Below, in pieces: positions 1 through 64,000 of a stretch of 64,000 nucleotides of DNA. A model generated the notes under the pieces. It was not told the origin of the DNA and did no database searches. It saw only the letters and a program-made list of their open reading frames with translations. Where the stretch lies: NCBI RefSeq assembly GCF_003337555.1, contig NZ_QPJK01000012.1, positions 62,001-126,000 on the forward strand, in the 5' to 3' direction. Made by a program: the position numbers and the translations under genes. The stretch comes from Pseudorhodoferax soli. Lineage in GTDB: Bacteria; Pseudomonadota; Gammaproteobacteria; Burkholderiales; Burkholderiaceae_C. How positions within the stretch are numbered: the first letter of the stretch is position 1; each line of letters begins with the position of its first letter.

Positions 1-150
1 CGCGGACCGGGCCTGGGCTGCGACCTCGGTGGCGCTGGGCGCCGCAGGCGCGGTCAGGATGGGCAGCAGGTAGATGCCCAGGCCGAAACCCAGGCCGAGC
101 ACCAGCAGGTGAGATGCGAGCAGCAGAACAATACGGGGCGTACGGAACAT
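1..150 (-). CDS. DM13-domain protein, N-terminal fragment (cut by window start)
   Basis: The minus strand from 150 reads an open frame to the window edge, about 50 residues. It begins MFRTPRIVLLLASHLL, continues as a strongly hydrophobic helix, and then reads YLLPILTAPAAPS. This signal anchor followed by a LPILTAP segment resembles the N-terminus of DM13 (electron-transfer DM13) proteins of Comamonadaceae. The DM13 domain itself would lie outside the window. The gene is divergent from gltS. The identification rests on the leader alone, so it is tentative; any small secreted or anchored protein could share this kind of N-terminus. Confidence 0.5.
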   Translation of the reverse strand, partial: MFRTPRIVLLLASHLLVLGLGFGLGIYLLPILTAPAAPSATEVAAQARSA

Positions 151-367
151 GGACGGGTGGGCCATTCTGCGCACCGCGCGGCCCGCTGCCAAGCCGGACA
201 TCCATGCCCCATGCAAACCGTATGCCGAAATCGCATGACACATCCGCACAAGCACCATGCATACAGCGCGAGCGACTTTGGATAATCGCGGCGGCCCGGT
301 GGCGGCTCTGTTTCCGCAGGCGCCCAGGGGCCAGGCGCACGGCCACACGAATCACCAAGGAACCTGC

Positions 368-1570
368 ATGACCGTTTTCAAACTCGACATCGCCCAGACC
401 GTGGCCGTGGCAGCAGCGCTGCTCGCCCTCGGCGAATTCATCAAGAACCGCGTTCCGCTGCTTTCGCGCTATTTCATCCCGGCACCGATCATCGGCGGGC
501 TGATCTTCTCCATCGTCGCGCTGATAGGCCACCAGACCGGCAGCTTCGGCTTCCAGTTCTACGACAACATGCGCAGCTTCCTGCTGCTGGTGTTCTTCAC
601 GACCATCGGGTTCTCCGCCAGCTTCGAGTTGCTCAAGAAGGGTGGCATCGGTGTGGCGCTGTTCCTGCTGTGCGCCATCATGCTGGTGTGCATCCAGAAC
701 GGCGTGGGCGTGGCGCTGGCCCAGGCGCTGGGCGCGCACCCGCTCATCGGCCTGGCCGCAGGCTCGATCTCGCTGACGGGCGGCCACGGCACATCGGCCG
801 CCTTCGGTCCGCTGCTGGAGCAGGCCGGCGCAGTCGGCGCGCTGCCGGCAGCGATCGCTGCGTCCACCTACGGCCTGGTCGCCGGCTGCGTGATCGGCGG
901 TCCGGTCGGCACGCTGCTGATGCGCCGCCATGGCTTGCGTGGCCCCAAGCTGGCCGACAGCGGTGCCGCACAGGCCGCAGGCTCGCAGACCGCCCCGGAG
1001 ACGGCCGAGACCAACGACGACACCATCCTGCGCGCGACCATCCTGCTGATGGTGGCCATCGGCCTGGGCACGGTGCTGGTCAACTGGCTGAAGGACCTGG
1101 GGCTGACGCTGCCTGCCTACCTGGGCCCGATGCTCATGGCAGCGGTGATCCGCAACATCATCGACTGGCGCAACTGGCTGCTGCCGACCCGCCAGTTCGA
1201 GGTGGTGGGCAACGTGTCGCTGGCCTTCTTCCTGACCATGGCGCTGATGTCCATGAAGCTCTGGGAACTGGCGGCCGTTGCCGGGCCGCTGCTGGCGATC
1301 CTGCTGGTGCAGACGGTCATCATGTTCGCGTTCGCTTACTTCGTGACCTTCCGCATCATGGGCCGCGACTACGATGCCGCCGTGATCGCCGCCGGACACT
1401 GCGGCTTCGGTCTGGGGGCCACACCCAATGCCATGGCCAACATGCAGGCATTCGCGCGGGCCAACGGCCCGTCGTTCAAGGCCTTCTTCGTGATCCCGCT
1501 GGTGGGCTCGCTGTTCATCGACTTCTTCAACGCGGTCATCATCACGTCGTTCATGAGCTTCTTCAAGTGA
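368..1570 (+). CDS. gltS: sodium/glutamate symporter GltS
   Basis: An inner-membrane carrier of 400 residues that takes up glutamate with Na+. The protein is almost entirely hydrophobic helices arranged as two inverted halves. Each half carries a glycine-rich family signature: TGGHG at about residues 137-141, and HCGFGLGATPNAMANM at 344-359. I chose the ATG at 368 because an AAGGA ribosome site lies just upstream and the protein then begins MTVFKLDIAQ, as expected for the family. The same frame extends further upstream (to 257) but that stretch is polar and unlike GltS. The gene converges on the ParB-like gene with an 18-bp gap. Confidence 0.93.
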   Translation: MTVFKLDIAQTVAVAAALLALGEFIKNRVPLLSRYFIPAPIIGGLIFSIVALIGHQTGSFGFQFYDNMRSFLLLVFFTTIGFSASFELLKKGGIGVALFLLCAIMLVCIQNGVGVALAQALGAHPLIGLAAGSISLTGGHGTSAAFGPLLEQAGAVGALPAAIAASTYGLVAGCVIGGPVGTLLMRRHGLRGPKLADSGAAQAAGSQTAPETAETNDDTILRATILLMVAIGLGTVLVNWLKDLGLTLPAYLGPMLMAAVIRNIIDWRNWLLPTRQFEVVGNVSLAFFLTMALMSMKLWELAAVAGPLLAILLVQTVIMFAFAYFVTFRIMGRDYDAAVIAAGHCGFGLGATPNAMANMQAFARANGPSFKAFFVIPLVGSLFIDFFNAVIITSFMSFFK

Positions 1571-1588
1571 GCCCGGCGCTGGGGTGCG

Positions 1589-2443
1589 TCAGAACGGCGC
1601 GTCGGCATCCTCGGCCGGCGGCGCGGCGCCAGCACCCTGGCCCGGCTTGCCGAGCAGCGCCAGGACCTGCTTGCGCAGCGCGGCGTTCTCCGATTCCAGC
1701 TCCTTGACGCGCTTGCGCAGCGCGGCCACTTCGTCCTCGCCGCCCGCCGCTTGCGCCGTGGCATCTTCCGCGCCCGGCTCCTCCTTCTCGCGCGCCGGCT
1801 TGCGCTTGGCCTCGCGCACCCGCTTGGCGGCCTGCTTCAGCTCGTCCTTGCCGGCGGCAGCAGCAGCGGCCTGCTCCTCCACCGGCAGGCTGGCCACAGC
1901 CGCGGCCGCGCTCAGGGTGATGTCGCCCGACTTGACGGCAGCCACCACCTCGGGCGCAGCGCTCTGCTGGATCTTCTCGATCATCACGACCTGGTTGCTC
2001 TTGAGCCGCGCGGCACGCGCCAGCGCCTCTCGGCTGTCCAGCGATTCACCGGCGGGCTGGGGTGCCGCGGCCTGCTCCGATGCGGCGGACTCGGCCGGCG
2101 CGGCCTTGGCCCGCTCGCGCCGGCCCGCCACGATCTCGCGCTTGCGCAGCGCCAGCACGCCGCGCTGGAAGTCGGACACGCTGCGCCGGCCCAGGTGCTG
2201 GTCGATCATCCACAGGTGCACGTCTTCCAGGGATTGGAAACGCGTGTTCTGCACCGTCTGGAACGGCAGGCCGTGCTTCTGGCAGATGCCGTAGCGGTTG
2301 TGGCCGTCGACCAGCACGTCGCCCCACAGCACCAGCGCATCGCGGCAGCCCTCGGCCAGCAGGCTGCGTTCGAGCGCCTCGTATTCATCCGGCGTCAGCG
2401 GATCGATGTAGGCCTTGAGTTCTTCGTTGACGACGATGTCCAT
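1589..2443 (-). CDS. ParB/Srx-fold nuclease-domain protein (orphan)
   Basis: A 284-residue protein. The N-terminal third (about residues 1-110) looks like a ParB/Srx domain: it contains LTPDEYEALERSLLAEG, a VDGHNRYGICQKHG segment, and then a DFQRGVLALRKREI helix. The middle is rich in Ala, Glu and Lys. The C-terminus is a predicted coiled coil (LRKRVKELESENAALRKQVL). There is no GERRxR CTP-binding motif, so it is not a classical chromosomal ParB. No parA, parS-like site or replication gene is visible nearby, so a role in partition cannot be inferred. Similar proteins are usually labelled plasmid replication/partition related. The start is the ATG giving MDIVVNEELKAYIDPL. Confidence 0.7.
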   Translation of the reverse strand: MDIVVNEELKAYIDPLTPDEYEALERSLLAEGCRDALVLWGDVLVDGHNRYGICQKHGLPFQTVQNTRFQSLEDVHLWMIDQHLGRRSVSDFQRGVLALRKREIVAGRRERAKAAPAESAASEQAAAPQPAGESLDSREALARAARLKSNQVVMIEKIQQSAAPEVVAAVKSGDITLSAAAAVASLPVEEQAAAAAAGKDELKQAAKRVREAKRKPAREKEEPGAEDATAQAAGGEDEVAALRKRVKELESENAALRKQVLALLGKPGQGAGAAPPAEDADAPF

Positions 2444-2510
2444 GGGAAAGCGCGAGAGCGGTGCTGCAAAAGGGCGCGGATTGTAGAAGCGCAGCCAAAG
2501 GTTCGGTCGC

Positions 2511-3141
2511 ATGGCCGACCGACTGGGGCGCAAGCGCCTGTTCCTGCTCACGCTCGTGGTCCACATGGCGGCAACCACGGCGACGGCCTTCACCACCGGC
2601 TTCGGCGCCTTCGTGCTGTGCCGCTTCGCGACCGTGCGGGCATCGGCGGCGGGTACGCGGCCATCAACTCGGCCATGACGAACTGATCCCGTCGCGTGTG
2701 CGCGGCCGTGTGAGCCTGGCCGTCAACGGCCTGTCGGGCCTGACCCTGCTGCTCACGGGCTGGGGCTTCCTGCAGGGCTGGTTCGACGCGCTGACGCAGA
2801 CGCTGGCCTGGTCGGCGGTGTTCTTCCTGGCCTCGGCCGCGGCCAGCTCGGCCTACCTGACGGCCAGCGAGCTGTTCCCGCTGGAGATGCGGCCGCTCGC
2901 GATCTCGATCTTCTTCGCGGTCGGCGCCGGCATGGGTGGCTTCGCCGCACCCGCGCTGTTCGGCGCGCTGATCGAGACCGGCAGCCGCGCCAACGTCTTC
3001 GTAGGCTACGTGGTCGGCGCAGTGCGGGTGATGGCGGCCGCAGCGATCGCGTGGCGCTACGGCATCGACGCCGAACGCCGCTCGCTGGAGGACATCGCAT
3101 CGCCGCTGGGCAAACAGCAGACGGACATCCAGCGCCGCTGA
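2511..3141 (+). pseudogene. MFS transporter remnant (truncated, frameshifted, internally deleted)
   Basis: Pieces of a sugar-transporter-type MFS protein survive in more than one frame. From 2511, one frame reads ADRLGRKRLF (MFS motif A) and a transmembrane helix. Near 2630 the reading shifts into GIGGGYAAINSA, and then shifts again into DELIPSRVRGRVSLAVNG. The text then jumps straight to what is normally the C-terminal half: a helix near LLLTGWGFLQG, then ELFPLEMRPLAISIFF, and on to a stop at 3141. The first helix and the middle of the protein are missing. It cannot make a working carrier. It lies between the ParB-like gene and the TetR regulator. Confidence 0.8.
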
Positions 3142-3238
3142 ACTGACCGGTTTCTCGAACGCTGGGTTCTTCTGGGCGGCAAGCGCCGTCGCGCCGTCAC
3201 AGCCCGATACCCCTGTCGGCGGCGCCGGCACATTTCAA

Positions 3239-3250
3239 TCAATCGATTGA
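3239..3250. promoter_or_regulatory. Perfect palindrome TCAATCGATTGA, probable operator of the TetR-family regulator
   Basis: A 12-bp perfect inverted repeat ends 22 bp before the TetR-family start codon and sits in an AT-rich patch that contrasts with its surroundings. TetR-family efflux regulators usually bind such palindromes in their own promoter, so autoregulation and control of the whole downstream efflux operon is the likely role. Binding is inferred. Confidence 0.6.
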
Positions 3251-3272
3251 ATCGTGCTGTAATGCGCGCCGC

Positions 3273-3956
3273 ATGAAGACCACCGCGCCCGCCCCAGCCG
3301 CCCGCCAGGAGGCCCGCACCCAGCTGCTCTCCGCCGCGCTCGCGCTGTTCGCCGAACAGGGCTTCGCCAAGACCTCGACGCGCGCCATCGCCCAGGCCGC
3401 CGGCGTGAACCTGGCCGCCATCCGCTACTACTTCGGCGACAAGGCCGGGCTGTACGCTGCCTGCTTCTCCGAGCCGCTGGGCGGCAACGCGGGCGACCTG
3501 ACGCGCCTGTGCGGCGCGCCGGAGTTGCCGGTGGCCGAGGCGCTGCGGCTGTTCCTCACCGGCTATGTGGAGCCGCTCAAGCAGGGCGAGATCGTGCGCC
3601 AGTGCATGCGCCTGCACCTGCGGGAGATGCTGGAGCCGACCAGCCAGTGGGCGCAGGAGGTCGAGCGCGACATCAAGGGCCCGCACCTGGTGCTGGTCGG
3701 CATCCTCGCCCGCCACCTGGATGTGCGCGCCGACGACGACCTGCACCGGCTGGCCTTTGCGATCACCGGCCTGGCCATGCAGCTGTTCGTCATGCACGAC
3801 ATGGTCGACCTCATCCATCCCCCGCTGATGCGCAGTGCCGCGGCCATCGACCGCTGGGCCGAACGGCTGGTGGACTACGCGCTGGCGCTGGTGGACGCCG
3901 AGCAGCAGCGCCGCCGCACCACCACCACAGCGACCCAGACCCGCAAGAAAGCATGA
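3273..3956 (+). CDS. TetR/AcrR-family regulator (CerR-like) of the RND efflux operon
   Basis: A 227-residue DNA-binding repressor. The N-terminal helix-turn-helix is clear at about residues 15-60: LFAEQGFAKTSTRAIAQAAG followed by NLAAIRYYFGDK. The longer C-terminal half resembles the CerR/DUF1956 ligand-binding domain seen in efflux regulators. Its TGA overlaps the ATG of the next gene in an ATGA, so it is translationally coupled to the outer-membrane factor. A palindromic operator precedes it. It most likely represses this operon until an inducing compound binds; the inducer cannot be read from sequence. Confidence 0.85.
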   Translation: MKTTAPAPAARQEARTQLLSAALALFAEQGFAKTSTRAIAQAAGVNLAAIRYYFGDKAGLYAACFSEPLGGNAGDLTRLCGAPELPVAEALRLFLTGYVEPLKQGEIVRQCMRLHLREMLEPTSQWAQEVERDIKGPHLVLVGILARHLDVRADDDLHRLAFAITGLAMQLFVMHDMVDLIHPPLMRSAAAIDRWAERLVDYALALVDAEQQRRRTTTTATQTRKKA

Positions 3957-5464
3957 ACCTGTCCCTGCCCCCCTCCCCGGTGCCGTGGCGCCTGGCCGTG
4001 GCCGCACTGCCGCTGCTGCTGGTCGCTTGCAGCGTCACGCGGCCGCCGGCTGCAGTGCCGGCCCCCCTGCCCGCGCAATGGCAGACCCCGCAGAGCGCAT
4101 TGCCGCATGCCGGCGCGCTGACAGCCCTGGCCGACTGGTGGCGCCAGTCCGGCGATGCGCTGCTCGTCGACCTCATCGAGGCCGCAGAGGCCGCCAGCCC
4201 CGACCTGGCCAGCGCGGCCGCGCGCATCGCGGAGGCCCGCGCCACGCGCGTGCAGGCCGGCGCGGCCATGGGGCCCACCCTGGATGGCAGCCTCTCGCTG
4301 AGCCGCGGCAACACCTTGTCCACTGGCAGCGGTGGCATCTCGGGCGGCACGGCATCGCTGCCCAGCTTCACGAATGCGCAGGCCGGCCTGCAGGCCGGCT
4401 GGGAGATCGACCTGTTCGGCGGCCTGGCCGCCACGCGCGATGCCGCGGGCGCACGCCTCTCGGCCAGCCAGGCGCAATGGCACCAGGCCCGCGTGGCCGT
4501 GGCCGCCGAGACGGCGAACGCCTACTTCGCCGAGCGCGCCTGCGCGCGGCAACTTGCGGTGAGCGAGCAGGACACCGCCTCGCGCCGCGAGAGTGCGCGC
4601 CTGACCGCACTCTCCGAGAAGGCCGGCTTCGCCGCGCCGGCCGATGCGGCCTTGACGCGCGCCAGCGCCGCCGACGCCGCGGCGCGGCTCACGCAGCAGC
4701 GCACGCAATGCGCCTTGCAGCGCCAGGCGCTCGTGGCCCTGACCGGCTGGGAGTTGCCGGCCCTGGCGCAGCGGCTCGACGCCCGGCCTGGCGACCTGGC
4801 GCTGCCTGCGCTGCAGCCGGTGGACAGCGTGCCCGCGCGCGCGCTGGCGCAGCGGCCCGATGTCTACGCGGCCGAGCTGGCCGTGGCGGCTGCCAGTGCC
4901 GACGCCGGCGCCGCGCAGGCCCAGCGCTACCCGCGGCTGTCGCTGGCGGGCAGCATTTCGGCGCTGCACGTGCGCGGCGCCGGCGCCAGCCAGACGGTCA
5001 ACAGCTGGAGCATCGGCCCGCTGCAACTGAGCCTGCCGATCTTCGACGGCGGCACGCGTGCCGCCAATGCCGAGGCCGCCCGCGCACGTTACGACGAGGC
5101 CGTGGTGCTGTACCGCGCCAAGGTCCGCCAGGGCGTGCGCGAGGTCGAGGAAGCCCTGCTCAGGCTGCAGGACACGGCCCAGCGTGCCGGCGACGCCGAC
5201 ACCGCCGTGGCCGGCTACCAGGCCTCGTTCGATGCCACCCAGGCGCGCTACGACGGCGGCCTGGCCAGCCTGTTCGAACTCGAGGACGCACGCCGCACGC
5301 TGTTCGCGGCGCAGACCGCCCGCGTGGCCCTGCAGCGCGAACGCACCGAAGCCTGGGTGGCCCTGTACCGTGCCCTCGGCGGCGGCTGGACCCGGCCCGA
5401 GGACGGCCAGGCCGTCGCCGCGACATCTTCCCCCGCTCCCGCAGCGCAGACCTCCCGACCATGA
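3953..5464 (+). CDS. RND efflux outer-membrane factor, NodT/OprM-type lipoprotein
   Basis: A 503-residue outer-membrane channel lipoprotein. The leader ends in a lipobox, LLLVACS, with the modified Cys at residue 26. The mature part shows the duplicated OEP layout: helical repeats (SASQAQWHQARVAVAAETAN, ARYDEAVVLYRAKVRQGVRE) and the typical RPDVYAAELAVAAA segment between them, plus DGGTRAANAEAARARYDEAV. It forms the trans-periplasmic exit duct for the pump encoded two genes downstream. It overlaps its neighbours by 4 bp on both sides (ATGA), as expected in a tightly coupled efflux operon. Confidence 0.9.
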   Translation: MNLSLPPSPVPWRLAVAALPLLLVACSVTRPPAAVPAPLPAQWQTPQSALPHAGALTALADWWRQSGDALLVDLIEAAEAASPDLASAAARIAEARATRVQAGAAMGPTLDGSLSLSRGNTLSTGSGGISGGTASLPSFTNAQAGLQAGWEIDLFGGLAATRDAAGARLSASQAQWHQARVAVAAETANAYFAERACARQLAVSEQDTASRRESARLTALSEKAGFAAPADAALTRASAADAAARLTQQRTQCALQRQALVALTGWELPALAQRLDARPGDLALPALQPVDSVPARALAQRPDVYAAELAVAAASADAGAAQAQRYPRLSLAGSISALHVRGAGASQTVNSWSIGPLQLSLPIFDGGTRAANAEAARARYDEAVVLYRAKVRQGVREVEEALLRLQDTAQRAGDADTAVAGYQASFDATQARYDGGLASLFELEDARRTLFAAQTARVALQRERTEAWVALYRALGGGWTRPEDGQAVAATSSPAPAAQTSRP

Positions 5465-6621
5465 CCCGTACCCAACGCAACGTCTCCATCACCGCCGTCG
5501 TGCTGGCCCTGGTGGCCGCCGGCTGGTGGTTCACGCGCCAACCCGCGGACTCTGCAGCCGAGTCCGGCACCAAGGCTGCCAAGACAGAGGAAGCCCAGCC
5601 CCGTCCCGCGCTGACGGTGCGCGTGGCCGTGCCAGAGCCGGCCGAGCTGGCCATCACCTTGCCGGCGAACGGCAACATCGCCGCCTGGCAGGAGGCCAGC
5701 GTGGGCTCCGAATCCGCCGGCCTGCGCCTGGCCGAAGTGCGCGTGAACGTCGGCGACCGGGTGCGCCGCGGCCAGGTGCTTGCGCGCTTCGCGCCCGAGA
5801 CCATCGATGCCGACGTGGCCCAGGCCAAGGCCGCACTGGCCGAGGCCCGCGCCACGGCGGCGGACGCGGCCGGCAATGCGGCCCGCGCACGCACGCTGGA
5901 GAAGACCGGCGCGCTGAGCCAGCAGCAGATCACCCAGTACCAGACCGCCGAGCAGACCGCCAAAGCCCGCGTGGAGGCGGCCGAGGCCATGCTGGCGGCC
6001 CAGCAGGTGCGCGGGCGCAACACGCAGGTGCTCGCGCCGGATGACGGCGTGATCTCGGCACGCAGCGCCACCGTGGGCAGCGTGGTCGGCTCGGGCACAG
6101 AGCTGTTCCGGCTGATCCGCCAGGGCCGGCTGGAGTGGCGCGCCGAGGTCGGCGCGGCCGAACTCGGCCGCGTGGCCGTGGGCATGCCCGTGCGGGTGAC
6201 GGCGCCCGGCGGTGCCGAGGTGCAGGGCAAGGTGCGCAGCATCGCCCCGACCGTGGATGCACAGACGCGCAACGGCCTGGTCTACGTGGACATTCCGTCC
6301 GTGCAGGCCGACAAGGGCTTCAAGGCCGGCATGTTCGCGCGCGGGGAGTTCGCGCTGGGCAGGAGCGCGGCGCAGACGGTGCCGCAGGCCGCGGTGGTGC
6401 CGCGCGACGGCTTCAACACCGTGATGGTGTTGCAGGAGGACAGCCGCGTGCAGATGCGCAAGGTGCAGGCCGGGCGGCGCATCGGCGAGCGCATCGAGAT
6501 CACGGGCGCGCTGCCGGCCGGTGCGCGTGTGGTGACCGAGGGTGCGGGCTTCCTCAACGACGGCGACCTCGTGCGCGTGGTCGATGCGGCACCGGCCGAA
6601 GCGCCGGCCGCAGCCAAGTGA
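5461..6621 (+). CDS. RND efflux periplasmic adaptor (HlyD/MFP family)
   Basis: A 386-residue membrane-fusion protein linking the pump to the outer-membrane channel. An N-terminal hydrophobic anchor (about residues 8-25) is followed by the lipoyl-like half motif (VGSESAGLRLAEVRVNVGD, RVRRGQVLARF). Next come a helical hairpin with many Ala and Gln residues, the second lipoyl half (VLAPDDGVISARSATVGSVV), and the beta-barrel and membrane-proximal domains. The start overlaps the preceding stop in an ATGA. No lipobox is visible, so it is probably anchored by its N-terminal helix. Confidence 0.9.
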   Translation: MTRTQRNVSITAVVLALVAAGWWFTRQPADSAAESGTKAAKTEEAQPRPALTVRVAVPEPAELAITLPANGNIAAWQEASVGSESAGLRLAEVRVNVGDRVRRGQVLARFAPETIDADVAQAKAALAEARATAADAAGNAARARTLEKTGALSQQQITQYQTAEQTAKARVEAAEAMLAAQQVRGRNTQVLAPDDGVISARSATVGSVVGSGTELFRLIRQGRLEWRAEVGAAELGRVAVGMPVRVTAPGGAEVQGKVRSIAPTVDAQTRNGLVYVDIPSVQADKGFKAGMFARGEFALGRSAAQTVPQAAVVPRDGFNTVMVLQEDSRVQMRKVQAGRRIGERIEITGALPAGARVVTEGAGFLNDGDLVRVVDAAPAEAPAAAK

Positions 6622-6634
6622 AACGGGGCCTCCC

Positions 6635-9600
6635 ATGAACCTGTCTTCCTGGTCGATCAAGAATCCCATTCCGGCGGCAATGCTGTTCGTGCTGCTGACG
6701 CTGGGCGGGCTGTTCGCCTTCCATGCCATGAAGGTGCAGAACTTCCCGGACATGGACCTGCCCGTGGTCATCGTGACCGCGGCACTGCCGGGCGCCTCGC
6801 CCGCGCAGCTGGAGAACGATGTGGCGCGCAAGATCGAGAACTCGATCGCCACGCTGCAGGGCTTGAAGCACATCACGAGCACGCTGACCGACGGCTCGGC
6901 CACCATCGCGGCCGAGTTCGTGCTGGAAAAGCCGATCCAGGAGGCCGTGGACGACGTGCGCTCCGCCGTCAGCCGCGTGCGCTCGGACATGCCGACCGAC
7001 CTGCGCGACCCCATCGTGACCAAGCTGGATCTCGCGGCGCAGCCCATCCTGGCCTTCGCAATTTCTTCGAGCCGGCTCGACGACGAGGCACTGTCCTGGT
7101 TCGTCGACGACACCGTGGCGCGCCGGCTGCTGGCCGTGCGCGGCGTGGGCGCGGTGAACCGCGTGGGCGGCGTGAGCCGCGAGGTGCGCGTGGCGCTGGA
7201 CCCGGCCAGGCTGCAGGCGCTGCGCGCCACGGCGGCCGATGTCTCGCGCCAGCTGCGCCAGGTGCAGCAGGAAAGCGCGGGCGGCCGGGCGGACCTGGGC
7301 GGCAGCGAGCAGCCCGTGCGCACCATCGGCACCGTGCAGTCGGCCGACGAGCTGCGGCGCATGCAGATCCCGCTGTCCGACGGGCGGCGCATCCTGCTGT
7401 CGGACGTGGCCACGGTGGAGGACACGGTGGCCGAGCAGCGCGCCACGGCCGTGCTGAACGGCAAGCAGGTGGTGGGCTTCGAGGTGGCGCGTTCGCGCGG
7501 CGCCAGCGAGGTCGAGGTCGGTGCCGGGGTCGAAGAGGCGCTGCGCAAGCTGCAGGCCGACCACCCCGACATCCAGCTCACGCGCACGCTGGACTTCGTG
7601 CAGATCGCCTCGGACGAATACGACGCCTCGATGAAGCTGCTCTACGAGGGCGCCATCCTCGCGGTGCTGGTGGTGTGGTTGTTCCTGCGCGACTGGCGCG
7701 CCACCATCGTCTCGGCCGTGGCGCTGCCGCTGTCGGTGATCCCGGCCTTCATCGGCATGTATTTGCTTGGCTTCTCGATCAACATCATCACGTTGCTGGC
7801 GCTCTCGCTGGTGGTGGGCATCCTGGTGGACGACGCCATCGTGGAGGTCGAGAACATCGTGCGCCACCTGCGCATGGGCAAGTCGCCCTACCAGGCGGCC
7901 ATGGAGGCGGCCGAGGAGATCGGCCTGGCCGTGGTGGCGACCACCTTCACGCTGATCGCGGTGTTCCTGCCCACGGCCTTCATGAGCGGCGTGGTCGGCA
8001 AGTTCTTCAAGCAGTTCGGCTGGACCGCCTCGCTCGCGGTGTTCGCCTCGCTCGTGGTGGCGCGGCTGCTCACGCCCATGATGGCGGCCTACATGCTCAA
8101 GCCCCTGGTGGGCCAGGAGAAGGAGCCGGGCTGGCTGTCCTGGTACATGCGCGCAGCGCGGGCCTGCCTGCGCCACCGCGTGCTGACCATGGTAGGCGCC
8201 ACGCTGTTCTTCTTCGGCTCGCTGGCGCTGATCCCGCTGCTGCCCTCGGGCTTCATCCCGCCCGACGACAACACCCAGACCCAGGTGCGCGTGGAGCTGC
8301 CGCCCGGCGCCAAGCTGGAGCACACGCTGGCCATGGCCGAGCAGGTGCGCCAGCGCCTGCTCAAGATCGACCACATCGGCGACATCTACACCGCCATCGG
8401 TGCAGGCAGCGCCGGTGCCGATCCGTTCTCGGGCAACTTCGTGGAGGCGCGCAAGGCCACGCTCACGCTGCAGCTGGCGCCGCGCGGCACGCGGCCCAGG
8501 AAGCAGGTGATCGAGCAGCAGATCCGCAACGCGCTGGCCGACCTGCCGGGCGTGCGCACGGGTGTGGGGCTGGGCGGCTCCAACGACAAGTACGTGCTGG
8601 CACTGTCGAGCCAGGACCCGCACGCGCTGCGCCAGGCCGCCACCGACGTGGAGCGTGAGCTGCGCACGATCCCGGGCATCGGCAACGTGACGTCGCTGGC
8701 CAGCCTGGTGCGGCCAGAGATCGTGGTGCGGCCCGACTTTGCGCGCGCGGCCGACCTGGGCGTGACCAGCGCCGCCATCGCCGACACGCTGCGCGTGGCG
8801 ACCATGGGCGACTACGACAACCAGCTCGCCAAGCTGAACCTGCCCGAGCGCCAGGTGCCCATCATGGTCAAGCTGCGCGACGACGCGCGACAAGACCTGG
8901 CGCTGCTGGAAAGCCTTTCGGTGCCCGGCGCGCACGGGCCGGTGCGCCTGGGCGAGGTGGCCGCGCTGGAGCTGGCCGGCGGGCCGGCCGTCATCAGCCG
9001 CTACGACCGTGCGCGCAACATGAACTACGAGATCGAGCTGTCCACGCGCGGCCTGAACGACGTGACCGAGGCGGTGCGCCAGCTGCCGGCCGTGAAGAAC
9101 CTGCCCGCCAGCGTGCGCATCATCGACGTGGGCGACGCCGAGGCCATGGGCGAGCTGTTCACGGGCTTCGGCCTGGCGATGCTGACCGGCGTGGTCTGCA
9201 TCTACATCGTGCTGGTGCTGCTGTTCAAGGACTTCCTGCAGCCCGCGACCATCCTGGCCGCGCTGCCGCTGTCGCTGGGTGGGGCCTTCGTGGGCCTCTT
9301 GATCGCCGACAAGAGTTTCTCCATGCCCTCGCTGATCGGGCTCATCATGCTGATGGGCATCGCGACCAAGAACTCCATCCTGCTCGTGGAGTACGCCATC
9401 GTGGCGCGGCGCGACCACGGCATGGACCGCTGGGAGGCGCTGCTGGACGCCTGCCACAAGCGGGCGCGGCCCATCATCATGACCACGCTGGCCATGGGCG
9501 CCGGCATGCTGCCGATCGCCATCGGCTGGGGCGCAGCGGATGCGAGCTTCCGCTCGCCCATGGCCACGGCGGTGATCGGCGGGCTGATCACCTCCACGGT

Positions 9601-9721
9601 GCTGAGCCTGCTGGTGGTGCCGGCGGTCTTCACCTACGTGGACGACTTCGAGCGGTGGGTCCGCCGCAGCGTGCGCCGCCTGCGCCGGCAGCCGCCCGAG
9701 GCCGCGCCCGTGCCACACTGA
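6635..9721 (+). CDS. RND efflux pump permease (HAE-1/AcrB superfamily)
   Basis: The proton-driven inner-membrane pump of the tripartite system, 1028 residues, which is normal for the family. It begins with the typical helix after SIKNPIPAAMLFVLL and has the porter-domain opening VQNFPDMDLPVVIVTAALPG. Transmembrane helix 4 carries the proton-relay pair Asp399-Asp400 in GILVDDAIVEVENIVRH. The duplicated C-terminal half ends with MGIATKNSILLVEYA and related RND text. It lies 13 bp after the adaptor. Substrate class (drug, solvent or metal) cannot be told from sequence, although the single-pump-plus-TetR layout is usual for drug or solvent efflux. Confidence 0.92.
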   Translation: MNLSSWSIKNPIPAAMLFVLLTLGGLFAFHAMKVQNFPDMDLPVVIVTAALPGASPAQLENDVARKIENSIATLQGLKHITSTLTDGSATIAAEFVLEKPIQEAVDDVRSAVSRVRSDMPTDLRDPIVTKLDLAAQPILAFAISSSRLDDEALSWFVDDTVARRLLAVRGVGAVNRVGGVSREVRVALDPARLQALRATAADVSRQLRQVQQESAGGRADLGGSEQPVRTIGTVQSADELRRMQIPLSDGRRILLSDVATVEDTVAEQRATAVLNGKQVVGFEVARSRGASEVEVGAGVEEALRKLQADHPDIQLTRTLDFVQIASDEYDASMKLLYEGAILAVLVVWLFLRDWRATIVSAVALPLSVIPAFIGMYLLGFSINIITLLALSLVVGILVDDAIVEVENIVRHLRMGKSPYQAAMEAAEEIGLAVVATTFTLIAVFLPTAFMSGVVGKFFKQFGWTASLAVFASLVVARLLTPMMAAYMLKPLVGQEKEPGWLSWYMRAARACLRHRVLTMVGATLFFFGSLALIPLLPSGFIPPDDNTQTQVRVELPPGAKLEHTLAMAEQVRQRLLKIDHIGDIYTAIGAGSAGADPFSGNFVEARKATLTLQLAPRGTRPRKQVIEQQIRNALADLPGVRTGVGLGGSNDKYVLALSSQDPHALRQAATDVERELRTIPGIGNVTSLASLVRPEIVVRPDFARAADLGVTSAAIADTLRVATMGDYDNQLAKLNLPERQVPIMVKLRDDARQDLALLESLSVPGAHGPVRLGEVAALELAGGPAVISRYDRARNMNYEIELSTRGLNDVTEAVRQLPAVKNLPASVRIIDVGDAEAMGELFTGFGLAMLTGVVCIYIVLVLLFKDFLQPATILAALPLSLGGAFVGLLIADKSFSMPSLIGLIMLMGIATKNSILLVEYAIVARRDHGMDRWEALLDACHKRARPIIMTTLAMGAGMLPIAIGWGAADASFRSPMATAVIGGLITSTVLSLLVVPAVFTYVDDFERWVRRSVRRLRRQPPEAAPVPH

Positions 9722-9725
9722 GGGC

Positions 9726-10328
9726 GTGAACCGCAACGACGATTGGTCCTGGCCCACGCTGTGCCTGCTCCTGGCCGCCGGCAGCCTGCTGGCCCGGTGG
9801 CTGGGCAACCCGCTGGAATGGGAATGGTGGCCCGACTTCGCGGGCGATGCCATGACCTGGTGGGCGGCAGCGCTCGTGCACCGCTCGACCGCGCACTGGC
9901 TGGCCAACCTGCTGGCGCTGGCCGCCGTCGCGGTGCTGGGGCTGGCGTTGCAGGTGCCGCGCGCCCAGGCCTGGGCCTTGTTCGCGGCCTGGCCCTTGTC
10001 CACGTTGGGGCTGCTGCTGTTCCCGCAAATCGAGCGCTACGCCGGCCTGTCGGGCGCGCTGCACGCGGCCGTGGCCGTGCTGGTGGTGCACTGCGCCTTC
10101 ACGCGTGGGCACCAGGCCTGGGCCGGCCTGCTGGGCGCGGGCCTGGCGGCCAAGCTGCTGGCCGAAGGCGCCTGGAGCCGGCCGCTGGTGTTCGAGCCCG
10201 AATGGGGCTTCGCCGTGGCCACGGGCGCGCACCTGACGGGCGCGCTCGCCGGGCTGCTCTGCGCGCTGGCGGCCTACGGCCTATCGCGGATGTGGCGGAT
10301 GCGCGCGACCAGGGCCGTGGTCGAGTAG
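9726..10328 (+). CDS. rrtA: Rhombosortase (RrtA-like rhomboid-family intramembrane protease)
   Basis: A 200-residue membrane protein with six or so hydrophobic helices. It has the rhombosortase pattern: His57 in HWLANLLAL, the catalytic Ser109 in GLSGALH, and the catalytic His169 in GAHLTGALAG. Known rhombosortases cut proteins bearing a C-terminal GlyGly-CTERM tail; I find no such tail on any protein in this window. It starts with GTG, 4 bp after the pump gene, so it is probably transcribed with it. Its last 55 bp overlap the 3' end of the convergent rfaE2. Confidence 0.8.
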   Translation: MNRNDDWSWPTLCLLLAAGSLLARWLGNPLEWEWWPDFAGDAMTWWAAALVHRSTAHWLANLLALAAVAVLGLALQVPRAQAWALFAAWPLSTLGLLLFPQIERYAGLSGALHAAVAVLVVHCAFTRGHQAWAGLLGAGLAAKLLAEGAWSRPLVFEPEWGFAVATGAHLTGALAGLLCALAAYGLSRMWRMRATRAVVE

Positions 10329-10777
10329 CCGTCGACGAAGGGGATGGCCAGCGCATCGCCGCCCCAGCTGCGCACCAGCGCGGTCTCGGGCAGCTTGTCC
10401 ATGTCGTAGTCGCCGCCCTTGACGATGAGGTCGGGCCGCAGTTCCCCGATCAGGGCCTGCGGCGTGTCCTCGTCGAACCAGGTCACAAGGTCGACGGCGC
10501 CCAGCGCGGCCATCATCACGGCGCGTTCGGCCTCGGCATTGAGCGGCCGGTCCGGTCCCTTGCCCAGGCGGCGCGCCGAGGCGTCGCTGTTGAGCGCCAC
10601 GACCAGGCTGCCACCCTGCGCGCGCGCCTGGGCGAGGTAGTTCACATGGCCGCGGTGCAGGATGTCGAACACGCCGTTGGTGAACACCCACGGGCGCGGC
10701 AGCGCGGCCAGGCGCGCGGGTGCCTCGCTGCGGGCGCAGATCTTGTCCAGGAAGGCGGGCGGGGCGAAGACGGTCAT
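10274..10777 (-). CDS. rfaE2: D-glycero-beta-D-manno-heptose 1-phosphate adenylyltransferase
   Basis: A 167-residue cytidylyltransferase-like enzyme that activates heptose 1-phosphate to ADP-heptose for lipopolysaccharide inner core. The nucleotide-binding signature is complete: FTNGVFDILHRGHVNYL with HRGH at residues 41-44. The C-terminal VDGYSTTALVARIR matches the family. This is the stand-alone C-terminal half of HldE, as found in beta-proteobacteria where the kinase is a separate gene. The frame remains open far upstream, but the ATG at 10777 gives the normal protein start MTVFAPPAFLDKI. It is divergent from the HD-GYP-like gene. Confidence 0.9.
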   Translation of the reverse strand: MTVFAPPAFLDKICARSEAPARLAALPRPWVFTNGVFDILHRGHVNYLAQARAQGGSLVVALNSDASARRLGKGPDRPLNAEAERAVMMAALGAVDLVTWFDEDTPQALIGELRPDLIVKGGDYDMDKLPETALVRSWGGDALAIPFVDGYSTTALVARIRHIRDRP

Positions 10778-10867
10778 GGGCGACGATGCTAGCAGCGCGA
10801 AATGCCACCCCATCGGCCTGCATTTCAAGCCGTGCGGCCATGCCGGGGCTTCCATAATCGTGCGTCC

Positions 10868-12076
10868 ATGAACCTTGTCGAAGTCAACATCCACTCGATC
10901 AAGCTCGGCCATCCGCTGCCGTTCGAGCTGCGCACCGAGCGTGGGGTGCTGCTGGCGCACAAGGGCTACGTGATCCAGACGCGCGGCGAGTTCCTGCAAT
11001 GGACGTCGCGCGGCATCACGATCTGCATCGACATGGACGCCAGCGACGACCGCCAGCGCGCCTACATGGGCAAGCTGCACGACATGGTGCGCTCCGAGCG
11101 CACGCTGGGCGAGATCCAGAACGTCAAGATCGCCCCCGACGACCTGTTCGCCAGCAACGTGCGGCCCGAGAAGCCGGACCGGCCCGACTGGGTGGTCCTG
11201 CAGTCGCGTGCCAACGGCCTGCTGCGCGACGCGCAGGGCGAGGACTTCCTGGGCCGGCTGGACAAGCTCTACCAGGAGCTGCGCGAGGCGCTGCACCACC
11301 ACCCGGACGCGACGCTGCTCGCGCTGAACCACCTGGCGGCCACCGAGACGCGCATGTACAGCGCCACCCACGCCATGGTGGTCTACGTGGTGTGCAGCCT
11401 GGCCGCGCGCGAGGTGCTGCAGTGGCCGACCGAACTCGACGAGGCCCTGGGCAAGGCCGCGCTGACCATGAACATCAGCATGACGGCGCTGCAGGACCAG
11501 CTGGCCCAGCAGTCGCAGGCGCTGACGGTGGCGCAGATCGAGGCCATCGAGCAGCACGCGCAGCGCAGCTTCTCGGCGCTGCTGTCACTCGGCGTGACCG
11601 ATGAGAACTGGCTGCTGGCCGTGCGCCACCACCACGACCGCGCGCCGGGGCCGCTGGCGGGCAAGACGCTGCCGCTGCGGCTGGCGCGGCTGATCCAGCG
11701 CGCCGACATGTTTACGAGCCGGCTGGCGCCGCGCGTGTCGCGCACGCCCATGTCCACCTCGGCGGCGATGCAGGGCTGCTACTTCGACGAGGAGCAGCAG
11801 GTGGACGAAGCCGGCGCGGCCTTGATCAAGGCCGTGGGCGTGTATTCGCCGGGGCTGTATGTGCGCCTCGTCAACAACGAGTTGGCGGTGGTGATCCAGC
11901 GCGGCAAAAACACCAGCACGCCGCGCGTGGCGGTGCTGGTCAACCGCGACGGGCTGCCCGCCGGCACGATGATGCTGCGCGACACGGCCTTGCCGCAGTA
12001 CAAGATCGCGGCCAGCGTGCCGCAGCGCGAGGTAAAGGTCCAGGTGCCGCTGGACCGGCTGCTGGCGCTGGTCTGA
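10868..12076 (+). CDS. Degenerate HD-GYP-domain protein
   Basis: A 402-residue cytoplasmic protein. The N-terminal part (MNLVEVNIHSIKLGHPLPFE) and C-terminal part (VGVYSPGLYVRLVNNELAVV) match proteins that carry an HD-GYP cyclic-di-GMP phosphodiesterase domain. The catalytic motifs are eroded: the position of the metal-binding HD pair reads ALTMNISM, and the HHE..GYP loop reads VRHHHDRAPGP. Catalysis is therefore unlikely, and a binding or regulatory role is more plausible. It ends exactly at the convergent ferritin-like gene, sharing the TGATCA junction. Confidence 0.75.
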   Translation: MNLVEVNIHSIKLGHPLPFELRTERGVLLAHKGYVIQTRGEFLQWTSRGITICIDMDASDDRQRAYMGKLHDMVRSERTLGEIQNVKIAPDDLFASNVRPEKPDRPDWVVLQSRANGLLRDAQGEDFLGRLDKLYQELREALHHHPDATLLALNHLAATETRMYSATHAMVVYVVCSLAAREVLQWPTELDEALGKAALTMNISMTALQDQLAQQSQALTVAQIEAIEQHAQRSFSALLSLGVTDENWLLAVRHHHDRAPGPLAGKTLPLRLARLIQRADMFTSRLAPRVSRTPMSTSAAMQGCYFDEEQQVDEAGAALIKAVGVYSPGLYVRLVNNELAVVIQRGKNTSTPRVAVLVNRDGLPAGTMMLRDTALPQYKIAASVPQREVKVQVPLDRLLALV

Positions 12077-12943
12077 TCAGGCGGCGTTGGGCGCCGCGGC
12101 GGCGAGTTCGCGCGTGATCTCTTTGCGGTAGCGGTTCAGCTCCTGCACGGTCTTGAAGCTGCGGTCCATCAGCAGGCTCAGGTTGTGCAGGATGCGGTCG
12201 ACGACCTTGCCTTCCCAGACGGCGTCGAACTTGATCTGCTGGTCCAGCCAGTGCTCCAGCCACTCGGGGTTGGGCAGGCGCGACTGCACGGTGTCGCGCG
12301 GAAACAGGCTCTGGTTCACATGCAGGTTGGTCGGGTGCAGGGCCTGGGCCGTGCGGCGCGCGCTGGCCATCAGCACGCCGACCTTGGTGAAGGCGGCACG
12401 CGCCTCGTTGCCCGCGTTCTGGATGGCACGCTTCATGTAGCGCAGGTAGGCGCCGCCATGGCGGGCTTCGTCCTTGCTCAACGTGTCGTAGATCTTCTTG
12501 ATGACCGGCTCGGTGTGCCATTCGCTGGCGCGGCGGTACCAGTGGTTCAGCCGGATCTCGCCGCAGAAGTGCAGCATCAGCGTTTCCAGCGCAGGTGCCG
12601 GGTCGAACTGGAAGCGCACCTCGTGCAGTTCTTCCTCGGTGGGCGCGAGTTCGGGCTTGAAGCGGCGCAGGTACTCCATGAGCACCAGCGAGTGCTTCTG
12701 CTCCTCGAAGAACCAGACCGACATGAAGGCGGAGAAATCGCTGTCGCCCTGGTTGTCGCGCAAGAACATCTCGGTGGCCGGCAGCGCCGACCACTCGGTG
12801 ATGGCGTTCATCTTGATGGTCTGCGCCTGCTCGTCCGTGAGCTTGGAGGCGTCGAACTGGTCCCAGGGGATGTCCTTCTCCATGTTCCAGCGCACAGCTT
12901 CGAGTTGTTTGAACAGTTCCGGGTAGAGCATGGCAGTCTTCAT
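12077..12943 (-). CDS. Ferritin-like di-iron protein (acyl-ACP desaturase superfamily)
   Basis: A 288-residue all-helical protein with a complete set of carboxylate-bridged di-iron ligands: Glu50, Glu81 and His84 in the EEQKH motif, Glu129 in CGEIR, and Glu159 and His162 in DEARH. This spacing matches plant-type acyl-ACP desaturases and bacterial relatives. The substrate is unknown; it may be a hydroxylase or an iron-handling protein rather than a desaturase. The leader region holds an AT-rich palindrome just before the start codon. Confidence 0.75.
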   Translation of the reverse strand: MKTAMLYPELFKQLEAVRWNMEKDIPWDQFDASKLTDEQAQTIKMNAITEWSALPATEMFLRDNQGDSDFSAFMSVWFFEEQKHSLVLMEYLRRFKPELAPTEEELHEVRFQFDPAPALETLMLHFCGEIRLNHWYRRASEWHTEPVIKKIYDTLSKDEARHGGAYLRYMKRAIQNAGNEARAAFTKVGVLMASARRTAQALHPTNLHVNQSLFPRDTVQSRLPNPEWLEHWLDQQIKFDAVWEGKVVDRILHNLSLLMDRSFKTVQELNRYRKEITRELAAAAPNAA

Positions 12944-12945
12944 TA

Positions 12946-12966
12946 CTTGAGCTTATTTTAAGCAAG
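12946..12966. promoter_or_regulatory. Inverted repeat directly upstream of the ferritin-like gene
   Basis: The sequence CTTGAGCTTATTTTAAGC continues into AAG and folds on itself: GCTTA and TAAGC arms flank a TTT centre, with CTTG and CAAG outside. It lies 2 bp from the start codon of the minus-strand gene, in an otherwise GC-rich area. It could be an operator or a leader hairpin that hides the ribosome site. No factor can be named. Confidence 0.4.
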
Positions 12967-13256
12967 CCGCCCCCAAGGTGAGCTGAATTCCGGTTCCGGT
13001 GCAGGTGAAGCGCGCGGCCATGGGTGCGCGAACATTTTTTTACGGCGTGCGCGCATATCACCGGGAACTTCGCCACGGCGACGCGGCTCCATGCAAGGGT
13101 GATGCGCAGCAGGCAACGTTCCGCCAGCCGCTTCCGCCAAGTTTTCGCTGCGAAGCCTTCCTCTCGATGGAAGCAATCCCGGAGTGGTTCTCCTCCTCCT
13201 CCCTCCCCCTCGTTCGCTCCGGGGCGCTTCGCAGCCTTTCATACAGCGCCAAGACG
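12967..13256. other. Intergenic stretch without a supported gene
   Basis: Together with its flanks this is about 360 bp between the ferritin-like gene and GST. I see no frame with a credible product or ribosome site. It contains a pyrimidine-rich patch near 13188-13210 and presumably the ferritin-like promoter, on the minus strand near 12970-13060. Confidence 0.5.
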
Positions 13257-13278
13257 ACAGGGCCCCGCGGGGCCCTGT
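13257..13278 (-). terminator. Perfect hairpin downstream of the GST gene
   Basis: A 22-bp perfect palindrome built on CAGGGCCCCGCGGGGCCCTG begins 25 bp after the GST stop on the minus strand. It forms an 11-bp GC-rich stem with no unpaired loop bases, followed by a short T-containing stretch (CGTCTTGG). The position suits a terminator for GST, though the T-run is weak. Confidence 0.55.
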
Positions 13279-13302
13279 TCTGCGTCTGCACTGCGCGGCG
13301 CG

Positions 13303-15398
<2,096 letters not shown>

Positions 15399-15402
15399 AG
15401 CC

Positions 15403-15966
15403 GTGGCGCTCAAGTCCACGGTCTTCAAGGCCGCGCTGTCGATCGCCGACATCGACCACGGCTACTACGCCGACCACGCCTTCACGCTGGCCCGCCATCC
15501 GAGCGAGACCGACGAACGCATGATGGTCCGGCTGGCTGCGCTGGCGCTCCACGCGCACGCGCTGCAGACGGTCTGCAACGGTGACGGCACGCTGGGTTTC
15601 GGCGCGGGCCTCTCAGATCCGGACGACCCGGACGTGATCCTGCGCGACTACACCGGCCAGGCGCGGCTCTGGATCGAGGTCGGCCTGCCCGAGGAACGTG
15701 CGCTGGCCAAGGCCTGCGGCAAGTCCGACGCGGTGGCGGTCTACGCCTACCAAAGCTCGGCCGAGATCTGGTGGCAAGGCATCCGCGGCAAGCTCGCGCG
15801 GCAGGACAAGCTCACGGTCTGGCGCATTCCCACGGCCACCAGCCAGGCCCTGGCCACGATGGCCGAACGCAGCATGCAGCTGCAGGCCACGGTGCAGGAC
15901 GGCCAGCTGCTGCTGTCCAATGCCAGCACCAGCCTCGAACTCGCCTGCGAACGCTGGCAGCCCTGA
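15403..15966 (+). CDS. yaeQ: YaeQ family protein
   Basis: A 187-residue protein that matches YaeQ along its whole length: the opening ALKSTVFKAALSIADIDHGY, the segment RHPSETDERMMVRLAALAL, and the C-terminal VWRIPTATSQAL. The YaeQ fold resembles PD-(D/E)XK nucleases; its cellular function is poorly defined, and early links to haemolysin transcription are not settled. It starts with GTG, 4 bp after purB, and its stop abuts the convergent DUF1289 gene with no gap. Confidence 0.9.
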   Translation: MALKSTVFKAALSIADIDHGYYADHAFTLARHPSETDERMMVRLAALALHAHALQTVCNGDGTLGFGAGLSDPDDPDVILRDYTGQARLWIEVGLPEERALAKACGKSDAVAVYAYQSSAEIWWQGIRGKLARQDKLTVWRIPTATSQALATMAERSMQLQATVQDGQLLLSNASTSLELACERWQP

Positions 15967-16413
15967 TCAGGCGGGGTCGGGTTCGTCGGCGGCTGTGTCG
16001 GCGGCCTTGTTCTCGGTCGCCCGTTCGGCATAGCGGTTGAAGCGCCAGGCCTGGCCGTGCAGCGTGATGCGGCGCCAGGTGGCCCGCTTCTCGGCCGGCG
16101 ACATCTCCGGCCACAGCTGCACCTCCTCGAAGGTCCGCCCGCAGCCTTTGCAGTCGTCGTCGCCCTGGCTGGTGGAGCAGATCGCGATGCAGGGCGTGTC
16201 GGGCTGGGTGGCATACCAGTCGAGCCAGGCCTGCCGCGCCTGGGCCGGCATGGTGGCCTCGTCGGCTTCGTCCTCGTGGTAGTACACCATCAGCGCATAG
16301 ACCTCGGCCAGAGCCCGCACCTGCGGCCCGAGGGTGACGCCATCGGGCGAGGGTGTGCGCTCGCGCCAGAAGTTGATGGCGGCTTCGATGTCGGTGATGT
16401 GGATGCCAGCCAT
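15967..16413 (-). CDS. DUF3717-DUF1289 fusion protein
   Basis: A 148-residue protein with two small domains. Residues 1-55 (GIHITDIEAAINFWRERTPS) match DUF3717. Residues about 75-115 match DUF1289, with the four-cysteine pattern PCIAICSTSQGDDDCKGCGR and the following WPEMSPAEKRATW. The cysteines suggest a bound metal or Fe-S cluster, but the function is unknown. The ATG at 16413 gives the family start MAGIHITDIE; an upstream ATG in frame adds 23 unlikely residues. It is divergent from the riboswitch-controlled terC. Confidence 0.75.
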   Translation of the reverse strand: MAGIHITDIEAAINFWRERTPSPDGVTLGPQVRALAEVYALMVYYHEDEADEATMPAQARQAWLDWYATQPDTPCIAICSTSQGDDDCKGCGRTFEEVQLWPEMSPAEKRATWRRITLHGQAWRFNRYAERATENKAADTAADEPDPA

Positions 16414-16552
16414 AGGGGCGCGGATCATAGCGCCGGTCGCCGCGGTTCCAGGCAGGCGCGCGCGTAGTGGCCTTTCGGCCACGCAGTCAAGCCCCTTGCG
16501 CGGCGCGGGGACTTGCCAGCAGATGCTGCGGCCGATGCTCTAATCCGCGCCG

Positions 16553-16703
16553 CGAAGGGGAGTAGCTCCCACTGGCTGCGACGCAGGGAGGCCATCCGTT
16601 GAGGAGAGCCGCCGCAGCCGTTTCGACCGAGCCGTCATTACGAAGCATGACTTCCGGCAGGTCGGGCAGACATCGGACAAACACATGCCGAGCAAGACCT
16701 TCG
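16553..16703 (+). promoter_or_regulatory. yybP-ykoY manganese riboswitch aptamer
   Basis: The 5' end reads CGAAGGGGAGTAGC and the 3' end reads GAGCAAGACCTTCG. These are the two conserved halves of the yybP-ykoY motif; CGAAGG (16553-16558) pairs with CCTTCG (16698-16703) to form the closing P1 helix. The class binds Mn2+ and controls Mn2+ exporters and TerC proteins. It sits 116 nt before the terC start, leaving room for an expression platform. The internal stems are inferred, not folded here. Confidence 0.87.
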
Positions 16704-16819
16704 ATCCAAGCCTGAAACGGGCGGGTCGAAGTGCGCTTGCGGTGGCATTGCATCCACCAACTCCGCCGGGCTCGCCTGTTTCTGGTTGTACTTGATCTAC
16801 AACACGGAGAGTTTTGTTC
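16704..16819 (+). promoter_or_regulatory. Leader (expression platform) between riboswitch and terC
   Basis: No gene is present here. The stretch ends with the GGAGA ribosome site at 16807-16811, 8 nt before the terC ATG. There is no obvious T-rich intrinsic terminator, so control by hiding the ribosome site is more likely than attenuation. This is an inference from sequence inspection alone. Confidence 0.45.
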
Positions 16820-17509
16820 ATGGAGTTCATGTCCACCGCATGGTGGTCGGCGTTGCTGGCCATCATCCTCATCGACCTGGTGCTCGCGGGCGACAACGCC
16901 ATCGTCATCGCCCTGGCCGCCCGCAACCTGCCGCAGCATTTGCAGAAGAAGGCGGTGATCTGGGGCACGGTCGGCGCCATCGCCGTGCGTGCCGTGATGA
17001 CGCTGGGTGTGGTCTGGCTGCTCAAGGTGCCCGGCCTCATGCTGGTCGGCGGCATCGGCCTGGTCTGGATCGCCTACAAGCTGCTGGCCGACAACCACGG
17101 CGACGAGGAAGGCCACGGCCCCATGGCCACCACCTTCTGGGGCGCGATGAAGACCATCATGATTGCCGACGCGCTGATGGGCGTGGACAACGTGCTGGGC
17201 GTGGCCGGTGCGGCCCACGGCGCCATGGACCTGGTGGTTATCGGCCTGCTCATCAGCGTGCCCATCGTGGTGTTCGGCAGCACCATGGTTCTGAAGCTGG
17301 TCGAGCGCTTCCCGATGATCATCAAGATCGGTGCCGCGGTGCTGGCCTTCACGGCCGCCAAGATGATCGTGAACGAGCCCGTGCTCGGCTCCACGTTCAC
17401 CGACAATCCTGCGCTGCGCTGGGGCCTGACGGCCACCGTGATCGTCGGCGTGCTGGGTGCAGGCTGGCTCAAGGAGCGCCGCAGCGCCGGCAAGCAACAA
17501 GCGGCCTGA
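16820..17509 (+). CDS. TerC/Alx-type membrane protein (probable Mn2+ exporter)
   Basis: A 229-residue inner-membrane protein with seven or so helices. The two metal-site repeats of the family are clear: DLVLAGDNAIVIALAARN near the start and DALMGVDNVLGVAG in the middle. Each carries the acidic-Asn pair thought to contact the metal. The preceding yybP-ykoY riboswitch supports Mn2+ efflux, as shown for related Alx/TerC proteins. I chose the ATG at 16820 over an upstream in-frame TTG because of its ribosome site spacing. The next gene follows after 76 bp. Confidence 0.9.
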   Translation: MEFMSTAWWSALLAIILIDLVLAGDNAIVIALAARNLPQHLQKKAVIWGTVGAIAVRAVMTLGVVWLLKVPGLMLVGGIGLVWIAYKLLADNHGDEEGHGPMATTFWGAMKTIMIADALMGVDNVLGVAGAAHGAMDLVVIGLLISVPIVVFGSTMVLKLVERFPMIIKIGAAVLAFTAAKMIVNEPVLGSTFTDNPALRWGLTATVIVGVLGAGWLKERRSAGKQQAA

Positions 17510-17585
17510 ACGGGTGAAGGCCAGGCACGGGGCTGCGGCGGCAGCCCCCTGCCTTGACGACAGTCCGCCGAACCAGGAGGCCTCC

Positions 17586-18065
17586 ATGGAAACGGTCATT
17601 GTTTACATCGACGACGCGGCCTACGCCAGGCAGCAACTGGCCTCTGTGCTCGATGCCGGCGCGACGGACACGCAACTGCCCCCGGTCCACTGGGTGCTGG
17701 TGGCCTGCGCGCCGCGCATGACGCACCGCATCAGCAAATGGGTCAGCCACAGCGCGCGCGAGAACTGGCGCGCCAAATGGTCGGACAAGCTGTTCAACGA
17801 GGTCTCGCCGTGGCTGCGCCAGCGCGGTGACCGCATCACCGAGGTGCTGGCCAAGGGCCCGCTCACGGAACTGCAGGCGCAGTTGGCTGCCGAGCACCGC
17901 TCGCAGCACCTGCTGGACGCGCGCCGCCCCAAGCTCGGCCACGACATGCAGCCGGTGGTGGCACCCGCCGCCGAAGCCCCGGCCGCCGGCAAGAAGCAGC
18001 CGCCGTGGTCCTTGCCGGGCGCCATCGCCGGCATCTTCGGCCTGGCGCTGGTGCTCGCGGAGTAA
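17586..18065 (+). CDS. Hypothetical protein with C-terminal membrane helix
   Basis: A 159-residue protein I do not recognise. It opens METVIVYIDDAAYARQQL and has a mixed alpha/beta look up to about residue 120 (VHWVLVACAPRMTHRISKW), vaguely like a nucleotide-binding fold. It then has a Pro/Ala linker and a final hydrophobic segment LPGAIAGIFGLALVLAE that could anchor it by its tail. A strong AGGAGG ribosome site sits just upstream of the ATG. It may be read through from terC and so fall under the riboswitch. Confidence 0.65.
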   Translation: METVIVYIDDAAYARQQLASVLDAGATDTQLPPVHWVLVACAPRMTHRISKWVSHSARENWRAKWSDKLFNEVSPWLRQRGDRITEVLAKGPLTELQAQLAAEHRSQHLLDARRPKLGHDMQPVVAPAAEAPAAGKKQPPWSLPGAIAGIFGLALVLAE

Positions 18066-18087
18066 TCCACGCGCCCGCGGCGGGCCG

Positions 18088-19617
18088 TCAGCGTTCGGCC
18101 TGCCGCTCCTTCTCCTGCTCTTTCACGATGGCTTCGATCGCACGTGCGCGCACGTCGATGATCGAGGCCTCGATGTGGTCGCCCGGCGCATTGCCCTGGC
18201 GCGGCCCGCGCGCGTAGTTCTGCGCCGCCTTGAAGCGGTCGAGCGCGCCGGCATAGTCCAGCCGCGCGACCTGCTGCTCGGCCTCGGCGCGGATGGCACG
18301 CAACGTCTGCCCCTGCTGTGCGTAGGCGCTGGCCAGTTGCTGCCAGGCAGCGGCATCGCGCGCGTCCAGGGCGACGCGGGCCTGCAGGCGCTGCGCCACC
18401 TCGGCCGCCTGGCCACTGCGGATCTGCAACGGTGCGGCCAGCAGCAGTTCGGGCCGGCCGGCCTGGTCTGCGGGGATGACGGCCAGCGCCGCCAGCGCGC
18501 CGGCCGCATCACCGGCTGCCGACCGCAGCTCAGCGTCCAGCAGCGCCGCCTGGCGCAAGGCCTTGGGATCGGCCTGCACCGCAACGCGCAAACGCTGCAC
18601 CAGGCCGCGTGCCGCCTCGTCATCGCGCAGCCGGCTGGCCGACAGCGCCCCGGCGTACAGCACCGGTGCGGCCTGTGCCGCGGGCACAGGGCCGAGCGTG
18701 CCGGCTTCGCCGACCCAGGAACGCAGCCGATCGGGCCCCGGGTTGGAAAGCACGCGCGCCCGCGCCGCCATCATGCCGTGCACGAGGTCGGGCTGCGTGG
18801 GTGCGGGCCGGCGTTCCAGCAGGGCCTGGCGGGCCTGCATGTCGGCCATGCGTTCGGTGGTCAGCGGGTGGCTGCGCAGGTAGGGGAAGGAGCCGTTGTC
18901 GTTGAGCTTGCTGGCCTGCTGCAGCTTGTCGAACATGCTCACGAAACCGGCCGGATCGAAGCCGGCCTGCGTCGCCACGCCGTAGCCGATGCGGTCGGCC
19001 TCGCGCTCCATGTCGCGCGAGAAGTTCAGCTGGCTCTGCACGGCCGCGCCCTGGGCACCCATGATGACGGCGCTGGCGGCATCGGGACTTCTGCTGACGG
19101 CCAGCGCCCCCAGGATCATGGCGCCGATGGCCCAGGGTGTGACACGCGAGGACTGCTCCATCAGGCGCGAGATGTGCCGCTGCGTCACATGGGTCAGTTC
19201 GTGTGCCAGCACCGAGGCCAGTTCATCGCGCGAGCTGACGGCGCCGATCAGGCCCAGGTGCAGCCCCAGATAGCCGCCCGGCAACGCGAACGCGTTGATG
19301 GTGCGGTCGCGGCCCATGAGGATCTCCCAGGCGTAGCGCTCGTCCTGCTCGGAAGTCAGCTCGCCGCGCTGCCTGGCCGCGGCCAGCAACGGCTGCCAGA
19401 TGCTCTGCACGTAGTCCTCGAGCACGGCATCGTCGATGTAGTCCGGATCGCGGTAGAGCTCGCGCGCAATGCGCGCGCCAAGCTTGCGCTCGGCCGCTGT
19501 CGTCATCGAGCTGCCATCGCCCAGGCTGGGCAGGCCCTGGGCCGCGGCCAGGGTCATCGTGCCGGCCAGCACCACGCAAAGGAGGCGCTGCGCACCACGC
19601 AGGAATGTGGAAACCAT
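18088..19617 (-). CDS. Periplasmic M48 metalloprotease with TPR tail (BepA-like)
   Basis: A 509-residue secreted zinc protease that probably handles outer-membrane protein quality control, like E. coli BepA (YfgC). A signal peptide ends near MTLAAAQG. The zinc site is HELTH at residues 139-143 with the third ligand in EREADRIG, and the RTINAFALPGGYLGLH segment before it is typical. The C-terminal third is Ala-rich helical repeats that fit TPRs. It converges with the preceding hypothetical gene and is divergent from moaC with 68 bp between starts. Confidence 0.88.
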   Translation of the reverse strand: MVSTFLRGAQRLLCVVLAGTMTLAAAQGLPSLGDGSSMTTAAERKLGARIARELYRDPDYIDDAVLEDYVQSIWQPLLAAARQRGELTSEQDERYAWEILMGRDRTINAFALPGGYLGLHLGLIGAVSSRDELASVLAHELTHVTQRHISRLMEQSSRVTPWAIGAMILGALAVSRSPDAASAVIMGAQGAAVQSQLNFSRDMEREADRIGYGVATQAGFDPAGFVSMFDKLQQASKLNDNGSFPYLRSHPLTTERMADMQARQALLERRPAPTQPDLVHGMMAARARVLSNPGPDRLRSWVGEAGTLGPVPAAQAAPVLYAGALSASRLRDDEAARGLVQRLRVAVQADPKALRQAALLDAELRSAAGDAAGALAALAVIPADQAGRPELLLAAPLQIRSGQAAEVAQRLQARVALDARDAAAWQQLASAYAQQGQTLRAIRAEAEQQVARLDYAGALDRFKAAQNYARGPRQGNAPGDHIEASIIDVRARAIEAIVKEQEKERQAER

Positions 19618-19685
19618 GCCCTCTATGATGCGCGATCCGGCGCCGGGTTCAGTCCTTGGCCGCAGCGCCTTCGACTCCTCCGCCC

Positions 19686-20183
19686 ATGAGCACGCTGACA
19701 CATTTCGACACCCACGGCCAGGCCCACATGGTGGACGTGGCCGACAAGCCCGCCACGCGCCGCGTGGCCGTGGCCACCGGCCGCATCGCCATGCAGCCGG
19801 CCACGCTGGCCTTGATCCGCCAGGGCAACGCCAAGAAAGGCGACGTGCTGGGCATCGCGCGCATCGCCGCGATCCAGGCGGCCAAGAAGACCAGCGAGTT
19901 GATTCCGCTGTGCCACCCCCTCGCGCTGACGCGCGTGGCTGTCGAGTTCGCGCTGCCTGGCGAGGGCGATGCCGCAGCCTGGGTCGATTGCACGGTGACG
20001 GCCGAGACCATCGGCCCCACGGGCGTGGAGATGGAGGCCCTGACGGCCGTGCAGGTCGGCCTCCTGACCATCTACGACATGTGCAAGGCGGCCGACCGCG
20101 GCATGGTCATGACGGACGTGCGGCTGCTGGAGAAGCGCGGCGGCAAGTCGGGCGACTACCTGGCGGCCGGGTCGGCTGCCTGA
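19686..20183 (+). CDS. moaC: Cyclic pyranopterin monophosphate synthase
   Basis: A 165-residue enzyme of molybdenum cofactor synthesis that acts after MoaA to form cyclic pyranopterin monophosphate. Family motifs are intact: [12 protein letters not shown] (residues 71-82), [10 protein letters not shown], and the catalytic-loop [10 protein letters not shown]. No other moa or moe gene is in the window. Its last 28 bp overlap the 3' end of the convergent pglL-like gene. Confidence 0.94.
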
Positions 20184-21847
20184 GCGGCCAGCCAGCGCGC
20201 GTAGTCCTTGGGAAATGCCGCTGCAAAGCGCGGCTTGTGGAACTCCACTTCGCTCTGCAACCCCAGCAGCTGCGCACTGTCCAGCAGCTTCTCGATGACG
20301 CGCGGCTCTGGCGAGAAATGCAGCAGTTCGGTCGCCAGGGCGTGCACGAACGCAGCGCTGTCCGGCGTCACCTCCGACACACCGAGCACGGCGAAGCGCA
20401 CCTGGCGCTGGTACAGCCAGCTCTGCTGCACCTTGGCCAGCGTGTCGTCGCGGTAGGCGGGCGCGCGCTGTGCGGGCTGCAGGTAGATCTGGCTGATGCG
20501 GCGGTAGTCCCAGGCGGCGTAGGCGACCAGGGCGAGCGCCAGCACCGCCAACAGCGTGGGCGCGTGGCGCATGGCCGCCGGGGCCGGCCGGGCGGCGGGG
20601 TCATCGCGCCACAACAGGCCCAGGCACAAGCCCAGGGCCAGTTGGAAGGGGCCATACCAGAGCGGATATTCCAGCAGGCTGTGCACGCCAATGACGGCCA
20701 ACACCATCCAGGCGGCGCGGCGCACGGGATCCGTCTCGCGCCAGGGCTTGGCCCGCAGGACCCACACCACGACGCCGCCGCACACCAGCAGCGCGGCCGG
20801 AATGCCCAGTTCCACGGCCAGGTGGAGGGGCAGGTTGTGGGCGTTGTCGAGGATGTCGCAGAAGCGCGGGCCGTCGTACAGGGTGATGTAGTGCGCGTAG
20901 TCGAGCTCGCCCCAACCCCAGCCGAGCCAGGGCTTGGCGGCGATCAGGTGGAGCACGTTGCGCCACAGGGTGATGCGGCTGGAGCACAGGGCGTCGCCTT
21001 CGCGCAGTCGGGAAAGCATGCCGTGGGTGGCGGGGTCGAGGTTGGCGAGCCAGGGGAGTGCGAGTGTGGCGATGGCGTAGCAGGCGAGCATGCTGCCGAG
21101 CCGTGTCGCGGTGCGGGCGTCTCGACGCCAAAATAAGGCTGCCACGGCCAGCATCCCCAGCTGTAGTAGCCCGGTGCGCGAGGCTGTGGCGGCATTGGCA
21201 ACCACTAACAGGGCGACGGCGGCAACGACTGAGGTGCGCCGGCCCCACTCGCAGTGCCGCGGTGAAATGACACAGGTTGCCAACACGGTCGCCAAGGCGA
21301 TATTGGTCAGCGAGGCGAACTGGTTACGCTGGCGTAAATTGGCAAAGGCCTCACCGGCCGGCGCCGAATTTACCCATGGCGCGAGCAGCGCGGCATAGCC
21401 AAAGTATTGCAGTAGGGCCATTGCACTGCTGATTAGAGCTGCGAGGATCCAGGGAAGAAATGCGCACCACCAGAACCAGGACCACGATTTGACGCCGATG
21501 GCTACGCGTGGTCGGCGCCAGCGCGGCAGCGCAGCCCCTAAAGCGATAAGGGCGAACGCCCCGGTCACAGCAAGTGCTTCGTAAGGGACCAGCGCAACGC
21601 TCCGTGGCCATAGAACGAGTAGAAGCGCAATTGAGCCATACATGCACACGACGAACATATAAGCGCGCGGTTGCCCATGCTGGATTGCAGCCAAAGTGCA
21701 AAGGGCAACCGCGAAGGCTGTGAATAGCCAAGGTGGGACTGCCGGGACAGGACCAAAAGAGATGGCGCTAAGCCAAGGGAGCGCGCAACCGACAAAAACA
21801 CACGCAGCCCACATGGGCCTACTCGACGTTCCGCGTCGCGAGGTCAC
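20156..21847 (-). CDS. PglL/TfpO-type O-oligosaccharyltransferase, second copy
   Basis: A 563-residue membrane protein with about a dozen helices. The Wzy_C core is recognisable: [46 protein letters not shown], then [19 protein letters not shown] and [16 protein letters not shown]. This family moves lipid-linked glycans onto pilin or other periplasmic proteins and is related to WaaL ligases. Its start overlaps the stop of the first copy in an ATGA. Base composition is uneven: about 70% G+C at 20881-20940 against about 55% at 21421-21480, suggesting a mosaic gene. Confidence 0.85.
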
Positions 21848-23574
21848 GGCGGCGCCGGTATCGAAGGTCGGAATATTTGCAGTGGTGTCATTTGGATCTC
21901 ACCTTTTAAGTCTGGCACTTTGACGGCTCGGAGCTCGGGATAGTCGCCCTGCGCCATGGCATGCCAGGCGGTTACTCCTTCAACGCAGAGTTCAACAGCG
22001 TGGACGCGACATAAAACATTCAGTGTTCTCTCCGCCGTGGCAGGATCTCCATTTAAACCCGCTGCTAAGGCATATCTAAACAATACAGGCGGAAACCCAA
22101 AGCGCTCCGCCATTTTTTTCATTTCATCCAATTGCTCTTGGGACATATTTCGGACGGCGCGCGATTTCGCAAAATTCGAGATCTCGTCAAACTGGGTCAA
22201 CAACCGCAATTGGATAGCATTAGACTGGTCAAATGATGGCCCAAACCCAGCCATCTCAAAACGCATGTCGCGATGCCTTTTCTCCACCTCAAGATACTCA
22301 TACACCACTCGTGCCAGTAGCGTTGCTGCGACGACTCCAACCACGATCACCAGGACACGCGGCAACACAATAGACTTGCGAGGTGTCGACCTCCCCTCTA
22401 CCAAGCCTGCGAGCAATCCGGTTGGCAGCAGAAAGTACGCATAGTCCAAGGGAAACTCAAACATGGCATGCACACCGACTACAAGGATTCCACCAAGCGC
22501 CAATGCGGAAGCAGCATCTTTGCAGGCGTACAGATGACGCCAGAGCCACAGCGTCAAACTCACCGCTATTAGACCTCCCACAAGAACTCCATTCGTTACG
22601 AACAGCTCAATAATCAGATTATGTGCGTCTTCAAACCATTGATTGATCGGTGCGTGAGCGTCGGCAACTTTGAATTGGGCAACAGACACCTGATTCCATC
22701 CATAGCCTATCCAAGGCTCCCGTCCGATGGCGTCCAACATTGCCGCCCATAGCGGCACCCGCACACCCGCCTTGGCCTGATCTGCCAAGCTTCTATTTGC
22801 TGAGAGAAATAACCAATCACATAGCGTGGGCCAAGCAAGTACAAACAGAAAAAAGTGTCCCCCCACAACGGCAATTGCGACGCGACCAATTTTGATATTT
22901 GCCCGCCTCTGCACGACAAGCAACCAGATCACCAAAACTGCCATTCCGGCCCATGCCGACCGCGACTGGGTAACTGCAATGCCAAAGCAAAACCAAGCAA
23001 TCGCCAACCCTGCACCGAAGCGGCCTATCCACTCTTTTTGCAGGGACCACAGGGCCCCGACAACTCCAAGCAACAGCAGAGTTGCCAGTTGATTTGGCTG
23101 AGCCAGATTAGCGTATGGCCGAGCGTTGGGGGGCATGTCGACAAAAAAAATGGACGTGCGGCCGATATTCAGCCACTGAGAAATTGCGAGGCCAACTGAC
23201 AAAACACATGCGGCAATGCAAGCAATCACTAGCGGCTCAATTATTAGCTCCGCCTCAGCGGGTGAGAAAGTAGGGGTTGCAACTGCAAGCGAAAAACCTA
23301 TCAAGTAGAGACAGACGATGACCGCATCGCCGAAAAAATAGACTTGGCCGCAGGCCCACTGGATTAATGGAACGACTGCAACAAGCGCTGCACCGAGAGA
23401 AAGCCAAGAGACACGGATGTTACGCGCCGAACAAAGAATGCTTAAAGCCCACAAGGCCATAAGACCCAATGCGGCAGAAACGTCTTGCCAGAATGACGCC
23501 CAGGGGGCGTAGTGATTTGGCAGCAACCAACTCAAAAGGAAGCCGATTCCAGCCAAAGCCAAGGCGACGGACAT
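21844..23574 (-). CDS. PglL/TfpO-type O-oligosaccharyltransferase, first copy
   Basis: A 576-residue polytopic membrane protein of the same family as its downstream neighbour. It shows LAQPNQLATLLLLGVVGALW, TQSRSAWAGMAVL, EPWIGYGWNQVSVAQF and EDAHNLIIELFVTNGVL with MFEFPLDYAYFLLPTG. The C-terminal 170 residues after the last helix form a soluble domain. It lies just after the pilin gene, which suggests pilin as the glycan acceptor. G+C is strikingly low (about 45% at 22081-22140), so it is probably acquired. I chose the ATG at 23574; an in-frame TTG lies 6 bp upstream. Confidence 0.87.
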   Translation of the reverse strand: MSVALALAGIGFLLSWLLPNHYAPWASFWQDVSAALGLMALWALSILCSARNIRVSWLSLGAALVAVVPLIQWACGQVYFFGDAVIVCLYLIGFSLAVATPTFSPAEAELIIEPLVIACIAACVLSVGLAISQWLNIGRTSIFFVDMPPNARPYANLAQPNQLATLLLLGVVGALWSLQKEWIGRFGAGLAIAWFCFGIAVTQSRSAWAGMAVLVIWLLVVQRRANIKIGRVAIAVVGGHFFLFVLAWPTLCDWLFLSANRSLADQAKAGVRVPLWAAMLDAIGREPWIGYGWNQVSVAQFKVADAHAPINQWFEDAHNLIIELFVTNGVLVGGLIAVSLTLWLWRHLYACKDAASALALGGILVVGVHAMFEFPLDYAYFLLPTGLLAGLVEGRSTPRKSIVLPRVLVIVVGVVAATLLARVVYEYLEVEKRHRDMRFEMAGFGPSFDQSNAIQLRLLTQFDEISNFAKSRAVRNMSQEQLDEMKKMAERFGFPPVLFRYALAAGLNGDPATAERTLNVLCRVHAVELCVEGVTAWHAMAQGDYPELRAVKVPDLKGEIQMTPLQIFRPSIPAPP

Positions 23575-23594
23575 TCTCAAAGAATCCAGAGGTC

Positions 23595-23622
23595 AAAAAA
23601 AAGCGCGCCGAGGCGCGCTTTC
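23595..23622 (-). terminator. Rho-independent terminator of the pilin gene
   Basis: On the minus strand the sequence AAGCGCGCCTCGGCGCGCTT forms a 9-bp GC-rich stem and is followed by further T residues. It starts about 15 bp after the pilin stop and lies before the first oligosaccharyltransferase start. It should end most pilin transcripts, leaving a minority to read into the transferases. Confidence 0.9.
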
Positions 23623-23637
23623 CGGTGCATTAAGCTC

Positions 23638-24159
23638 TCAAGGAGCAAAAGTGCCAGAAGGTGTCACAACAGTCTTGCAAGAACCGGGAAGAAATTTTCC
23701 TACAGCCGCAGTGTCTGCACTGGGCACGCCACAGACCCATTGACCGATTTGCGCGGGAATATTAGTCGTCGTCAAAACATTACCATTATTATCTTGCGGA
23801 ACGAGGTAAACAAACTTTCCATTTAGAGCAGCATCGATACCGGTGTTGATGGTTACACGAACCATGCCGTTTCCGTTTGTCTGAATCGCAGAGACATACT
23901 TACTCGTCTGCGACGCGCTTTCACAACCCCAGCCGCCCGCAGCTGGTGCAGCACTAGCTCCTGATGCCGACTGATATGCCTCAGTGATCGTTGTTCTACA
24001 TCCCGAAGCTGCCAGGATGATCTCCGACATCTTGGCCTTCTTCGTGTAATCCTGATACGCCGGCAGCGCCACCGCCGCCAGGATGCCGATGATCGCGACC
24101 ACGATCATCAGTTCGATCAGGGTGAAACCCTTCTGCATGGTGCGCATGGAACGCTTCAT
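23638..24159 (-). CDS. Type IV pilin (PilA-like major pilin)
   Basis: A 173-residue prepilin. The leader [11 protein letters not shown] is cut before the Phe of [20 protein letters not shown], the class III signal used by prepilin peptidase. The conserved Glu5 of the mature protein is present. The C-terminal D-loop is closed by cysteines in QWVCG and PGSCK. The N-terminal coding part is GC-rich like the chromosome, while the rest is AT-richer, a mosaic pattern common in variable pilins. An AGGAG ribosome site precedes the start. Adjacent PglL-type genes suggest that it is glycosylated. Confidence 0.93.
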
Positions 24160-24343
24160 TCGGAACTCCTCAAAACTGGTGGATAGACAACCGGCACTTC
24201 TGTGCAGGTTGCGTGCCAGGGTCGAATCGGGGCCTTTTGTAGCCTGAATTGCGACATTTTTCTCGCTTTTCCATGCATCGCTGGCGCCCGTGCCCCTGTT
24301 CCCGCCATTTATGGAACACCACCCTGACGTTTTTGTCACCCGA

Positions 24344-24604
24344 TCAGCGCGATCCCGGCCGGAACGCCGGCGCAGGACCGCGCGATTCAAGATGCCGGAA
24401 GGTGATGCGGCCCTTGGTCAGGTCGTAGGGCGACAGCTCGAGCGAGACGTTGTCGCCGGCCAGGATGCGGATGCGGTGCTTGCGCATCTTGCCGCCGGTG
24501 TAGGCGACGAGCTGGTGGCCGTTCTCCAGCGTCACGCGAAAGCGCGAGTCGGGCAGGACCTCGTCGACCTTGCCACGCATCTCAATCAGTTCTTCCTTGC
24601 TCAT
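24344..24604 (-). CDS. infA: Translation initiation factor IF-1
   Basis: An 86-residue S1-fold protein that fills the ribosomal A site during initiation. It reads [20 protein letters not shown], then [19 protein letters not shown] and [14 protein letters not shown]. It is longer than the 72-residue E. coli form by a C-terminal tail ([12 protein letters not shown]), as in the second InfA type of beta-proteobacteria. It stands apart from ribosomal protein operons, also typical of that type. Confidence 0.93.
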
Positions 24605-24993
24605 GTAAAAGCTCCTCGCCATGGCAGCGCTGCTGCGGCAGCCACGGCCTTCGGTTCACGACACCACCCGGCCGCCTTGGCCGGGCGCACACGCCAGACG
24701 GCTGGCCGACTGGCAACAGTTGGGACGGAAAGAGGGAAAGCGCCGACCCGGGGCGTTTGCCTCTCGCGGGGATCGGCAAACTGGCGATCGGCGCAGCCAG
24801 CCGGTCAGAGGCAGGTCAAGAGGCGCGTACGCGCCGGACCCGTTCGCCGCAGCGGCCAAGTGCCGCGCGGCGAGGGCAGAAATTTTAGCGTGCATGCGCG
24901 CAGCACGTCGGCCGCCGGGGCCCGGGAAACCATGCGGCCGATGGGCGTGGCGTAGACTCGCCGCCGCCCGCAGCGCCCGCGCCGGACTTTTGC
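24605..24993. other. Intergenic stretch between infA and the pseudouridine synthase
   Basis: A 389-bp divergent spacer. I find no credible gene. It contains a 14-bp perfect palindrome, GGCGCGTACGCGCC (24822-24835), of unknown role, and must hold the promoters for both flanking genes. Confidence 0.5.
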
Positions 24994-25827
24994 ATGAACG
25001 CTCCCAAGCCCCCCTCTCCGCCGGCGATCCGCCGCATTCCAAAAGCCGTCGCGGCCACCACCGCCGGCCCGGCCGAGGCCGTGCGCCTGAACAAGCGCAT
25101 GGCCGACCAGGGCCTGTGCTCGCGCCGCGAGGCCGACGACTGGATCGAGCGCGGATGGGTGCTGGTGAACGGCCAGCCCGCCACCATGGGCCAGAAGGTC
25201 ACGGGCGCGGACCGCATCACGGTGGAACGCGCGGCCCAGGGCCAGCAGGCGCGCCAGGTCACGGTCCTGCTGCACAAGCCCATGGGCTATGTCAGCGGCC
25301 AGGCCGAAGACGGGCACGCCCCGGCCGTGACGCTCTTCACCGCGCAAAACCGCTGGGCCGAGGACCGCACACCCACGCGTTTCTCGCCTTCGCAGTTGCG
25401 CGGGCTGGCCCCGGCCGGCCGGCTGGACATCGATTCCGTGGGCCTCCTGGTGCTGACGCAGGACGGCCGCATCGCGCGCCAGCTGATCGGCGAGGACGCG
25501 CACATGGAAAAGGAATACCTGGTGCGCGTGCAATGGGGGGAGCAGGCGCTGGACGTGCGCGCCGCGTTCCCTGCAGCCCAGCTGGCCCGGCTGCGCCACG
25601 GTCTCTCGCTGGACGGCAAGCCGCTCAAGCCGGCCGTGGTGGAGTGGGAGAACGCCGAGCAGCTGCGCTTCGTGCTGACGGAGGGCAAGAAGCGGCAGAT
25701 CCGCCGGATGTGCGAGCAGGTCGGCCTCAAGGTCGTGGGCCTCAAGCGCATCCGCATGGGGCGGGTGCTGCTGGGCCGGTTGCCGCCGGGCCAGTGGCGC
25801 TACCTGGCCCCCGGCGAAAGCTTCTGA
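24994..25827 (+). CDS. RsuA/RluF-family rRNA pseudouridine synthase
   Basis: A 277-residue enzyme converting a uridine in 23S rRNA to pseudouridine. An S4 RNA-binding domain occupies about residues 30-80 ([20 protein letters not shown]). The catalytic Asp145 lies in [25 protein letters not shown] and [20 protein letters not shown] complete the family signature. Overall it is closest to RluF, but the exact target uridine cannot be assigned from sequence. It converges on aqpZ with a 3-bp gap. Confidence 0.9.
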
Positions 25828-25830
25828 ACC

Positions 25831-26526
25831 TCAGTCGTCGCTGAGCACGGCCTGGTAGATCAGCGCACCGAGCACGGCGCCGACGATAGGCGCCACCCAG
25901 AACAACCACAGCTGGTCCACAGCGCCGGTGCTGGCGAACAGCGCCGGGCCCGTGCTGCGCGCCGGGTTGACCGAGGTGTTGGACACCGGGATCGACACCA
26001 GGTGGATCAGCGTCAGGCACAGGCCGATGGACAGGCCGGCGAAACCGCCCTGCGCGCGCTTGGCCGTGCTGCCCAGGATGACCAGCAGGAACACCGCCGT
26101 CAGCACCACCTCGGCGATCAGCACGGCGGTCATGCTGTACTTGCCGGGCGAGAGTTCGCCAAAACCGTTGCTGGCGAAGCCGCCGACCTCGAAGCCCGGC
26201 TTGCCGGTGGCGATCAGGTACAGCACGCCCGCCGCCGCGACGGCACCCAGCACCTGGGCGATCACGTAGCCCGGCAGTTCAGCCCAGCGAAAGCGGCCGC
26301 CGACCGCGAGGCCCACCGACACGGCCGGATTGAAGTGCCCGCCCGAGATCGGGCCGAAGGCATAGGCGCCCGTCAGCACCGTCAGGCCGAAGGCGAGCGA
26401 CACGCCCAGCAGGCCGATGCCCACGCCCGGGAACGCGGCCGCCAGCACCGCGCTGCCGCAGCCGCCGAACGTGAGCCAGAACGTGCCGAGGAATTCGGCC
26501 GTCCACTTCTTGATGTTGCTGTCCAT
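25831..26526 (-). CDS. aqpZ: Aquaporin Z
   Basis: A 231-residue water channel of the inner membrane. Both half-helix NPA motifs are intact, at residues 66-68 (GGHFNPAVS) and 187-189 ([12 protein letters not shown]). The water-selective filter residues His175 and Arg190 are present, and the narrow-pore AqpZ context (ARSTGPALF) argues against a glycerol facilitator. The chosen ATG gives [18 protein letters not shown]. It is divergent from htpG. Confidence 0.94.
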
Positions 26527-26663
26527 TTGTTGGTCTTTCTTGAAGAGGAAGCGGTGCACGCGCACCAGCAGGCAAAATTCTCAACACGCAATTGCATGCA
26601 ACACGTAACAACAAATGCGCAGTTTGTAACCAGTTGGCACATCGCGACAGATTAGTTCACGGA

Positions 26664-26690
26664 CTTGAAGACTTTTGCGCCGCCCATAAT
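26664..26690 (+). promoter_or_regulatory. Sigma-32 heat-shock promoter of htpG
   Basis: CTTGAAG (26664-26670) is followed after 12 bp by CCCATAAT (26683-26690), close to the sigma-32 consensus of CTTGAA and CCCCATnT with a 12-15 bp spacer. It lies about 49 bp before the htpG start codon. HtpG is a classic heat-shock gene, which supports the call. Confidence 0.8.
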
Positions 26691-26738
26691 TGCGCCCCTG
26701 TCCGGCACGCCGCCGGAACCGACCGACAACACAACGAC

Positions 26739-28775
26739 ATGACCAAGCAAACCCTGTCCTTCCAGGCCGAAGTGGCCCAGCTGCTGCACCTCGTCACGCA
26801 TGCGCTGTACTCCAACCCCGAGATCTTCCTGCGCGAGCTGATCTCCAATGCCTCGGACGCCTGCGACAAGCTGCGCTTCGAAGCCCTGAACGACGGCAAG
26901 CTCTACGAAGACGCGCCCGATCTGCAGGTGCGTGTGAGCTTCGACAAGGCGGCCAAAACCCTGACCATCACCGACAACGGCATCGGCCTGTCGGAGGCCG
27001 AGGCGATCGCCAACCTGGGCACCATCGCCAAGAGCGGCACCAAGGAGTTCATGGGCAAGCTGTCGGGCGACCAGAAGGTCGACGCGCAGCTGATCGGCCA
27101 GTTCGGCGTGGGCTTCTACTCGGGCTTCATCGTCGCCGACAAGATCACCGTGGAATCGCGCCGCGCCGGGCTGCCGGCCGACCAGGGCGTCCGCTGGGTG
27201 TCCGGCGGCACGGGCGACTTCGAGGTCGAGACCATCAACCGCCCCCTGCGCGGCACCAGCGTCACGCTGCACCTGCGCCCCGAAGGCGAGGAATACCTCA
27301 ACACCTGGAAGCTCAAGTCCATCATCGGCAAGTACTCCGACCACATCTCGCTGCCCATCCTGATGCGCAAGGAAGAGTGGAAGGAAGGCGAGGACAACAA
27401 GGGCGGCGACATGGTCCTCACCGACGAGTGGGAGACCGTGAACAAGGCCACGGCCCTGTGGTCGCGCCCCAAGAAGGACATCACGGCCGAGGAATACGCC
27501 GAGTTCTACAAGCAGATCAGCTACGACCACGAGGCCCCGCTGGCGCATTCGCACAACCGCGTGGAAGGCGGCACCGAGTACACGCAGCTGCTCTACATCC
27601 CCGGCAAGGCGCCGATGGACCTGTGGAACCGCGACAAGAAGGGCGGCCTGAAGCTCTACGTCAAGCGCGTGTTCATCATGGACGATGCCGAGGCACTGCT
27701 GCCCAGCTACCTGCGCTTCGTCAAGGGCGTGGTCGATTCGGCCGACCTGCCGCTGAACGTGAGCCGCGAGCTGCTGCAGGAAAGCCGCGACGTGCGCGCC
27801 ATCCGCGATGGCAACACGCGCCGCGTGCTTTCCATGTTGGAAGACCTGGCCAAGAAGCAGAAGACCGCGCCCGAGAGCCAGGAAGGCAAGATCGACGTGG
27901 GCTCGGGCGATGCCGTGCCGGCGCCCGAGCCGACCGAGGCGCTGAGCGCCGAGGTCACCGACGTGGTGGACAAGACCGCCACGGCTGCCGACGCTGCCGC
28001 ACAGTTCGCCGACGAGTCCGACAAGTACGCGCGCTTCTACGCCGAGTTCGGCTCGGTGCTCAAGGAAGGCCTGGGCGAGGACTTCGCCAACCGCGAACGC
28101 CTGGCCAAGCTGCTGCGCTTCGCGAGCACGCAGTCCGATGCCGTCACGGTCTCCTTCGCCGACTACAAGAGCCGCATGAAGGAAGGCCAGGAGGCGATCT
28201 ACTACATCACCGCCGACAGCCTGGCCGCGGCCAAGAACAGCCCGCAACTCGAGGTCTTCAAGAAGAAGGGCATCGAGGTGCTGCTGATGACCGACCGCGT
28301 GGACGAGTGGGCGCTGAACTACCTCAACGAGTTCGACGGCACGCCGCTGCAGTCCGTCGCCAAGGGCGCCGTCGACCTGGGCAAGCTGCAGGACGAGGAG
28401 GAAAAGAAGGCCGCCGAAGAGGCCGCCGAAACCTTCAAGCCGCTGCTCGCCAAGCTCAAGGAAGCGCTCAAGGACAAGGCCGAGGACGTGCGCGTGACGA
28501 CCCGCCTGGTCGACTCGCCCGCCTGCCTGGTGGTGCAGGACCATGGCATGAGCACGCAGCTCGCGCGCATGCTCAAGCAGGCCGGCCAGAGCGCACCGGA
28601 GGTCAAGCCCGTGCTGGAGGTCAACGCCGAGCACCCGCTGGTCAAGAAGCTGGACGGCTCCGTGCACTTCCACGACCTGGCCCACATCCTGTTCGACCAG
28701 GCGCTGCTGGCCGAAGGCGGACTGCCGGACGATCCCGCGGCCTACGTGCGCCGTGTGAACGCCTTGCTGGCCTGA
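26739..28775 (+). CDS. htpG: Chaperone protein HtpG (Hsp90)
   Basis: A 678-residue ATP-dependent cytosolic chaperone. The GHKL ATP site is complete: [30 protein letters not shown], and [11 protein letters not shown]. The middle domain carries [14 protein letters not shown]. It is longer than E. coli HtpG (624) because of an acidic, Ala-rich insert at about residues 375-430 ([19 protein letters not shown]). A sigma-32 promoter lies upstream. A small lipoprotein gene follows after 14 bp. Confidence 0.96.
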
Positions 28776-28789
28776 GGGTCCAAGCCTCC

Positions 28790-29152
28790 ATGACCCACGC
28801 CACCCGCCTCCTCGCCGCCCTCGCGGGCACCGTCGTGCTGGGGGGTTGCGCGGCAGGCGTGGGCATCAGCGTGCCGGTGTTCCCGGGCGTCTCGCTGCGC
28901 GTCGGCGTGGGTTCGGGCGGCAATGTCAACGTCGGCGTCGGTACCGGCGTCGGGCCGGTCGGCGTGGGCGTGGGCGTCAACCAGCGCGGCCAGGTGTCGG
29001 CAGGTGCCGGCGTCGGTGTCAGCACCGGCGTGGGCAACAGCGGCGCGCGCGTGGGTGCCGGGGTTGGCACCGGCACCGTCATCTACGACCCCAAGGACCC
29101 CAGGCGCTCGCCGCCGGCCAACACCAATGCCGACAACGTCGGCGGCCCATAG
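28790..29152 (+). CDS. Gly/Val-repeat lipoprotein
   Basis: A 120-residue secreted lipoprotein with the lipobox VLGGC (Cys20). The mature part is a low-complexity run of Val-Gly dipeptides (NVGVGTGVGPVGVGVGVNQR and similar), ending in a polar tail with Pro and Asn (DPRRSPPANTNADNV). I cannot assign a function. Its start lies 14 bp after htpG, so it may be induced together with the chaperone. Similar small Gly-rich lipoproteins are common and unstudied. Confidence 0.7.
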   Translation: MTHATRLLAALAGTVVLGGCAAGVGISVPVFPGVSLRVGVGSGGNVNVGVGTGVGPVGVGVGVNQRGQVSAGAGVGVSTGVGNSGARVGAGVGTGTVIYDPKDPRRSPPANTNADNVGGP

Positions 29153-29154
29153 GT

Positions 29155-29173
29155 AGCGCCTCGCTCAGGCGCT
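29155..29173. terminator. Hairpin between the convergent lipoprotein and srkA genes
   Basis: AGCGCCT and AGGCGCT form a 7-bp stem around a CGCTC loop. The hairpin sits 3 bp after the lipoprotein stop and 15 bp from the srkA stop. There is no T-run, so it is only a candidate, perhaps bidirectional. Confidence 0.4.
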
Positions 29174-29188
29174 CAGGCTCTCAGCTCC

Positions 29189-30235
29189 TCAGACGATCAG
29201 CGGCGCCTCGTCCATCGCCTCGATCTGGTCCTGCAACAGCACCACCTGGCCCTGCCAGTAGTCGCTGCTGCCGAACCACGGGAAGTTCGCCGGAAAGCTC
29301 GGGTCGCTCCAACGCCGCGCCAGCCAGGCGCTGTAGTGGATCAGGCGCAGCGTGCGCAGCGGCTCGATCAATGCGAGTTCACGCCTGTCGAAATCGCGGA
29401 ACTGCTCGTAGCCGTCCAGGAGGCCCGACAGCTGCAGCGTGCGCTGCTTGCGGTCGCCCGACAGCAGCATCCACAGGTCTTGCACCGCCGGGCCCATGCG
29501 GGCGTCGTCCAGGTCGACGAAATGCGGGCCGCCGCCGGGGCGGTCGGTCGGTGTCCAGAGGATGTTGCCGGGGTGGCAGTCGCCGTGCAGGCGCAGGCTG
29601 GCGATGCCGCCAGCCTGGCCGACCTGCGGCAAGCCGCTGGCCTGGACGCGCTGCAGCGCCTCGGTGCACACGCGCTCCCAGTCGGCCTGCACGTCCAGCG
29701 GCACCATCTGGTGGGCCAGCAGCCAATCCTTGGACGCCGTGCCGAAGCTCTGCAGGTCCAGCGTGGGCCGCTCGGTGAAGGGGCGCGCTGCGCCCACGCT
29801 GTGGATGCGGGCCAGGAAGCGGCCGATCCATTCCAGCACCTCGAAGTCGTCGAGCTCGGGCGTGCGGCCGCCGCGGCGTGGGCTTACGGCGAACCAGAAA
29901 TCCTCAAAGCGGTGCAGCGTGGCCCCGGCGATGGCCAGCGGGCCGACGGCGGGCACCTCGGCCTGCTCCAGTTCGGCGGCGAAGGCATGCTCTTCGAGGA
30001 TCTGCGCCTCGCTCCAGCGGCCGGGGCGGTAGAACTTGGCGACCACCGTCTCGGAAACGCCGTCGGGTGCGCTTTGCAGCTGCACCTGGTAGACGCGGTT
30101 CTCGTAGGAGCTCAAGGCCATCATCCGGCCGTCGCCGACCAGGCCGATGGTGTCCAGCGCATCGAGCACCCGGTCGGGCGTGAGGCTGTCGTAGGGGTGA
30201 CGCTGGGCGTCGGCAAACATCGCGTCGGAAGGCAT
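29189..30235 (-). CDS. srkA: Stress response kinase SrkA (YihE family)
   Basis: A 348-residue aminoglycoside-phosphotransferase-fold Ser/Thr kinase. The catalytic loop LRLHGDCHPGNILW and the metal-binding FVDLDDARMGPAVQD are intact, and the C-terminal YSAWLARRWSDPSFPANFPW is typical of YihE. In E. coli the kinase protects cells from stress-related death. It lies 31 bp after ohr on the same strand, so it may be induced with the peroxide-defence genes. The ATG at 30235 was chosen over an upstream in-frame one with no family match. Confidence 0.88.
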   Translation of the reverse strand: MPSDAMFADAQRHPYDSLTPDRVLDALDTIGLVGDGRMMALSSYENRVYQVQLQSAPDGVSETVVAKFYRPGRWSEAQILEEHAFAAELEQAEVPAVGPLAIAGATLHRFEDFWFAVSPRRGGRTPELDDFEVLEWIGRFLARIHSVGAARPFTERPTLDLQSFGTASKDWLLAHQMVPLDVQADWERVCTEALQRVQASGLPQVGQAGGIASLRLHGDCHPGNILWTPTDRPGGGPHFVDLDDARMGPAVQDLWMLLSGDRKQRTLQLSGLLDGYEQFRDFDRRELALIEPLRTLRLIHYSAWLARRWSDPSFPANFPWFGSSDYWQGQVVLLQDQIEAMDEAPLIV

Positions 30236-30266
30236 CGCGCGATTGTCGCGCGATGCCCCGCCGCGG

Positions 30267-30689
30267 TCAGACCAGCGTGATCTCGACCGGGATGTTGCCG
30301 CGCGTGGCGTTGGAGTACGGGCACACGCCATGGGCGGCGTCCACCAGGGCCTGGGCGGCTTCGCGCTCCATGCCCGGCAGCGAGACCTTCAGGCGCACGG
30401 CGATGCCGTAGCCCTTGGCCGTCGGGCCCAGGTCGACTTCGGCGTCCACCGCCACATCGGCCGGCACGGTGATCTTCTTCATGCCGCCCACGGCCTTCAT
30501 GGCGCCGATGAAGCAGGCCGAGTAACCGATCGCGAACAGCTGCTCGGGGTTGGTGCCCGTGCCCGAGGTGCCGGGCGAGCTCAGCTCGACATCGAGCTTG
30601 CCGTCGGAAGACTTGCCGGCGCCGCCGTCGCGGCCGCCCGTGGTGTGGGACTGGGCGGTGTACAGAACCTTGTCGAGCGTGGTGGTCAT
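30267..30689 (-). CDS. ohr: Organic hydroperoxide resistance protein Ohr
   Basis: A 140-residue thiol peroxidase that detoxifies organic and fatty-acid hydroperoxides. Both redox cysteines are present: Cys59 in GYSACFIGAMK and Cys123 in GVCPYSNATRGN. The middle reads SSPGTSGTGTNPEQLFAIGY as in other Ohr proteins. An AGGAG ribosome site precedes the start. It follows ohrR by 53 bp on the same strand. Confidence 0.95.
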   Translation of the reverse strand: MTTTLDKVLYTAQSHTTGGRDGGAGKSSDGKLDVELSSPGTSGTGTNPEQLFAIGYSACFIGAMKAVGGMKKITVPADVAVDAEVDLGPTAKGYGIAVRLKVSLPGMEREAAQALVDAAHGVCPYSNATRGNIPVEITLV

Positions 30690-30742
30690 GGTGACTCCTG
30701 GGGTAAGTGCTTCGTTCGAAGCGGTTGGGGTGAAAACGGGGC

Positions 30743-31189
30743 TCAGGCGATGCGGTCGCGCAGCGTACGCACCTGCTGTGTCAGTTCGGAGATTTCGGCC
30801 AGCGTGCACTGGCTGGCCTGCAGCACGCAGGCGGGAATGGCCAGCGCGCGGGCCTTGAGCTTGCGGCCGGCCTGCGTGAGGCGCACATGCACGCGGCGCT
30901 CGTCCTCGGCGGCGCGCTCGCGCTGCACCAGGCCGGCCGCCTCCAGCCGCTTGAGCAGCGGCGTCAGCGTGCCGGAGTCCAGCCGCAGGCGCTCGCCCAG
31001 GGCGGAGACCATGGGGCCGTCCTGCTCCCAGAGCACCAGCATGGCCAGGTACTGCGGATAGGTCAGGCCCAGCGGCTCCAGCAGCGGCTTGTAGAGCTTG
31101 GTCATCGCCAGCGAGGCGGAGTACAGCGCGAAGCACAGCTGGTGGTCCAGCTGCAGTGCCTGTTCGCCGAGAGCGGTGTTCGATGCCAT
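30743..31189 (-). CDS. ohrR: MarR-family organic hydroperoxide sensor OhrR
   Basis: A 148-residue winged-helix repressor. The peroxide-sensing Cys19 sits in the diagnostic LCFALYSAS segment. Additional cysteines at 121 and 128 are placed so that one could form the disulfide partner seen in two-Cys OhrR proteins. The DNA-binding part reads DSGTLTPLLKRLEAAGLVQR followed by ERRVHVRLTQAG. Two inverted repeats lie just upstream of the start, matching autoregulation. It heads the ohrR-ohr pair. Confidence 0.93.
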   Translation of the reverse strand: MASNTALGEQALQLDHQLCFALYSASLAMTKLYKPLLEPLGLTYPQYLAMLVLWEQDGPMVSALGERLRLDSGTLTPLLKRLEAAGLVQRERAAEDERRVHVRLTQAGRKLKARALAIPACVLQASQCTLAEISELTQQVRTLRDRIA

Positions 31190-31205
31190 GGCCCGAATTC
31201 TATTT

Positions 31206-31235
31206 CGCAATTCAATTGCGTGCAACTTAATTGCA
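31206..31235. promoter_or_regulatory. Tandem OhrR-type operators upstream of ohrR
   Basis: Two adjacent 15-bp inverted repeats lie 16-46 bp before the ohrR start: CGCAATTCAATTGCG (31206-31220, exact arms) and TGCAACTTAATTGCA (31221-31235, one mismatch per arm). AATT-centred palindromes are typical OhrR/MarR boxes. The direct abutment of two copies suggests cooperative dimer binding. Confidence 0.7.
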
Positions 31236-31268
31236 AGTAACAGAATGCAAGCCTGCGCGTGGACGGGC

Positions 31269-31754
31269 TCAGCCCAACAGATCCAGCAGGCGCGCCAGGG
31301 CATGGCGCACGGTGGCCGCACGCACTGCGGCGCGGTCGCCTGCGAAGTGCTGCACCTCGGCACGCGTGCCGCCCGGCAAGGCCCAGCCGAACCAGACCGT
31401 GCCCACCGGCTTGTCGGCACTGCCACCACCCGGCCCCGCCACGCCCGTGACCGCCACGGCCAACTGGGCGTGCGCATGGCGCACCGCGCCTTCGGCCATG
31501 GCGCGCACCACGGGCTCGCTGACGGCACCTTGGGCGGTGATCAGCGCGGCATCCACGCCCAGCAGCTCGGTCTTGGCCGCGTTGGAATAGCTCACGAAGC
31601 CGCGCTCGAACCAGTCACTGGAGCCCGCCAGGTCGGTGCAGGCGCCGGCGATCAGGCCGCCCGTGCAGCTCTCGGCCGTGGCCAGCATGAGGCCGCGCGC
31701 GCGCAGCACATCGGCCAGGCGCAACACCAGCGCATCCACGGATTCGTTCACCAT
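31269..31754 (-). CDS. pncC: Nicotinamide-nucleotide amidase (CinA C-terminal type)
   Basis: A 161-residue enzyme that deamidates NMN in pyridine nucleotide recycling. The family core is intact: LATAESCTGGLIAGACTDLA, SYSNAAKTELLGV, AVTGVAGPGGGSADKPVGTV. This is the stand-alone form without the N-terminal COG1058 domain. Its start overlaps the pgpA stop by 7 bp, a pairing often seen in proteobacteria. Confidence 0.93.
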   Translation of the reverse strand: MVNESVDALVLRLADVLRARGLMLATAESCTGGLIAGACTDLAGSSDWFERGFVSYSNAAKTELLGVDAALITAQGAVSEPVVRAMAEGAVRHAHAQLAVAVTGVAGPGGGSADKPVGTVWFGWALPGGTRAEVQHFAGDRAAVRAATVRHALARLLDLLG

Positions 31755-32296
31755 AGCCACCTCCACAAAGCCAGCACCAGCAGCGTGCAGAACGCCGCCA
31801 CCAGGTCGTCGAACAGGATGCCGAAGCCGCCGCGCGCACCGAAGCCCTTGAACTGGCGGTCGGCCCAGGCCACCGGGCCGGGCTTGGCGGCATCGAAGAA
31901 GCGGAACAGCGCGAACGCAGCCAGCTGGCCCCAGAAGCCCGTGGGCATCACCAGCCACAGCACCAGCCAGAAGGCGACCACCTCGTCCCACACGATGGCG
32001 CCGGGGTCGGCCACGCGCAGGTTGCGTGCGCAGGTGGTGCAGGCCCACCAGCCCAGCGGCAGCGACAGCGCGATGACCCAGCCGATCTGCACCGCATCGA
32101 GCCGGCTCTGCATCACCCAGTACGCCAGCCAGGCCCACAGCGTGCCGGCCGTGCCGGGCGCCTTGGGCGAGAGGCCGGAACCGAAGCCCAGCGCGATCCA
32201 GTGCGCCGGATGCGACAGCATGAAACGCGCCGTTGGCCGCAGAATCGGCGCGCGCAGCGCCGGGTCGGGCGCGGAGACAGCAGAGTCGGTCGTCAT
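31748..32296 (-). CDS. pgpA: Phosphatidylglycerophosphatase A
   Basis: A 182-residue inner-membrane phosphatase that makes phosphatidylglycerol from its phosphate. The motifs are clear: GFGSGLSPKAPGTAGTLWA, VWDEVVAFWLVL, RFFDAAKPGPVAWADR and GGFGILFDDLVAA. It overlaps pncC. The thiL gene that usually precedes pgpA is not here; the upstream neighbour is a divergent acyl-CoA ligase. Confidence 0.94.
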   Translation of the reverse strand: MTTDSAVSAPDPALRAPILRPTARFMLSHPAHWIALGFGSGLSPKAPGTAGTLWAWLAYWVMQSRLDAVQIGWVIALSLPLGWWACTTCARNLRVADPGAIVWDEVVAFWLVLWLVMPTGFWGQLAAFALFRFFDAAKPGPVAWADRQFKGFGARGGFGILFDDLVAAFCTLLVLALWRWLW

Positions 32297-32369
32297 GGAA
32301 TGCCGGCGATGGTAGCCGCGCGTGCCACTGGCCGAGCTGCGCGCCGCGTCTGATCTTCGCCCTCACACC

Positions 32370-33908
<1,539 letters not shown>

Positions 33909-33912
33909 GAGC

Positions 33913-34455
33913 GTGCGCGACCTGCACAAGGCCGCGCTGGAACGCGCGATCTTCCTGGAGTTCGCGCAGCGCTGGCGGGCCGACATCGACCTGGCCTCGG
34001 TCGCCAGCGGCAACCCGAACGCGCGGGAGCCCGACATCCTGGCCAAGTCGAGCGAGAGCGACCAGCCGCTCGCCATCGAGCTCGTGCGCCTGACCGAGCA
34101 GGACAGCCAGATGCTGGCGCGCCAGGCCCCCAGGCTGCCGCCAGCCGATGCACCGCCGGCCCGGCTGCCGCCCATGGCCAGCGCGGTCGACGCCTTCTCG
34201 CGCAAGTTCAAGAAGGCCGAGGCCGGCCTGTACGACGGCGTCGAGGCCAGCCGCCTGGAACTGCTGGCCTGGTCCGACCACCTGGCCACGCCCTGGCCGC
34301 AGGTGCTGGCCAGCGCCGAACTCTGGCTGACGCACTACGCCAGCGCCGCGCATTTCGCCGCCGTCTGGCTCTGGCGCCGGCCCGACTTCCCGGGCGACCC
34401 CGCGCAATCGGCCTGGGTCTGGTCGCACACCGGCCGCCTGCAGCGCTTTGGCTGA
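33913..34455 (+). CDS. Hypothetical protein
   Basis: A 180-residue soluble protein that I do not recognise. It has no signal peptide or membrane helix. Features are a charged N-terminal helix (LHKAALERAIFLEFAQRWRA), a Pro-rich middle (APRLPPADAPPARLPPM), and a Trp-rich C-terminal half (LAWSDHLATPWPQ, AAVWLWRRPDFPG). It starts with GTG just after the acyl-CoA ligase, so the two are probably translated from one transcript. Confidence 0.6.
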   Translation: MRDLHKAALERAIFLEFAQRWRADIDLASVASGNPNAREPDILAKSSESDQPLAIELVRLTEQDSQMLARQAPRLPPADAPPARLPPMASAVDAFSRKFKKAEAGLYDGVEASRLELLAWSDHLATPWPQVLASAELWLTHYASAAHFAAVWLWRRPDFPGDPAQSAWVWSHTGRLQRFG

Positions 34456-34524
34456 GTAGCCCATCGCGGCCTGCGGGCTTGCCGATCCGGCGATCATCGC
34501 GCCGCCACAACAAGGAACAAGACG

Positions 34525-35892
34525 ATGGACAGCTTCGACTACGACCTGCTGGTGCTGGGCGGCGGCAGCGGCGGCGTGCGCGCGGCGCGCATGGCGGCGC
34601 AGCGCGGCGCCCGCGTGGCGCTGGTGGAGGCCGCAGCACTGGGCGGCACCTGCGTGAACGTGGGTTGCATCCCCAAGAAGCTCTACAGCTACGCCGCCGG
34701 CTACGCCGAGGCCTTCGAGGAGGCGGCCGGCTTCGGCTGGAGCGTGCCCGAGCCGCGCTTCGACTGGTCCACGCTCAAGGCCAACCGCGCCAAGGAGATC
34801 GGCCGGCTCAACGGCATCTACCGCGACCTGCTCAAGGGCGCGGGCGTCGATGTCGTGCAGGGCTGGGGCCTGCTCGCGGACGCGCACACGCTGCAGGTCG
34901 GCCCGCGCCGCCTGAGCGGGCGCCACATCCTGGTGGCCACCGGCGGCACGCCCTTTCTGCCCGACATCGCCGGGAGCGAACTGGCCGTCAGCTCCGACCA
35001 GATGTTCGACCTCGATCCGTTCCCCCGGCGGCTGGTGGTGGTGGGCGGCGGCTACATCGCGTGCGAGTTCGCATCCATCTTCCGCGGGCTCGGCGCCGAG
35101 GTCACGCAGCTGCAACGCGGCGGCCGCATCCTGTCCTCGTTCGACCAGGACATCAGCCGCTTCCTGGCGTCCGAGATGGGCAAGACCGGCATCGACCTGC
35201 GCCTGAACGCCCAGGTCGAGCGCATTGCCCGCACGCCCAGGGGCCTGCACCTCACGCTGGCCGGCGGCGACCTGCTGGACGCCGACACCGTGCTGCTGGC
35301 CACCGGCCGGCGCCCCAACACCGCCAACATCGGCCTGGAAGCGGCCGGCGTGCGCCTGGACGCGCAGGGCGCCGTGGTGGTGGACGCGCACTACCGCAGC
35401 AGCGTGCCCTCCATCTTCGCGCTGGGCGATGTCTCCACCGAGATGCAGCTGACCCCCGTGGCCACGGCGGAGGCCATGGCGCTGGTCGACCATCTGTTCG
35501 GCCCCGCCCCCGGCAGGGCGGCGCGCACGGTGTCCTACGAGAACATCCCGACGGCCGTGTTCACGCATCCGCCCGTCGGCACCGTGGGCTACACCGAGGA
35601 AGCCGCGCGCGCCAGGTTCGGCCGCGTCACCGTGTTCCGCACCGAGTTCAAGCCGCTCAGGCACACGCTGTCGGGCCGCAGCGAGCGCACGCTCATGAAG
35701 CTCGTGGTCGATGCGGCCAGCGACCGCGTGGTCGGCCTGCACATGGTGGGCGCGGACGCCGGCGAGATCGTGCAGGGCTTCGCCGTGGCGCTGCGGGCGG
35801 GCGCCACCAAGGCGGTGTTCGACGGCACCATCGGCATCCATCCGACAGTCGCCGAGGAGTTCGTCACCCTGCGGGAGCCCGCCCCCGAATAA
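34525..35892 (+). CDS. gor: Glutathione-disulfide reductase
   Basis: A 455-residue FAD flavoprotein that regenerates glutathione with NADPH. The FAD loop is LGGGSGGVRAA; the redox disulfide is Cys43-Cys48 in GGTCVNVGCIPKK. The second nucleotide loop is VVGGGYIACEFASIFRGLG, and the dimer-contributed acid/base His lies in GIHPTVAEEF. Length and motifs fit plant-type/beta-proteobacterial Gor. It is followed after 30 bp by amn. Confidence 0.94.
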   Translation: MDSFDYDLLVLGGGSGGVRAARMAAQRGARVALVEAAALGGTCVNVGCIPKKLYSYAAGYAEAFEEAAGFGWSVPEPRFDWSTLKANRAKEIGRLNGIYRDLLKGAGVDVVQGWGLLADAHTLQVGPRRLSGRHILVATGGTPFLPDIAGSELAVSSDQMFDLDPFPRRLVVVGGGYIACEFASIFRGLGAEVTQLQRGGRILSSFDQDISRFLASEMGKTGIDLRLNAQVERIARTPRGLHLTLAGGDLLDADTVLLATGRRPNTANIGLEAAGVRLDAQGAVVVDAHYRSSVPSIFALGDVSTEMQLTPVATAEAMALVDHLFGPAPGRAARTVSYENIPTAVFTHPPVGTVGYTEEAARARFGRVTVFRTEFKPLRHTLSGRSERTLMKLVVDAASDRVVGLHMVGADAGEIVQGFAVALRAGATKAVFDGTIGIHPTVAEEFVTLREPAPE

Positions 35893-35922
35893 GGTGTCGC
35901 CGGGGCACTGCACAATGGATGC

Positions 35923-37419
35923 ATGCCCTATCTGCCGCCCTTCATCGCCCCGACGCTCTACACCGACCCTGCCGCCGCGCTGGCGCAGGTGCAGAACATC
36001 TACGCGCAGCAGATCGAGCACTTGCGCGAGGCCATGGCCCGCTTCGTGGCGGGCGATACGCTGCCGGGCCACGTGCGGGCCTGCTACCCCTTCGTGCGCG
36101 TGCACACCGAGACGCTGTCGCGCGCCAAGGTCGAGGACGAGCTCGACCGCCTGGCCTACGGCTTCGTGGCCGGCGCCGGCCGTTTCGAGACCACGCTGAC
36201 GCGGCCCGACCTGTACGGCAACTACTACCTGGAGCAGTTCCGCCTGCTGCTGCAGAACCACCAGGTGCCGCTGGAGGTGGGCATCAGCAACCAGCCCATC
36301 CCCGTGCACTTCTCGTTCGCCGAGAACGACCACGTGGAAGGCAGCATGAGCGCCGAGCGCCGCGGCCTCATGCGCGACGTGTTCGACCTGCCCGATCTGG
36401 CCGCCATGGACGACGGCATCGCCAACGGCACCTATCAGCCGCGCCCGGGCGAGCCGCAGCCGCTGTCGCTGTTCACGGCGCCGCGCGTGGACTACTCGCT
36501 GCACCGGCTGCGCCACTACACCGGCACGGCGCCGGAGTGGTTCCAGAACTTCGTGCTGTTCACCAACTACCAGTTCTACATCGACGAGTTCGTGCGCATG
36601 GGCCACGAGGCCATGGCCGACGAGAACAGCGAATACATCGCCTTCATCGAGCCCGGCAACGTGGTCACGCGCCGCAAGGACCTGCCGCCGCAGGACATCG
36701 ACGCCTTCGGCGCCCCGCCGCCGCGGTTGCCGCAGATGCCGGCCTACCACCTGATCCGGCCCGACCACACCGGCATCACCATGGTGAACATCGGCGTCGG
36801 CCCGGCCAACGCCAAGAACATCACCGACCACATCGCCGTGCTGCGCCCGCACGCCTGGATCATGCTGGGCCACTGCGCCGGCCTGCGCAACACGCAGCAG
36901 CTGGGCGACTACGTGCTGGCCCACGGCTACGTGCGCGAAGACCATGTGCTGGACGAAGAGCTGCCGCTGTGGGTGCCGATCCCCGCGCTGGCCGAAATCC
37001 AGCTCGCGCTGGAGAAGGCCGTGCGCGACGTGACCAAGCTGGAGGGCCCCGAGCTCAAGGGCGTGCTGCGCACCGGCACCGTGGCCAGCACCGACAACCG
37101 CAACTGGGAGCTGCTGCCCGACAACAAGGCCCAGCTGCGCTTCAGCCAGAGCCGCGCCGTGGCGCTGGACATGGAGAGCGCCACCATCGCGGCCAACGGC
37201 TTCCGTTTCCGCGTGCCTTACGGCACCTTGCTGTGCGTGTCCGACAAGCCGCTGCACGGCGAGATCAAGCTGCCCGGCATGGCCAACCACTTCTACCGCG
37301 AGCGCGTGGACCAGCACCTGCGCATCGGCATCCGCGCGGCCGAGCTGCTGCGCGCCCAGGGCATCGACCAGCTGCACAGCCGCAAGCTGCGCAGCTTCGC
37401 GGAAGTGGCGTTCCAGTAA
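35923..37419 (+). CDS. amn: AMP nucleosidase
   Basis: A 498-residue enzyme that splits AMP into adenine and ribose 5-phosphate, adjusting adenylate pools. The N-terminal Amn domain (PFIAPTLYTDPAAALAQVQ) is followed by the PNP/UDP phosphorylase-like catalytic domain (NIGVGPANAKNITDHIAVLR, GHCAGLRNTQQLGDYVLAHG and ALDMESATIAANGFRFRVPY). Length matches the family. The diguanylate cyclase gene begins 6 bp after its stop. Confidence 0.94.
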   Translation: MPYLPPFIAPTLYTDPAAALAQVQNIYAQQIEHLREAMARFVAGDTLPGHVRACYPFVRVHTETLSRAKVEDELDRLAYGFVAGAGRFETTLTRPDLYGNYYLEQFRLLLQNHQVPLEVGISNQPIPVHFSFAENDHVEGSMSAERRGLMRDVFDLPDLAAMDDGIANGTYQPRPGEPQPLSLFTAPRVDYSLHRLRHYTGTAPEWFQNFVLFTNYQFYIDEFVRMGHEAMADENSEYIAFIEPGNVVTRRKDLPPQDIDAFGAPPPRLPQMPAYHLIRPDHTGITMVNIGVGPANAKNITDHIAVLRPHAWIMLGHCAGLRNTQQLGDYVLAHGYVREDHVLDEELPLWVPIPALAEIQLALEKAVRDVTKLEGPELKGVLRTGTVASTDNRNWELLPDNKAQLRFSQSRAVALDMESATIAANGFRFRVPYGTLLCVSDKPLHGEIKLPGMANHFYRERVDQHLRIGIRAAELLRAQGIDQLHSRKLRSFAEVAFQ

Positions 37420-37425
37420 GCGGCT

Positions 37426-38592
37426 GTGCAGCTCGACGCGCTGTCCCTGATGACGGTGGCGATGGTCAACCTCGTCACCATCTCGCTGACCTTGCCGCCC
37501 ATCATGGGCCGCAGCCTGACGCCGGCCGCTCGCGCGGCGCAGCGCGCGCTGTTGCTGCTCACGGGCGGCTGGGCGGCACTCGTGGCCTCCGAGTACCTGG
37601 TGTCCTCCTACGTGCTGTCGGTGCTGTCCATGGCCGGCCTGTCCGCCAGCCTGGTGATGCTGCACCGCGCACTGAGCGGCTGGCTGGGGCCGCGCCCCGG
37701 CGCATTGGCGCTGCGGGTGCTGGCCATCGCCATGCCGCTGGGCTATGCGTTCTCGTTCGCCCACTACCCGCTGCGCGTGGGCTGGTCCAACTTCCTGCTG
37801 GCGGCCATGCTGGTGCTGCTGGCACGGGCGACGCTGGTGGCGCGCCGCCATGCCGGCCGCCACTGGCGGCTGCTGCTGCTGGGCTGCTTCGCCATCATGG
37901 CGGTGCTGACCGCAGCGCGCGGCGTGCTGGGCGCGTTCTTCACAGCGGCCTACCCGACCTTCCTGTCGCCCAACCCGGTCAACATCGCCGCCGCGGTGGC
38001 GGTCAACATGGCCGTGGTGCTGGGCACGGTGGCTCTGCTGGTGGCCTGGCGTGACGAGGCGGACGACCGGCTGCGCGCCATGGCCAACACCGACAGCCTG
38101 ACCGGCCTGCCCAACCGCCGCGGCTTCATGGAACGCGCCGAGGCGCTGTTCGCCAACGCCCAGCGCTACCGCCAGCCGCTGGCCGTGCTGATGCTGGACC
38201 TGGACCACTTCAAGCAGATCAACGACAGCTACGGCCACGACCGCGGCGACGACGCCCTGCGCCTGTTCGCGCAGATGCTGCGCGAGACGCGGCGCACCGG
38301 CGACCTCGCGGGCCGGCTCGGCGGCGAGGAGTTCTGCGTGGTGCTGCCCTCCAGCCAGCGCGACACGGCCAGCGGTTTCGACCAGCGCCTGCGCGCGCGG
38401 CTGCAGCAGCGCAGCGAAGAAGAGCTGGGCTTCGGGCTGTCCTACAGCGCCGGGGTGGCCGCCATGACCGATGGCGACGCCACGCTGGCCGGCCTGCTGG
38501 CGCGCTCCGATGCTGCGCTGTACGAGGCCAAGCACGGCGGCCGCGGCCGCTTGCTGATGGGCGACAGCGGTTCCGGCCACACGGTGGTCTGA
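37426..38592 (+). CDS. Membrane diguanylate cyclase (GGDEF domain)
   Basis: A 388-residue enzyme making cyclic di-GMP. Six or so membrane helices fill residues 1-205, with no known sensor domain. The GGDEF domain starts at NTDSLTGLPNRRGFMER, with DLDHFKQINDSYGHDRGDD. The active site is GGEEF at 299-303, so the enzyme should be active. A product-inhibition site RTGD (residues 290-293) stands at the usual five-residue spacing before it. It starts with GTG 6 bp after amn. Confidence 0.92.
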   Translation: MQLDALSLMTVAMVNLVTISLTLPPIMGRSLTPAARAAQRALLLLTGGWAALVASEYLVSSYVLSVLSMAGLSASLVMLHRALSGWLGPRPGALALRVLAIAMPLGYAFSFAHYPLRVGWSNFLLAAMLVLLARATLVARRHAGRHWRLLLLGCFAIMAVLTAARGVLGAFFTAAYPTFLSPNPVNIAAAVAVNMAVVLGTVALLVAWRDEADDRLRAMANTDSLTGLPNRRGFMERAEALFANAQRYRQPLAVLMLDLDHFKQINDSYGHDRGDDALRLFAQMLRETRRTGDLAGRLGGEEFCVVLPSSQRDTASGFDQRLRARLQQRSEEELGFGLSYSAGVAAMTDGDATLAGLLARSDAALYEAKHGGRGRLLMGDSGSGHTVV

Positions 38593-38617
38593 ACCAGCGG
38601 CCGCCGGGGCCGCTGGT
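38593..38617. terminator. Stem-loop after the diguanylate cyclase gene
   Basis: ACCAGCGGCC and GGCCGCTGGT form a 10-bp stem with a 5-base loop, beginning 1 base after the stop codon. There is no T-run, so it may stabilise or pause the transcript rather than end it. The next gene starts 11 bp later. Confidence 0.4.
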
Positions 38618-38628
38618 AGCATCCGCCG

Positions 38629-39030
38629 ATGTTCGAACAGCTCTCTCCCTTCCTGATCCACTGGGCCATCACGGCCCTGTCCCTGTGGGTCGCCAGCCAC
38701 ATCTTCCGCGGCGTGAAGTTCGACAGCACCGGGGCGCTCGTCGTGTCGGCGCTGCTGCTGGGCTTTGCCAACGCCATCGTCAAGCCGCTGCTGATCGTGC
38801 TGACGCTGCCGCTCACGCTGCTGACCTTCGGGCTGTTCCTCTTGGTCATCAACGCGCTGGTGATCCTGCTGGTGGCCGCGCTGGTCAAGGGCTTCCGCAT
38901 CTCGGGCTTCTGGACGGCCGTGTTCGCCAGCCTCTTCGTCTCGGTGCTGAGCCTGGTGATCGGCTCCTTCGTCGGCGGCAGCGATCCGGCCCAGCAGATC
39001 CAGATGCCGCAGAACGGCAACTGGCTGTAG
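38629..39030 (+). CDS. YvlD/phage-holin-family small membrane protein
   Basis: A 133-residue protein with four hydrophobic helices. The pattern FLIHWAITALSLWVASHIF, then VVSALLLGFANAIVKPLLIV, LTLPLTLLTFGLFLLVINAL and a final helix matches the YvlD/phage-holin-4-superfamily proteins. Despite the name these are mostly chromosomal and of unknown role. No phage genes surround it. It converges on the hydrolase gene with a 12-bp gap. Confidence 0.8.
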   Translation: MFEQLSPFLIHWAITALSLWVASHIFRGVKFDSTGALVVSALLLGFANAIVKPLLIVLTLPLTLLTFGLFLLVINALVILLVAALVKGFRISGFWTAVFASLFVSVLSLVIGSFVGGSDPAQQIQMPQNGNWL

Positions 39031-39042
39031 CGCGCCAGGCCT

Positions 39043-40116
39043 TCAGGGCGCTGCCGGCGGCACGCTGCGCAGCACCTCGGCCAGGCCGTCCTTCCACCAC
39101 CGGGCCTGCCCGGTCGTGCCGTGTCCGCTGGTCTGCGTGCTGGCCGGGATCAGCAGGATGCGGCCGTTCTTCACGCGGCGCATGCCCTGCTCCAGCAGGC
39201 CCAGCTCCGGCAGGTTGCGCTCGTCGTCGGCCGAGTTGATGGCCAGCACCGTCGCCTCGATGCGCTCGAGCTGCCCTGAGGCGTCGTAGTCGCGCGATGC
39301 GTCCCACTGGTACAGGTGGTCGTTGGCGTCGCCGACGGCGGGCGCGGCCAGCTGCCGGTCCACCAGCGCATCGGCCTGCAGGCGCGTGGGCGCATCGTTC
39401 TGCAGCTTCTGCGTGCCGCCGCTCGTTGCCAGGCCGAAGTAGGCCAGCGCGAAACCCAGGCCCGGCGGCTGCGCGGTGTAGTTGCCGTTGGCCCAGGCCG
39501 GATCGCGCTTGATCGATTCGACCAACAGCCGCCGCATCATCCAGTTGCGCCCCGACATGGCAGCGGGCACGGAGGCCATGGGCACCGCGATGTCCATGTA
39601 GCCGGGGTACTTCTGCGCCCACATCCACACCTGCATGCCGCCCATGGAGTTGCCCAGCACCATGCGCACATGCGCCAGCCCCAGGTGCTCGCGCACCAGC
39701 CGGTACTGGGCGCGCACCATGTCGTCGTAGTTGTACTTGGGGAAGGCCATGCGCAGGCCGTCGGAGGGCTTGCTGGAGGCGCCGGCCCCGATCGCGTCGG
39801 GCAGGATGATGTAGTACTTGCGCGCATCCAGCGGCTGGCCGGGGCCGAACAGCTCGCCGGCGAAGCCCGGCGTCAGCATGCGCTCGCCCGAACCGGCCGT
39901 GCCGTGCAGCACCACCACGGGCTCGCCCTTGGGATCGCCCACCGTGGTGTAGGCCAGGCGCAGCTGCGGAAGCACCTCGCCGGTGTGGAAGCGGAAGTCG
40001 CTCACCACCCATTCCTTCTTCTGCGGCGCCGGGAAATCCGCGGCGGATGCCGCGCCCGCCAGGCCCGTCAAACCGATGGGCAACGCGAACGCTGCGGCGA
40101 GAAGAGGAATGCGCAT
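39043..40116 (-). CDS. Secreted MetX-like alpha/beta hydrolase
   Basis: A 357-residue protein of the homoserine O-acetyltransferase (MetX-like) alpha/beta-hydrolase family. A signal peptide ends near GAASAADFP, which cytosolic MetX lacks. The nucleophile Ser157 lies in LGNSMGGMQ, the Asp in INSADDERN, and the His in SGHGTTG near the C-terminus. Export makes methionine synthesis unlikely; an esterase role in the periplasm is more plausible. It starts 23 bp after tarD on the same strand. Confidence 0.85.
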   Translation of the reverse strand: MRIPLLAAAFALPIGLTGLAGAASAADFPAPQKKEWVVSDFRFHTGEVLPQLRLAYTTVGDPKGEPVVVLHGTAGSGERMLTPGFAGELFGPGQPLDARKYYIILPDAIGAGASSKPSDGLRMAFPKYNYDDMVRAQYRLVREHLGLAHVRMVLGNSMGGMQVWMWAQKYPGYMDIAVPMASVPAAMSGRNWMMRRLLVESIKRDPAWANGNYTAQPPGLGFALAYFGLATSGGTQKLQNDAPTRLQADALVDRQLAAPAVGDANDHLYQWDASRDYDASGQLERIEATVLAINSADDERNLPELGLLEQGMRRVKNGRILLIPASTQTSGHGTTGQARWWKDGLAEVLRSVPPAAP

Positions 40117-40139
40117 GGGGTGTCTCCGGTGTTGTGGGC

Positions 40140-41303
40140 TCAGGCTGCCAGGGACTTCATCTCCGCGTACAGGTCGGACTTGCCCTCGAAGCCGATGCCC
40201 GGCAGCTCCGGCATCGTAATGTGGCCCGCCTCCACGCGCACGCCGTCCGGAAAGCCGCCATAGGGCTGGAACAGGTCGGGGTAGGACTCGTTGCCGCCCA
40301 GGCCCAGGCCGGCCGCGATGTTCAGCGACATCTGGTGCCCGCCGTGCGGGATGCAGCGGCTCCACGACCAGCCGTAGGCCTTGAGCATCTCCAGCGTGCG
40401 CAGGTACTCCACCAGGCCGTAGCTCAGCGCGCAGTCGAACTGCAGCCAGTCGCGGTCGGAGCGCATGCCGCCGTAGCGGATCAGGTTGCGCGCATCCTGC
40501 ATCGAGAACAGGTTCTCGCCCGTGGCCATGGGGCCGTCGTAGTGCTCGGCCAGGCGCGCCTGCAGTTCGTAGTCGAGCGGGTCGCCGGCTTCCTCGTACC
40601 AGAACAGCGGGTACTGGCGCAGCGCCTTCGCGTAGGCGATGGCGGTCTCCAGGTCGAAGCGGCCGTTAGCGTCCACGGCCAGCTGGCAACCGGGCGGCAG
40701 CATCTTGAGCACGGCCTCGATGCGCGCGCAGTCGTCGGCCAGGGGTGCGCCGCCGATCTTCATCTTGACCACCGTGTAGCCGCGGTCGAGGTAGCCCTGC
40801 ATCTCGGCCTTCAGGCCCTCCAGGCCCTTGCCCGGGTAGTAGTAGCCGCCGGCCGCGTAGACGAACACGCGCGGATCGGCCTCGGTGCCGTTGCGCTCGG
40901 CCAGCAGCCGGAACAGCGGCTTGTTCTCGATCTTGGCCACGGCGTCCCAGACCGCCATGTCGATGGTGCCCATGGCGACCGAGCGCTCGCCGTGGCCGCC
41001 CGGCTTCTCGTTCTTGAACATCGTGGCCCAGACCTTGTGCGCGTCGATGTTGTCGCGCGTGTCGTCGCGCAGGCTGTCGGGCGCGGCTTCCAGGATGCGC
41101 GGCGCAAAGCGCTCGCGGATCAGCCCGCCCTGCCCGTAGCGGCCGTTGGAGTTGAAGCCGTAGCCGACCACGGGTTTGCCGTCGCGGACCACGTCGGTGA
41201 CGACGGCCACGAGGCTCAGCGTCATCTTGGAAAAGTCGATGAAGGCGTTGGCGATCGGCGAGGCGATCGGGGCGGTGCGTTCGAGGATGTTGACGATGCG
41301 CAT
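40140..41303 (-). CDS. tarD: D(-)-tartrate dehydratase (enolase superfamily)
   Basis: A 387-residue Mg-dependent enzyme that dehydrates D-tartrate to oxaloacetate. It closely resembles Bradyrhizobium TarD as I remember it, including the opening (SPIANAFIDFSKMTLSLVAV) and NSNGRYGQGGLIRERFA. The KxK catalytic pair is Lys180/Lys182 in VVKMKIGGAP. Metal ligands begin with Asp211 in VDANGRF, and the base motif is PHGGHQMSLN (His320/His323). It is divergent from a LysR gene that probably controls it. Confidence 0.9.
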   Translation of the reverse strand: MRIVNILERTAPIASPIANAFIDFSKMTLSLVAVVTDVVRDGKPVVGYGFNSNGRYGQGGLIRERFAPRILEAAPDSLRDDTRDNIDAHKVWATMFKNEKPGGHGERSVAMGTIDMAVWDAVAKIENKPLFRLLAERNGTEADPRVFVYAAGGYYYPGKGLEGLKAEMQGYLDRGYTVVKMKIGGAPLADDCARIEAVLKMLPPGCQLAVDANGRFDLETAIAYAKALRQYPLFWYEEAGDPLDYELQARLAEHYDGPMATGENLFSMQDARNLIRYGGMRSDRDWLQFDCALSYGLVEYLRTLEMLKAYGWSWSRCIPHGGHQMSLNIAAGLGLGGNESYPDLFQPYGGFPDGVRVEAGHITMPELPGIGFEGKSDLYAEMKSLAA

Positions 41304-41398
41304 GGTGGTTCTCCTGTTGAGGTACGCCGATGCTAGGGAAGCTCCTGGAATCTCTGAAGTGGTATTGTTTCGCGCCAAGGATTCCATTCGGAGATGGC

Positions 41399-42448
41399 AT
41401 GCATCCTTTCGATCCGACATCCCTGCGCCTGTTCGTCGCCGTCTGCGAGGAACGCAACATCGCGCTGGCCGCGCAGCGCGAGGCCATCGTGCCCTCCGCC
41501 GTGAGCAAGCGCATCGCGCAGATGGAGGCGCAGGCCGGCACGCCGCTGCTGACCCGCGGGCGCCGCGGCGTGGCCATCACGCCGGCCGGCGAGACGCTGT
41601 GGCGCTACGCGCGCGAGGCGCTGCAGCTGCTTGAACGCATGCAGGCCGAACTCACCGCCTATGCCGAGGGCGTGCAGGGCCAGGTGCGGGTGTTCGCGAG
41701 CATGTCGGCCCTGGCGCAGTTCCTTCCGGCGGACGTGGGCCGCTTCGCACGCGACTACGCCCAGGTGCGCGTGAGCATGGAGGAGCGCGAGATCTGGGAC
41801 GTGGTGCGCGGCGTGGAAGAAGGCCGGGCCGACATCGGCGTGTGCTGGGACGCGGTGGACCTGGGCCGGCTGCAGTGCTTCGACTACCGCCGCGACCGCC
41901 TGGCCGTGGTGCTGCCCGCCGGCCACCCGCTGGCCGGCCGCAAGAGCCTGCGCTTCGCCGACACGCTGGACCACGAGCACGTGGACATCCTGGGCCGCAG
42001 CATCATGAAGACCACGCAGCAGCGCCAGGCGGCCATCGCCGGCAAGCCGCTGCGCACGCGGCTGCAGGTCGCCACGGTGGACGCCGCCTGCCGCATCGTG
42101 GCGGCGCAGCTGGCGCTGGCCATCGTGCCGCGGGAGGAGGCGCGCCTGTTCGAGCAACCGCTGGGCCTGTCCGTGGTGCCGCTGGCCGACGACTGGGCAG
42201 AGCGGCGCTTCGTGCTGGCGGTACGGGATGCCGCGGCGCTGGCACCGGCGGCGCGGCTGCTGCTGGACAGCCTGCGTGCAGGTGCCGCCGCGGCGACGCC
42301 GCCGCCGCCGCTCACAGCGGGTTCGGCGAAGGCGGCTGCGGCTGCACCGCAGGCATCGGCTGCGAAGGCCCGGGGGCCGCGGGGTGTTCCGACAGCGACC
42401 GAGCCGCCCCCAGCGGCGGCTCGCCGCCGCGCACCTCGGCGCGCGTGA
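41399..42448 (+). CDS. LysR-family regulator, probable controller of tarD
   Basis: A 349-residue transcription factor. The N-terminal winged helix reads SLRLFVAVCEERNIALAAQR and VPSAVSKRIAQMEAQAGTPL. The effector domain runs from about residue 90 to 295. The final 45 or so residues are a low-complexity Ala/Pro/Arg tail beyond the normal LysR length (about 300), and they run antisense over the end of mscS by 137 bp. It is divergent from tarD with a 95-bp spacer, so it most likely senses tartrate or a related acid. Confidence 0.88.
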   Translation: MHPFDPTSLRLFVAVCEERNIALAAQREAIVPSAVSKRIAQMEAQAGTPLLTRGRRGVAITPAGETLWRYAREALQLLERMQAELTAYAEGVQGQVRVFASMSALAQFLPADVGRFARDYAQVRVSMEEREIWDVVRGVEEGRADIGVCWDAVDLGRLQCFDYRRDRLAVVLPAGHPLAGRKSLRFADTLDHEHVDILGRSIMKTTQQRQAAIAGKPLRTRLQVATVDAACRIVAAQLALAIVPREEARLFEQPLGLSVVPLADDWAERRFVLAVRDAAALAPAARLLLDSLRAGAAAATPPPPLTAGSAKAAAAAPQASAAKARGPRGVPTATEPPPAAARRRAPRRA

Positions 42449-43481
42449 GGGGCAGGTGCTCTGGATACTCGCGGGCGATGAAGGTGATCAGGCCTTCACG
42501 CAGGAAGCAGCGCAGGTCCCAGGCCTTGCCCGAATCGGACGCCGTGCACAGCAGCCGCAGCTGCATGGTGCGCTCGGTGGTGTCGGTGACCTGCAGCAGG
42601 CACAGCCGTTTGTCCCAATGCGGCGAGGCCTCGCACAGGCGCTGCGCCTCGGCCCGCAGCGGCTCCAAAGGCAGCCGGTAGTCCACCCACAGGAAGACCG
42701 TGCCGATGATGTCCGAGCTGGTGCGCGTCCAGTTCTGGAACGGGTTCTCGATGAACCAGCGCAGCGGGATGATGAGCCGGCGCTGGTCCCAGATGGCCAG
42801 CACCACGTAGGTGCCGGTGATGGCCTCCACGCGGCCCCATTCGCCCTCGACGATCAGCACGTCGTCCAGCCGGATCGGCTGGGCCAGCGCCAGCTGCAGG
42901 CCGGCGATCAGGTTGCCGAACACCGGCTGCGCCGCCATGCCGACCACCAGGCCCACCACGCCGGCCGAGGCCAGCAGGCTGGTGCCGAACTGGCGCGCGC
43001 CGGGAATGGTCATCAGCATCAGCGCCACGCCGGCCAGGCCGACCACCACCATGACGGTGCGCGACAGCACCTTGGCCTGGGTGTGGATGCGCCGCGCATG
43101 CAGGTTGTCCACCACGTTCAGCGGATGCTGGTCGACCACGCCCTGGCCCACGCCAGCCACGGCGCGCAGGCCGACCCAGGTCAGGCAGGCCAGCAGCAGC
43201 AGGCTGTTGACCTGGCGGATGGTGCCGATCATGGGGATGTCGTCGGGCGCCCCCTGCCACACCACCTGCAAAGCCAGGAACATCAACCACCAGCGCGCCG
43301 CCGGCCGCACGAAGCGCACGACGGTGGAGGCCACCGGCATGCCGCGCGTGACGCGCGTGAGCACCAGCACGCCGGCGCGGTGGACGATCCAGGCCAGCAC
43401 CACGGCGAGCGCGGCCGCCACCAACAGGCCCAGTGCCGAAGAATCGGCCCAGGCCACCAAAGCGTTCCATTGCGTCTGCAT
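42312..43481 (-). CDS. MscS-family mechanosensitive channel
   Basis: A 389-residue inner-membrane channel that opens under turgor. Four or so helices precede the pore-lining segment SAGVVGLVVGMAAQPVFGNL, which includes the Gly/Ala packing pattern of MscS TM3. The beta domain follows (LDDVLIVEGEWGRVEAITGT, RRLIIPLRWFIENPFQNWTR). The C-terminal 40 residues are Pro-rich and overlap the LysR gene on the other strand. It lies 80 bp downstream of purT. Confidence 0.9.
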   Translation of the reverse strand: MQTQWNALVAWADSSALGLLVAAALAVVLAWIVHRAGVLVLTRVTRGMPVASTVVRFVRPAARWWLMFLALQVVWQGAPDDIPMIGTIRQVNSLLLLACLTWVGLRAVAGVGQGVVDQHPLNVVDNLHARRIHTQAKVLSRTVMVVVGLAGVALMLMTIPGARQFGTSLLASAGVVGLVVGMAAQPVFGNLIAGLQLALAQPIRLDDVLIVEGEWGRVEAITGTYVVLAIWDQRRLIIPLRWFIENPFQNWTRTSSDIIGTVFLWVDYRLPLEPLRAEAQRLCEASPHWDKRLCLLQVTDTTERTMQLRLLCTASDSGKAWDLRCFLREGLITFIAREYPEHLPLTRAEVRGGEPPLGAARSLSEHPAAPGPSQPMPAVQPQPPSPNPL

Positions 43482-43511
43482 AGCCGCGGCATGCTAGCTG
43501 CGGCGGCAAAG

Positions 43512-43525
43512 GGCTTTCGAAAGCC
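43512..43525. promoter_or_regulatory. Palindrome GGCTTTCGAAAGCC upstream of mscS
   Basis: A perfect 14-bp inverted repeat, 31 bp before the mscS start codon on its strand. It could be an operator for mscS. Nothing else in the window matches it closely, so this remains a guess. Confidence 0.3.
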
Positions 43526-43535
43526 GAGAAATGCA

Positions 43536-43551
43536 GGGCGCCGCGGCGCCC
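43536..43551 (-). terminator. Hairpin downstream of purT
   Basis: GGGCGCCGCGGCGCCC is a perfect 16-bp palindrome starting 10 bp after the purT stop on the minus strand. The following bases (TGCATTTCTC) contain a weak T-run, fitting a GC-rich terminator. Confidence 0.45.
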
Positions 43552-43561
43552 CGCGACGCCG

Positions 43562-44788
43562 TCAGGCCGTGCGCGGACGCACCAGCGCGGCAGCGCGCTT
43601 GGCGTTCACACGGGCCTGCTCCACATCGGCGTCGCGCGCGAGCAGCACGCCCATGCGGCGCTTCACGAAGCTCTCGGGCTTGCCGAACAGCCGGATCTCG
43701 GTGCCGGGCACGCGCAGGGCCTCGTCCACGCCGTCGAACACGATGCCCTGGGCGTCCACGCCGCCATAGACGACGGCGCTGGCGCCCGGCGTCTTGAGGC
43801 TGGTGTCCACCGGCAGGCCCAGGATGGCGCGGGCGTGCAGCTCGAACTCGTTCTGCCACTGCGTGGCCATGGTCACCATGCCGGTGTCGTGCGGGCGCGG
43901 GCTCACTTCGCTGAACCAGACCTGCTCGCCCTTGACGAACAGCTCCACGCCGAACAAACCCAGGCCCGCGGGCTGGCCGTCCAGGCCGCGGCCCAGGTCG
44001 TCGGTGACGGCCTTGGCGATGGCGCGGGCCTTCTCCAGCGCGGCCGGGTGCATGGGGTGCGGCTGCCAGCTCTCCACGTAGTCGCCGCTCACCTGCACGT
44101 GACCGATGGCGTCGCAGAAATGCGTCTGCACGCTGCCATCGGCGGCGCGGGCGCGCACCGTCAGCAGCGTGATCTCGTAGTCGAAGTCGATGAAGCCCTC
44201 GACGATCACGCGGCCGTGGCTCACGCGGCCGCCGGCCATGGCGACATCCCAGGCCTTGCGCACATCGGCCGGGCCGTCGATCTTGCTCTGGCCCTTGCCC
44301 GAGCTGCTCATGACGGGCTTGACGACGCAGGGATAACCGATACCACCATCGATGGCGGCTTGCAGTTCCTCAAAGGAGTCGCAGAACTTGTAGGGGCTGG
44401 TGGCCAGGCCCAGCGTCTCGGCCGCCAGGCGGCGGATGCTTTCGCGGTCCATGGTCAGCCGCGCGGCGCGGGCCGTGGGCACCACGCGCACGGCGCCGGC
44501 GGCTTCGAGCTCGGCCAGCGCCGGCGTGGCGATGGCCTCGATCTCGGGCACCACCCAGTCGGGCTTTTCCCGTTCGATCAGCGCCTTGAGCGCGGCCGGG
44601 TCGCTCATGGCGATGGTGTGGGCGCGGTGCGCGACCTGGTGGCCGGGCGCGTTGTCGTAGCGGTCCACCGCGATGGTCTCCACGCCCAGGCGCTGCAGTG
44701 CGATCAGCACCTCCTTGCCGAGTTCGCCGGAACCCAGCAGCATGACGCGCGTGGCGTGGGGAGACAGGGGGGTGCCGAAGGTGGTCAT
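43562..44788 (-). CDS. purT: Formate-dependent phosphoribosylglycinamide formyltransferase
   Basis: A 408-residue ATP-grasp enzyme making formyl-GAR from GAR, formate and ATP in purine synthesis, independent of folate. The N-terminal segment [20 protein letters not shown] and the ATP-grasp core ([40 protein letters not shown] with PHDTGMVT) are complete. Length fits the family. It follows the Bug-receptor gene by 37 bp on the same strand. Confidence 0.96.
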
Positions 44789-44825
44789 GGTGGTCGCGGG
44801 CAGGGCTGAAAGAAGCCCGCGATTA

Positions 44826-45800
44826 TCAATCCAGCTTGGCGCCCGAGGCCTTGACCGCAGCCGCCCAGCGCGGCATCTCGGCCGCCAGGAACTTGGCGAA
44901 ATCCGCGCTGCCCAGGAAGGCCGGGTCGGCGCCCTGCGCCACCATGCGGCTGCGCACCTCGGGGTTGCTCAGCACCTGGCCGAAGGCGTCGCTGAGCTTG
45001 GCGGTGACATCGGCCGGCAGCCCGGCCGGCGCCAGGAAGCCGTAGAAGCCCACCACCTCGAAGCCCTTGAAGCCGGACTCGATGACGGTGGGCACGTCGG
45101 GCAGCGCCGGGTTGCGCTCGCGGCTGGTCACGGCCAGCGCGCGCACCTTGCCCTGCTTGGCATAGGCCGCAGCCTGGGGAATGGATTCGGCCATGAACTG
45201 CACCTGGCCGGCCATCAAGTCGGTGAAGGCCGGCGCGCTGCCGCGGTAGGGGATGTGGACCATGAACAGCCCGGCGGCGTTCTTGAACATCTCGGGCACC
45301 AGGTGGCTGATGCCGCCGTTGCCGGCCGATCCATAGTTGATCTGGCCGGGCTTGGCCTTCGCGTAGTCGGCGAACTCCTTGAGCGTCTTCACGGGCAGCT
45401 GCGGTGTGACCAGCAGCGCCAGCGGTTGCATGGCCGTGCGCGCGATCGGCGTGAAGTCCTTGAGGGTGGCGTAGGGCAGGCGGCTGTACAGCGCCGGGTT
45501 GATCACCATCACGCCGGTGTTGGCCAGCATCAGCGTGTAGCCGTCGGGCTGGGCCTTCATGACGTCCTGCGCGCCCACGGTGCCCCCGGCCCCGGACTTG
45601 TAGTCGACCACGATGGGCTGGCCCAGCACGGCCTGCAGCTTGTCTGCCAGCAGGCGCGCATGCTGGTCGAGCGGGCCGCCGGCCGGGAAGCCGATGACCA
45701 GGCGGATGGGTTTCTCGGGGAATGCGGCCTGGGCCAGCGGGGCCAGCGCCAGAAGCGTTGCCATCGCGCAGGCCGCCAGGCGCCGCAGGTTCTTGTGCAT
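44826..45800 (-). CDS. Bug-family tripartite tricarboxylate transporter substrate-binding protein
   Basis: A 324-residue periplasmic binding protein. The signal peptide ends at [10 protein letters not shown], where the mature Bug proteins typically begin ([19 protein letters not shown]). Other family marks are [20 protein letters not shown] and [13 protein letters not shown]. No TctA/TctB membrane partners are nearby, as is usual for the many orphan Bug receptors of Burkholderiales. The ligand is probably a carboxylic acid; the upstream M20 hydrolase gene hints at an aromatic or amino-acid product. Confidence 0.9.
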
Positions 45801-45855
45801 GTCGTCTCCTCTGTCGTTGTGCGGAGCGGCCATCATAGGACCGCCTTTTCGTGCT

Positions 45856-47061
45856 TCAGCCGCGCGGCGTGGCGAACCAGCGCTCCACCAGCCGCACGAA
45901 GAAGCTCGCGCCCATGGGCAGCAGCGCGTCGTTGAAGTCGTAGCTCGGGTTGTGCACCAGGCAGGGGCCTTCGCCATGGCCGGGCAGGCGGTGCTCGCCG
46001 TCGCCATTGCCGATGAAGGCGTAGCAGCCCGGCACCTGCTCGAGCATGAACGAGAAGTCCTCCGCCGCCATGATGGGCGCCTGGGTGACCACGTTCTGCG
46101 CACCGAACACGCCCTCGGCCACGCTGCGCGCGAAGGCGCTCTCGGCCGCGTGGTTCACGGTGGAGGGGTAGTTGCGCTTGAACTCAAACACCGCGCTGGC
46201 GCCGAACACAGCGGCCTGGTGCTCGGCCACCTCGCGCATGCGGCGCTCGATGAGGTCCAGCGTCTCGGCCGTGTAGGCGCGCACCGAGCCCTGCATCACG
46301 CACTGGTCGGGGATCACGTTGGCGACCTCGCCGGCGTGGACCATGGTGACCGAGATCACCGCCGTCTCCAGCGGCTTCTTGTTGCGGCTGATGATGGTCT
46401 GGAAGGCCTGCATCATCGCGCCGGCCACAGGGATCGGGTCGATCGCCAGGTGCGGCATGGCGGCATGGCCGCCTTTGCCGCGGATGGTCACCTTGAACTC
46501 GTTGTTCGACGCCAGCACCGGCCCCGCCGAGATGGCGAACTGCCCGACCGGGATGCCCGGCATGTTGTGCATGCCGAACACGGCCTCGCACGGAAACTGG
46601 TCGAACAGCCCTTCGCGCAGCATCTCGCGTGCGCCACCGCCGTGCTCTTCGGCCGGCTGGAAGATCAGGTGCACGCTGCCGTCGAATCCGCCCGCGTCGC
46701 GCAGCCGTGCGAGCTGCTGGGCCGCGCCCAGCAGCATGGTGGTGTGGCCGTCGTGGCCGCAGGCGTGCATCCTGCCGGCGTGGCGGCTGGCGTGGGGAAA
46801 GCGGTTGTGCTCGGCCATGGGCAGCGCGTCCATGTCGGCGCGCAGGCCGATGGTGCGGCTGGAGCTGCCGCAGCGCACGGTGCCGACGACGCCGGTCTTG
46901 GCCAGGCCGCGGTGGACGGGAATGTTCCAGCCCGTCAGCAGTTCGGCCACGAGGTCGGCCGTGCGCGTCTCTTCGAAAGCCAGTTCGGGGTGGGCATGGA
47001 TGTCGCGGCGCACGGCTTGCAGGGCCTCGTGTTCGGCGACGATGGTGTCGATCAATTGCAT
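45856..47061 (-). CDS. M20-family amidohydrolase (hippuricase/AbgB-like)
   Basis: A 401-residue metal-dependent hydrolase that cleaves N-acyl or amide bonds of amino acids. Motifs: IHAHPELAFEETRTADLVAE, the metal-binding RMHACGHDGHTTMLLGAA with Cys101 and His103, and FQPAEEHGGGAREM with the catalytic Glu pair. The dimerisation domain carries GKGGHAAMPHLAIDPI. It heads a minus-strand run with the Bug receptor (55 bp) and purT. It is divergent from a LysR gene that may control it. Confidence 0.9.
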   Translation of the reverse strand: MQLIDTIVAEHEALQAVRRDIHAHPELAFEETRTADLVAELLTGWNIPVHRGLAKTGVVGTVRCGSSSRTIGLRADMDALPMAEHNRFPHASRHAGRMHACGHDGHTTMLLGAAQQLARLRDAGGFDGSVHLIFQPAEEHGGGAREMLREGLFDQFPCEAVFGMHNMPGIPVGQFAISAGPVLASNNEFKVTIRGKGGHAAMPHLAIDPIPVAGAMMQAFQTIISRNKKPLETAVISVTMVHAGEVANVIPDQCVMQGSVRAYTAETLDLIERRMREVAEHQAAVFGASAVFEFKRNYPSTVNHAAESAFARSVAEGVFGAQNVVTQAPIMAAEDFSFMLEQVPGCYAFIGNGDGEHRLPGHGEGPCLVHNPSYDFNDALLPMGASFFVRLVERWFATPRG

Positions 47062-47166
47062 GGGTGGAAGGCCTCGTGGGGGCCTGGAGATGGGTGGCCG
47101 CGCACCAAGGCGCCGGGCTTGCGCGTGCAGTCTGCCACAGCCCTTGCCCGCTATGCTCCGCCCCCT

Positions 47167-48066
47167 ATGCACGCCAAGGTGCTCCGCTATTTCGCCGCCG
47201 TCGTGCGCGCCGGCTCCATCCGCAAGGCCGCGGAGCAGCTGCATGTGGTGCCCTCGGCCGTGAACCGGCAGATCCTGATCCTGGAAGAGGAGCTGGGCGC
47301 GCCGCTGTTCGAGCGCGTGCGCGGCACGCTCAAGCTCACGCCGGTGGGCGAGATCGTGCTCGAGCACGCGCGCGCCACGCTGCGCGCCTTCGATCAGGTG
47401 CGCGAACGCATCGCCGCCGTGCGGGGGCTGCAGCAGGGCGAAGTCACGCTGGCCACGACCGCGGGCCTGGCCAGCGCCTTCCTGCCTGCACTGGTGCAGC
47501 GGGTGCGCGCAGAACATCCCGGCCTGCGGCTGCAGCTGCTCGACGCCCCGGTCAGCGAGGTGCTGCGCTGCGTGCAGGCCGGCGACGCCGACCTGGGCCT
47601 GGCCTACGACGTGCCCGACGGCGCGGGCCTGCGCGTGTTGTCCACCAGCGACTGGCCGATCGGCGCGGTGCTGCCGCCCGGCCATGCGTTGGCGCGCCAG
47701 CCCACGGTGGCGCTGTCGGACTGCGTGGGCCATCCCCTGATCCTGCCCGCACCGGCGCTGTCGCTGCGCGCGCTGCTGGACGGCGCCTTCGCGCTGGGCG
47801 CGGTGCGTGTGGCCCCCGTGGTGGAGAGCACGTCCACCGCCTTGATGCGTGAACTGGTGCAGCGCGGCGTGGGCATCGCGCTGCTGAACCGGCTGGACGT
47901 GGCGGACGACTGCCGCAGCGGCGCGCTGTCCTTCGTGCCGCTGCGCGACGCGCTGCCGCGGCCACAGACGCTGCGCCTGGTTTGCCGCGCCGGTGCGGAC
48001 GCCAACCCGACCACTGCCCTGCTGGCCCGGTACCTGGTCGAAGGGCTGGAACAGCTGCAGACCTGA
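47167..48066 (+). CDS. LysR-family regulator
   Basis: A 299-residue transcription factor of normal length. The winged helix is RYFAAVVRAGSIRKAAEQLH and VVPSAVNRQILILEEELGAP; the effector domain follows, with the GVGIALLNRLDV segment near the end. It lies between the divergent M20-Bug genes and the co-directional purine permease, so either side could be its target. Inverted repeats at 48076-48113 lie in the gap before the permease. Confidence 0.88.
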   Translation: MHAKVLRYFAAVVRAGSIRKAAEQLHVVPSAVNRQILILEEELGAPLFERVRGTLKLTPVGEIVLEHARATLRAFDQVRERIAAVRGLQQGEVTLATTAGLASAFLPALVQRVRAEHPGLRLQLLDAPVSEVLRCVQAGDADLGLAYDVPDGAGLRVLSTSDWPIGAVLPPGHALARQPTVALSDCVGHPLILPAPALSLRALLDGAFALGAVRVAPVVESTSTALMRELVQRGVGIALLNRLDVADDCRSGALSFVPLRDALPRPQTLRLVCRAGADANPTTALLARYLVEGLEQLQT

Positions 48067-48075
48067 CGGCAGGCC

Positions 48076-48092
48076 GTGCAGTTTTTCTGCAC
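48076..48092. promoter_or_regulatory. Inverted repeat GTGCAG-TTTTT-CTGCAC before the purine permease
   Basis: Six-base arms flank a five-T centre, 9 bp after the LysR stop and about 88 bp before the permease start. It may be an operator, or a hairpin ending the lysR transcript on either strand. Confidence 0.5.
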
Positions 48093-48097
48093 GCAGC

Positions 48098-48113
48098 GCG
48101 CAGAAATCTGCGC
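48098..48113. promoter_or_regulatory. Inverted repeat GCGCAGA-AA-TCTGCGC before the purine permease
   Basis: Exact seven-base arms around AA, only 5 bp after the preceding repeat, with the shared CAG/CTG core. The pair looks like adjacent half-sites for a regulator of the permease-deaminase operon. Confidence 0.5.
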
Positions 48114-48179
48114 TCGCGCGGCGCGCCCGCCGTTCCTAGACTGCGCGCACCCCGCCACTGTGTCCGAATGAGGTGCCCC

Positions 48180-49565
48180 ATGTCCGCCGATGCCGTCGAC
48201 CAGAAGATCCCCCTGCCCCGCTGTGCCGCGCTCGGCGTGCAGCATGTGCTCGTGATGTACGCCGGCACGGTGGCCGTGCCGCTCATCGTCGGCGGCGCGC
48301 TCGGACTGTCCAAGGCCGACATCGCCTTCCTGATCAATGCCGACCTGCTGGCCGCCGGCATCGCCACCCTGGTCCAGGCCCTGGGCCTGTGGCGCTTCGG
48401 CATCCGCATGCCGGTGATGATGGGCGTGACCTTCGCGGCCGTGGGCCCGATGATCGCCATCGGCACCGACCCCGCGCTGGGCCTGCCGGCCATCTACGGC
48501 GCCACCATCGTCGCCGGGTTGTTCGGCATCCTGGTCGCGCCGCTCATGGGGCGGCTGCTGGGCGTGTTCCCGCCGCTGGTCACCGGCACGGTGATCACGC
48601 TGATCGGCGTCTCGCTGATGGGCGTCGCCATCCACTGGGCCGCGGGCGGCCAACCGCACCGCACCGAGATGGTGGACGGCGTGGCCCATGCCATCGCCAA
48701 CCCCGACTACGGCGACCCGGCCAAGCTGGCCATCGCCGCGCTGGTGCTGGCGGTGGTCATCGGCATCAGCCGCTTCGGCCGCGGGCTGGTCGCCAACCTC
48801 GCGGTGCTGCTAGGGGTGGCCGCGGGCGCGGCCGTCGCGCTGGCCACCGGGCGCATGGGCTTCGAGGGCCTGGGCGATGCCCCCTGGCTGGCGCTGACCA
48901 CGCCTTTCCATTTCGGCCTGCCGCGGCTGGAGCTCTCGGCCGTCCTGGCCATGTGCATCGTGATGGTGATCACGCTGGTGGAGTCCACCGGCATGTTCCT
49001 GGCGCTGGGCGCCATCACCGGCCGGCGCGTGACGCCCGATCTGCTCACGCGCGGCCTGCGTGCCGACGGCCTGGGCACGGTGATCGGCGGCGTGTTCAAC
49101 ACCTTCCCGTACACCAGTTTCAGCCAGAACGTGGGCCTGGTCACCGTGACCGGCGTGCGCTCGCGCTATGTGGCGGCGGCAGGCGGCGTGGTGCTGGTCT
49201 TGCTGGCGCTGCTGCCCAAGGTGGCGCACCTGGTGGCCAGCGTGCCGCCCTTCGTGCTGGGCGGCGCCGGCATCGTGATGTTCGGCATGGTCGCGGCCAC
49301 CGGCGTGCGCATCCTGGGCAGCGTGGACTACGGCGCCAACCGGCATGCGCTGTACGTGATCGCCATCTCCATCGGCATGGGGCTGATCCCCACGCTGTCG
49401 CCCACCTTCTTCCAGCACCTGCCGGCCTGGACCCACGCCATCACGCACAGCGGTATCGTGCTGGGCACGGTGGTTGCTGTGCTGCTGAACCTGTTCTACC
49501 ACGGTGTGCTGACGCTGGAGCGCTCGCTCGCGCAGGCGGCAGCCACCGCCCACTCTGCGGAATGA
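48180..49565 (+). CDS. NCS2-family purine/xanthine permease
   Basis: A 461-residue inner-membrane carrier with about 14 helices that imports purines such as xanthine or urate with protons or Na+. Family marks are GVQHVLVMYAGTVAVPLIVG, PPLVTGTVITLIGVSLM, ALGAITGRRVTPDL and the QNVGLVTVTGVRSRYV motif (the NCS2 signature near helix 10). It overlaps the next gene by 4 bp, so uptake and deamination of a purine are linked in one operon. Confidence 0.92.
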   Translation: MSADAVDQKIPLPRCAALGVQHVLVMYAGTVAVPLIVGGALGLSKADIAFLINADLLAAGIATLVQALGLWRFGIRMPVMMGVTFAAVGPMIAIGTDPALGLPAIYGATIVAGLFGILVAPLMGRLLGVFPPLVTGTVITLIGVSLMGVAIHWAAGGQPHRTEMVDGVAHAIANPDYGDPAKLAIAALVLAVVIGISRFGRGLVANLAVLLGVAAGAAVALATGRMGFEGLGDAPWLALTTPFHFGLPRLELSAVLAMCIVMVITLVESTGMFLALGAITGRRVTPDLLTRGLRADGLGTVIGGVFNTFPYTSFSQNVGLVTVTGVRSRYVAAAGGVVLVLLALLPKVAHLVASVPPFVLGGAGIVMFGMVAATGVRILGSVDYGANRHALYVIAISIGMGLIPTLSPTFFQHLPAWTHAITHSGIVLGTVVAVLLNLFYHGVLTLERSLAQAAATAHSAE

Positions 49566-50977
49566 CCATGAACCCTGCCACTCCCCTGTTGATCCTGCGC
49601 CATGCCGATGTACTGGTGACCATGGACGACCAGCGCCGCGAGATCCGCGACGGCGCCGTCGTGGTGCAGGGCCCGGCCATCGCCTGGGTCGGCACCAGCG
49701 ACGCGCTGCCCGCGCCCTATGCCGAGGCGCTGGCCGCGGGCCGCGCCGAGGCCGTCGACCTGCATGGCCATGTGCTGATGCCGGGGCTGGTCAACACCCA
49801 CCACCACATGTACCAGAGCCTCACGCGGGCGGTGCCCGAGGCGCAGGACGCCGAGCTGTTCGGCTGGCTGGGCAGCCTGTACCCGCTGTGGGCGCGGCTC
49901 ACGCCCGAGATGGTCCACGTGTCGGCCAGAACGGCGATGGCCGAGCTGCTGCTGTCGGGCTGCACCACGACCAGCGACCACCTGTACCTGTACCCCAACG
50001 GCAGCCGGCTCGAGGACGCGATAGAGGGCGCGGCCGCCATGGGCATGCGCTTCCACGCCGCGCGCGGCAGCATGAGCGTGGGCCGCAGCGCGGGCGGCTT
50101 GCCGCCGGACGAGGTGGTCGAGCGCGAGGACGCGATCCTGGCCGACAGCCAGCGCCTGATCGAGCGCTGGCACGACCCGGCGCGCCACGCCATGCTGCGC
50201 ATCGTGCTGGCGCCCTGCTCGCCGTTCTCGGTCTCGCGCGACCTCATGCGGGCCTCGGCCGAGCTGGCGCGCGCCACCGGCGTCTCGCTGCACACGCACC
50301 TGGCCGAGAACGACAACGACATCGCCTACTCGCGCGAGAAGTTCGGCATGACGCCGGCCGAGTACGCCGAGGACCTGGGCTGGGTCGGCCGCGATGTCTG
50401 GCATGCGCACTGCGTCAAGCTGGACGAGGCCGGCATCCGGCTCTTCGGCCGCACGGGCACCGGCGTGGCGCACTGCCCCTGCAGCAACATGCGGCTGGCC
50501 TCGGGCATCGCGCCCGTGGGGGCGATGCGCCGCGCCGGCGTGCCGGTGGGCCTGGGCGTGGACGGCAGCGCCAGCAACGACGGTGCCCACATGCTGGGCG
50601 AGGCGCGCCAGGCGCTGCTGCTCGCGCGCGTGGGCTTCGGCCCTGCGGCCATGACCGCGCGCGAGGCGCTGGAGATCGCCACGCGCGGCGGCGCCCAGGT
50701 GCTGGGCCGCGACGACATCGGCGCGCTGGCGCCGGGCATGTCGGCCGATCTCGTGGCCTTCGACCTGCGCGGCGTGGGCCATGCCGGCGCCGGCCACGAC
50801 CCGGTGGCCGCACTGGTGTTCTGCCAGCCGGCCCATGCCGCGCTGTCGGTCGTCAACGGCCGCGTGCGCGTGCGCGACGGGCACCTGGTGGACTGCGACA
50901 CGGCCCCGCTGCTGGCGCGGCACCGCGTGCTCGCGCAGCAACTGGTCGAAGCCGCGCGGCATCCGCACACCGCGTAG
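49562..50977 (+). CDS. 8-oxoguanine-deaminase-like amidohydrolase
   Basis: A 471-residue cytosolic metal-dependent deaminase. The HxH metal motif is at His80-His82 (LVNTHHHMYQSLTRAVPEAQ). Next come THLAEND and WHAHCVKLD with further His ligands, and the Asp-bearing GLGVDGSASNDGAHML loop. This pattern matches 8-oxoguanine deaminases and hydroxyatrazine-type aminohydrolases; pairing with a purine permease favours the former. The ATG at 49562 overlaps the permease stop; a second ATG at 49568 is equally possible. Confidence 0.85.
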   Translation: MTMNPATPLLILRHADVLVTMDDQRREIRDGAVVVQGPAIAWVGTSDALPAPYAEALAAGRAEAVDLHGHVLMPGLVNTHHHMYQSLTRAVPEAQDAELFGWLGSLYPLWARLTPEMVHVSARTAMAELLLSGCTTTSDHLYLYPNGSRLEDAIEGAAAMGMRFHAARGSMSVGRSAGGLPPDEVVEREDAILADSQRLIERWHDPARHAMLRIVLAPCSPFSVSRDLMRASAELARATGVSLHTHLAENDNDIAYSREKFGMTPAEYAEDLGWVGRDVWHAHCVKLDEAGIRLFGRTGTGVAHCPCSNMRLASGIAPVGAMRRAGVPVGLGVDGSASNDGAHMLGEARQALLLARVGFGPAAMTAREALEIATRGGAQVLGRDDIGALAPGMSADLVAFDLRGVGHAGAGHDPVAALVFCQPAHAALSVVNGRVRVRDGHLVDCDTAPLLARHRVLAQQLVEAARHPHTA

Positions 50978-51014
50978 GCGGCTATGCTGCGGCCCTTCGC
51001 AGCAGGAGACCCCC

Positions 51015-51800
51015 ATGAGCATCCGTGTCGGCATCGGCGGCTGGACCTTCGAGCCCTGGCGCAACAACTTTTTCCCGGCCGGGCTGCCGCACAGCCAGGA
51101 GCTGCATTTCGCGAGCCGCGCCGTCACGGCCATCGAGGTCAACGGCACCTACTACAGCACGCAATCGCCCAAGAGCTTCGCGCGCTGGCGCGACGAGACA
51201 CCCGAGGACTTCGTCTTCTCGCTCAAGGCCAACCGCTTCGCGACCAACCGCCGCGTGCTGGCCGATGCCGGCGAATCCATCGCGCGCTTCGTCGGGAGCG
51301 GGCTCTCCGAACTCGGCCGCAAGCTCGGCCCCATCGTCTGGCAGTTCGCACCGACCAAGCAGTTCGACGCGCAGGACTTCGAAGCCTTCCTCGCGCTGCT
51401 GCCCAAGGCGGTGGACGGCCTCGCGCTGCGCCATGTGCTGGACGTGCGGCACCCCAGCTTCATGGTGCCCGCCTATCTCGCGCTGGCCCGGCGCTACGGC
51501 TGCGCGACCGTGTTCGCCGATTCCGACAAGTTCCCGAGCTTCGCCGACGTGACGGGCGATTTCGTCTACGCGCGGCTCATGCAGAGCCAGGCCGCGTGCA
51601 CGACCGGCTACGAGGCGGAGCCGCTCGACCGCTGGGCCGACGTGGCACGCGACTGGGCGCGCGGCGCGACGCCGGCCGGCGCGCCGCTGGTGGAGCCGGC
51701 ACCCGCCGACGGCGGGCCCCGCGACGTCTTCGTGTTCTTCATCAACGGCGCCAAGGAGCGCGCGCCCGCGGCGGCGCAGGCGCTGATCGCCCGGCTCTGA
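51015..51800 (+). CDS. DUF72 domain-containing protein
   Basis: A 261-residue protein of the DUF72 (YecE-like) family, which has a TIM-barrel fold and no agreed function. Typical text includes VGIGGWTFEPWRNNFFPAGL, FVFSLKANRF, GPIVWQFAPTKQFD and VFVFFINGAKERAPAAAQAL. An AGGAG ribosome site lies upstream. It follows the deaminase by 37 bp and precedes a LacI gene by 11 bp, so it may belong to either unit. Confidence 0.87.
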   Translation: MSIRVGIGGWTFEPWRNNFFPAGLPHSQELHFASRAVTAIEVNGTYYSTQSPKSFARWRDETPEDFVFSLKANRFATNRRVLADAGESIARFVGSGLSELGRKLGPIVWQFAPTKQFDAQDFEAFLALLPKAVDGLALRHVLDVRHPSFMVPAYLALARRYGCATVFADSDKFPSFADVTGDFVYARLMQSQAACTTGYEAEPLDRWADVARDWARGATPAGAPLVEPAPADGGPRDVFVFFINGAKERAPAAAQALIARL

Positions 51801-51811
51801 ACCCTTCCCGC

Positions 51812-52822
51812 ATGCCGCCTGCACGCAAGCGCTCCGCCACCATCCGCGACGTCGCCAAGGCCGCCGCCGTCTCGACCGCCACCGTCTCCAAGTTCGTCAA
51901 CGGCAGCCAGCGCTTCTCGGCCGATGTGGAGGCGCGTGTCACACGGGCGGTGCAGGAGCTGGGCTGGTCGCTGAACCCGATGGCGCGTGGCATCACCACG
52001 GGCCAGAGCGGCAACATCGGCATCGTCATCCTGGACATCCGCAACCCGCACTTCACGAGCATGGTCAAGGGTGCCGCGCGCAGTGCGGGCGTGGCCGGGC
52101 TGAACCTCATCGTCGCGGACGCCGCCGAAAGCAAGGCGCCCGAGCTGGCGGTGCTGCGCGCGCTGGCGCGCCGCGTCGATGGCCTGATCGTCAGCGCGCG
52201 GCTGCCGCAGCCCGTGCTGCAGGCGCTGTTCGACACGGGCACACCCGTGGTGTTCTACGGCGGCCCGCCGCCCGACCCGGCCTACCACAGCGTGTGCTGC
52301 GACAACTACCTGGCCGGCCGCATGCTGGGCCGGCACCTGCGGGACCGCGGCTTGCGCAAGATCAGCTACATCGGCTTCCCGACCGCGCGCTGGAGCGCCG
52401 AACGCTGGCGCGGCGTGCAGGATGCCTTCGAGGGCGAAGAAGCCCGGTTCCAGGATTACGAGGCCGCCGCACCGGTCCCCGAGGAGGGTGAGCGCCTGGC
52501 CTCGGTGGTGCTGCTGTCGGGCGACATGCCGGACGCGATCGTCACCTTCAACGACCTTCTCGCCCTGGGCCTGCTCGCAGAGGCCCGGGCGCTGGGCGTG
52601 CGCGTGCCCGAGCAGGTGGCCGTGGCCGGTTTCGACAACATCACCTACGGCCGGCTCGGCAGCCCCTCGCTGACCAGCGTGGACATGATGAGCGAAGCCG
52701 TCGGAGAGATGGCGATGCAACGCCTGGCGGAGGTCATCGCAGGCGCCCAGACGCGCCACGAAGACGTGCTGACCTGCCGGCTCATGGTGCGCGAGTCCAC
52801 CACGCGCCAGACCCCCGGGTAA
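51812..52822 (+). CDS. LacI-family regulator
   Basis: A 336-residue repressor. The DNA-binding domain reads ATIRDVAKAAAVSTATVSKF VNGS at residues 9-32 in one run, and the minor-groove hinge includes LNPMARGI. The periplasmic-binding-like effector domain includes IGIVILDIRNPHFTSMVKGA and ends with AVAGFDNITYGRLGSPSLTS. The ligand is probably a sugar or nucleoside. It lies upstream of a second LacI gene and the glycoside hydrolases, and may control either the hydrolases or the upstream genes. Confidence 0.88.
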   Translation: MPPARKRSATIRDVAKAAAVSTATVSKFVNGSQRFSADVEARVTRAVQELGWSLNPMARGITTGQSGNIGIVILDIRNPHFTSMVKGAARSAGVAGLNLIVADAAESKAPELAVLRALARRVDGLIVSARLPQPVLQALFDTGTPVVFYGGPPPDPAYHSVCCDNYLAGRMLGRHLRDRGLRKISYIGFPTARWSAERWRGVQDAFEGEEARFQDYEAAAPVPEEGERLASVVLLSGDMPDAIVTFNDLLALGLLAEARALGVRVPEQVAVAGFDNITYGRLGSPSLTSVDMMSEAVGEMAMQRLAEVIAGAQTRHEDVLTCRLMVRESTTRQTPG

Positions 52823-52879
52823 TCCCCGGGGCCGGTCCGCTTGACCCTGCAAATGTTATCGATCACCATTGCCGTTGAA

Positions 52880-52893
52880 GTTAACCGGTTAAC
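52880..52893. promoter_or_regulatory. LacI-type operator, upstream copy (GTTAACCGGTTAAC)
   Basis: A perfect 14-bp palindrome with the central CCGG typical of LacI-family operators. A near-identical second copy starts 89 bp downstream, which suggests repression through a DNA loop. Confidence 0.75.
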
Positions 52894-52968
52894 CATCTGC
52901 ATGAGGTAAGTGCGCCAATCAGCATTTGCGCCCGCAGCTGCCCCCAATCGCATTTTTTAGTTTGAAAA

Positions 52969-52982
52969 GTTAACCGGTTGAC
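52969..52982. promoter_or_regulatory. LacI-type operator, downstream copy (GTTAACCGGTTGAC)
   Basis: Identical to the upstream copy at 13 of 14 positions. It overlaps a TTGACA element and lies 21 bp before the start of the second LacI gene, as expected for an autoregulatory site. Confidence 0.75.
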
Positions 52983-53003
52983 AACCCTTTCCCAACACGC
53001 CCG

Positions 53004-54026
53004 ATGACCCAGCCCCTTCCCACGCCCGACCGCCAGCGCGCCACCACCGTGCTGGATGTGGCCCGGCTGGCCGGCGTGTCGGCCATGACGGTGTCGCGCG
53101 CGCTGAACCAGCCGCAGCGGGTGCCACCCGCCACGCGCCAGCGCGTGCAGGCCGCCGTCGAGGCCACGCACTACGTGCCCAACCTGCTGGCCTGCGGCCT
53201 GCGCTCGCGCCGCAGCCGGCTGGTGGCCGCCATCGTCCCCGCGCTGGGCAGCCCGGTGTTCAGCGAGACGGTGCAGGCGCTCACGGCCACGCTGGGCGCG
53301 GCCGGCTACCACCTGATGCTGGGCCAGAGCGGCTACGGCGCGGCTGGCGAAGACGCGCTGCTGCAGGCCGTCATCGGCCGCCGGCCCGACGGCATCGTGC
53401 TGGTGGGCGTGGACCACAGCCGCCAGACCCGCGAACGGCTCGCCGGCTGTGGCATGCCCGTGGTCGAGACCTGGGACCTGACGCCCACGCCCATCGACAT
53501 GCTGGTCGGCTTCTCGCATGCGGACGTGGGCGCGGCGGTCTGCCGCTTCCTGGCCGACCAGGGGCGGCGCCGGCTGGCCGTCGTCAGCGGCGCGGACGGG
53601 CGCGCCGCCCGCCGTGCGCAGGCGTTCACGGCCACGGCCGAGCACCTCGGCCTGCCTGCGCCCGTGCTGGTCGAAGTCGATGCGCCGACGACGCTGGGCC
53701 ACGGTCGGCAGGCACTGCGCCAACTGCTGGGGCACCCCGCGGGTGTGGACGGCATCTTCTGCAGCTCCGACATGCTGGCACTGGGCGTGCTGACCGAGGC
53801 GGCGCACCAGCGCATCGCCGTGCCCGGCCGCATCGGCGTGGTCGGCTTCGGCGACCAGCCGCTCGCCGCTGACGCGGAGCCGGCGCTCACCACCGTGCGC
53901 GTGGACGGTGCGCGCATCGGCCGCGAGGCGGCGCTGCGCGTGATCGGCCGCATCGCCGGCGCGCCCGCCCCCGAGCTGGCCGCGCTCGACGTGGGCTTTT
54001 CCATCGTTCCGCGGCGCTCGGGCTGA
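53004..54026 (+). CDS. LacI-family regulator (GntR-like) of the glycoside hydrolase locus
   Basis: A 340-residue repressor. The headpiece reads TTVLDVARLAGVSAMTVSRA and LNQPQRVPPATRQRV, with hinge text NLLACGLRSRRSRLVAA like gluconate-type LacI proteins. The effector domain ends GVVGFGDQPLAADAEPALTT. Two CCGG-centred operators lie directly upstream, so it very likely represses itself and the two hydrolase genes that follow (47 bp to GH3). Confidence 0.9.
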   Translation: MTQPLPTPDRQRATTVLDVARLAGVSAMTVSRALNQPQRVPPATRQRVQAAVEATHYVPNLLACGLRSRRSRLVAAIVPALGSPVFSETVQALTATLGAAGYHLMLGQSGYGAAGEDALLQAVIGRRPDGIVLVGVDHSRQTRERLAGCGMPVVETWDLTPTPIDMLVGFSHADVGAAVCRFLADQGRRRLAVVSGADGRAARRAQAFTATAEHLGLPAPVLVEVDAPTTLGHGRQALRQLLGHPAGVDGIFCSSDMLALGVLTEAAHQRIAVPGRIGVVGFGDQPLAADAEPALTTVRVDGARIGREAALRVIGRIAGAPAPELAALDVGFSIVPRRSG

Positions 54027-54073
54027 ACCACCGCCGCGCGCCGCCACCTGACTTTTCAACAAAGGAGACCCTG

Positions 54074-56338
54074 ATGAAACATGCCATCCAACGCCTGCGC
54101 GCCATCCCGCTGGCCACCAAACTGGCCTTGTGCGGCACGGCCGGGCTGATCGTGCTGGCCGGCTGCGGCGGCGGCGACGGCGACGAAGAGATCGCGCAGC
54201 CGGTCATCGGCGCGCGCGCCAAGGCGGTGATCACCGCCGACGGCAAGCAGTTCAAGGACTCCAACGCCAATGGCAAGCTGGATCCCTACGAGGACTGGCG
54301 TCTGCCGGTCGAGCGCCGCATCGACGACCTGGTCGCGCAGATGACGCTGCAGGAAAAGGCCGGCCTCATGTTGATCAACACCTTGAACGCAGGCGCCGGC
54401 GGCGCACTGCCGGCCGCTGCGGCCGACATGGTGCAGACGCAGAAGATGAGCCGCTTCGTCTTCCGCAGCGTCGTGACGATTCCGGCCACCGGCTCGCAGG
54501 TCACACCCGAGCAGGCGGCCACCTCGCTCAATGCGGTGCAGGAGATGAGCGAAGGCACGCGCCTGGGCATCCCGGCGGTGTTCAAGTCCAACGCCCGCAA
54601 CCACTACGAGAAGGACCCGCGCGTCGGCATCAACGAGGCCTCGGGTGCGTTCACGGAATTTCCCAAGGAAGCCGGCCTCGCTGCCGCGTCGCTCGGCGCG
54701 GGCGACATGTCGCTGGTCAAGGACTTCGCCACCGTCATGGGCGACGAATGGAAGTCCATCGGCCTGCGCGGCATGTACGGCTACATGGCCGACCTGTCGA
54801 CCGAACCGCGCTGGTACCGCGTGCACGAGACCTTCACCGAGAACGCCGACCTGAACGCCGACATCATGCGCACGCTGGTGCAGACGCTGCAGGGCACGAA
54901 GATCAAGGACGGCACCTCGGTCTCGCCCAGCTCGGCCGTCGCGCTCACGCTCAAGCATTTCCCGGGCGGTGGCCCGCAGGAGATGGGCCTGGATCCGCAC
55001 TACGCGCACGGCAAGAACCAGGTCTACCCCGGCGGCAACTTCGGCTACCACCTGAAGCCCTTCCTGGCCGCCATGGAGGCCGGCGTTTCCGCGGTCATGC
55101 CCTACTACGGCGTGCCGATCAACGTGACCTACGAGGGCGTGACCTACGAGCAGACCGGCATGGCGTTCTCCAAGCAGATCGTCACCGACCTGCTGCGCGG
55201 CAAGCTGGGCTTCAAGGGCTATGTGAACTCGGACACCGGCATCATCAACGACCGCGCCTGGGGCCTGGAGATGAAGACGGTGCCAGAGCGCGTGGCCGCG
55301 GCCATCAACGGCGGCACCGAGACGCTCTCGGGCTTCAGCGAGAACAAGACCATCACCGACCTGGTGGCCGCCGGCCTCGTGAGCGAGGCGCGCGTGACGG
55401 AGGCCGCCAGGCGCCTGCTGAAAGAGCAGTTCCAGCTCGGCCTGTTCGAGAACCCGTATGTCGATCCGGCGCTGGCCAACGCCATCATCGGCAAGGACGG
55501 GCACCGCGCCACCGGCATGGACATCCAGCGCAAATCGGTCGTGCTGCTGCAGAACCAGGCCCAGGCCGATGGCGGCAAGACGCTGCCGCTGAAGGCGGGT
55601 GCCAAGGTCTACACCATGGGCTTGGCCAAGACCGACACCGACAAGTACGGCTACGCCGTGACCGATGGCGAGGCCCTGGTGGGCGGCGTGCGCCCGAGTG
55701 CCGCCGGCCACGATTACGCGGTGATCCGCGTCGAGGTGAACAACAACAAGCTGGTGCCCGGCACCAACACGCGCGCCACCAGCACCTACCGGAGCGACAA
55801 CCCGGCCACCGGCGGCCGCATCAATCCCGCCACGGGCCGCAGCTGGGGCTTCGATGACCGCTGCGTGAACAAGGCTGCCTACTCGGCCGAGGACGCCGCC
55901 AAGGCCTGCCTGGACAACGGCCTGACCTTTGGCGGCTCGTTCCCATGGGAGAACGGCAAGATGTCGTTCACGGAAATGGCGGCCGCCGAGTCGTGGCAGA
56001 TCTCGCCACCGCTGGACCAGATCCAGGCGGTCATGAACGAGGTGGGCGCGAAGAAAACGGTGCTGGCCATCTACTTCCGCCAGCCCTACGTGCTGGACGA
56101 CGCCAGCGGCCTGAAGAACGCCGGCGCCATCGTGGCCGGCTTCGGCATCAGCAACACCGCGCTGCTGGACGTGCTGGGCGGCAAGGTGCTGGCCACGGGG
56201 GCCGCCGTCAAGCCGCAGGGGAAGCTGCCGCTCGCGCTGGCGAACAACTCCCAGGCCATCGTGAACAACCAGCCCGACGTGCCGGGCTACCCGGCGGCGG
56301 ACACGCTGTTCCCGTACGGGTTCGGTCTGACGTACTGA
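54074..56338 (+). CDS. Glycoside hydrolase family 3 lipoprotein (beta-glucosidase type)
   Basis: A 754-residue secreted lipoprotein (lipobox LAGC with a GGGDGDEE spacer). GH3 features are KHFPGGGPQEMG near residue 294, and the nucleophile Asp387 in GYVNSDTGIINDRAWG. The C-terminal (alpha/beta)6 domain includes VLLQNQAQADGGKTLPLK and the final FPYGFGLTY. It should release beta-linked glucose or xylose from oligosaccharides in the periplasm or at the surface. The substrate is unknown. Confidence 0.9.
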   Translation: MKHAIQRLRAIPLATKLALCGTAGLIVLAGCGGGDGDEEIAQPVIGARAKAVITADGKQFKDSNANGKLDPYEDWRLPVERRIDDLVAQMTLQEKAGLMLINTLNAGAGGALPAAAADMVQTQKMSRFVFRSVVTIPATGSQVTPEQAATSLNAVQEMSEGTRLGIPAVFKSNARNHYEKDPRVGINEASGAFTEFPKEAGLAAASLGAGDMSLVKDFATVMGDEWKSIGLRGMYGYMADLSTEPRWYRVHETFTENADLNADIMRTLVQTLQGTKIKDGTSVSPSSAVALTLKHFPGGGPQEMGLDPHYAHGKNQVYPGGNFGYHLKPFLAAMEAGVSAVMPYYGVPINVTYEGVTYEQTGMAFSKQIVTDLLRGKLGFKGYVNSDTGIINDRAWGLEMKTVPERVAAAINGGTETLSGFSENKTITDLVAAGLVSEARVTEAARRLLKEQFQLGLFENPYVDPALANAIIGKDGHRATGMDIQRKSVVLLQNQAQADGGKTLPLKAGAKVYTMGLAKTDTDKYGYAVTDGEALVGGVRPSAAGHDYAVIRVEVNNNKLVPGTNTRATSTYRSDNPATGGRINPATGRSWGFDDRCVNKAAYSAEDAAKACLDNGLTFGGSFPWENGKMSFTEMAAAESWQISPPLDQIQAVMNEVGAKKTVLAIYFRQPYVLDDASGLKNAGAIVAGFGISNTALLDVLGGKVLATGAAVKPQGKLPLALANNSQAIVNNQPDVPGYPAADTLFPYGFGLTY

Positions 56339-56460
56339 CACACCGCGCGTTACCTGGGGCGTGCCGGCGGCAGTGCGCGGGCGCGCCCCGCGCGAGGCCT
56401 GCGCATGCCGCAGCCCCGCCCACTTTTCCCAGCTTCCAAGACAACGAGAGGAGACTCCCC

Positions 56461-58596
56461 ATGCACCAGCACGCGCTGCACCCCATCGCCAAAGCCATCC
56501 TCGTTGCATCGCTCACCGCCGCACTCGCCGTCGGCTGCGGCGGCGGCGGAGACGACCCGGCCGCACCGACCGCACCAATCGCCACCGTTGACCAGGTCCG
56601 CACCGTGACCGACCTGACCAGGAACTGGCGCTTCGTGCTCGACGACAGCCTGACCGACGACCAGGCCCTGGGCGCCAACACGTCCAACTGGTCGTCCGTC
56701 AACCTGCCGCACACGTGGAACGCCGGCGATGCGGCCACCACGGCCCAATCCACGCCGTCCACACCGGAGTACCTGCGCAGCGTGGGCTGGTACCAGTTGG
56801 ACTTCGATGCCGGTCCGCAGACCAGCGGCACCCGGTGGCTGCAGTTCGATGCGGCCAGCATCACTGCCGACGTCTGGCTCAACGGCGTCAAGCTGGGCCA
56901 GCACCGCGGCGCGTTCACGGCCTTCCGCTTCGATGTCACCAAACTGCTGAAGCCCGGACGCAACGTGCTCGTCGTCAAGACCGACAACCGGCGCGCCACG
57001 CGCGACGGCGAAGCCAATGCCATCGCCCCGCTGAGCGGCGACTTCAACATGTCCGGCGGCCTGTACCGTGGCGTCTCGCTGGTCTCCACGCCGAACAAGG
57101 CCCACATTGCGCTGGGCGACCTCGGCGGGCCAGGGATCTACGCGCGGACCGCGTCCGTCTCCGGCACCAGCGCCGTGGTGAACGTGGCGACAAAGCTGGA
57201 GAACGCCCTCGCGGCGGCGGGCAGCTACACGGTGACGGCCTCGCTGCTCGATGCGGAAGGCAAGACGGTCAAGCGGTCGGTCTCCAGCGCCGTGGCGCTG
57301 CGGCCTGGCGAGAACATCACGGTGAGCCAGGATCTCGACCTCGCCGATGTGCGCCTGTGGCAAGGCCTGGCGGACCCCTACCTGCACAAGCTGGTCATCG
57401 AGCTGAGGGACGGGGCCGGCACCTCCATCGACAAGGTGGTGCGCGACTTCGGCGTGCGCGAGATGCGCTTCGACCCGAACAGCGGCTTCTTCCTGAACGG
57501 CCGCAGCGTGCCGTTGCACGGCGTGAACATGCACCAGGACATGCTGGGCAAGGCCTGGGCAACGTCGCACGAGGACATCGACCGCTCGTTCGAGCTCATC
57601 AAGGAGGTGGGCGCCAACACGCTGCGCATGGCCCACTACCCGCATTCGGACTACGCGGTGGCCCAGGCCGACAAGCTCGGCTTGGTGGTGATGGCCGAAC
57701 TGCCGTACGTGAATTCCTCCGCCGTCGGCGGCCGCACGGTGGACCCGGAGACCACCGGCTTCGCCGAGAACGCGCGCGAGCAACTGCGTGAACTCATCCG
57801 GCAGAAGTACAACAACGCGTCCGTGGGCATCTGGTCGGTCGGCAACGAGGTGCAGGGCGGCGACGACGCGCAGAACAACGTGCGGGCCATGTTCAAGAGC
57901 CTGCACGACACGGCCAAGGCCGAAGACCCGGGCCGCATCACCACGCTGGCCAACCAGATCAACCGCAGCGGCGATGTGGTCCGCCCGGACGCCATCACGC
58001 TCACGGGAGTGACCGACAGCTTCAGCGTCAACCGCTACTTCCAGTGGTACTACGGCCAGTCGGAAACGCAGCTCGGCGACAACCTCGACCAGATCCACGC
58101 CGCCAGCCCCGCGCAGCCGATCGGGGTGACCGAATACGGCGCCGGCAGCGGCCTCAGCCACCACACCGACAACGTGCGCGGCGGACGCGTGTGCTCCAGC
58201 GACACCAGCGGCGCCACACGCATCTGCTACCAGCCCGAGGGCTATGCCAACTACGTGCACGAGAAGGCGTACGCGCAGATGGTGCAGCGCCCCTATCTGA
58301 TGGGCACCTGGATCTGGAACATGTTCGACTTCGGCTCGGGCAACCGGCACGAAGGCGACATCGGCCAGACCAACACCAAGGGCATCGTGACCTTCGGCCG
58401 TGACGTGAAGAAGGACGTCTTTTTCTTCTACAAGGCCAACTGGTCGCAGGCGCCGGTCACCTACATCGCCGAGCGCCGCCACACCGATCGCGTCTACAAG
58501 ACCGCCCAGGTCAAGGTCTACAGCAACGCCGCCTCGGTCGCGCTGCGTGTCAACGGCGTCGAGGTCGCGCGCAAGGCGGCCGCGGAGTGCCCGTGA
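56461..58596 (+). CDS. Glycoside hydrolase family 2 lipoprotein (beta-galactosidase type), 3' end frameshifted
   Basis: A 711-residue lipoprotein with a lipobox-like AVGC followed by GGGDD. The sandwich domain shows [14 protein letters not shown]. The TIM barrel holds the acid/base Glu463 in [13 protein letters not shown] and the nucleophile Glu558 in [10 protein letters not shown]. The C-terminal DUF4982 domain is cut short: after [10 protein letters not shown] the frame runs quickly to a stop, while the expected rest continues in another frame from 58587. As read, the enzyme lacks its tail domains. Confidence 0.87.
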
Positions 58597-59225
58597 AGGT
58601 CTGCAACTTCGGCGAGGTCGCGCTCGGTGCCGGCGTCAACACCATCACGGCGGTCGGCACGCACGGCAGCGAGACGGTGACGGACTTCGTCAACTGGAAC
58701 CTGCCGGAGAAGAACGCGACCAACGTCTACATCGCGGCCGGCCAGCTGACCAGCGGCCTGGTGTCGAACGACCCGCTGCTGGGCAGCAACGTCTACGGCT
58801 CGGACAACTACTTCCTGAACGGCGACCTGCCGCCGCTGTCGGGCCGCAGCAACGTGGGCCTCTCGGCCGCCATCGCGATCGCCGGCCTGGGCACCACGAC
58901 CATTCCCGAGAAGGGCCGCGTCTGGGACATGTGGCGCGAAGGAACCGACTTCAGCTACGAGATCCCGGTGGCGAACGGAACCTACAAGGTGACCCTCGGC
59001 TTCCTGGAGCCCACCGTCACCGCTGCGGGCGCGCGGGTGTTCAACGTCAACGCCGAGGGTGGCGTGGCGATTGCCAACATGGACATCTACCAGGCCACGG
59101 GCGCCATCCGCAGCGCGACGGCGCGCAGCTTCACCACCACGGTGGCCGACGGAAAGCTGACGCTGAACTTCGCCGGCGTGCAGGGCCGGGCCATCGTCTC
59201 CAACATCGCGGTGGAACGGCAGTAG
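58587..59225 (+). CDS. C-terminal DUF4982 end and malectin domain of the GH2 enzyme (frameshifted part)
   Basis: A 212-residue continuation of the preceding gene in the minus-one frame. It opens with [20 protein letters not shown], which completes the domain started upstream, and then has a malectin carbohydrate-binding domain ([51 protein letters not shown]). A GTG at 58587 could start it, but no good ribosome site is visible. A single-base sequencing error or a real disabling mutation is most likely. Confidence 0.75.
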
Positions 59226-59305
59226 CCAGGCAGGCGCGCGCCGGGCCCGCCCCGGCGTGCGCCCTCCGGTGGTGCGGCGCATGGCCGCTCGCCGACAATG
59301 GCCGG

Positions 59306-60253
<948 letters not shown>

Positions 60254-60269
60254 GCGCGCAGGCGAGGGG

Positions 60270-60283
60270 CCCCGCTTGCGGGG
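60270..60283. other. Small hairpin between nodI and nodJ
   Basis: CCCCGC and GCGGGG flank a TT loop, 16 bp after the nodI stop. It lacks a T-run. It may slow or protect the transcript between the two exporter genes, which are 103 bp apart. Confidence 0.35.
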
Positions 60284-60356
60284 ATCGACCCAGCGAACGC
60301 GTCAAGGTCGCTGACCACATGACCATCACACAAGAACAACTGTACGGAGGCGACGC

Positions 60357-61157
60357 ATGAGCACCCAAAGCATCTGGCGCAGGCCACAGATCTCCGGCCG
60401 CTGGTGGCCCGTGTTCCTGCGCAACCTGCTGGTCTGGCGCAAGCTGGCCATCCCGAGCCTGGTGGGCAACATCGCCGAGCCGCTGATGTGGCTGGTGGCC
60501 TTCGGCTACGGCATGGGCGCGCTGGTCGGGCAGATCGACATCGGCGGCGAGAAGGTGCCCTACATCCTGTTCCTGGCGTCCGGCTCGATCTGCATGAGCG
60601 CGATGAACGCGGCCTCGTTCGAGGCGCTGTACTCGGCGTTCTCGCGCATGCATGTGCAAAAGACCTGGGAGGGCATCATGAACGCGCCCGTGAACCTGGA
60701 CAACCTGGTGCTGGCCGAGCTGCTCTGGGCCGCCTTCAAGTCGATCTTCACCGTCACGGCGATCCTGTGCGTGATGCTGGCGCTGGGCATCAGCCACAGC
60801 CCCAAGCTGCTCGTGGCCCTGCCCGTGCTGCTCGTCGCCGGCATCATGTTCAGCGCCATCGCGCTGATCTTCAACGCGCTGGCCAAGGGCTACGACTTCT
60901 TCACCTACTACTTCACGCTGGTGCTCACGCCCATGATGTTCCTGTCGGGCGTGTTCTTCCCGCGCGAGCAGCTGCCCGAGGCGGTGCGCATCGTCTCCGA
61001 CTGGCTGCCGCTGACCAACGCCGTGGAACTCGTGCGGCCGCTGTTCATGGACCGCTGGCCTGCACATGCGCTGCGCCATGGCCTGGTGGTCGTGGTCTAT
61101 GCGGTGGTGGCGTTCTGGGTGGCATTGGCGCTCACGCGCAGGCGCTTCAAGGCCTGA
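60357..61157 (+). CDS. nodJ: NodJ-like ABC-2 transporter permease
   Basis: A 266-residue inner-membrane permease with six helices. It begins RRPQISGRWWPVFLRNLLVW and has the family text NIAEPLMWLVAFGYGMGALV and TYYFTLVLTPMMFLSGVFFP. It pairs with the ATPase just upstream. An excellent GGAGG ribosome site sits before the ATG (TACGGAGGCGACGC). Confidence 0.9.
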   Translation: MSTQSIWRRPQISGRWWPVFLRNLLVWRKLAIPSLVGNIAEPLMWLVAFGYGMGALVGQIDIGGEKVPYILFLASGSICMSAMNAASFEALYSAFSRMHVQKTWEGIMNAPVNLDNLVLAELLWAAFKSIFTVTAILCVMLALGISHSPKLLVALPVLLVAGIMFSAIALIFNALAKGYDFFTYYFTLVLTPMMFLSGVFFPREQLPEAVRIVSDWLPLTNAVELVRPLFMDRWPAHALRHGLVVVVYAVVAFWVALALTRRRFKA

Positions 61158-61330
61158 GAGCGGGGCCGGCTGCGCAGGACCTCATCGCGCGCAGCGCGAG
61201 GCTGGTGCCAGCGCGGTGGCCGCCGCCCGGCCCTGACCGGCACACGGCACCGCGCCACGCAGGCGCGCGCATCCACAAGATGCACGAAAAACACGGCCTG
61301 GCGGGCGTGCCGCTTCCATAGCATGCATGC

Positions 61331-63154
61331 ATGCGACACCAAGATCACCAACACGCCGCATGGCATGGCCTCGCAGGCCTGCTGCTGCTGGGCCTGGCGC
61401 AGCAGGCCTGCGCCCTCACCGCACAACAGGTCCACGCACGCTCAGCCGCCTCCGTCGTCGCGCTGGACATCCTCGACGCCGACGGCCAGCGCATCGTCGA
61501 ACGCAGCGCCACCCGCATCGGCGAAGGCCGCTTCGTCACGGCCTGCGAGAACCTGCACAGCGGCGCCGCGCTGCAGTTGCGCGCCGGCACGGATGCGGTG
61601 CCGGCACAACTGGGCGCACGCGACCGTGAACGCAACCTGTGCGAACTGCTGGCACCGCACGCGGGGCCGCCACTGCCGCTGCAGCCGGACCTGCCGGAGG
61701 CCGGCCAGCGCGTCTTCGCCATCTCCAATGCGCTGGGCCTGGGCGTGGGCATTTCCGAAGGCGTGGTCGCCGGCGTACGCCAGGACACCGGCGGCCCCCT
61801 GATCCAGTTCACCGCGCCGATCTCGCCGGGTTCGGAAGGCGGCGCGCTGCTGGACGAGCAGGGGCGGCTCATCGCCATCCTGGACTACCGCCGGCGCGAT
61901 GGCCAGAACGTCAATTTCGGCGCGCCCGCCGCCTGGCTCGCCGAACTCGCAGCGCGCGCGGCGGCCGATGCCGCCCAGTTGGCGCGGCTGGACGCAGGCC
62001 ATGCGCTGGCAGGCGCGGCGCAATGGCCCGCCCTGGCGACGCACGCGGCGCAGTGGCTCGCGGTGCAGCCCGGGCAGGCCGACGCCTTGCGCTTCGCGGC
62101 CGAGGCCGCGCGCGCACAGCAGCAGCCCGCCGAAGAATTGAACGCCTGGCGTGCGCTGCGGCGTGTGCAGCCGCATGACGCCGAGGCCGGGCTGGACCTG
62201 GTCCAGGCGCTGCTGCAACAGCAGCAACTCGCCGAGGCCACCGCGCTGGCACGCCAGCTCGTGGCGGAACATGCGGGAGAGGCGCGCGCCCACTGGCTGC
62301 TGGCGCGCGCGCTGCACGCCGATGGCGCGCTCGATGCTGCGGAGTCGTCCTACCGCCGCGCGCTCGCGGCCAACCCGTGGCTGGTGGCGGCCTACAACGG
62401 CCTGGCGGCGCTGGCGCAGGCACGCAACGACCACGGCACGGCCGTGGCGATCTTCGCCCGCCTGTCGGGCCTGTACCCGGAGGAGGCCTGGCCGCGCCAG
62501 CAGCTGATCGGTGCGCTGCTGCGGGCGCAGGACGTTGCACGGGCCCACGCCGAGCTGCAGAACCTGCCGCCAGCCCATGTCGACAGCGCCAGCAGCTGGT
62601 ACCTGCGCGGCCTCGTGGCCTCGCGCATGGGCCGCCCCGAGGCCGCCGTGCAGGCGCTGCGCACGAGCCTGGCCCGCGACGCGCAGCAGGACAGCGCCTG
62701 GATCCAGGCCGAGCTGGGCGCCGCCCTCACGGCGCTGGAGCGCTACCCCGAGGCCATCTCCGCGCTGCGCGAGGCCGTGCGCAGCGAGCCGGCCAGCACG
62801 CGCTGGCGCGTGCTGCTGGGCGACACACTGCGCGCCGGCGGCCTGGCCCCGCAGGCGCTGGCCATCGCGCAGCAGCTCGTCGCCGAGCAGGCCACCAGCG
62901 CCGCGCACTGGGGCCTGCTGGCCCGCACGCTGGTCACGCTGGACCGCGATGCCGAGGCCCTGCCTGCCCTCGAACGCGCGCTGCAGATCGACGCCAGCGA
63001 TGCCGCGCTGTGGGCGTCGCTGGTGCACGTGCAGCAGAACCTGGGCCAGCACAGGCTGGCCGCCGAGGCCCTGCGCCGCCTGCGCGAACTCGAGCCAGCA
63101 CGCGCCGAGCTGGTCTACCGCACCCTGGTGCTGCCCTACGGGGAGAACCGCTGA
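61331..63154 (+). CDS. Secreted trypsin-fold pseudoprotease with TPR repeats
   Basis: A 607-residue secreted protein with a signal peptide near residues 12-28 (LLLLGLAQQACA). Residues 30-190 align with the trypsin-like domain of the next gene, but the catalytic triad is gone: the His position is Glu73 (FVTACENLHSG), the Asp position is Asn102 (ERNLCELLAP), and the Ser position is Glu169 (SPGSEGGALL). The rest is a long array of TPR-type repeats (RAHWLLARALHADGALDAAE and similar). Its stop overlaps the next start by 1 bp. It is probably a binding scaffold. Confidence 0.85.
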   Translation: MRHQDHQHAAWHGLAGLLLLGLAQQACALTAQQVHARSAASVVALDILDADGQRIVERSATRIGEGRFVTACENLHSGAALQLRAGTDAVPAQLGARDRERNLCELLAPHAGPPLPLQPDLPEAGQRVFAISNALGLGVGISEGVVAGVRQDTGGPLIQFTAPISPGSEGGALLDEQGRLIAILDYRRRDGQNVNFGAPAAWLAELAARAAADAAQLARLDAGHALAGAAQWPALATHAAQWLAVQPGQADALRFAAEAARAQQQPAEELNAWRALRRVQPHDAEAGLDLVQALLQQQQLAEATALARQLVAEHAGEARAHWLLARALHADGALDAAESSYRRALAANPWLVAAYNGLAALAQARNDHGTAVAIFARLSGLYPEEAWPRQQLIGALLRAQDVARAHAELQNLPPAHVDSASSWYLRGLVASRMGRPEAAVQALRTSLARDAQQDSAWIQAELGAALTALERYPEAISALREAVRSEPASTRWRVLLGDTLRAGGLAPQALAIAQQLVAEQATSAAHWGLLARTLVTLDRDAEALPALERALQIDASDAALWASLVHVQQNLGQHRLAAEALRRLRELEPARAELVYRTLVLPYGENR

Positions 63155-64000
63155 TGCCGCGCCCGCAGATGCCCTGGGCGCCTGGCCGCGCGCTGGCGCT
63201 GGCCTTGCTCGCGGTGCCGCTGGCGCAGGCACAGGCACAGGACGATGGCGGCGCCGCCCGCGATGCGCAGCAGGTGTTCGCCCGCGTCAGTCCCTCGGTG
63301 GTGACGGTGCAGGCGCTCGACGCGCATGGGCAGGCCGACGGCCAGGGCAGCGGCGTGGTCGTCGCGCCCGGCCTGGTCGCGACCAACTGCCACGTGGTGC
63401 GCAGCGCGGCCACACTGGAGCTGACCGGCACCGCCGGCAAGCAGGCTGCGCAGTGGACGCACCAGCTCGCCGGCCTGGACCTGTGCCTGCTGGCCGCGCC
63501 GGGGCTGTCGGCGCCGCCGGTGGTGCTGCGGCCCAGCCAGGAGCTGGCGGTCGGTGAGCCGGTCTACGCGGTCGGCAACCCGCTGGGCTTCGGGCTGGCC
63601 GTCAGCAGCGGCCTGCTGTCCAGCCGGCAGGCGGGCCAACCCCACGCGCGCCTGGCGGCCACCGCACCGGTGTCGCCGGGCTCCAGCGGCGGCGGGCTGT
63701 TCGACCGCCAGGCGCGGCTGCTGGGCCTGACCACGGCCATCCTGGGCACCGGCCAGAGCCTGAACCTCGTGCTGCCGGCCGAAGCCGTGGCGGCCCTGCT
63801 GGCGCAGGCCGAACCGCGTGCGCCGGCCCAGGCCTTACCGCCGGCCGAGCCACGCTGGGCCGCGGTGGCGGTCGGGCTCTACGACCGCCAGGACTGGGCC
63901 GGCCTGCAAGCCCATGCACAGGCCTGGCTGCAGGCGCAGCCCCGGTCGGCGCCGGCGCTGGTCTACCTGGCGCGGGCGGCCGGCCAGCAGCAGGACCACG
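63154..64000 (+). CDS. Secreted trypsin-like serine protease, C-terminus beyond window
   Basis: At least 282 residues before the window ends. A signal peptide ends at LAQAQAQDDGG. The HtrA-like triad is complete: His80 in VATNCHVVRSA, Asp109 in AGLDLCLLAAP, and Ser178 in SPGSSGGGLFD. After the protease domain the text turns helical (LYDRQDWAGLQAHAQAWLQ), probably the first TPRs. It is a paralogue of the preceding gene and coupled to it through a TGATG overlap. Confidence 0.9.
   Translation, partial: MPRPQMPWAPGRALALALLAVPLAQAQAQDDGGAARDAQQVFARVSPSVVTVQALDAHGQADGQGSGVVVAPGLVATNCHVVRSAATLELTGTAGKQAAQWTHQLAGLDLCLLAAPGLSAPPVVLRPSQELAVGEPVYAVGNPLGFGLAVSSGLLSSRQAGQPHARLAATAPVSPGSSGGGLFDRQARLLGLTTAILGTGQSLNLVLPAEAVAALLAQAEPRAPAQALPPAEPRWAAVAVGLYDRQDWAGLQAHAQAWLQAQPRSAPALVYLARAAGQQQDH

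Follow-up and report, generated by a model that had tools for sequence, protein, structure and literature searches.

The question raised by this locus is why a bacterium should keep, directly in front of a gene for an apparently intact serine protease, a second gene for a sister protein in which each of the three catalytic residues has been replaced. The locus lies at the end of the stretch of 64,000 nucleotides analysed here ("the window", G000:C12:62001-126000), which comes from an 8.16 Mb genome of the genus Pseudorhodoferax (Comamonadaceae, Burkholderiales). A preliminary description, made from the sequence of the window, regarded the first gene (A) as a pseudoprotease obtained by directed conversion rather than by decay and the second one (B) as its catalytic counterpart. 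The features on which the argument depends are as follows.

61331..63154 (stop included), + strand: gene A, 607 aa, putative exported pseudoprotease carrying TPRs
61331..61414, + strand: putative signal peptide of A, residues 1-28, assigned by eye from the sequence
61511..61879, + strand: Trypsin_2/HtrA-fold domain of A, residues 61-183 (Pfam match)
61547..61549, + strand: Glu73 of A at the catalytic His position (alignment, verified by script)
61634..61636, + strand: Asn102 of A at the catalytic Asp position (alignment, verified by script)
61835..61837, + strand: Glu169 of A at the catalytic Ser position, in SPGSEGG (alignment, verified by script)
62024..63130, + strand: TPR superhelix of A, about residues 232-600 (Pfam TPR families; helix pairs in the AF2 model)
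63140..63145, + strand: GGGGAG in the last codons of A, possible ribosome-binding site of B (sequence)
63152..63156, + strand: TGATG stop/start overlap of A and B, one base common to both genes (sequence)
63154..64000, + strand: gene B, part inside the window, putative exported HtrA-fold serine protease with TPRs
63391..63393, + strand: His80 of B (alignment, verified by script)
63478..63480, + strand: Asp109 of B (alignment, verified by script)
63685..63687, + strand: Ser178 of B (alignment, verified by script)

Full-length B comprises 778 aa and ends at G000:C12:127490, so its first 282 residues are inside the window. Both proteins begin alike, i.e., with an apparent signal peptide (recognised by eye in each case) followed by a Trypsin_2 domain and then by TPRs, which in A were found by Pfam and in B past the window end, on the full-length protein (P0003).

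Fold and Domain Composition of A and B

The kinship of the two proteins in the trypsin-like domain, claimed in the preliminary description along with the one-base overlap and the TPRs, was borne out by BLASTP, where A and the in-window part of B are 36% identical along 243 residues (E 2e-28). Each also exceeds the cut-off of the Pfam profile Trypsin_2 (PF13365, 27.6 bits), A with 57.6 bits and B with 90.9 bits for the in-window part and 89.8 bits at full length; hence, A belongs by its profile to the S1C/Trypsin_2 chymotrypsin-like fold. When A was aligned to S1C proteins of known structure, as the preliminary description had proposed, the replacements fell on the triad positions: in a phmmer search against solved structures, Glu169 falls on the Ser of the GNSGG motif in Deg1 and in a DegQ, and Glu73 and Asn102 are matched in RsgI9 by a His and an Asp. 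A fold search with full-length A listed 50 matches, all of them TPR proteins or complexes by title; therefore, the protease-like domain was modelled alone.

RsgI9 is part of an anti-sigma factor. Its S1C-NTF2 structure from Clostridium thermocellum (PDB 7sjy) has the S1C fold and aligns with residues 15-181 of the 190-residue domain of A, with Thr at the Ser position as read from this alignment; its title names no TPR, whereas A has TPRs. Unlike the S1C proteases DegS, DegP, DegQ, and HtrA1, A is devoid of the triad; moreover, no PDZ domain was found in A or full-length B among the Pfam matches at E 0.001, the TPRs being in its place.

Distribution and Co-Inheritance of the Pair

Searches with A as the query covered the family (299, then 399 genomes), the genus (6), the genus of G162 (8), and the order (399), and those with an alignment of nine A proteins covered the class (369 genomes) and the families of G664 (74), G688 (10), and G519 (5); the sets overlap, and the larger groups were sampled. 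Overall, 12 A loci were found in 11 genomes, including the window, G175 (Pseudorhodoferax aquiterrae, with a full-length homologue 70% identical to window A), G253 (Leaf267), G162, and G360 from the same family. Those outside the family are G664, G1207, and G1204 (family f10), G688 and G716, the latter twice (f50), and G519 (f33). The presence of A is patchy (3 of the 6 genus genomes, 5 of the 399 family genomes), so the A-B pair is not essential to the group. Within the class sample, searched at E values up to 1e-45, only G809 and G937 matched besides the window genome; they were ruled out as carriers of A since the three loci fetched read H-D-S (in L112 the Ser is preceded by a gap of three residues). 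No tblastn match to A was found in 72,556 plasmid records.

B follows A at 11 of the 12 A loci. In all 11 tandem pairs A lies 5′ of B, with an overlap of 1 or 4 bases if B starts at the overlapping start codon (GTG in G664 and G360), and G- or GA-rich equivalents of GGGGAG precede B in most relatives, the one in G688 being weak. Orthologs of A (E ≤1.4e-122) and B (E ≤1.4e-162) occur in the same 5 of the 399 family genomes and neither alone in that sample, two draws of n = 400 made for the A and B searches being taken as one set because their visible genome labels agree. The next matches are single-copy relatives, at best 8.3e-36 for A and 9.7e-43 for B.

In a tree of 68 rows from which the triad columns had been removed, all A sequences lie on one side of a branch (100/99), and all B sequences on one side of another (100/98). 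This is the second of two trees, the first having been made before G1207, G1204, and the f23 sequences were retrieved; both omit four partial rows (the second Leaf267 piece, the partial B of G716:C62, one L091 fragment, and L098). The full-length A and B trees agree in 6 of 6 splits, one of them at only 63-66% bootstrap, and the A and B distances correlate with r 0.979, a value reached in 0 of 20,000 Mantel permutations; this comparison comprised 9 of the 11 pairs, with Leaf267 and G716:C62 (B cut by the contig end) omitted. Judged from these data, A and B sit and are passed on as one overlapping unit.

The surroundings are less uniform. In a crude comparison of all frames of at least 110 aa (BLASTP, 1e-15), the protease-family frames alone recur across all loci compared; one ATPase frame upstream of A also clusters with one in G519, and the remaining sharing outside the A-B region is among two or three loci. 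Just upstream of A (59290-61157) lie genes for the ATPase and permease of an ABC transporter, NodI/NodJ-like in appearance. These transporter frames are common to P. aquiterrae and also occur near a triple array in G105 (see below), on the strand opposite to the array. Downstream of B (L006:9851-12690), sequence motifs suggest a heavy-metal P-type ATPase, with CASC occurring twice, and after it a frame for a MerR-like regulator. Another observation concerns the end of A, where the proteins have in common a tail, Y(R/K)...P(Y/F), that follows the TPRs (window 63100-63154 and relatives). Since the tail codons hold the G-rich sequence resembling a ribosome-binding site for B, this conservation may be partly at the RNA level.

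Triad States in A and B

No His, Asp, or Ser is kept at the triad positions in any of the 12 A loci, and so the homologues with an intact triad that would have spoken against a conversion did not turn up. The Ser position is occupied by Glu in 11 of 12 (the Leaf267 Glu comes from the second frame piece, the corresponding column of the alignment and tree rows reading R because the first piece is out of frame) and by Ala once, and the Asp position by Asn in 11 of 12 and by Gly once. The His position varies among E, D, A, N, and T, with Glu or Asp in 8 of 12. The exact E/N/E combination, which the preliminary description had suggested looking for in relatives together with the pairing, is limited to the window, G175, and G162; D/N/E is found in Leaf267, G716:C62, G688, and G519, N/N/E in G360, A/N/E in G664 and G1204, D/G/E in G716:C145, and T/N/A in G1207. 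These tallies stand without the weaker matches L003-L005 from the window genome and L048-L052 from the genus of G162.

The sister protein presents the opposite picture: all 10 B copies whose protease domain is complete have the triad H/D/S, the eleventh (G716:C62) running into the contig end with His alone visible. Hence, B is probably an active protease, as read from its intact triad. Retention of the fold-keeping glycines in A, another point of the preliminary description, holds for Gly167, Gly170, and Gly171 in 9 of 9 aligned A proteins; Gly167 we take to be the oxyanion glycine of chymotrypsin-type position 193.

Thus, as far as the aligned sequences tell, the HtrA (S1C) fold of A has been preserved, whereas none of the homologues found retains any of the three catalytic residues. 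The loss with mostly the same replacements in 12 homologous loci is, by this comparison, not a matter of chance.

Selection versus Decay

The dN/dS ratios (Nei-Gojobori) between the window and P. aquiterrae are 0.30 for A, 0.25 for the A domain, and 0.47 for B; for A of G716:C62 against that of G688 the ratio is 0.16, and for B of the window against that of Leaf267 it is 0.38. In the two comparisons of intact full-length genes, these ratios indicate purifying selection on A. Together with the Glu in 11 of 12 loci, the invariant glycines, and the intact B, the values of 0.30 and 0.16 support the directed conversion that had been proposed.

At the same time, decay of A happens locally while the clade as a whole is maintained. 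In Leaf267, A (L047:6001-7816) is broken by frameshifts into three frame pieces, with dN/dS against the window of 0.36, 0.23, and 0.78 (the third), and the overlapping B is open; the frameshifts may be real decay or an assembly error. The A fragment of G1204 (L125:4563-5417) meets a stop soon after the protease-like domain, and no B was found near it within the 12 kb fetched. Decay was rejected for the clade as a whole but accepted for Leaf267 and G1204.

Proposed Function of A and Alternative Explanations

The reading favoured here, with rather more confidence than doubt, is that A represents a maintained, translationally coupled pseudoprotease, a regulatory partner of the TPR-serine protease B. 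Both proteins would be exported to the periplasm, where A would assemble with B via the related protease domains, the TPR superhelices, or both. Less surely, A might as a non-catalytic subunit set the activity of B by contact, by analogy with MamO and MamE (see below), and might present substrates through its TPR superhelix; the preliminary description had suggested a regulatory, presenting, or inhibitory partner, which is a plausible role. Since translation reaches A before B and the B start codon overlaps the A stop codon, B should seldom be produced without A. Against the favoured reading speak the broken A of Leaf267 beside its open B, the truncated A of G1204, the patchy occurrence of the pair, and the variable His position, which together with T/N/A in G1207 means that no one pocket chemistry is common to all A loci.

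That A is made first also renders inhibition or chaperoning a serious rival, albeit one to which only a minor share of the probability is given. The dead domain would dock on B and silence the protease until a signal or a substrate arrives; the order of synthesis and the coupling of the B start to the A stop would then make sense. The fixed order with overlap in 11 of 11 pairs is in line with it, as is the fact that none of the 399 family genomes searched has a B ortholog but no A. However, the broken A beside an open B in Leaf267 suggests that B without intact A is tolerated there, and no inhibitory element was recognised. Activation or presentation is considered somewhat likelier than inhibition.

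A bolder version of partnership, offered tentatively, assumes that the active site of A has been rewritten to a carboxylate pocket, with Glu replacing the nucleophile by the intact oxyanion glycine, Asn replacing Asp, and usually Glu or Asp replacing His. The Glu would mimic an acyl or product carboxylate and, being built in, would lock A in an active-like state; A could then serve as an allosteric template or ligand sensor by which the co-translated B is switched.

Alternatively, and in our opinion improbably, A might be an independent binder of a ligand or cation, whose acid/Asn/Glu pocket accommodates a metal or a basic peptide, B being only loosely related in function. The prevalence of Glu and Asn at the Ser and Asp positions and of an acid at the His position agrees with this possibility; moreover, MamO is reported to bind metal via a different site on the same fold (PMC4794232). 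Still, the acid at the His position is absent in 4 of the 12 loci and G1207 lacks both acids, and the strict pairing with B favours a joint function.

For A as a decaying duplicate without function, the Leaf267 frameshifts and the G1204 truncation could be cited; it is made highly improbable by the eight other loci with open frames of 606-626 aa (31-71% identity to window A), by the low dN/dS in the two intact comparisons, and by the recurrent Glu and the co-inheritance with B. Least credible of all is that A still cleaves proteins by way of a catalytic centre that has moved or is of another type. In its favour, the 9 aligned A proteins all have C72 and C104, and 8 of them have S132 and S168. 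However, no His is common to at least 7 of the 9 within the first 229 residues, so no replacement triad is visible there, on which ground relocation was rejected. The two Cys likewise flank the triad of B and of the single-copy relatives, a disulfide being their more likely role.

Parallel Losses of Triad Residues in Tandem Arrays

The maintained pairing of A with B can be set beside further tandem arrays within this superfamily. Besides the A and B rows, the tree of 68 holds 46 more. These comprise 39 single-copy or unclassified domains, all H/D/S, three second copies from family f23, also H/D/S, and the leading copy from each of four tandem arrays in G105 and f23, three of them degenerate. 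In G105 (L035:6369-10792), three HtrA-fold domains follow one another on one strand, the first reading G/N/G, a loss separate from that in A, and the next two H/D/S; the C-terminal part of these proteins differs, and the three domains group together apart from A (97/91). The f23 pairs (G423, L132:5090-7384; G550, L133:3949-6182; G645, L134:5203-7218) have first copies reading H/N/S, H/D/N, and H/D/S, respectively, and every second copy reads H/D/S. In the tree, the first copies cluster together (100/100), on a long stem and at a distance from A.

Three lineages of the superfamily in the order (the A clade, G105, and f23) have thus lost triad residues in the first tandem gene, and the f23 pairs are perhaps intermediate stages of this loss. 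Among the rows examined, which were chosen by likeness to A and not at random, triad loss is confined to tandem arrays and the orphan G1204 fragment. As a part of the tentative carboxylate-pocket proposal, the recurrent loss in the first gene would point to a general route from a duplicated protease to a protease with its regulator.

Known Systems and Significance

The nearest precedent for A and B is MamO/MamE of magnetotactic bacteria, where the dead HtrA copy reportedly activates MamE-dependent proteolysis (PMC4794232), so a pseudoprotease with a sister protease is an already known kind of system. Magnetotactic pseudoproteases of the HtrA/trypsin-2 type are reported in the same paper to have arisen three times; MamO is described there as having Thr in the triad, a non-glycine residue at position 193, and a surface di-histidine metal site (PMC4794232).

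The two systems are alike in belonging to the HtrA/trypsin-2 superfamily and in combining a dead copy with a sister protease whose triad is intact, the activity of B being predicted from that triad. Compared with MamO so described, A has lost all three residues (mostly to E/N/E or D/N/E), with Glu for Ser. In contrast to the non-glycine of MamO at 193, Gly167 of A, at the presumably equivalent position, is invariant (9 of 9), and against the di-histidine site stands the lack in A of a His common to at least 7 of 9 proteins, MamO itself being outside the alignment. That MamO is missing among the 50 VIA rows listed in the fold search carries no weight. Also unlike MamO, A carries TPRs instead of PDZ, and its gene overlaps the partner gene. 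In Clostridioides difficile, the pseudoproteases CspC and CspA likewise act with an active sister protease, CspB; these proteins differ from A in their subtilisin-like fold, their role in spore germination, and the loss of two catalytic residues (PMC6636752). No paper on the A-B pair was recognised by title among the matches listed in the literature search.

Few bacterial pseudoproteases are known to act with a sister protease, MamO and Csp being the examples found in the literature here. The A-B pair is compact and comes with an internal control (B) and with natural replicates, i.e., the 11 pairs, the G105 array, and the f23 pairs, in which the first copy has lost one triad residue or none. 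It offers a way to test how a duplicated protease may turn into a dedicated regulator and what effect a Glu at the catalytic Ser position may have.
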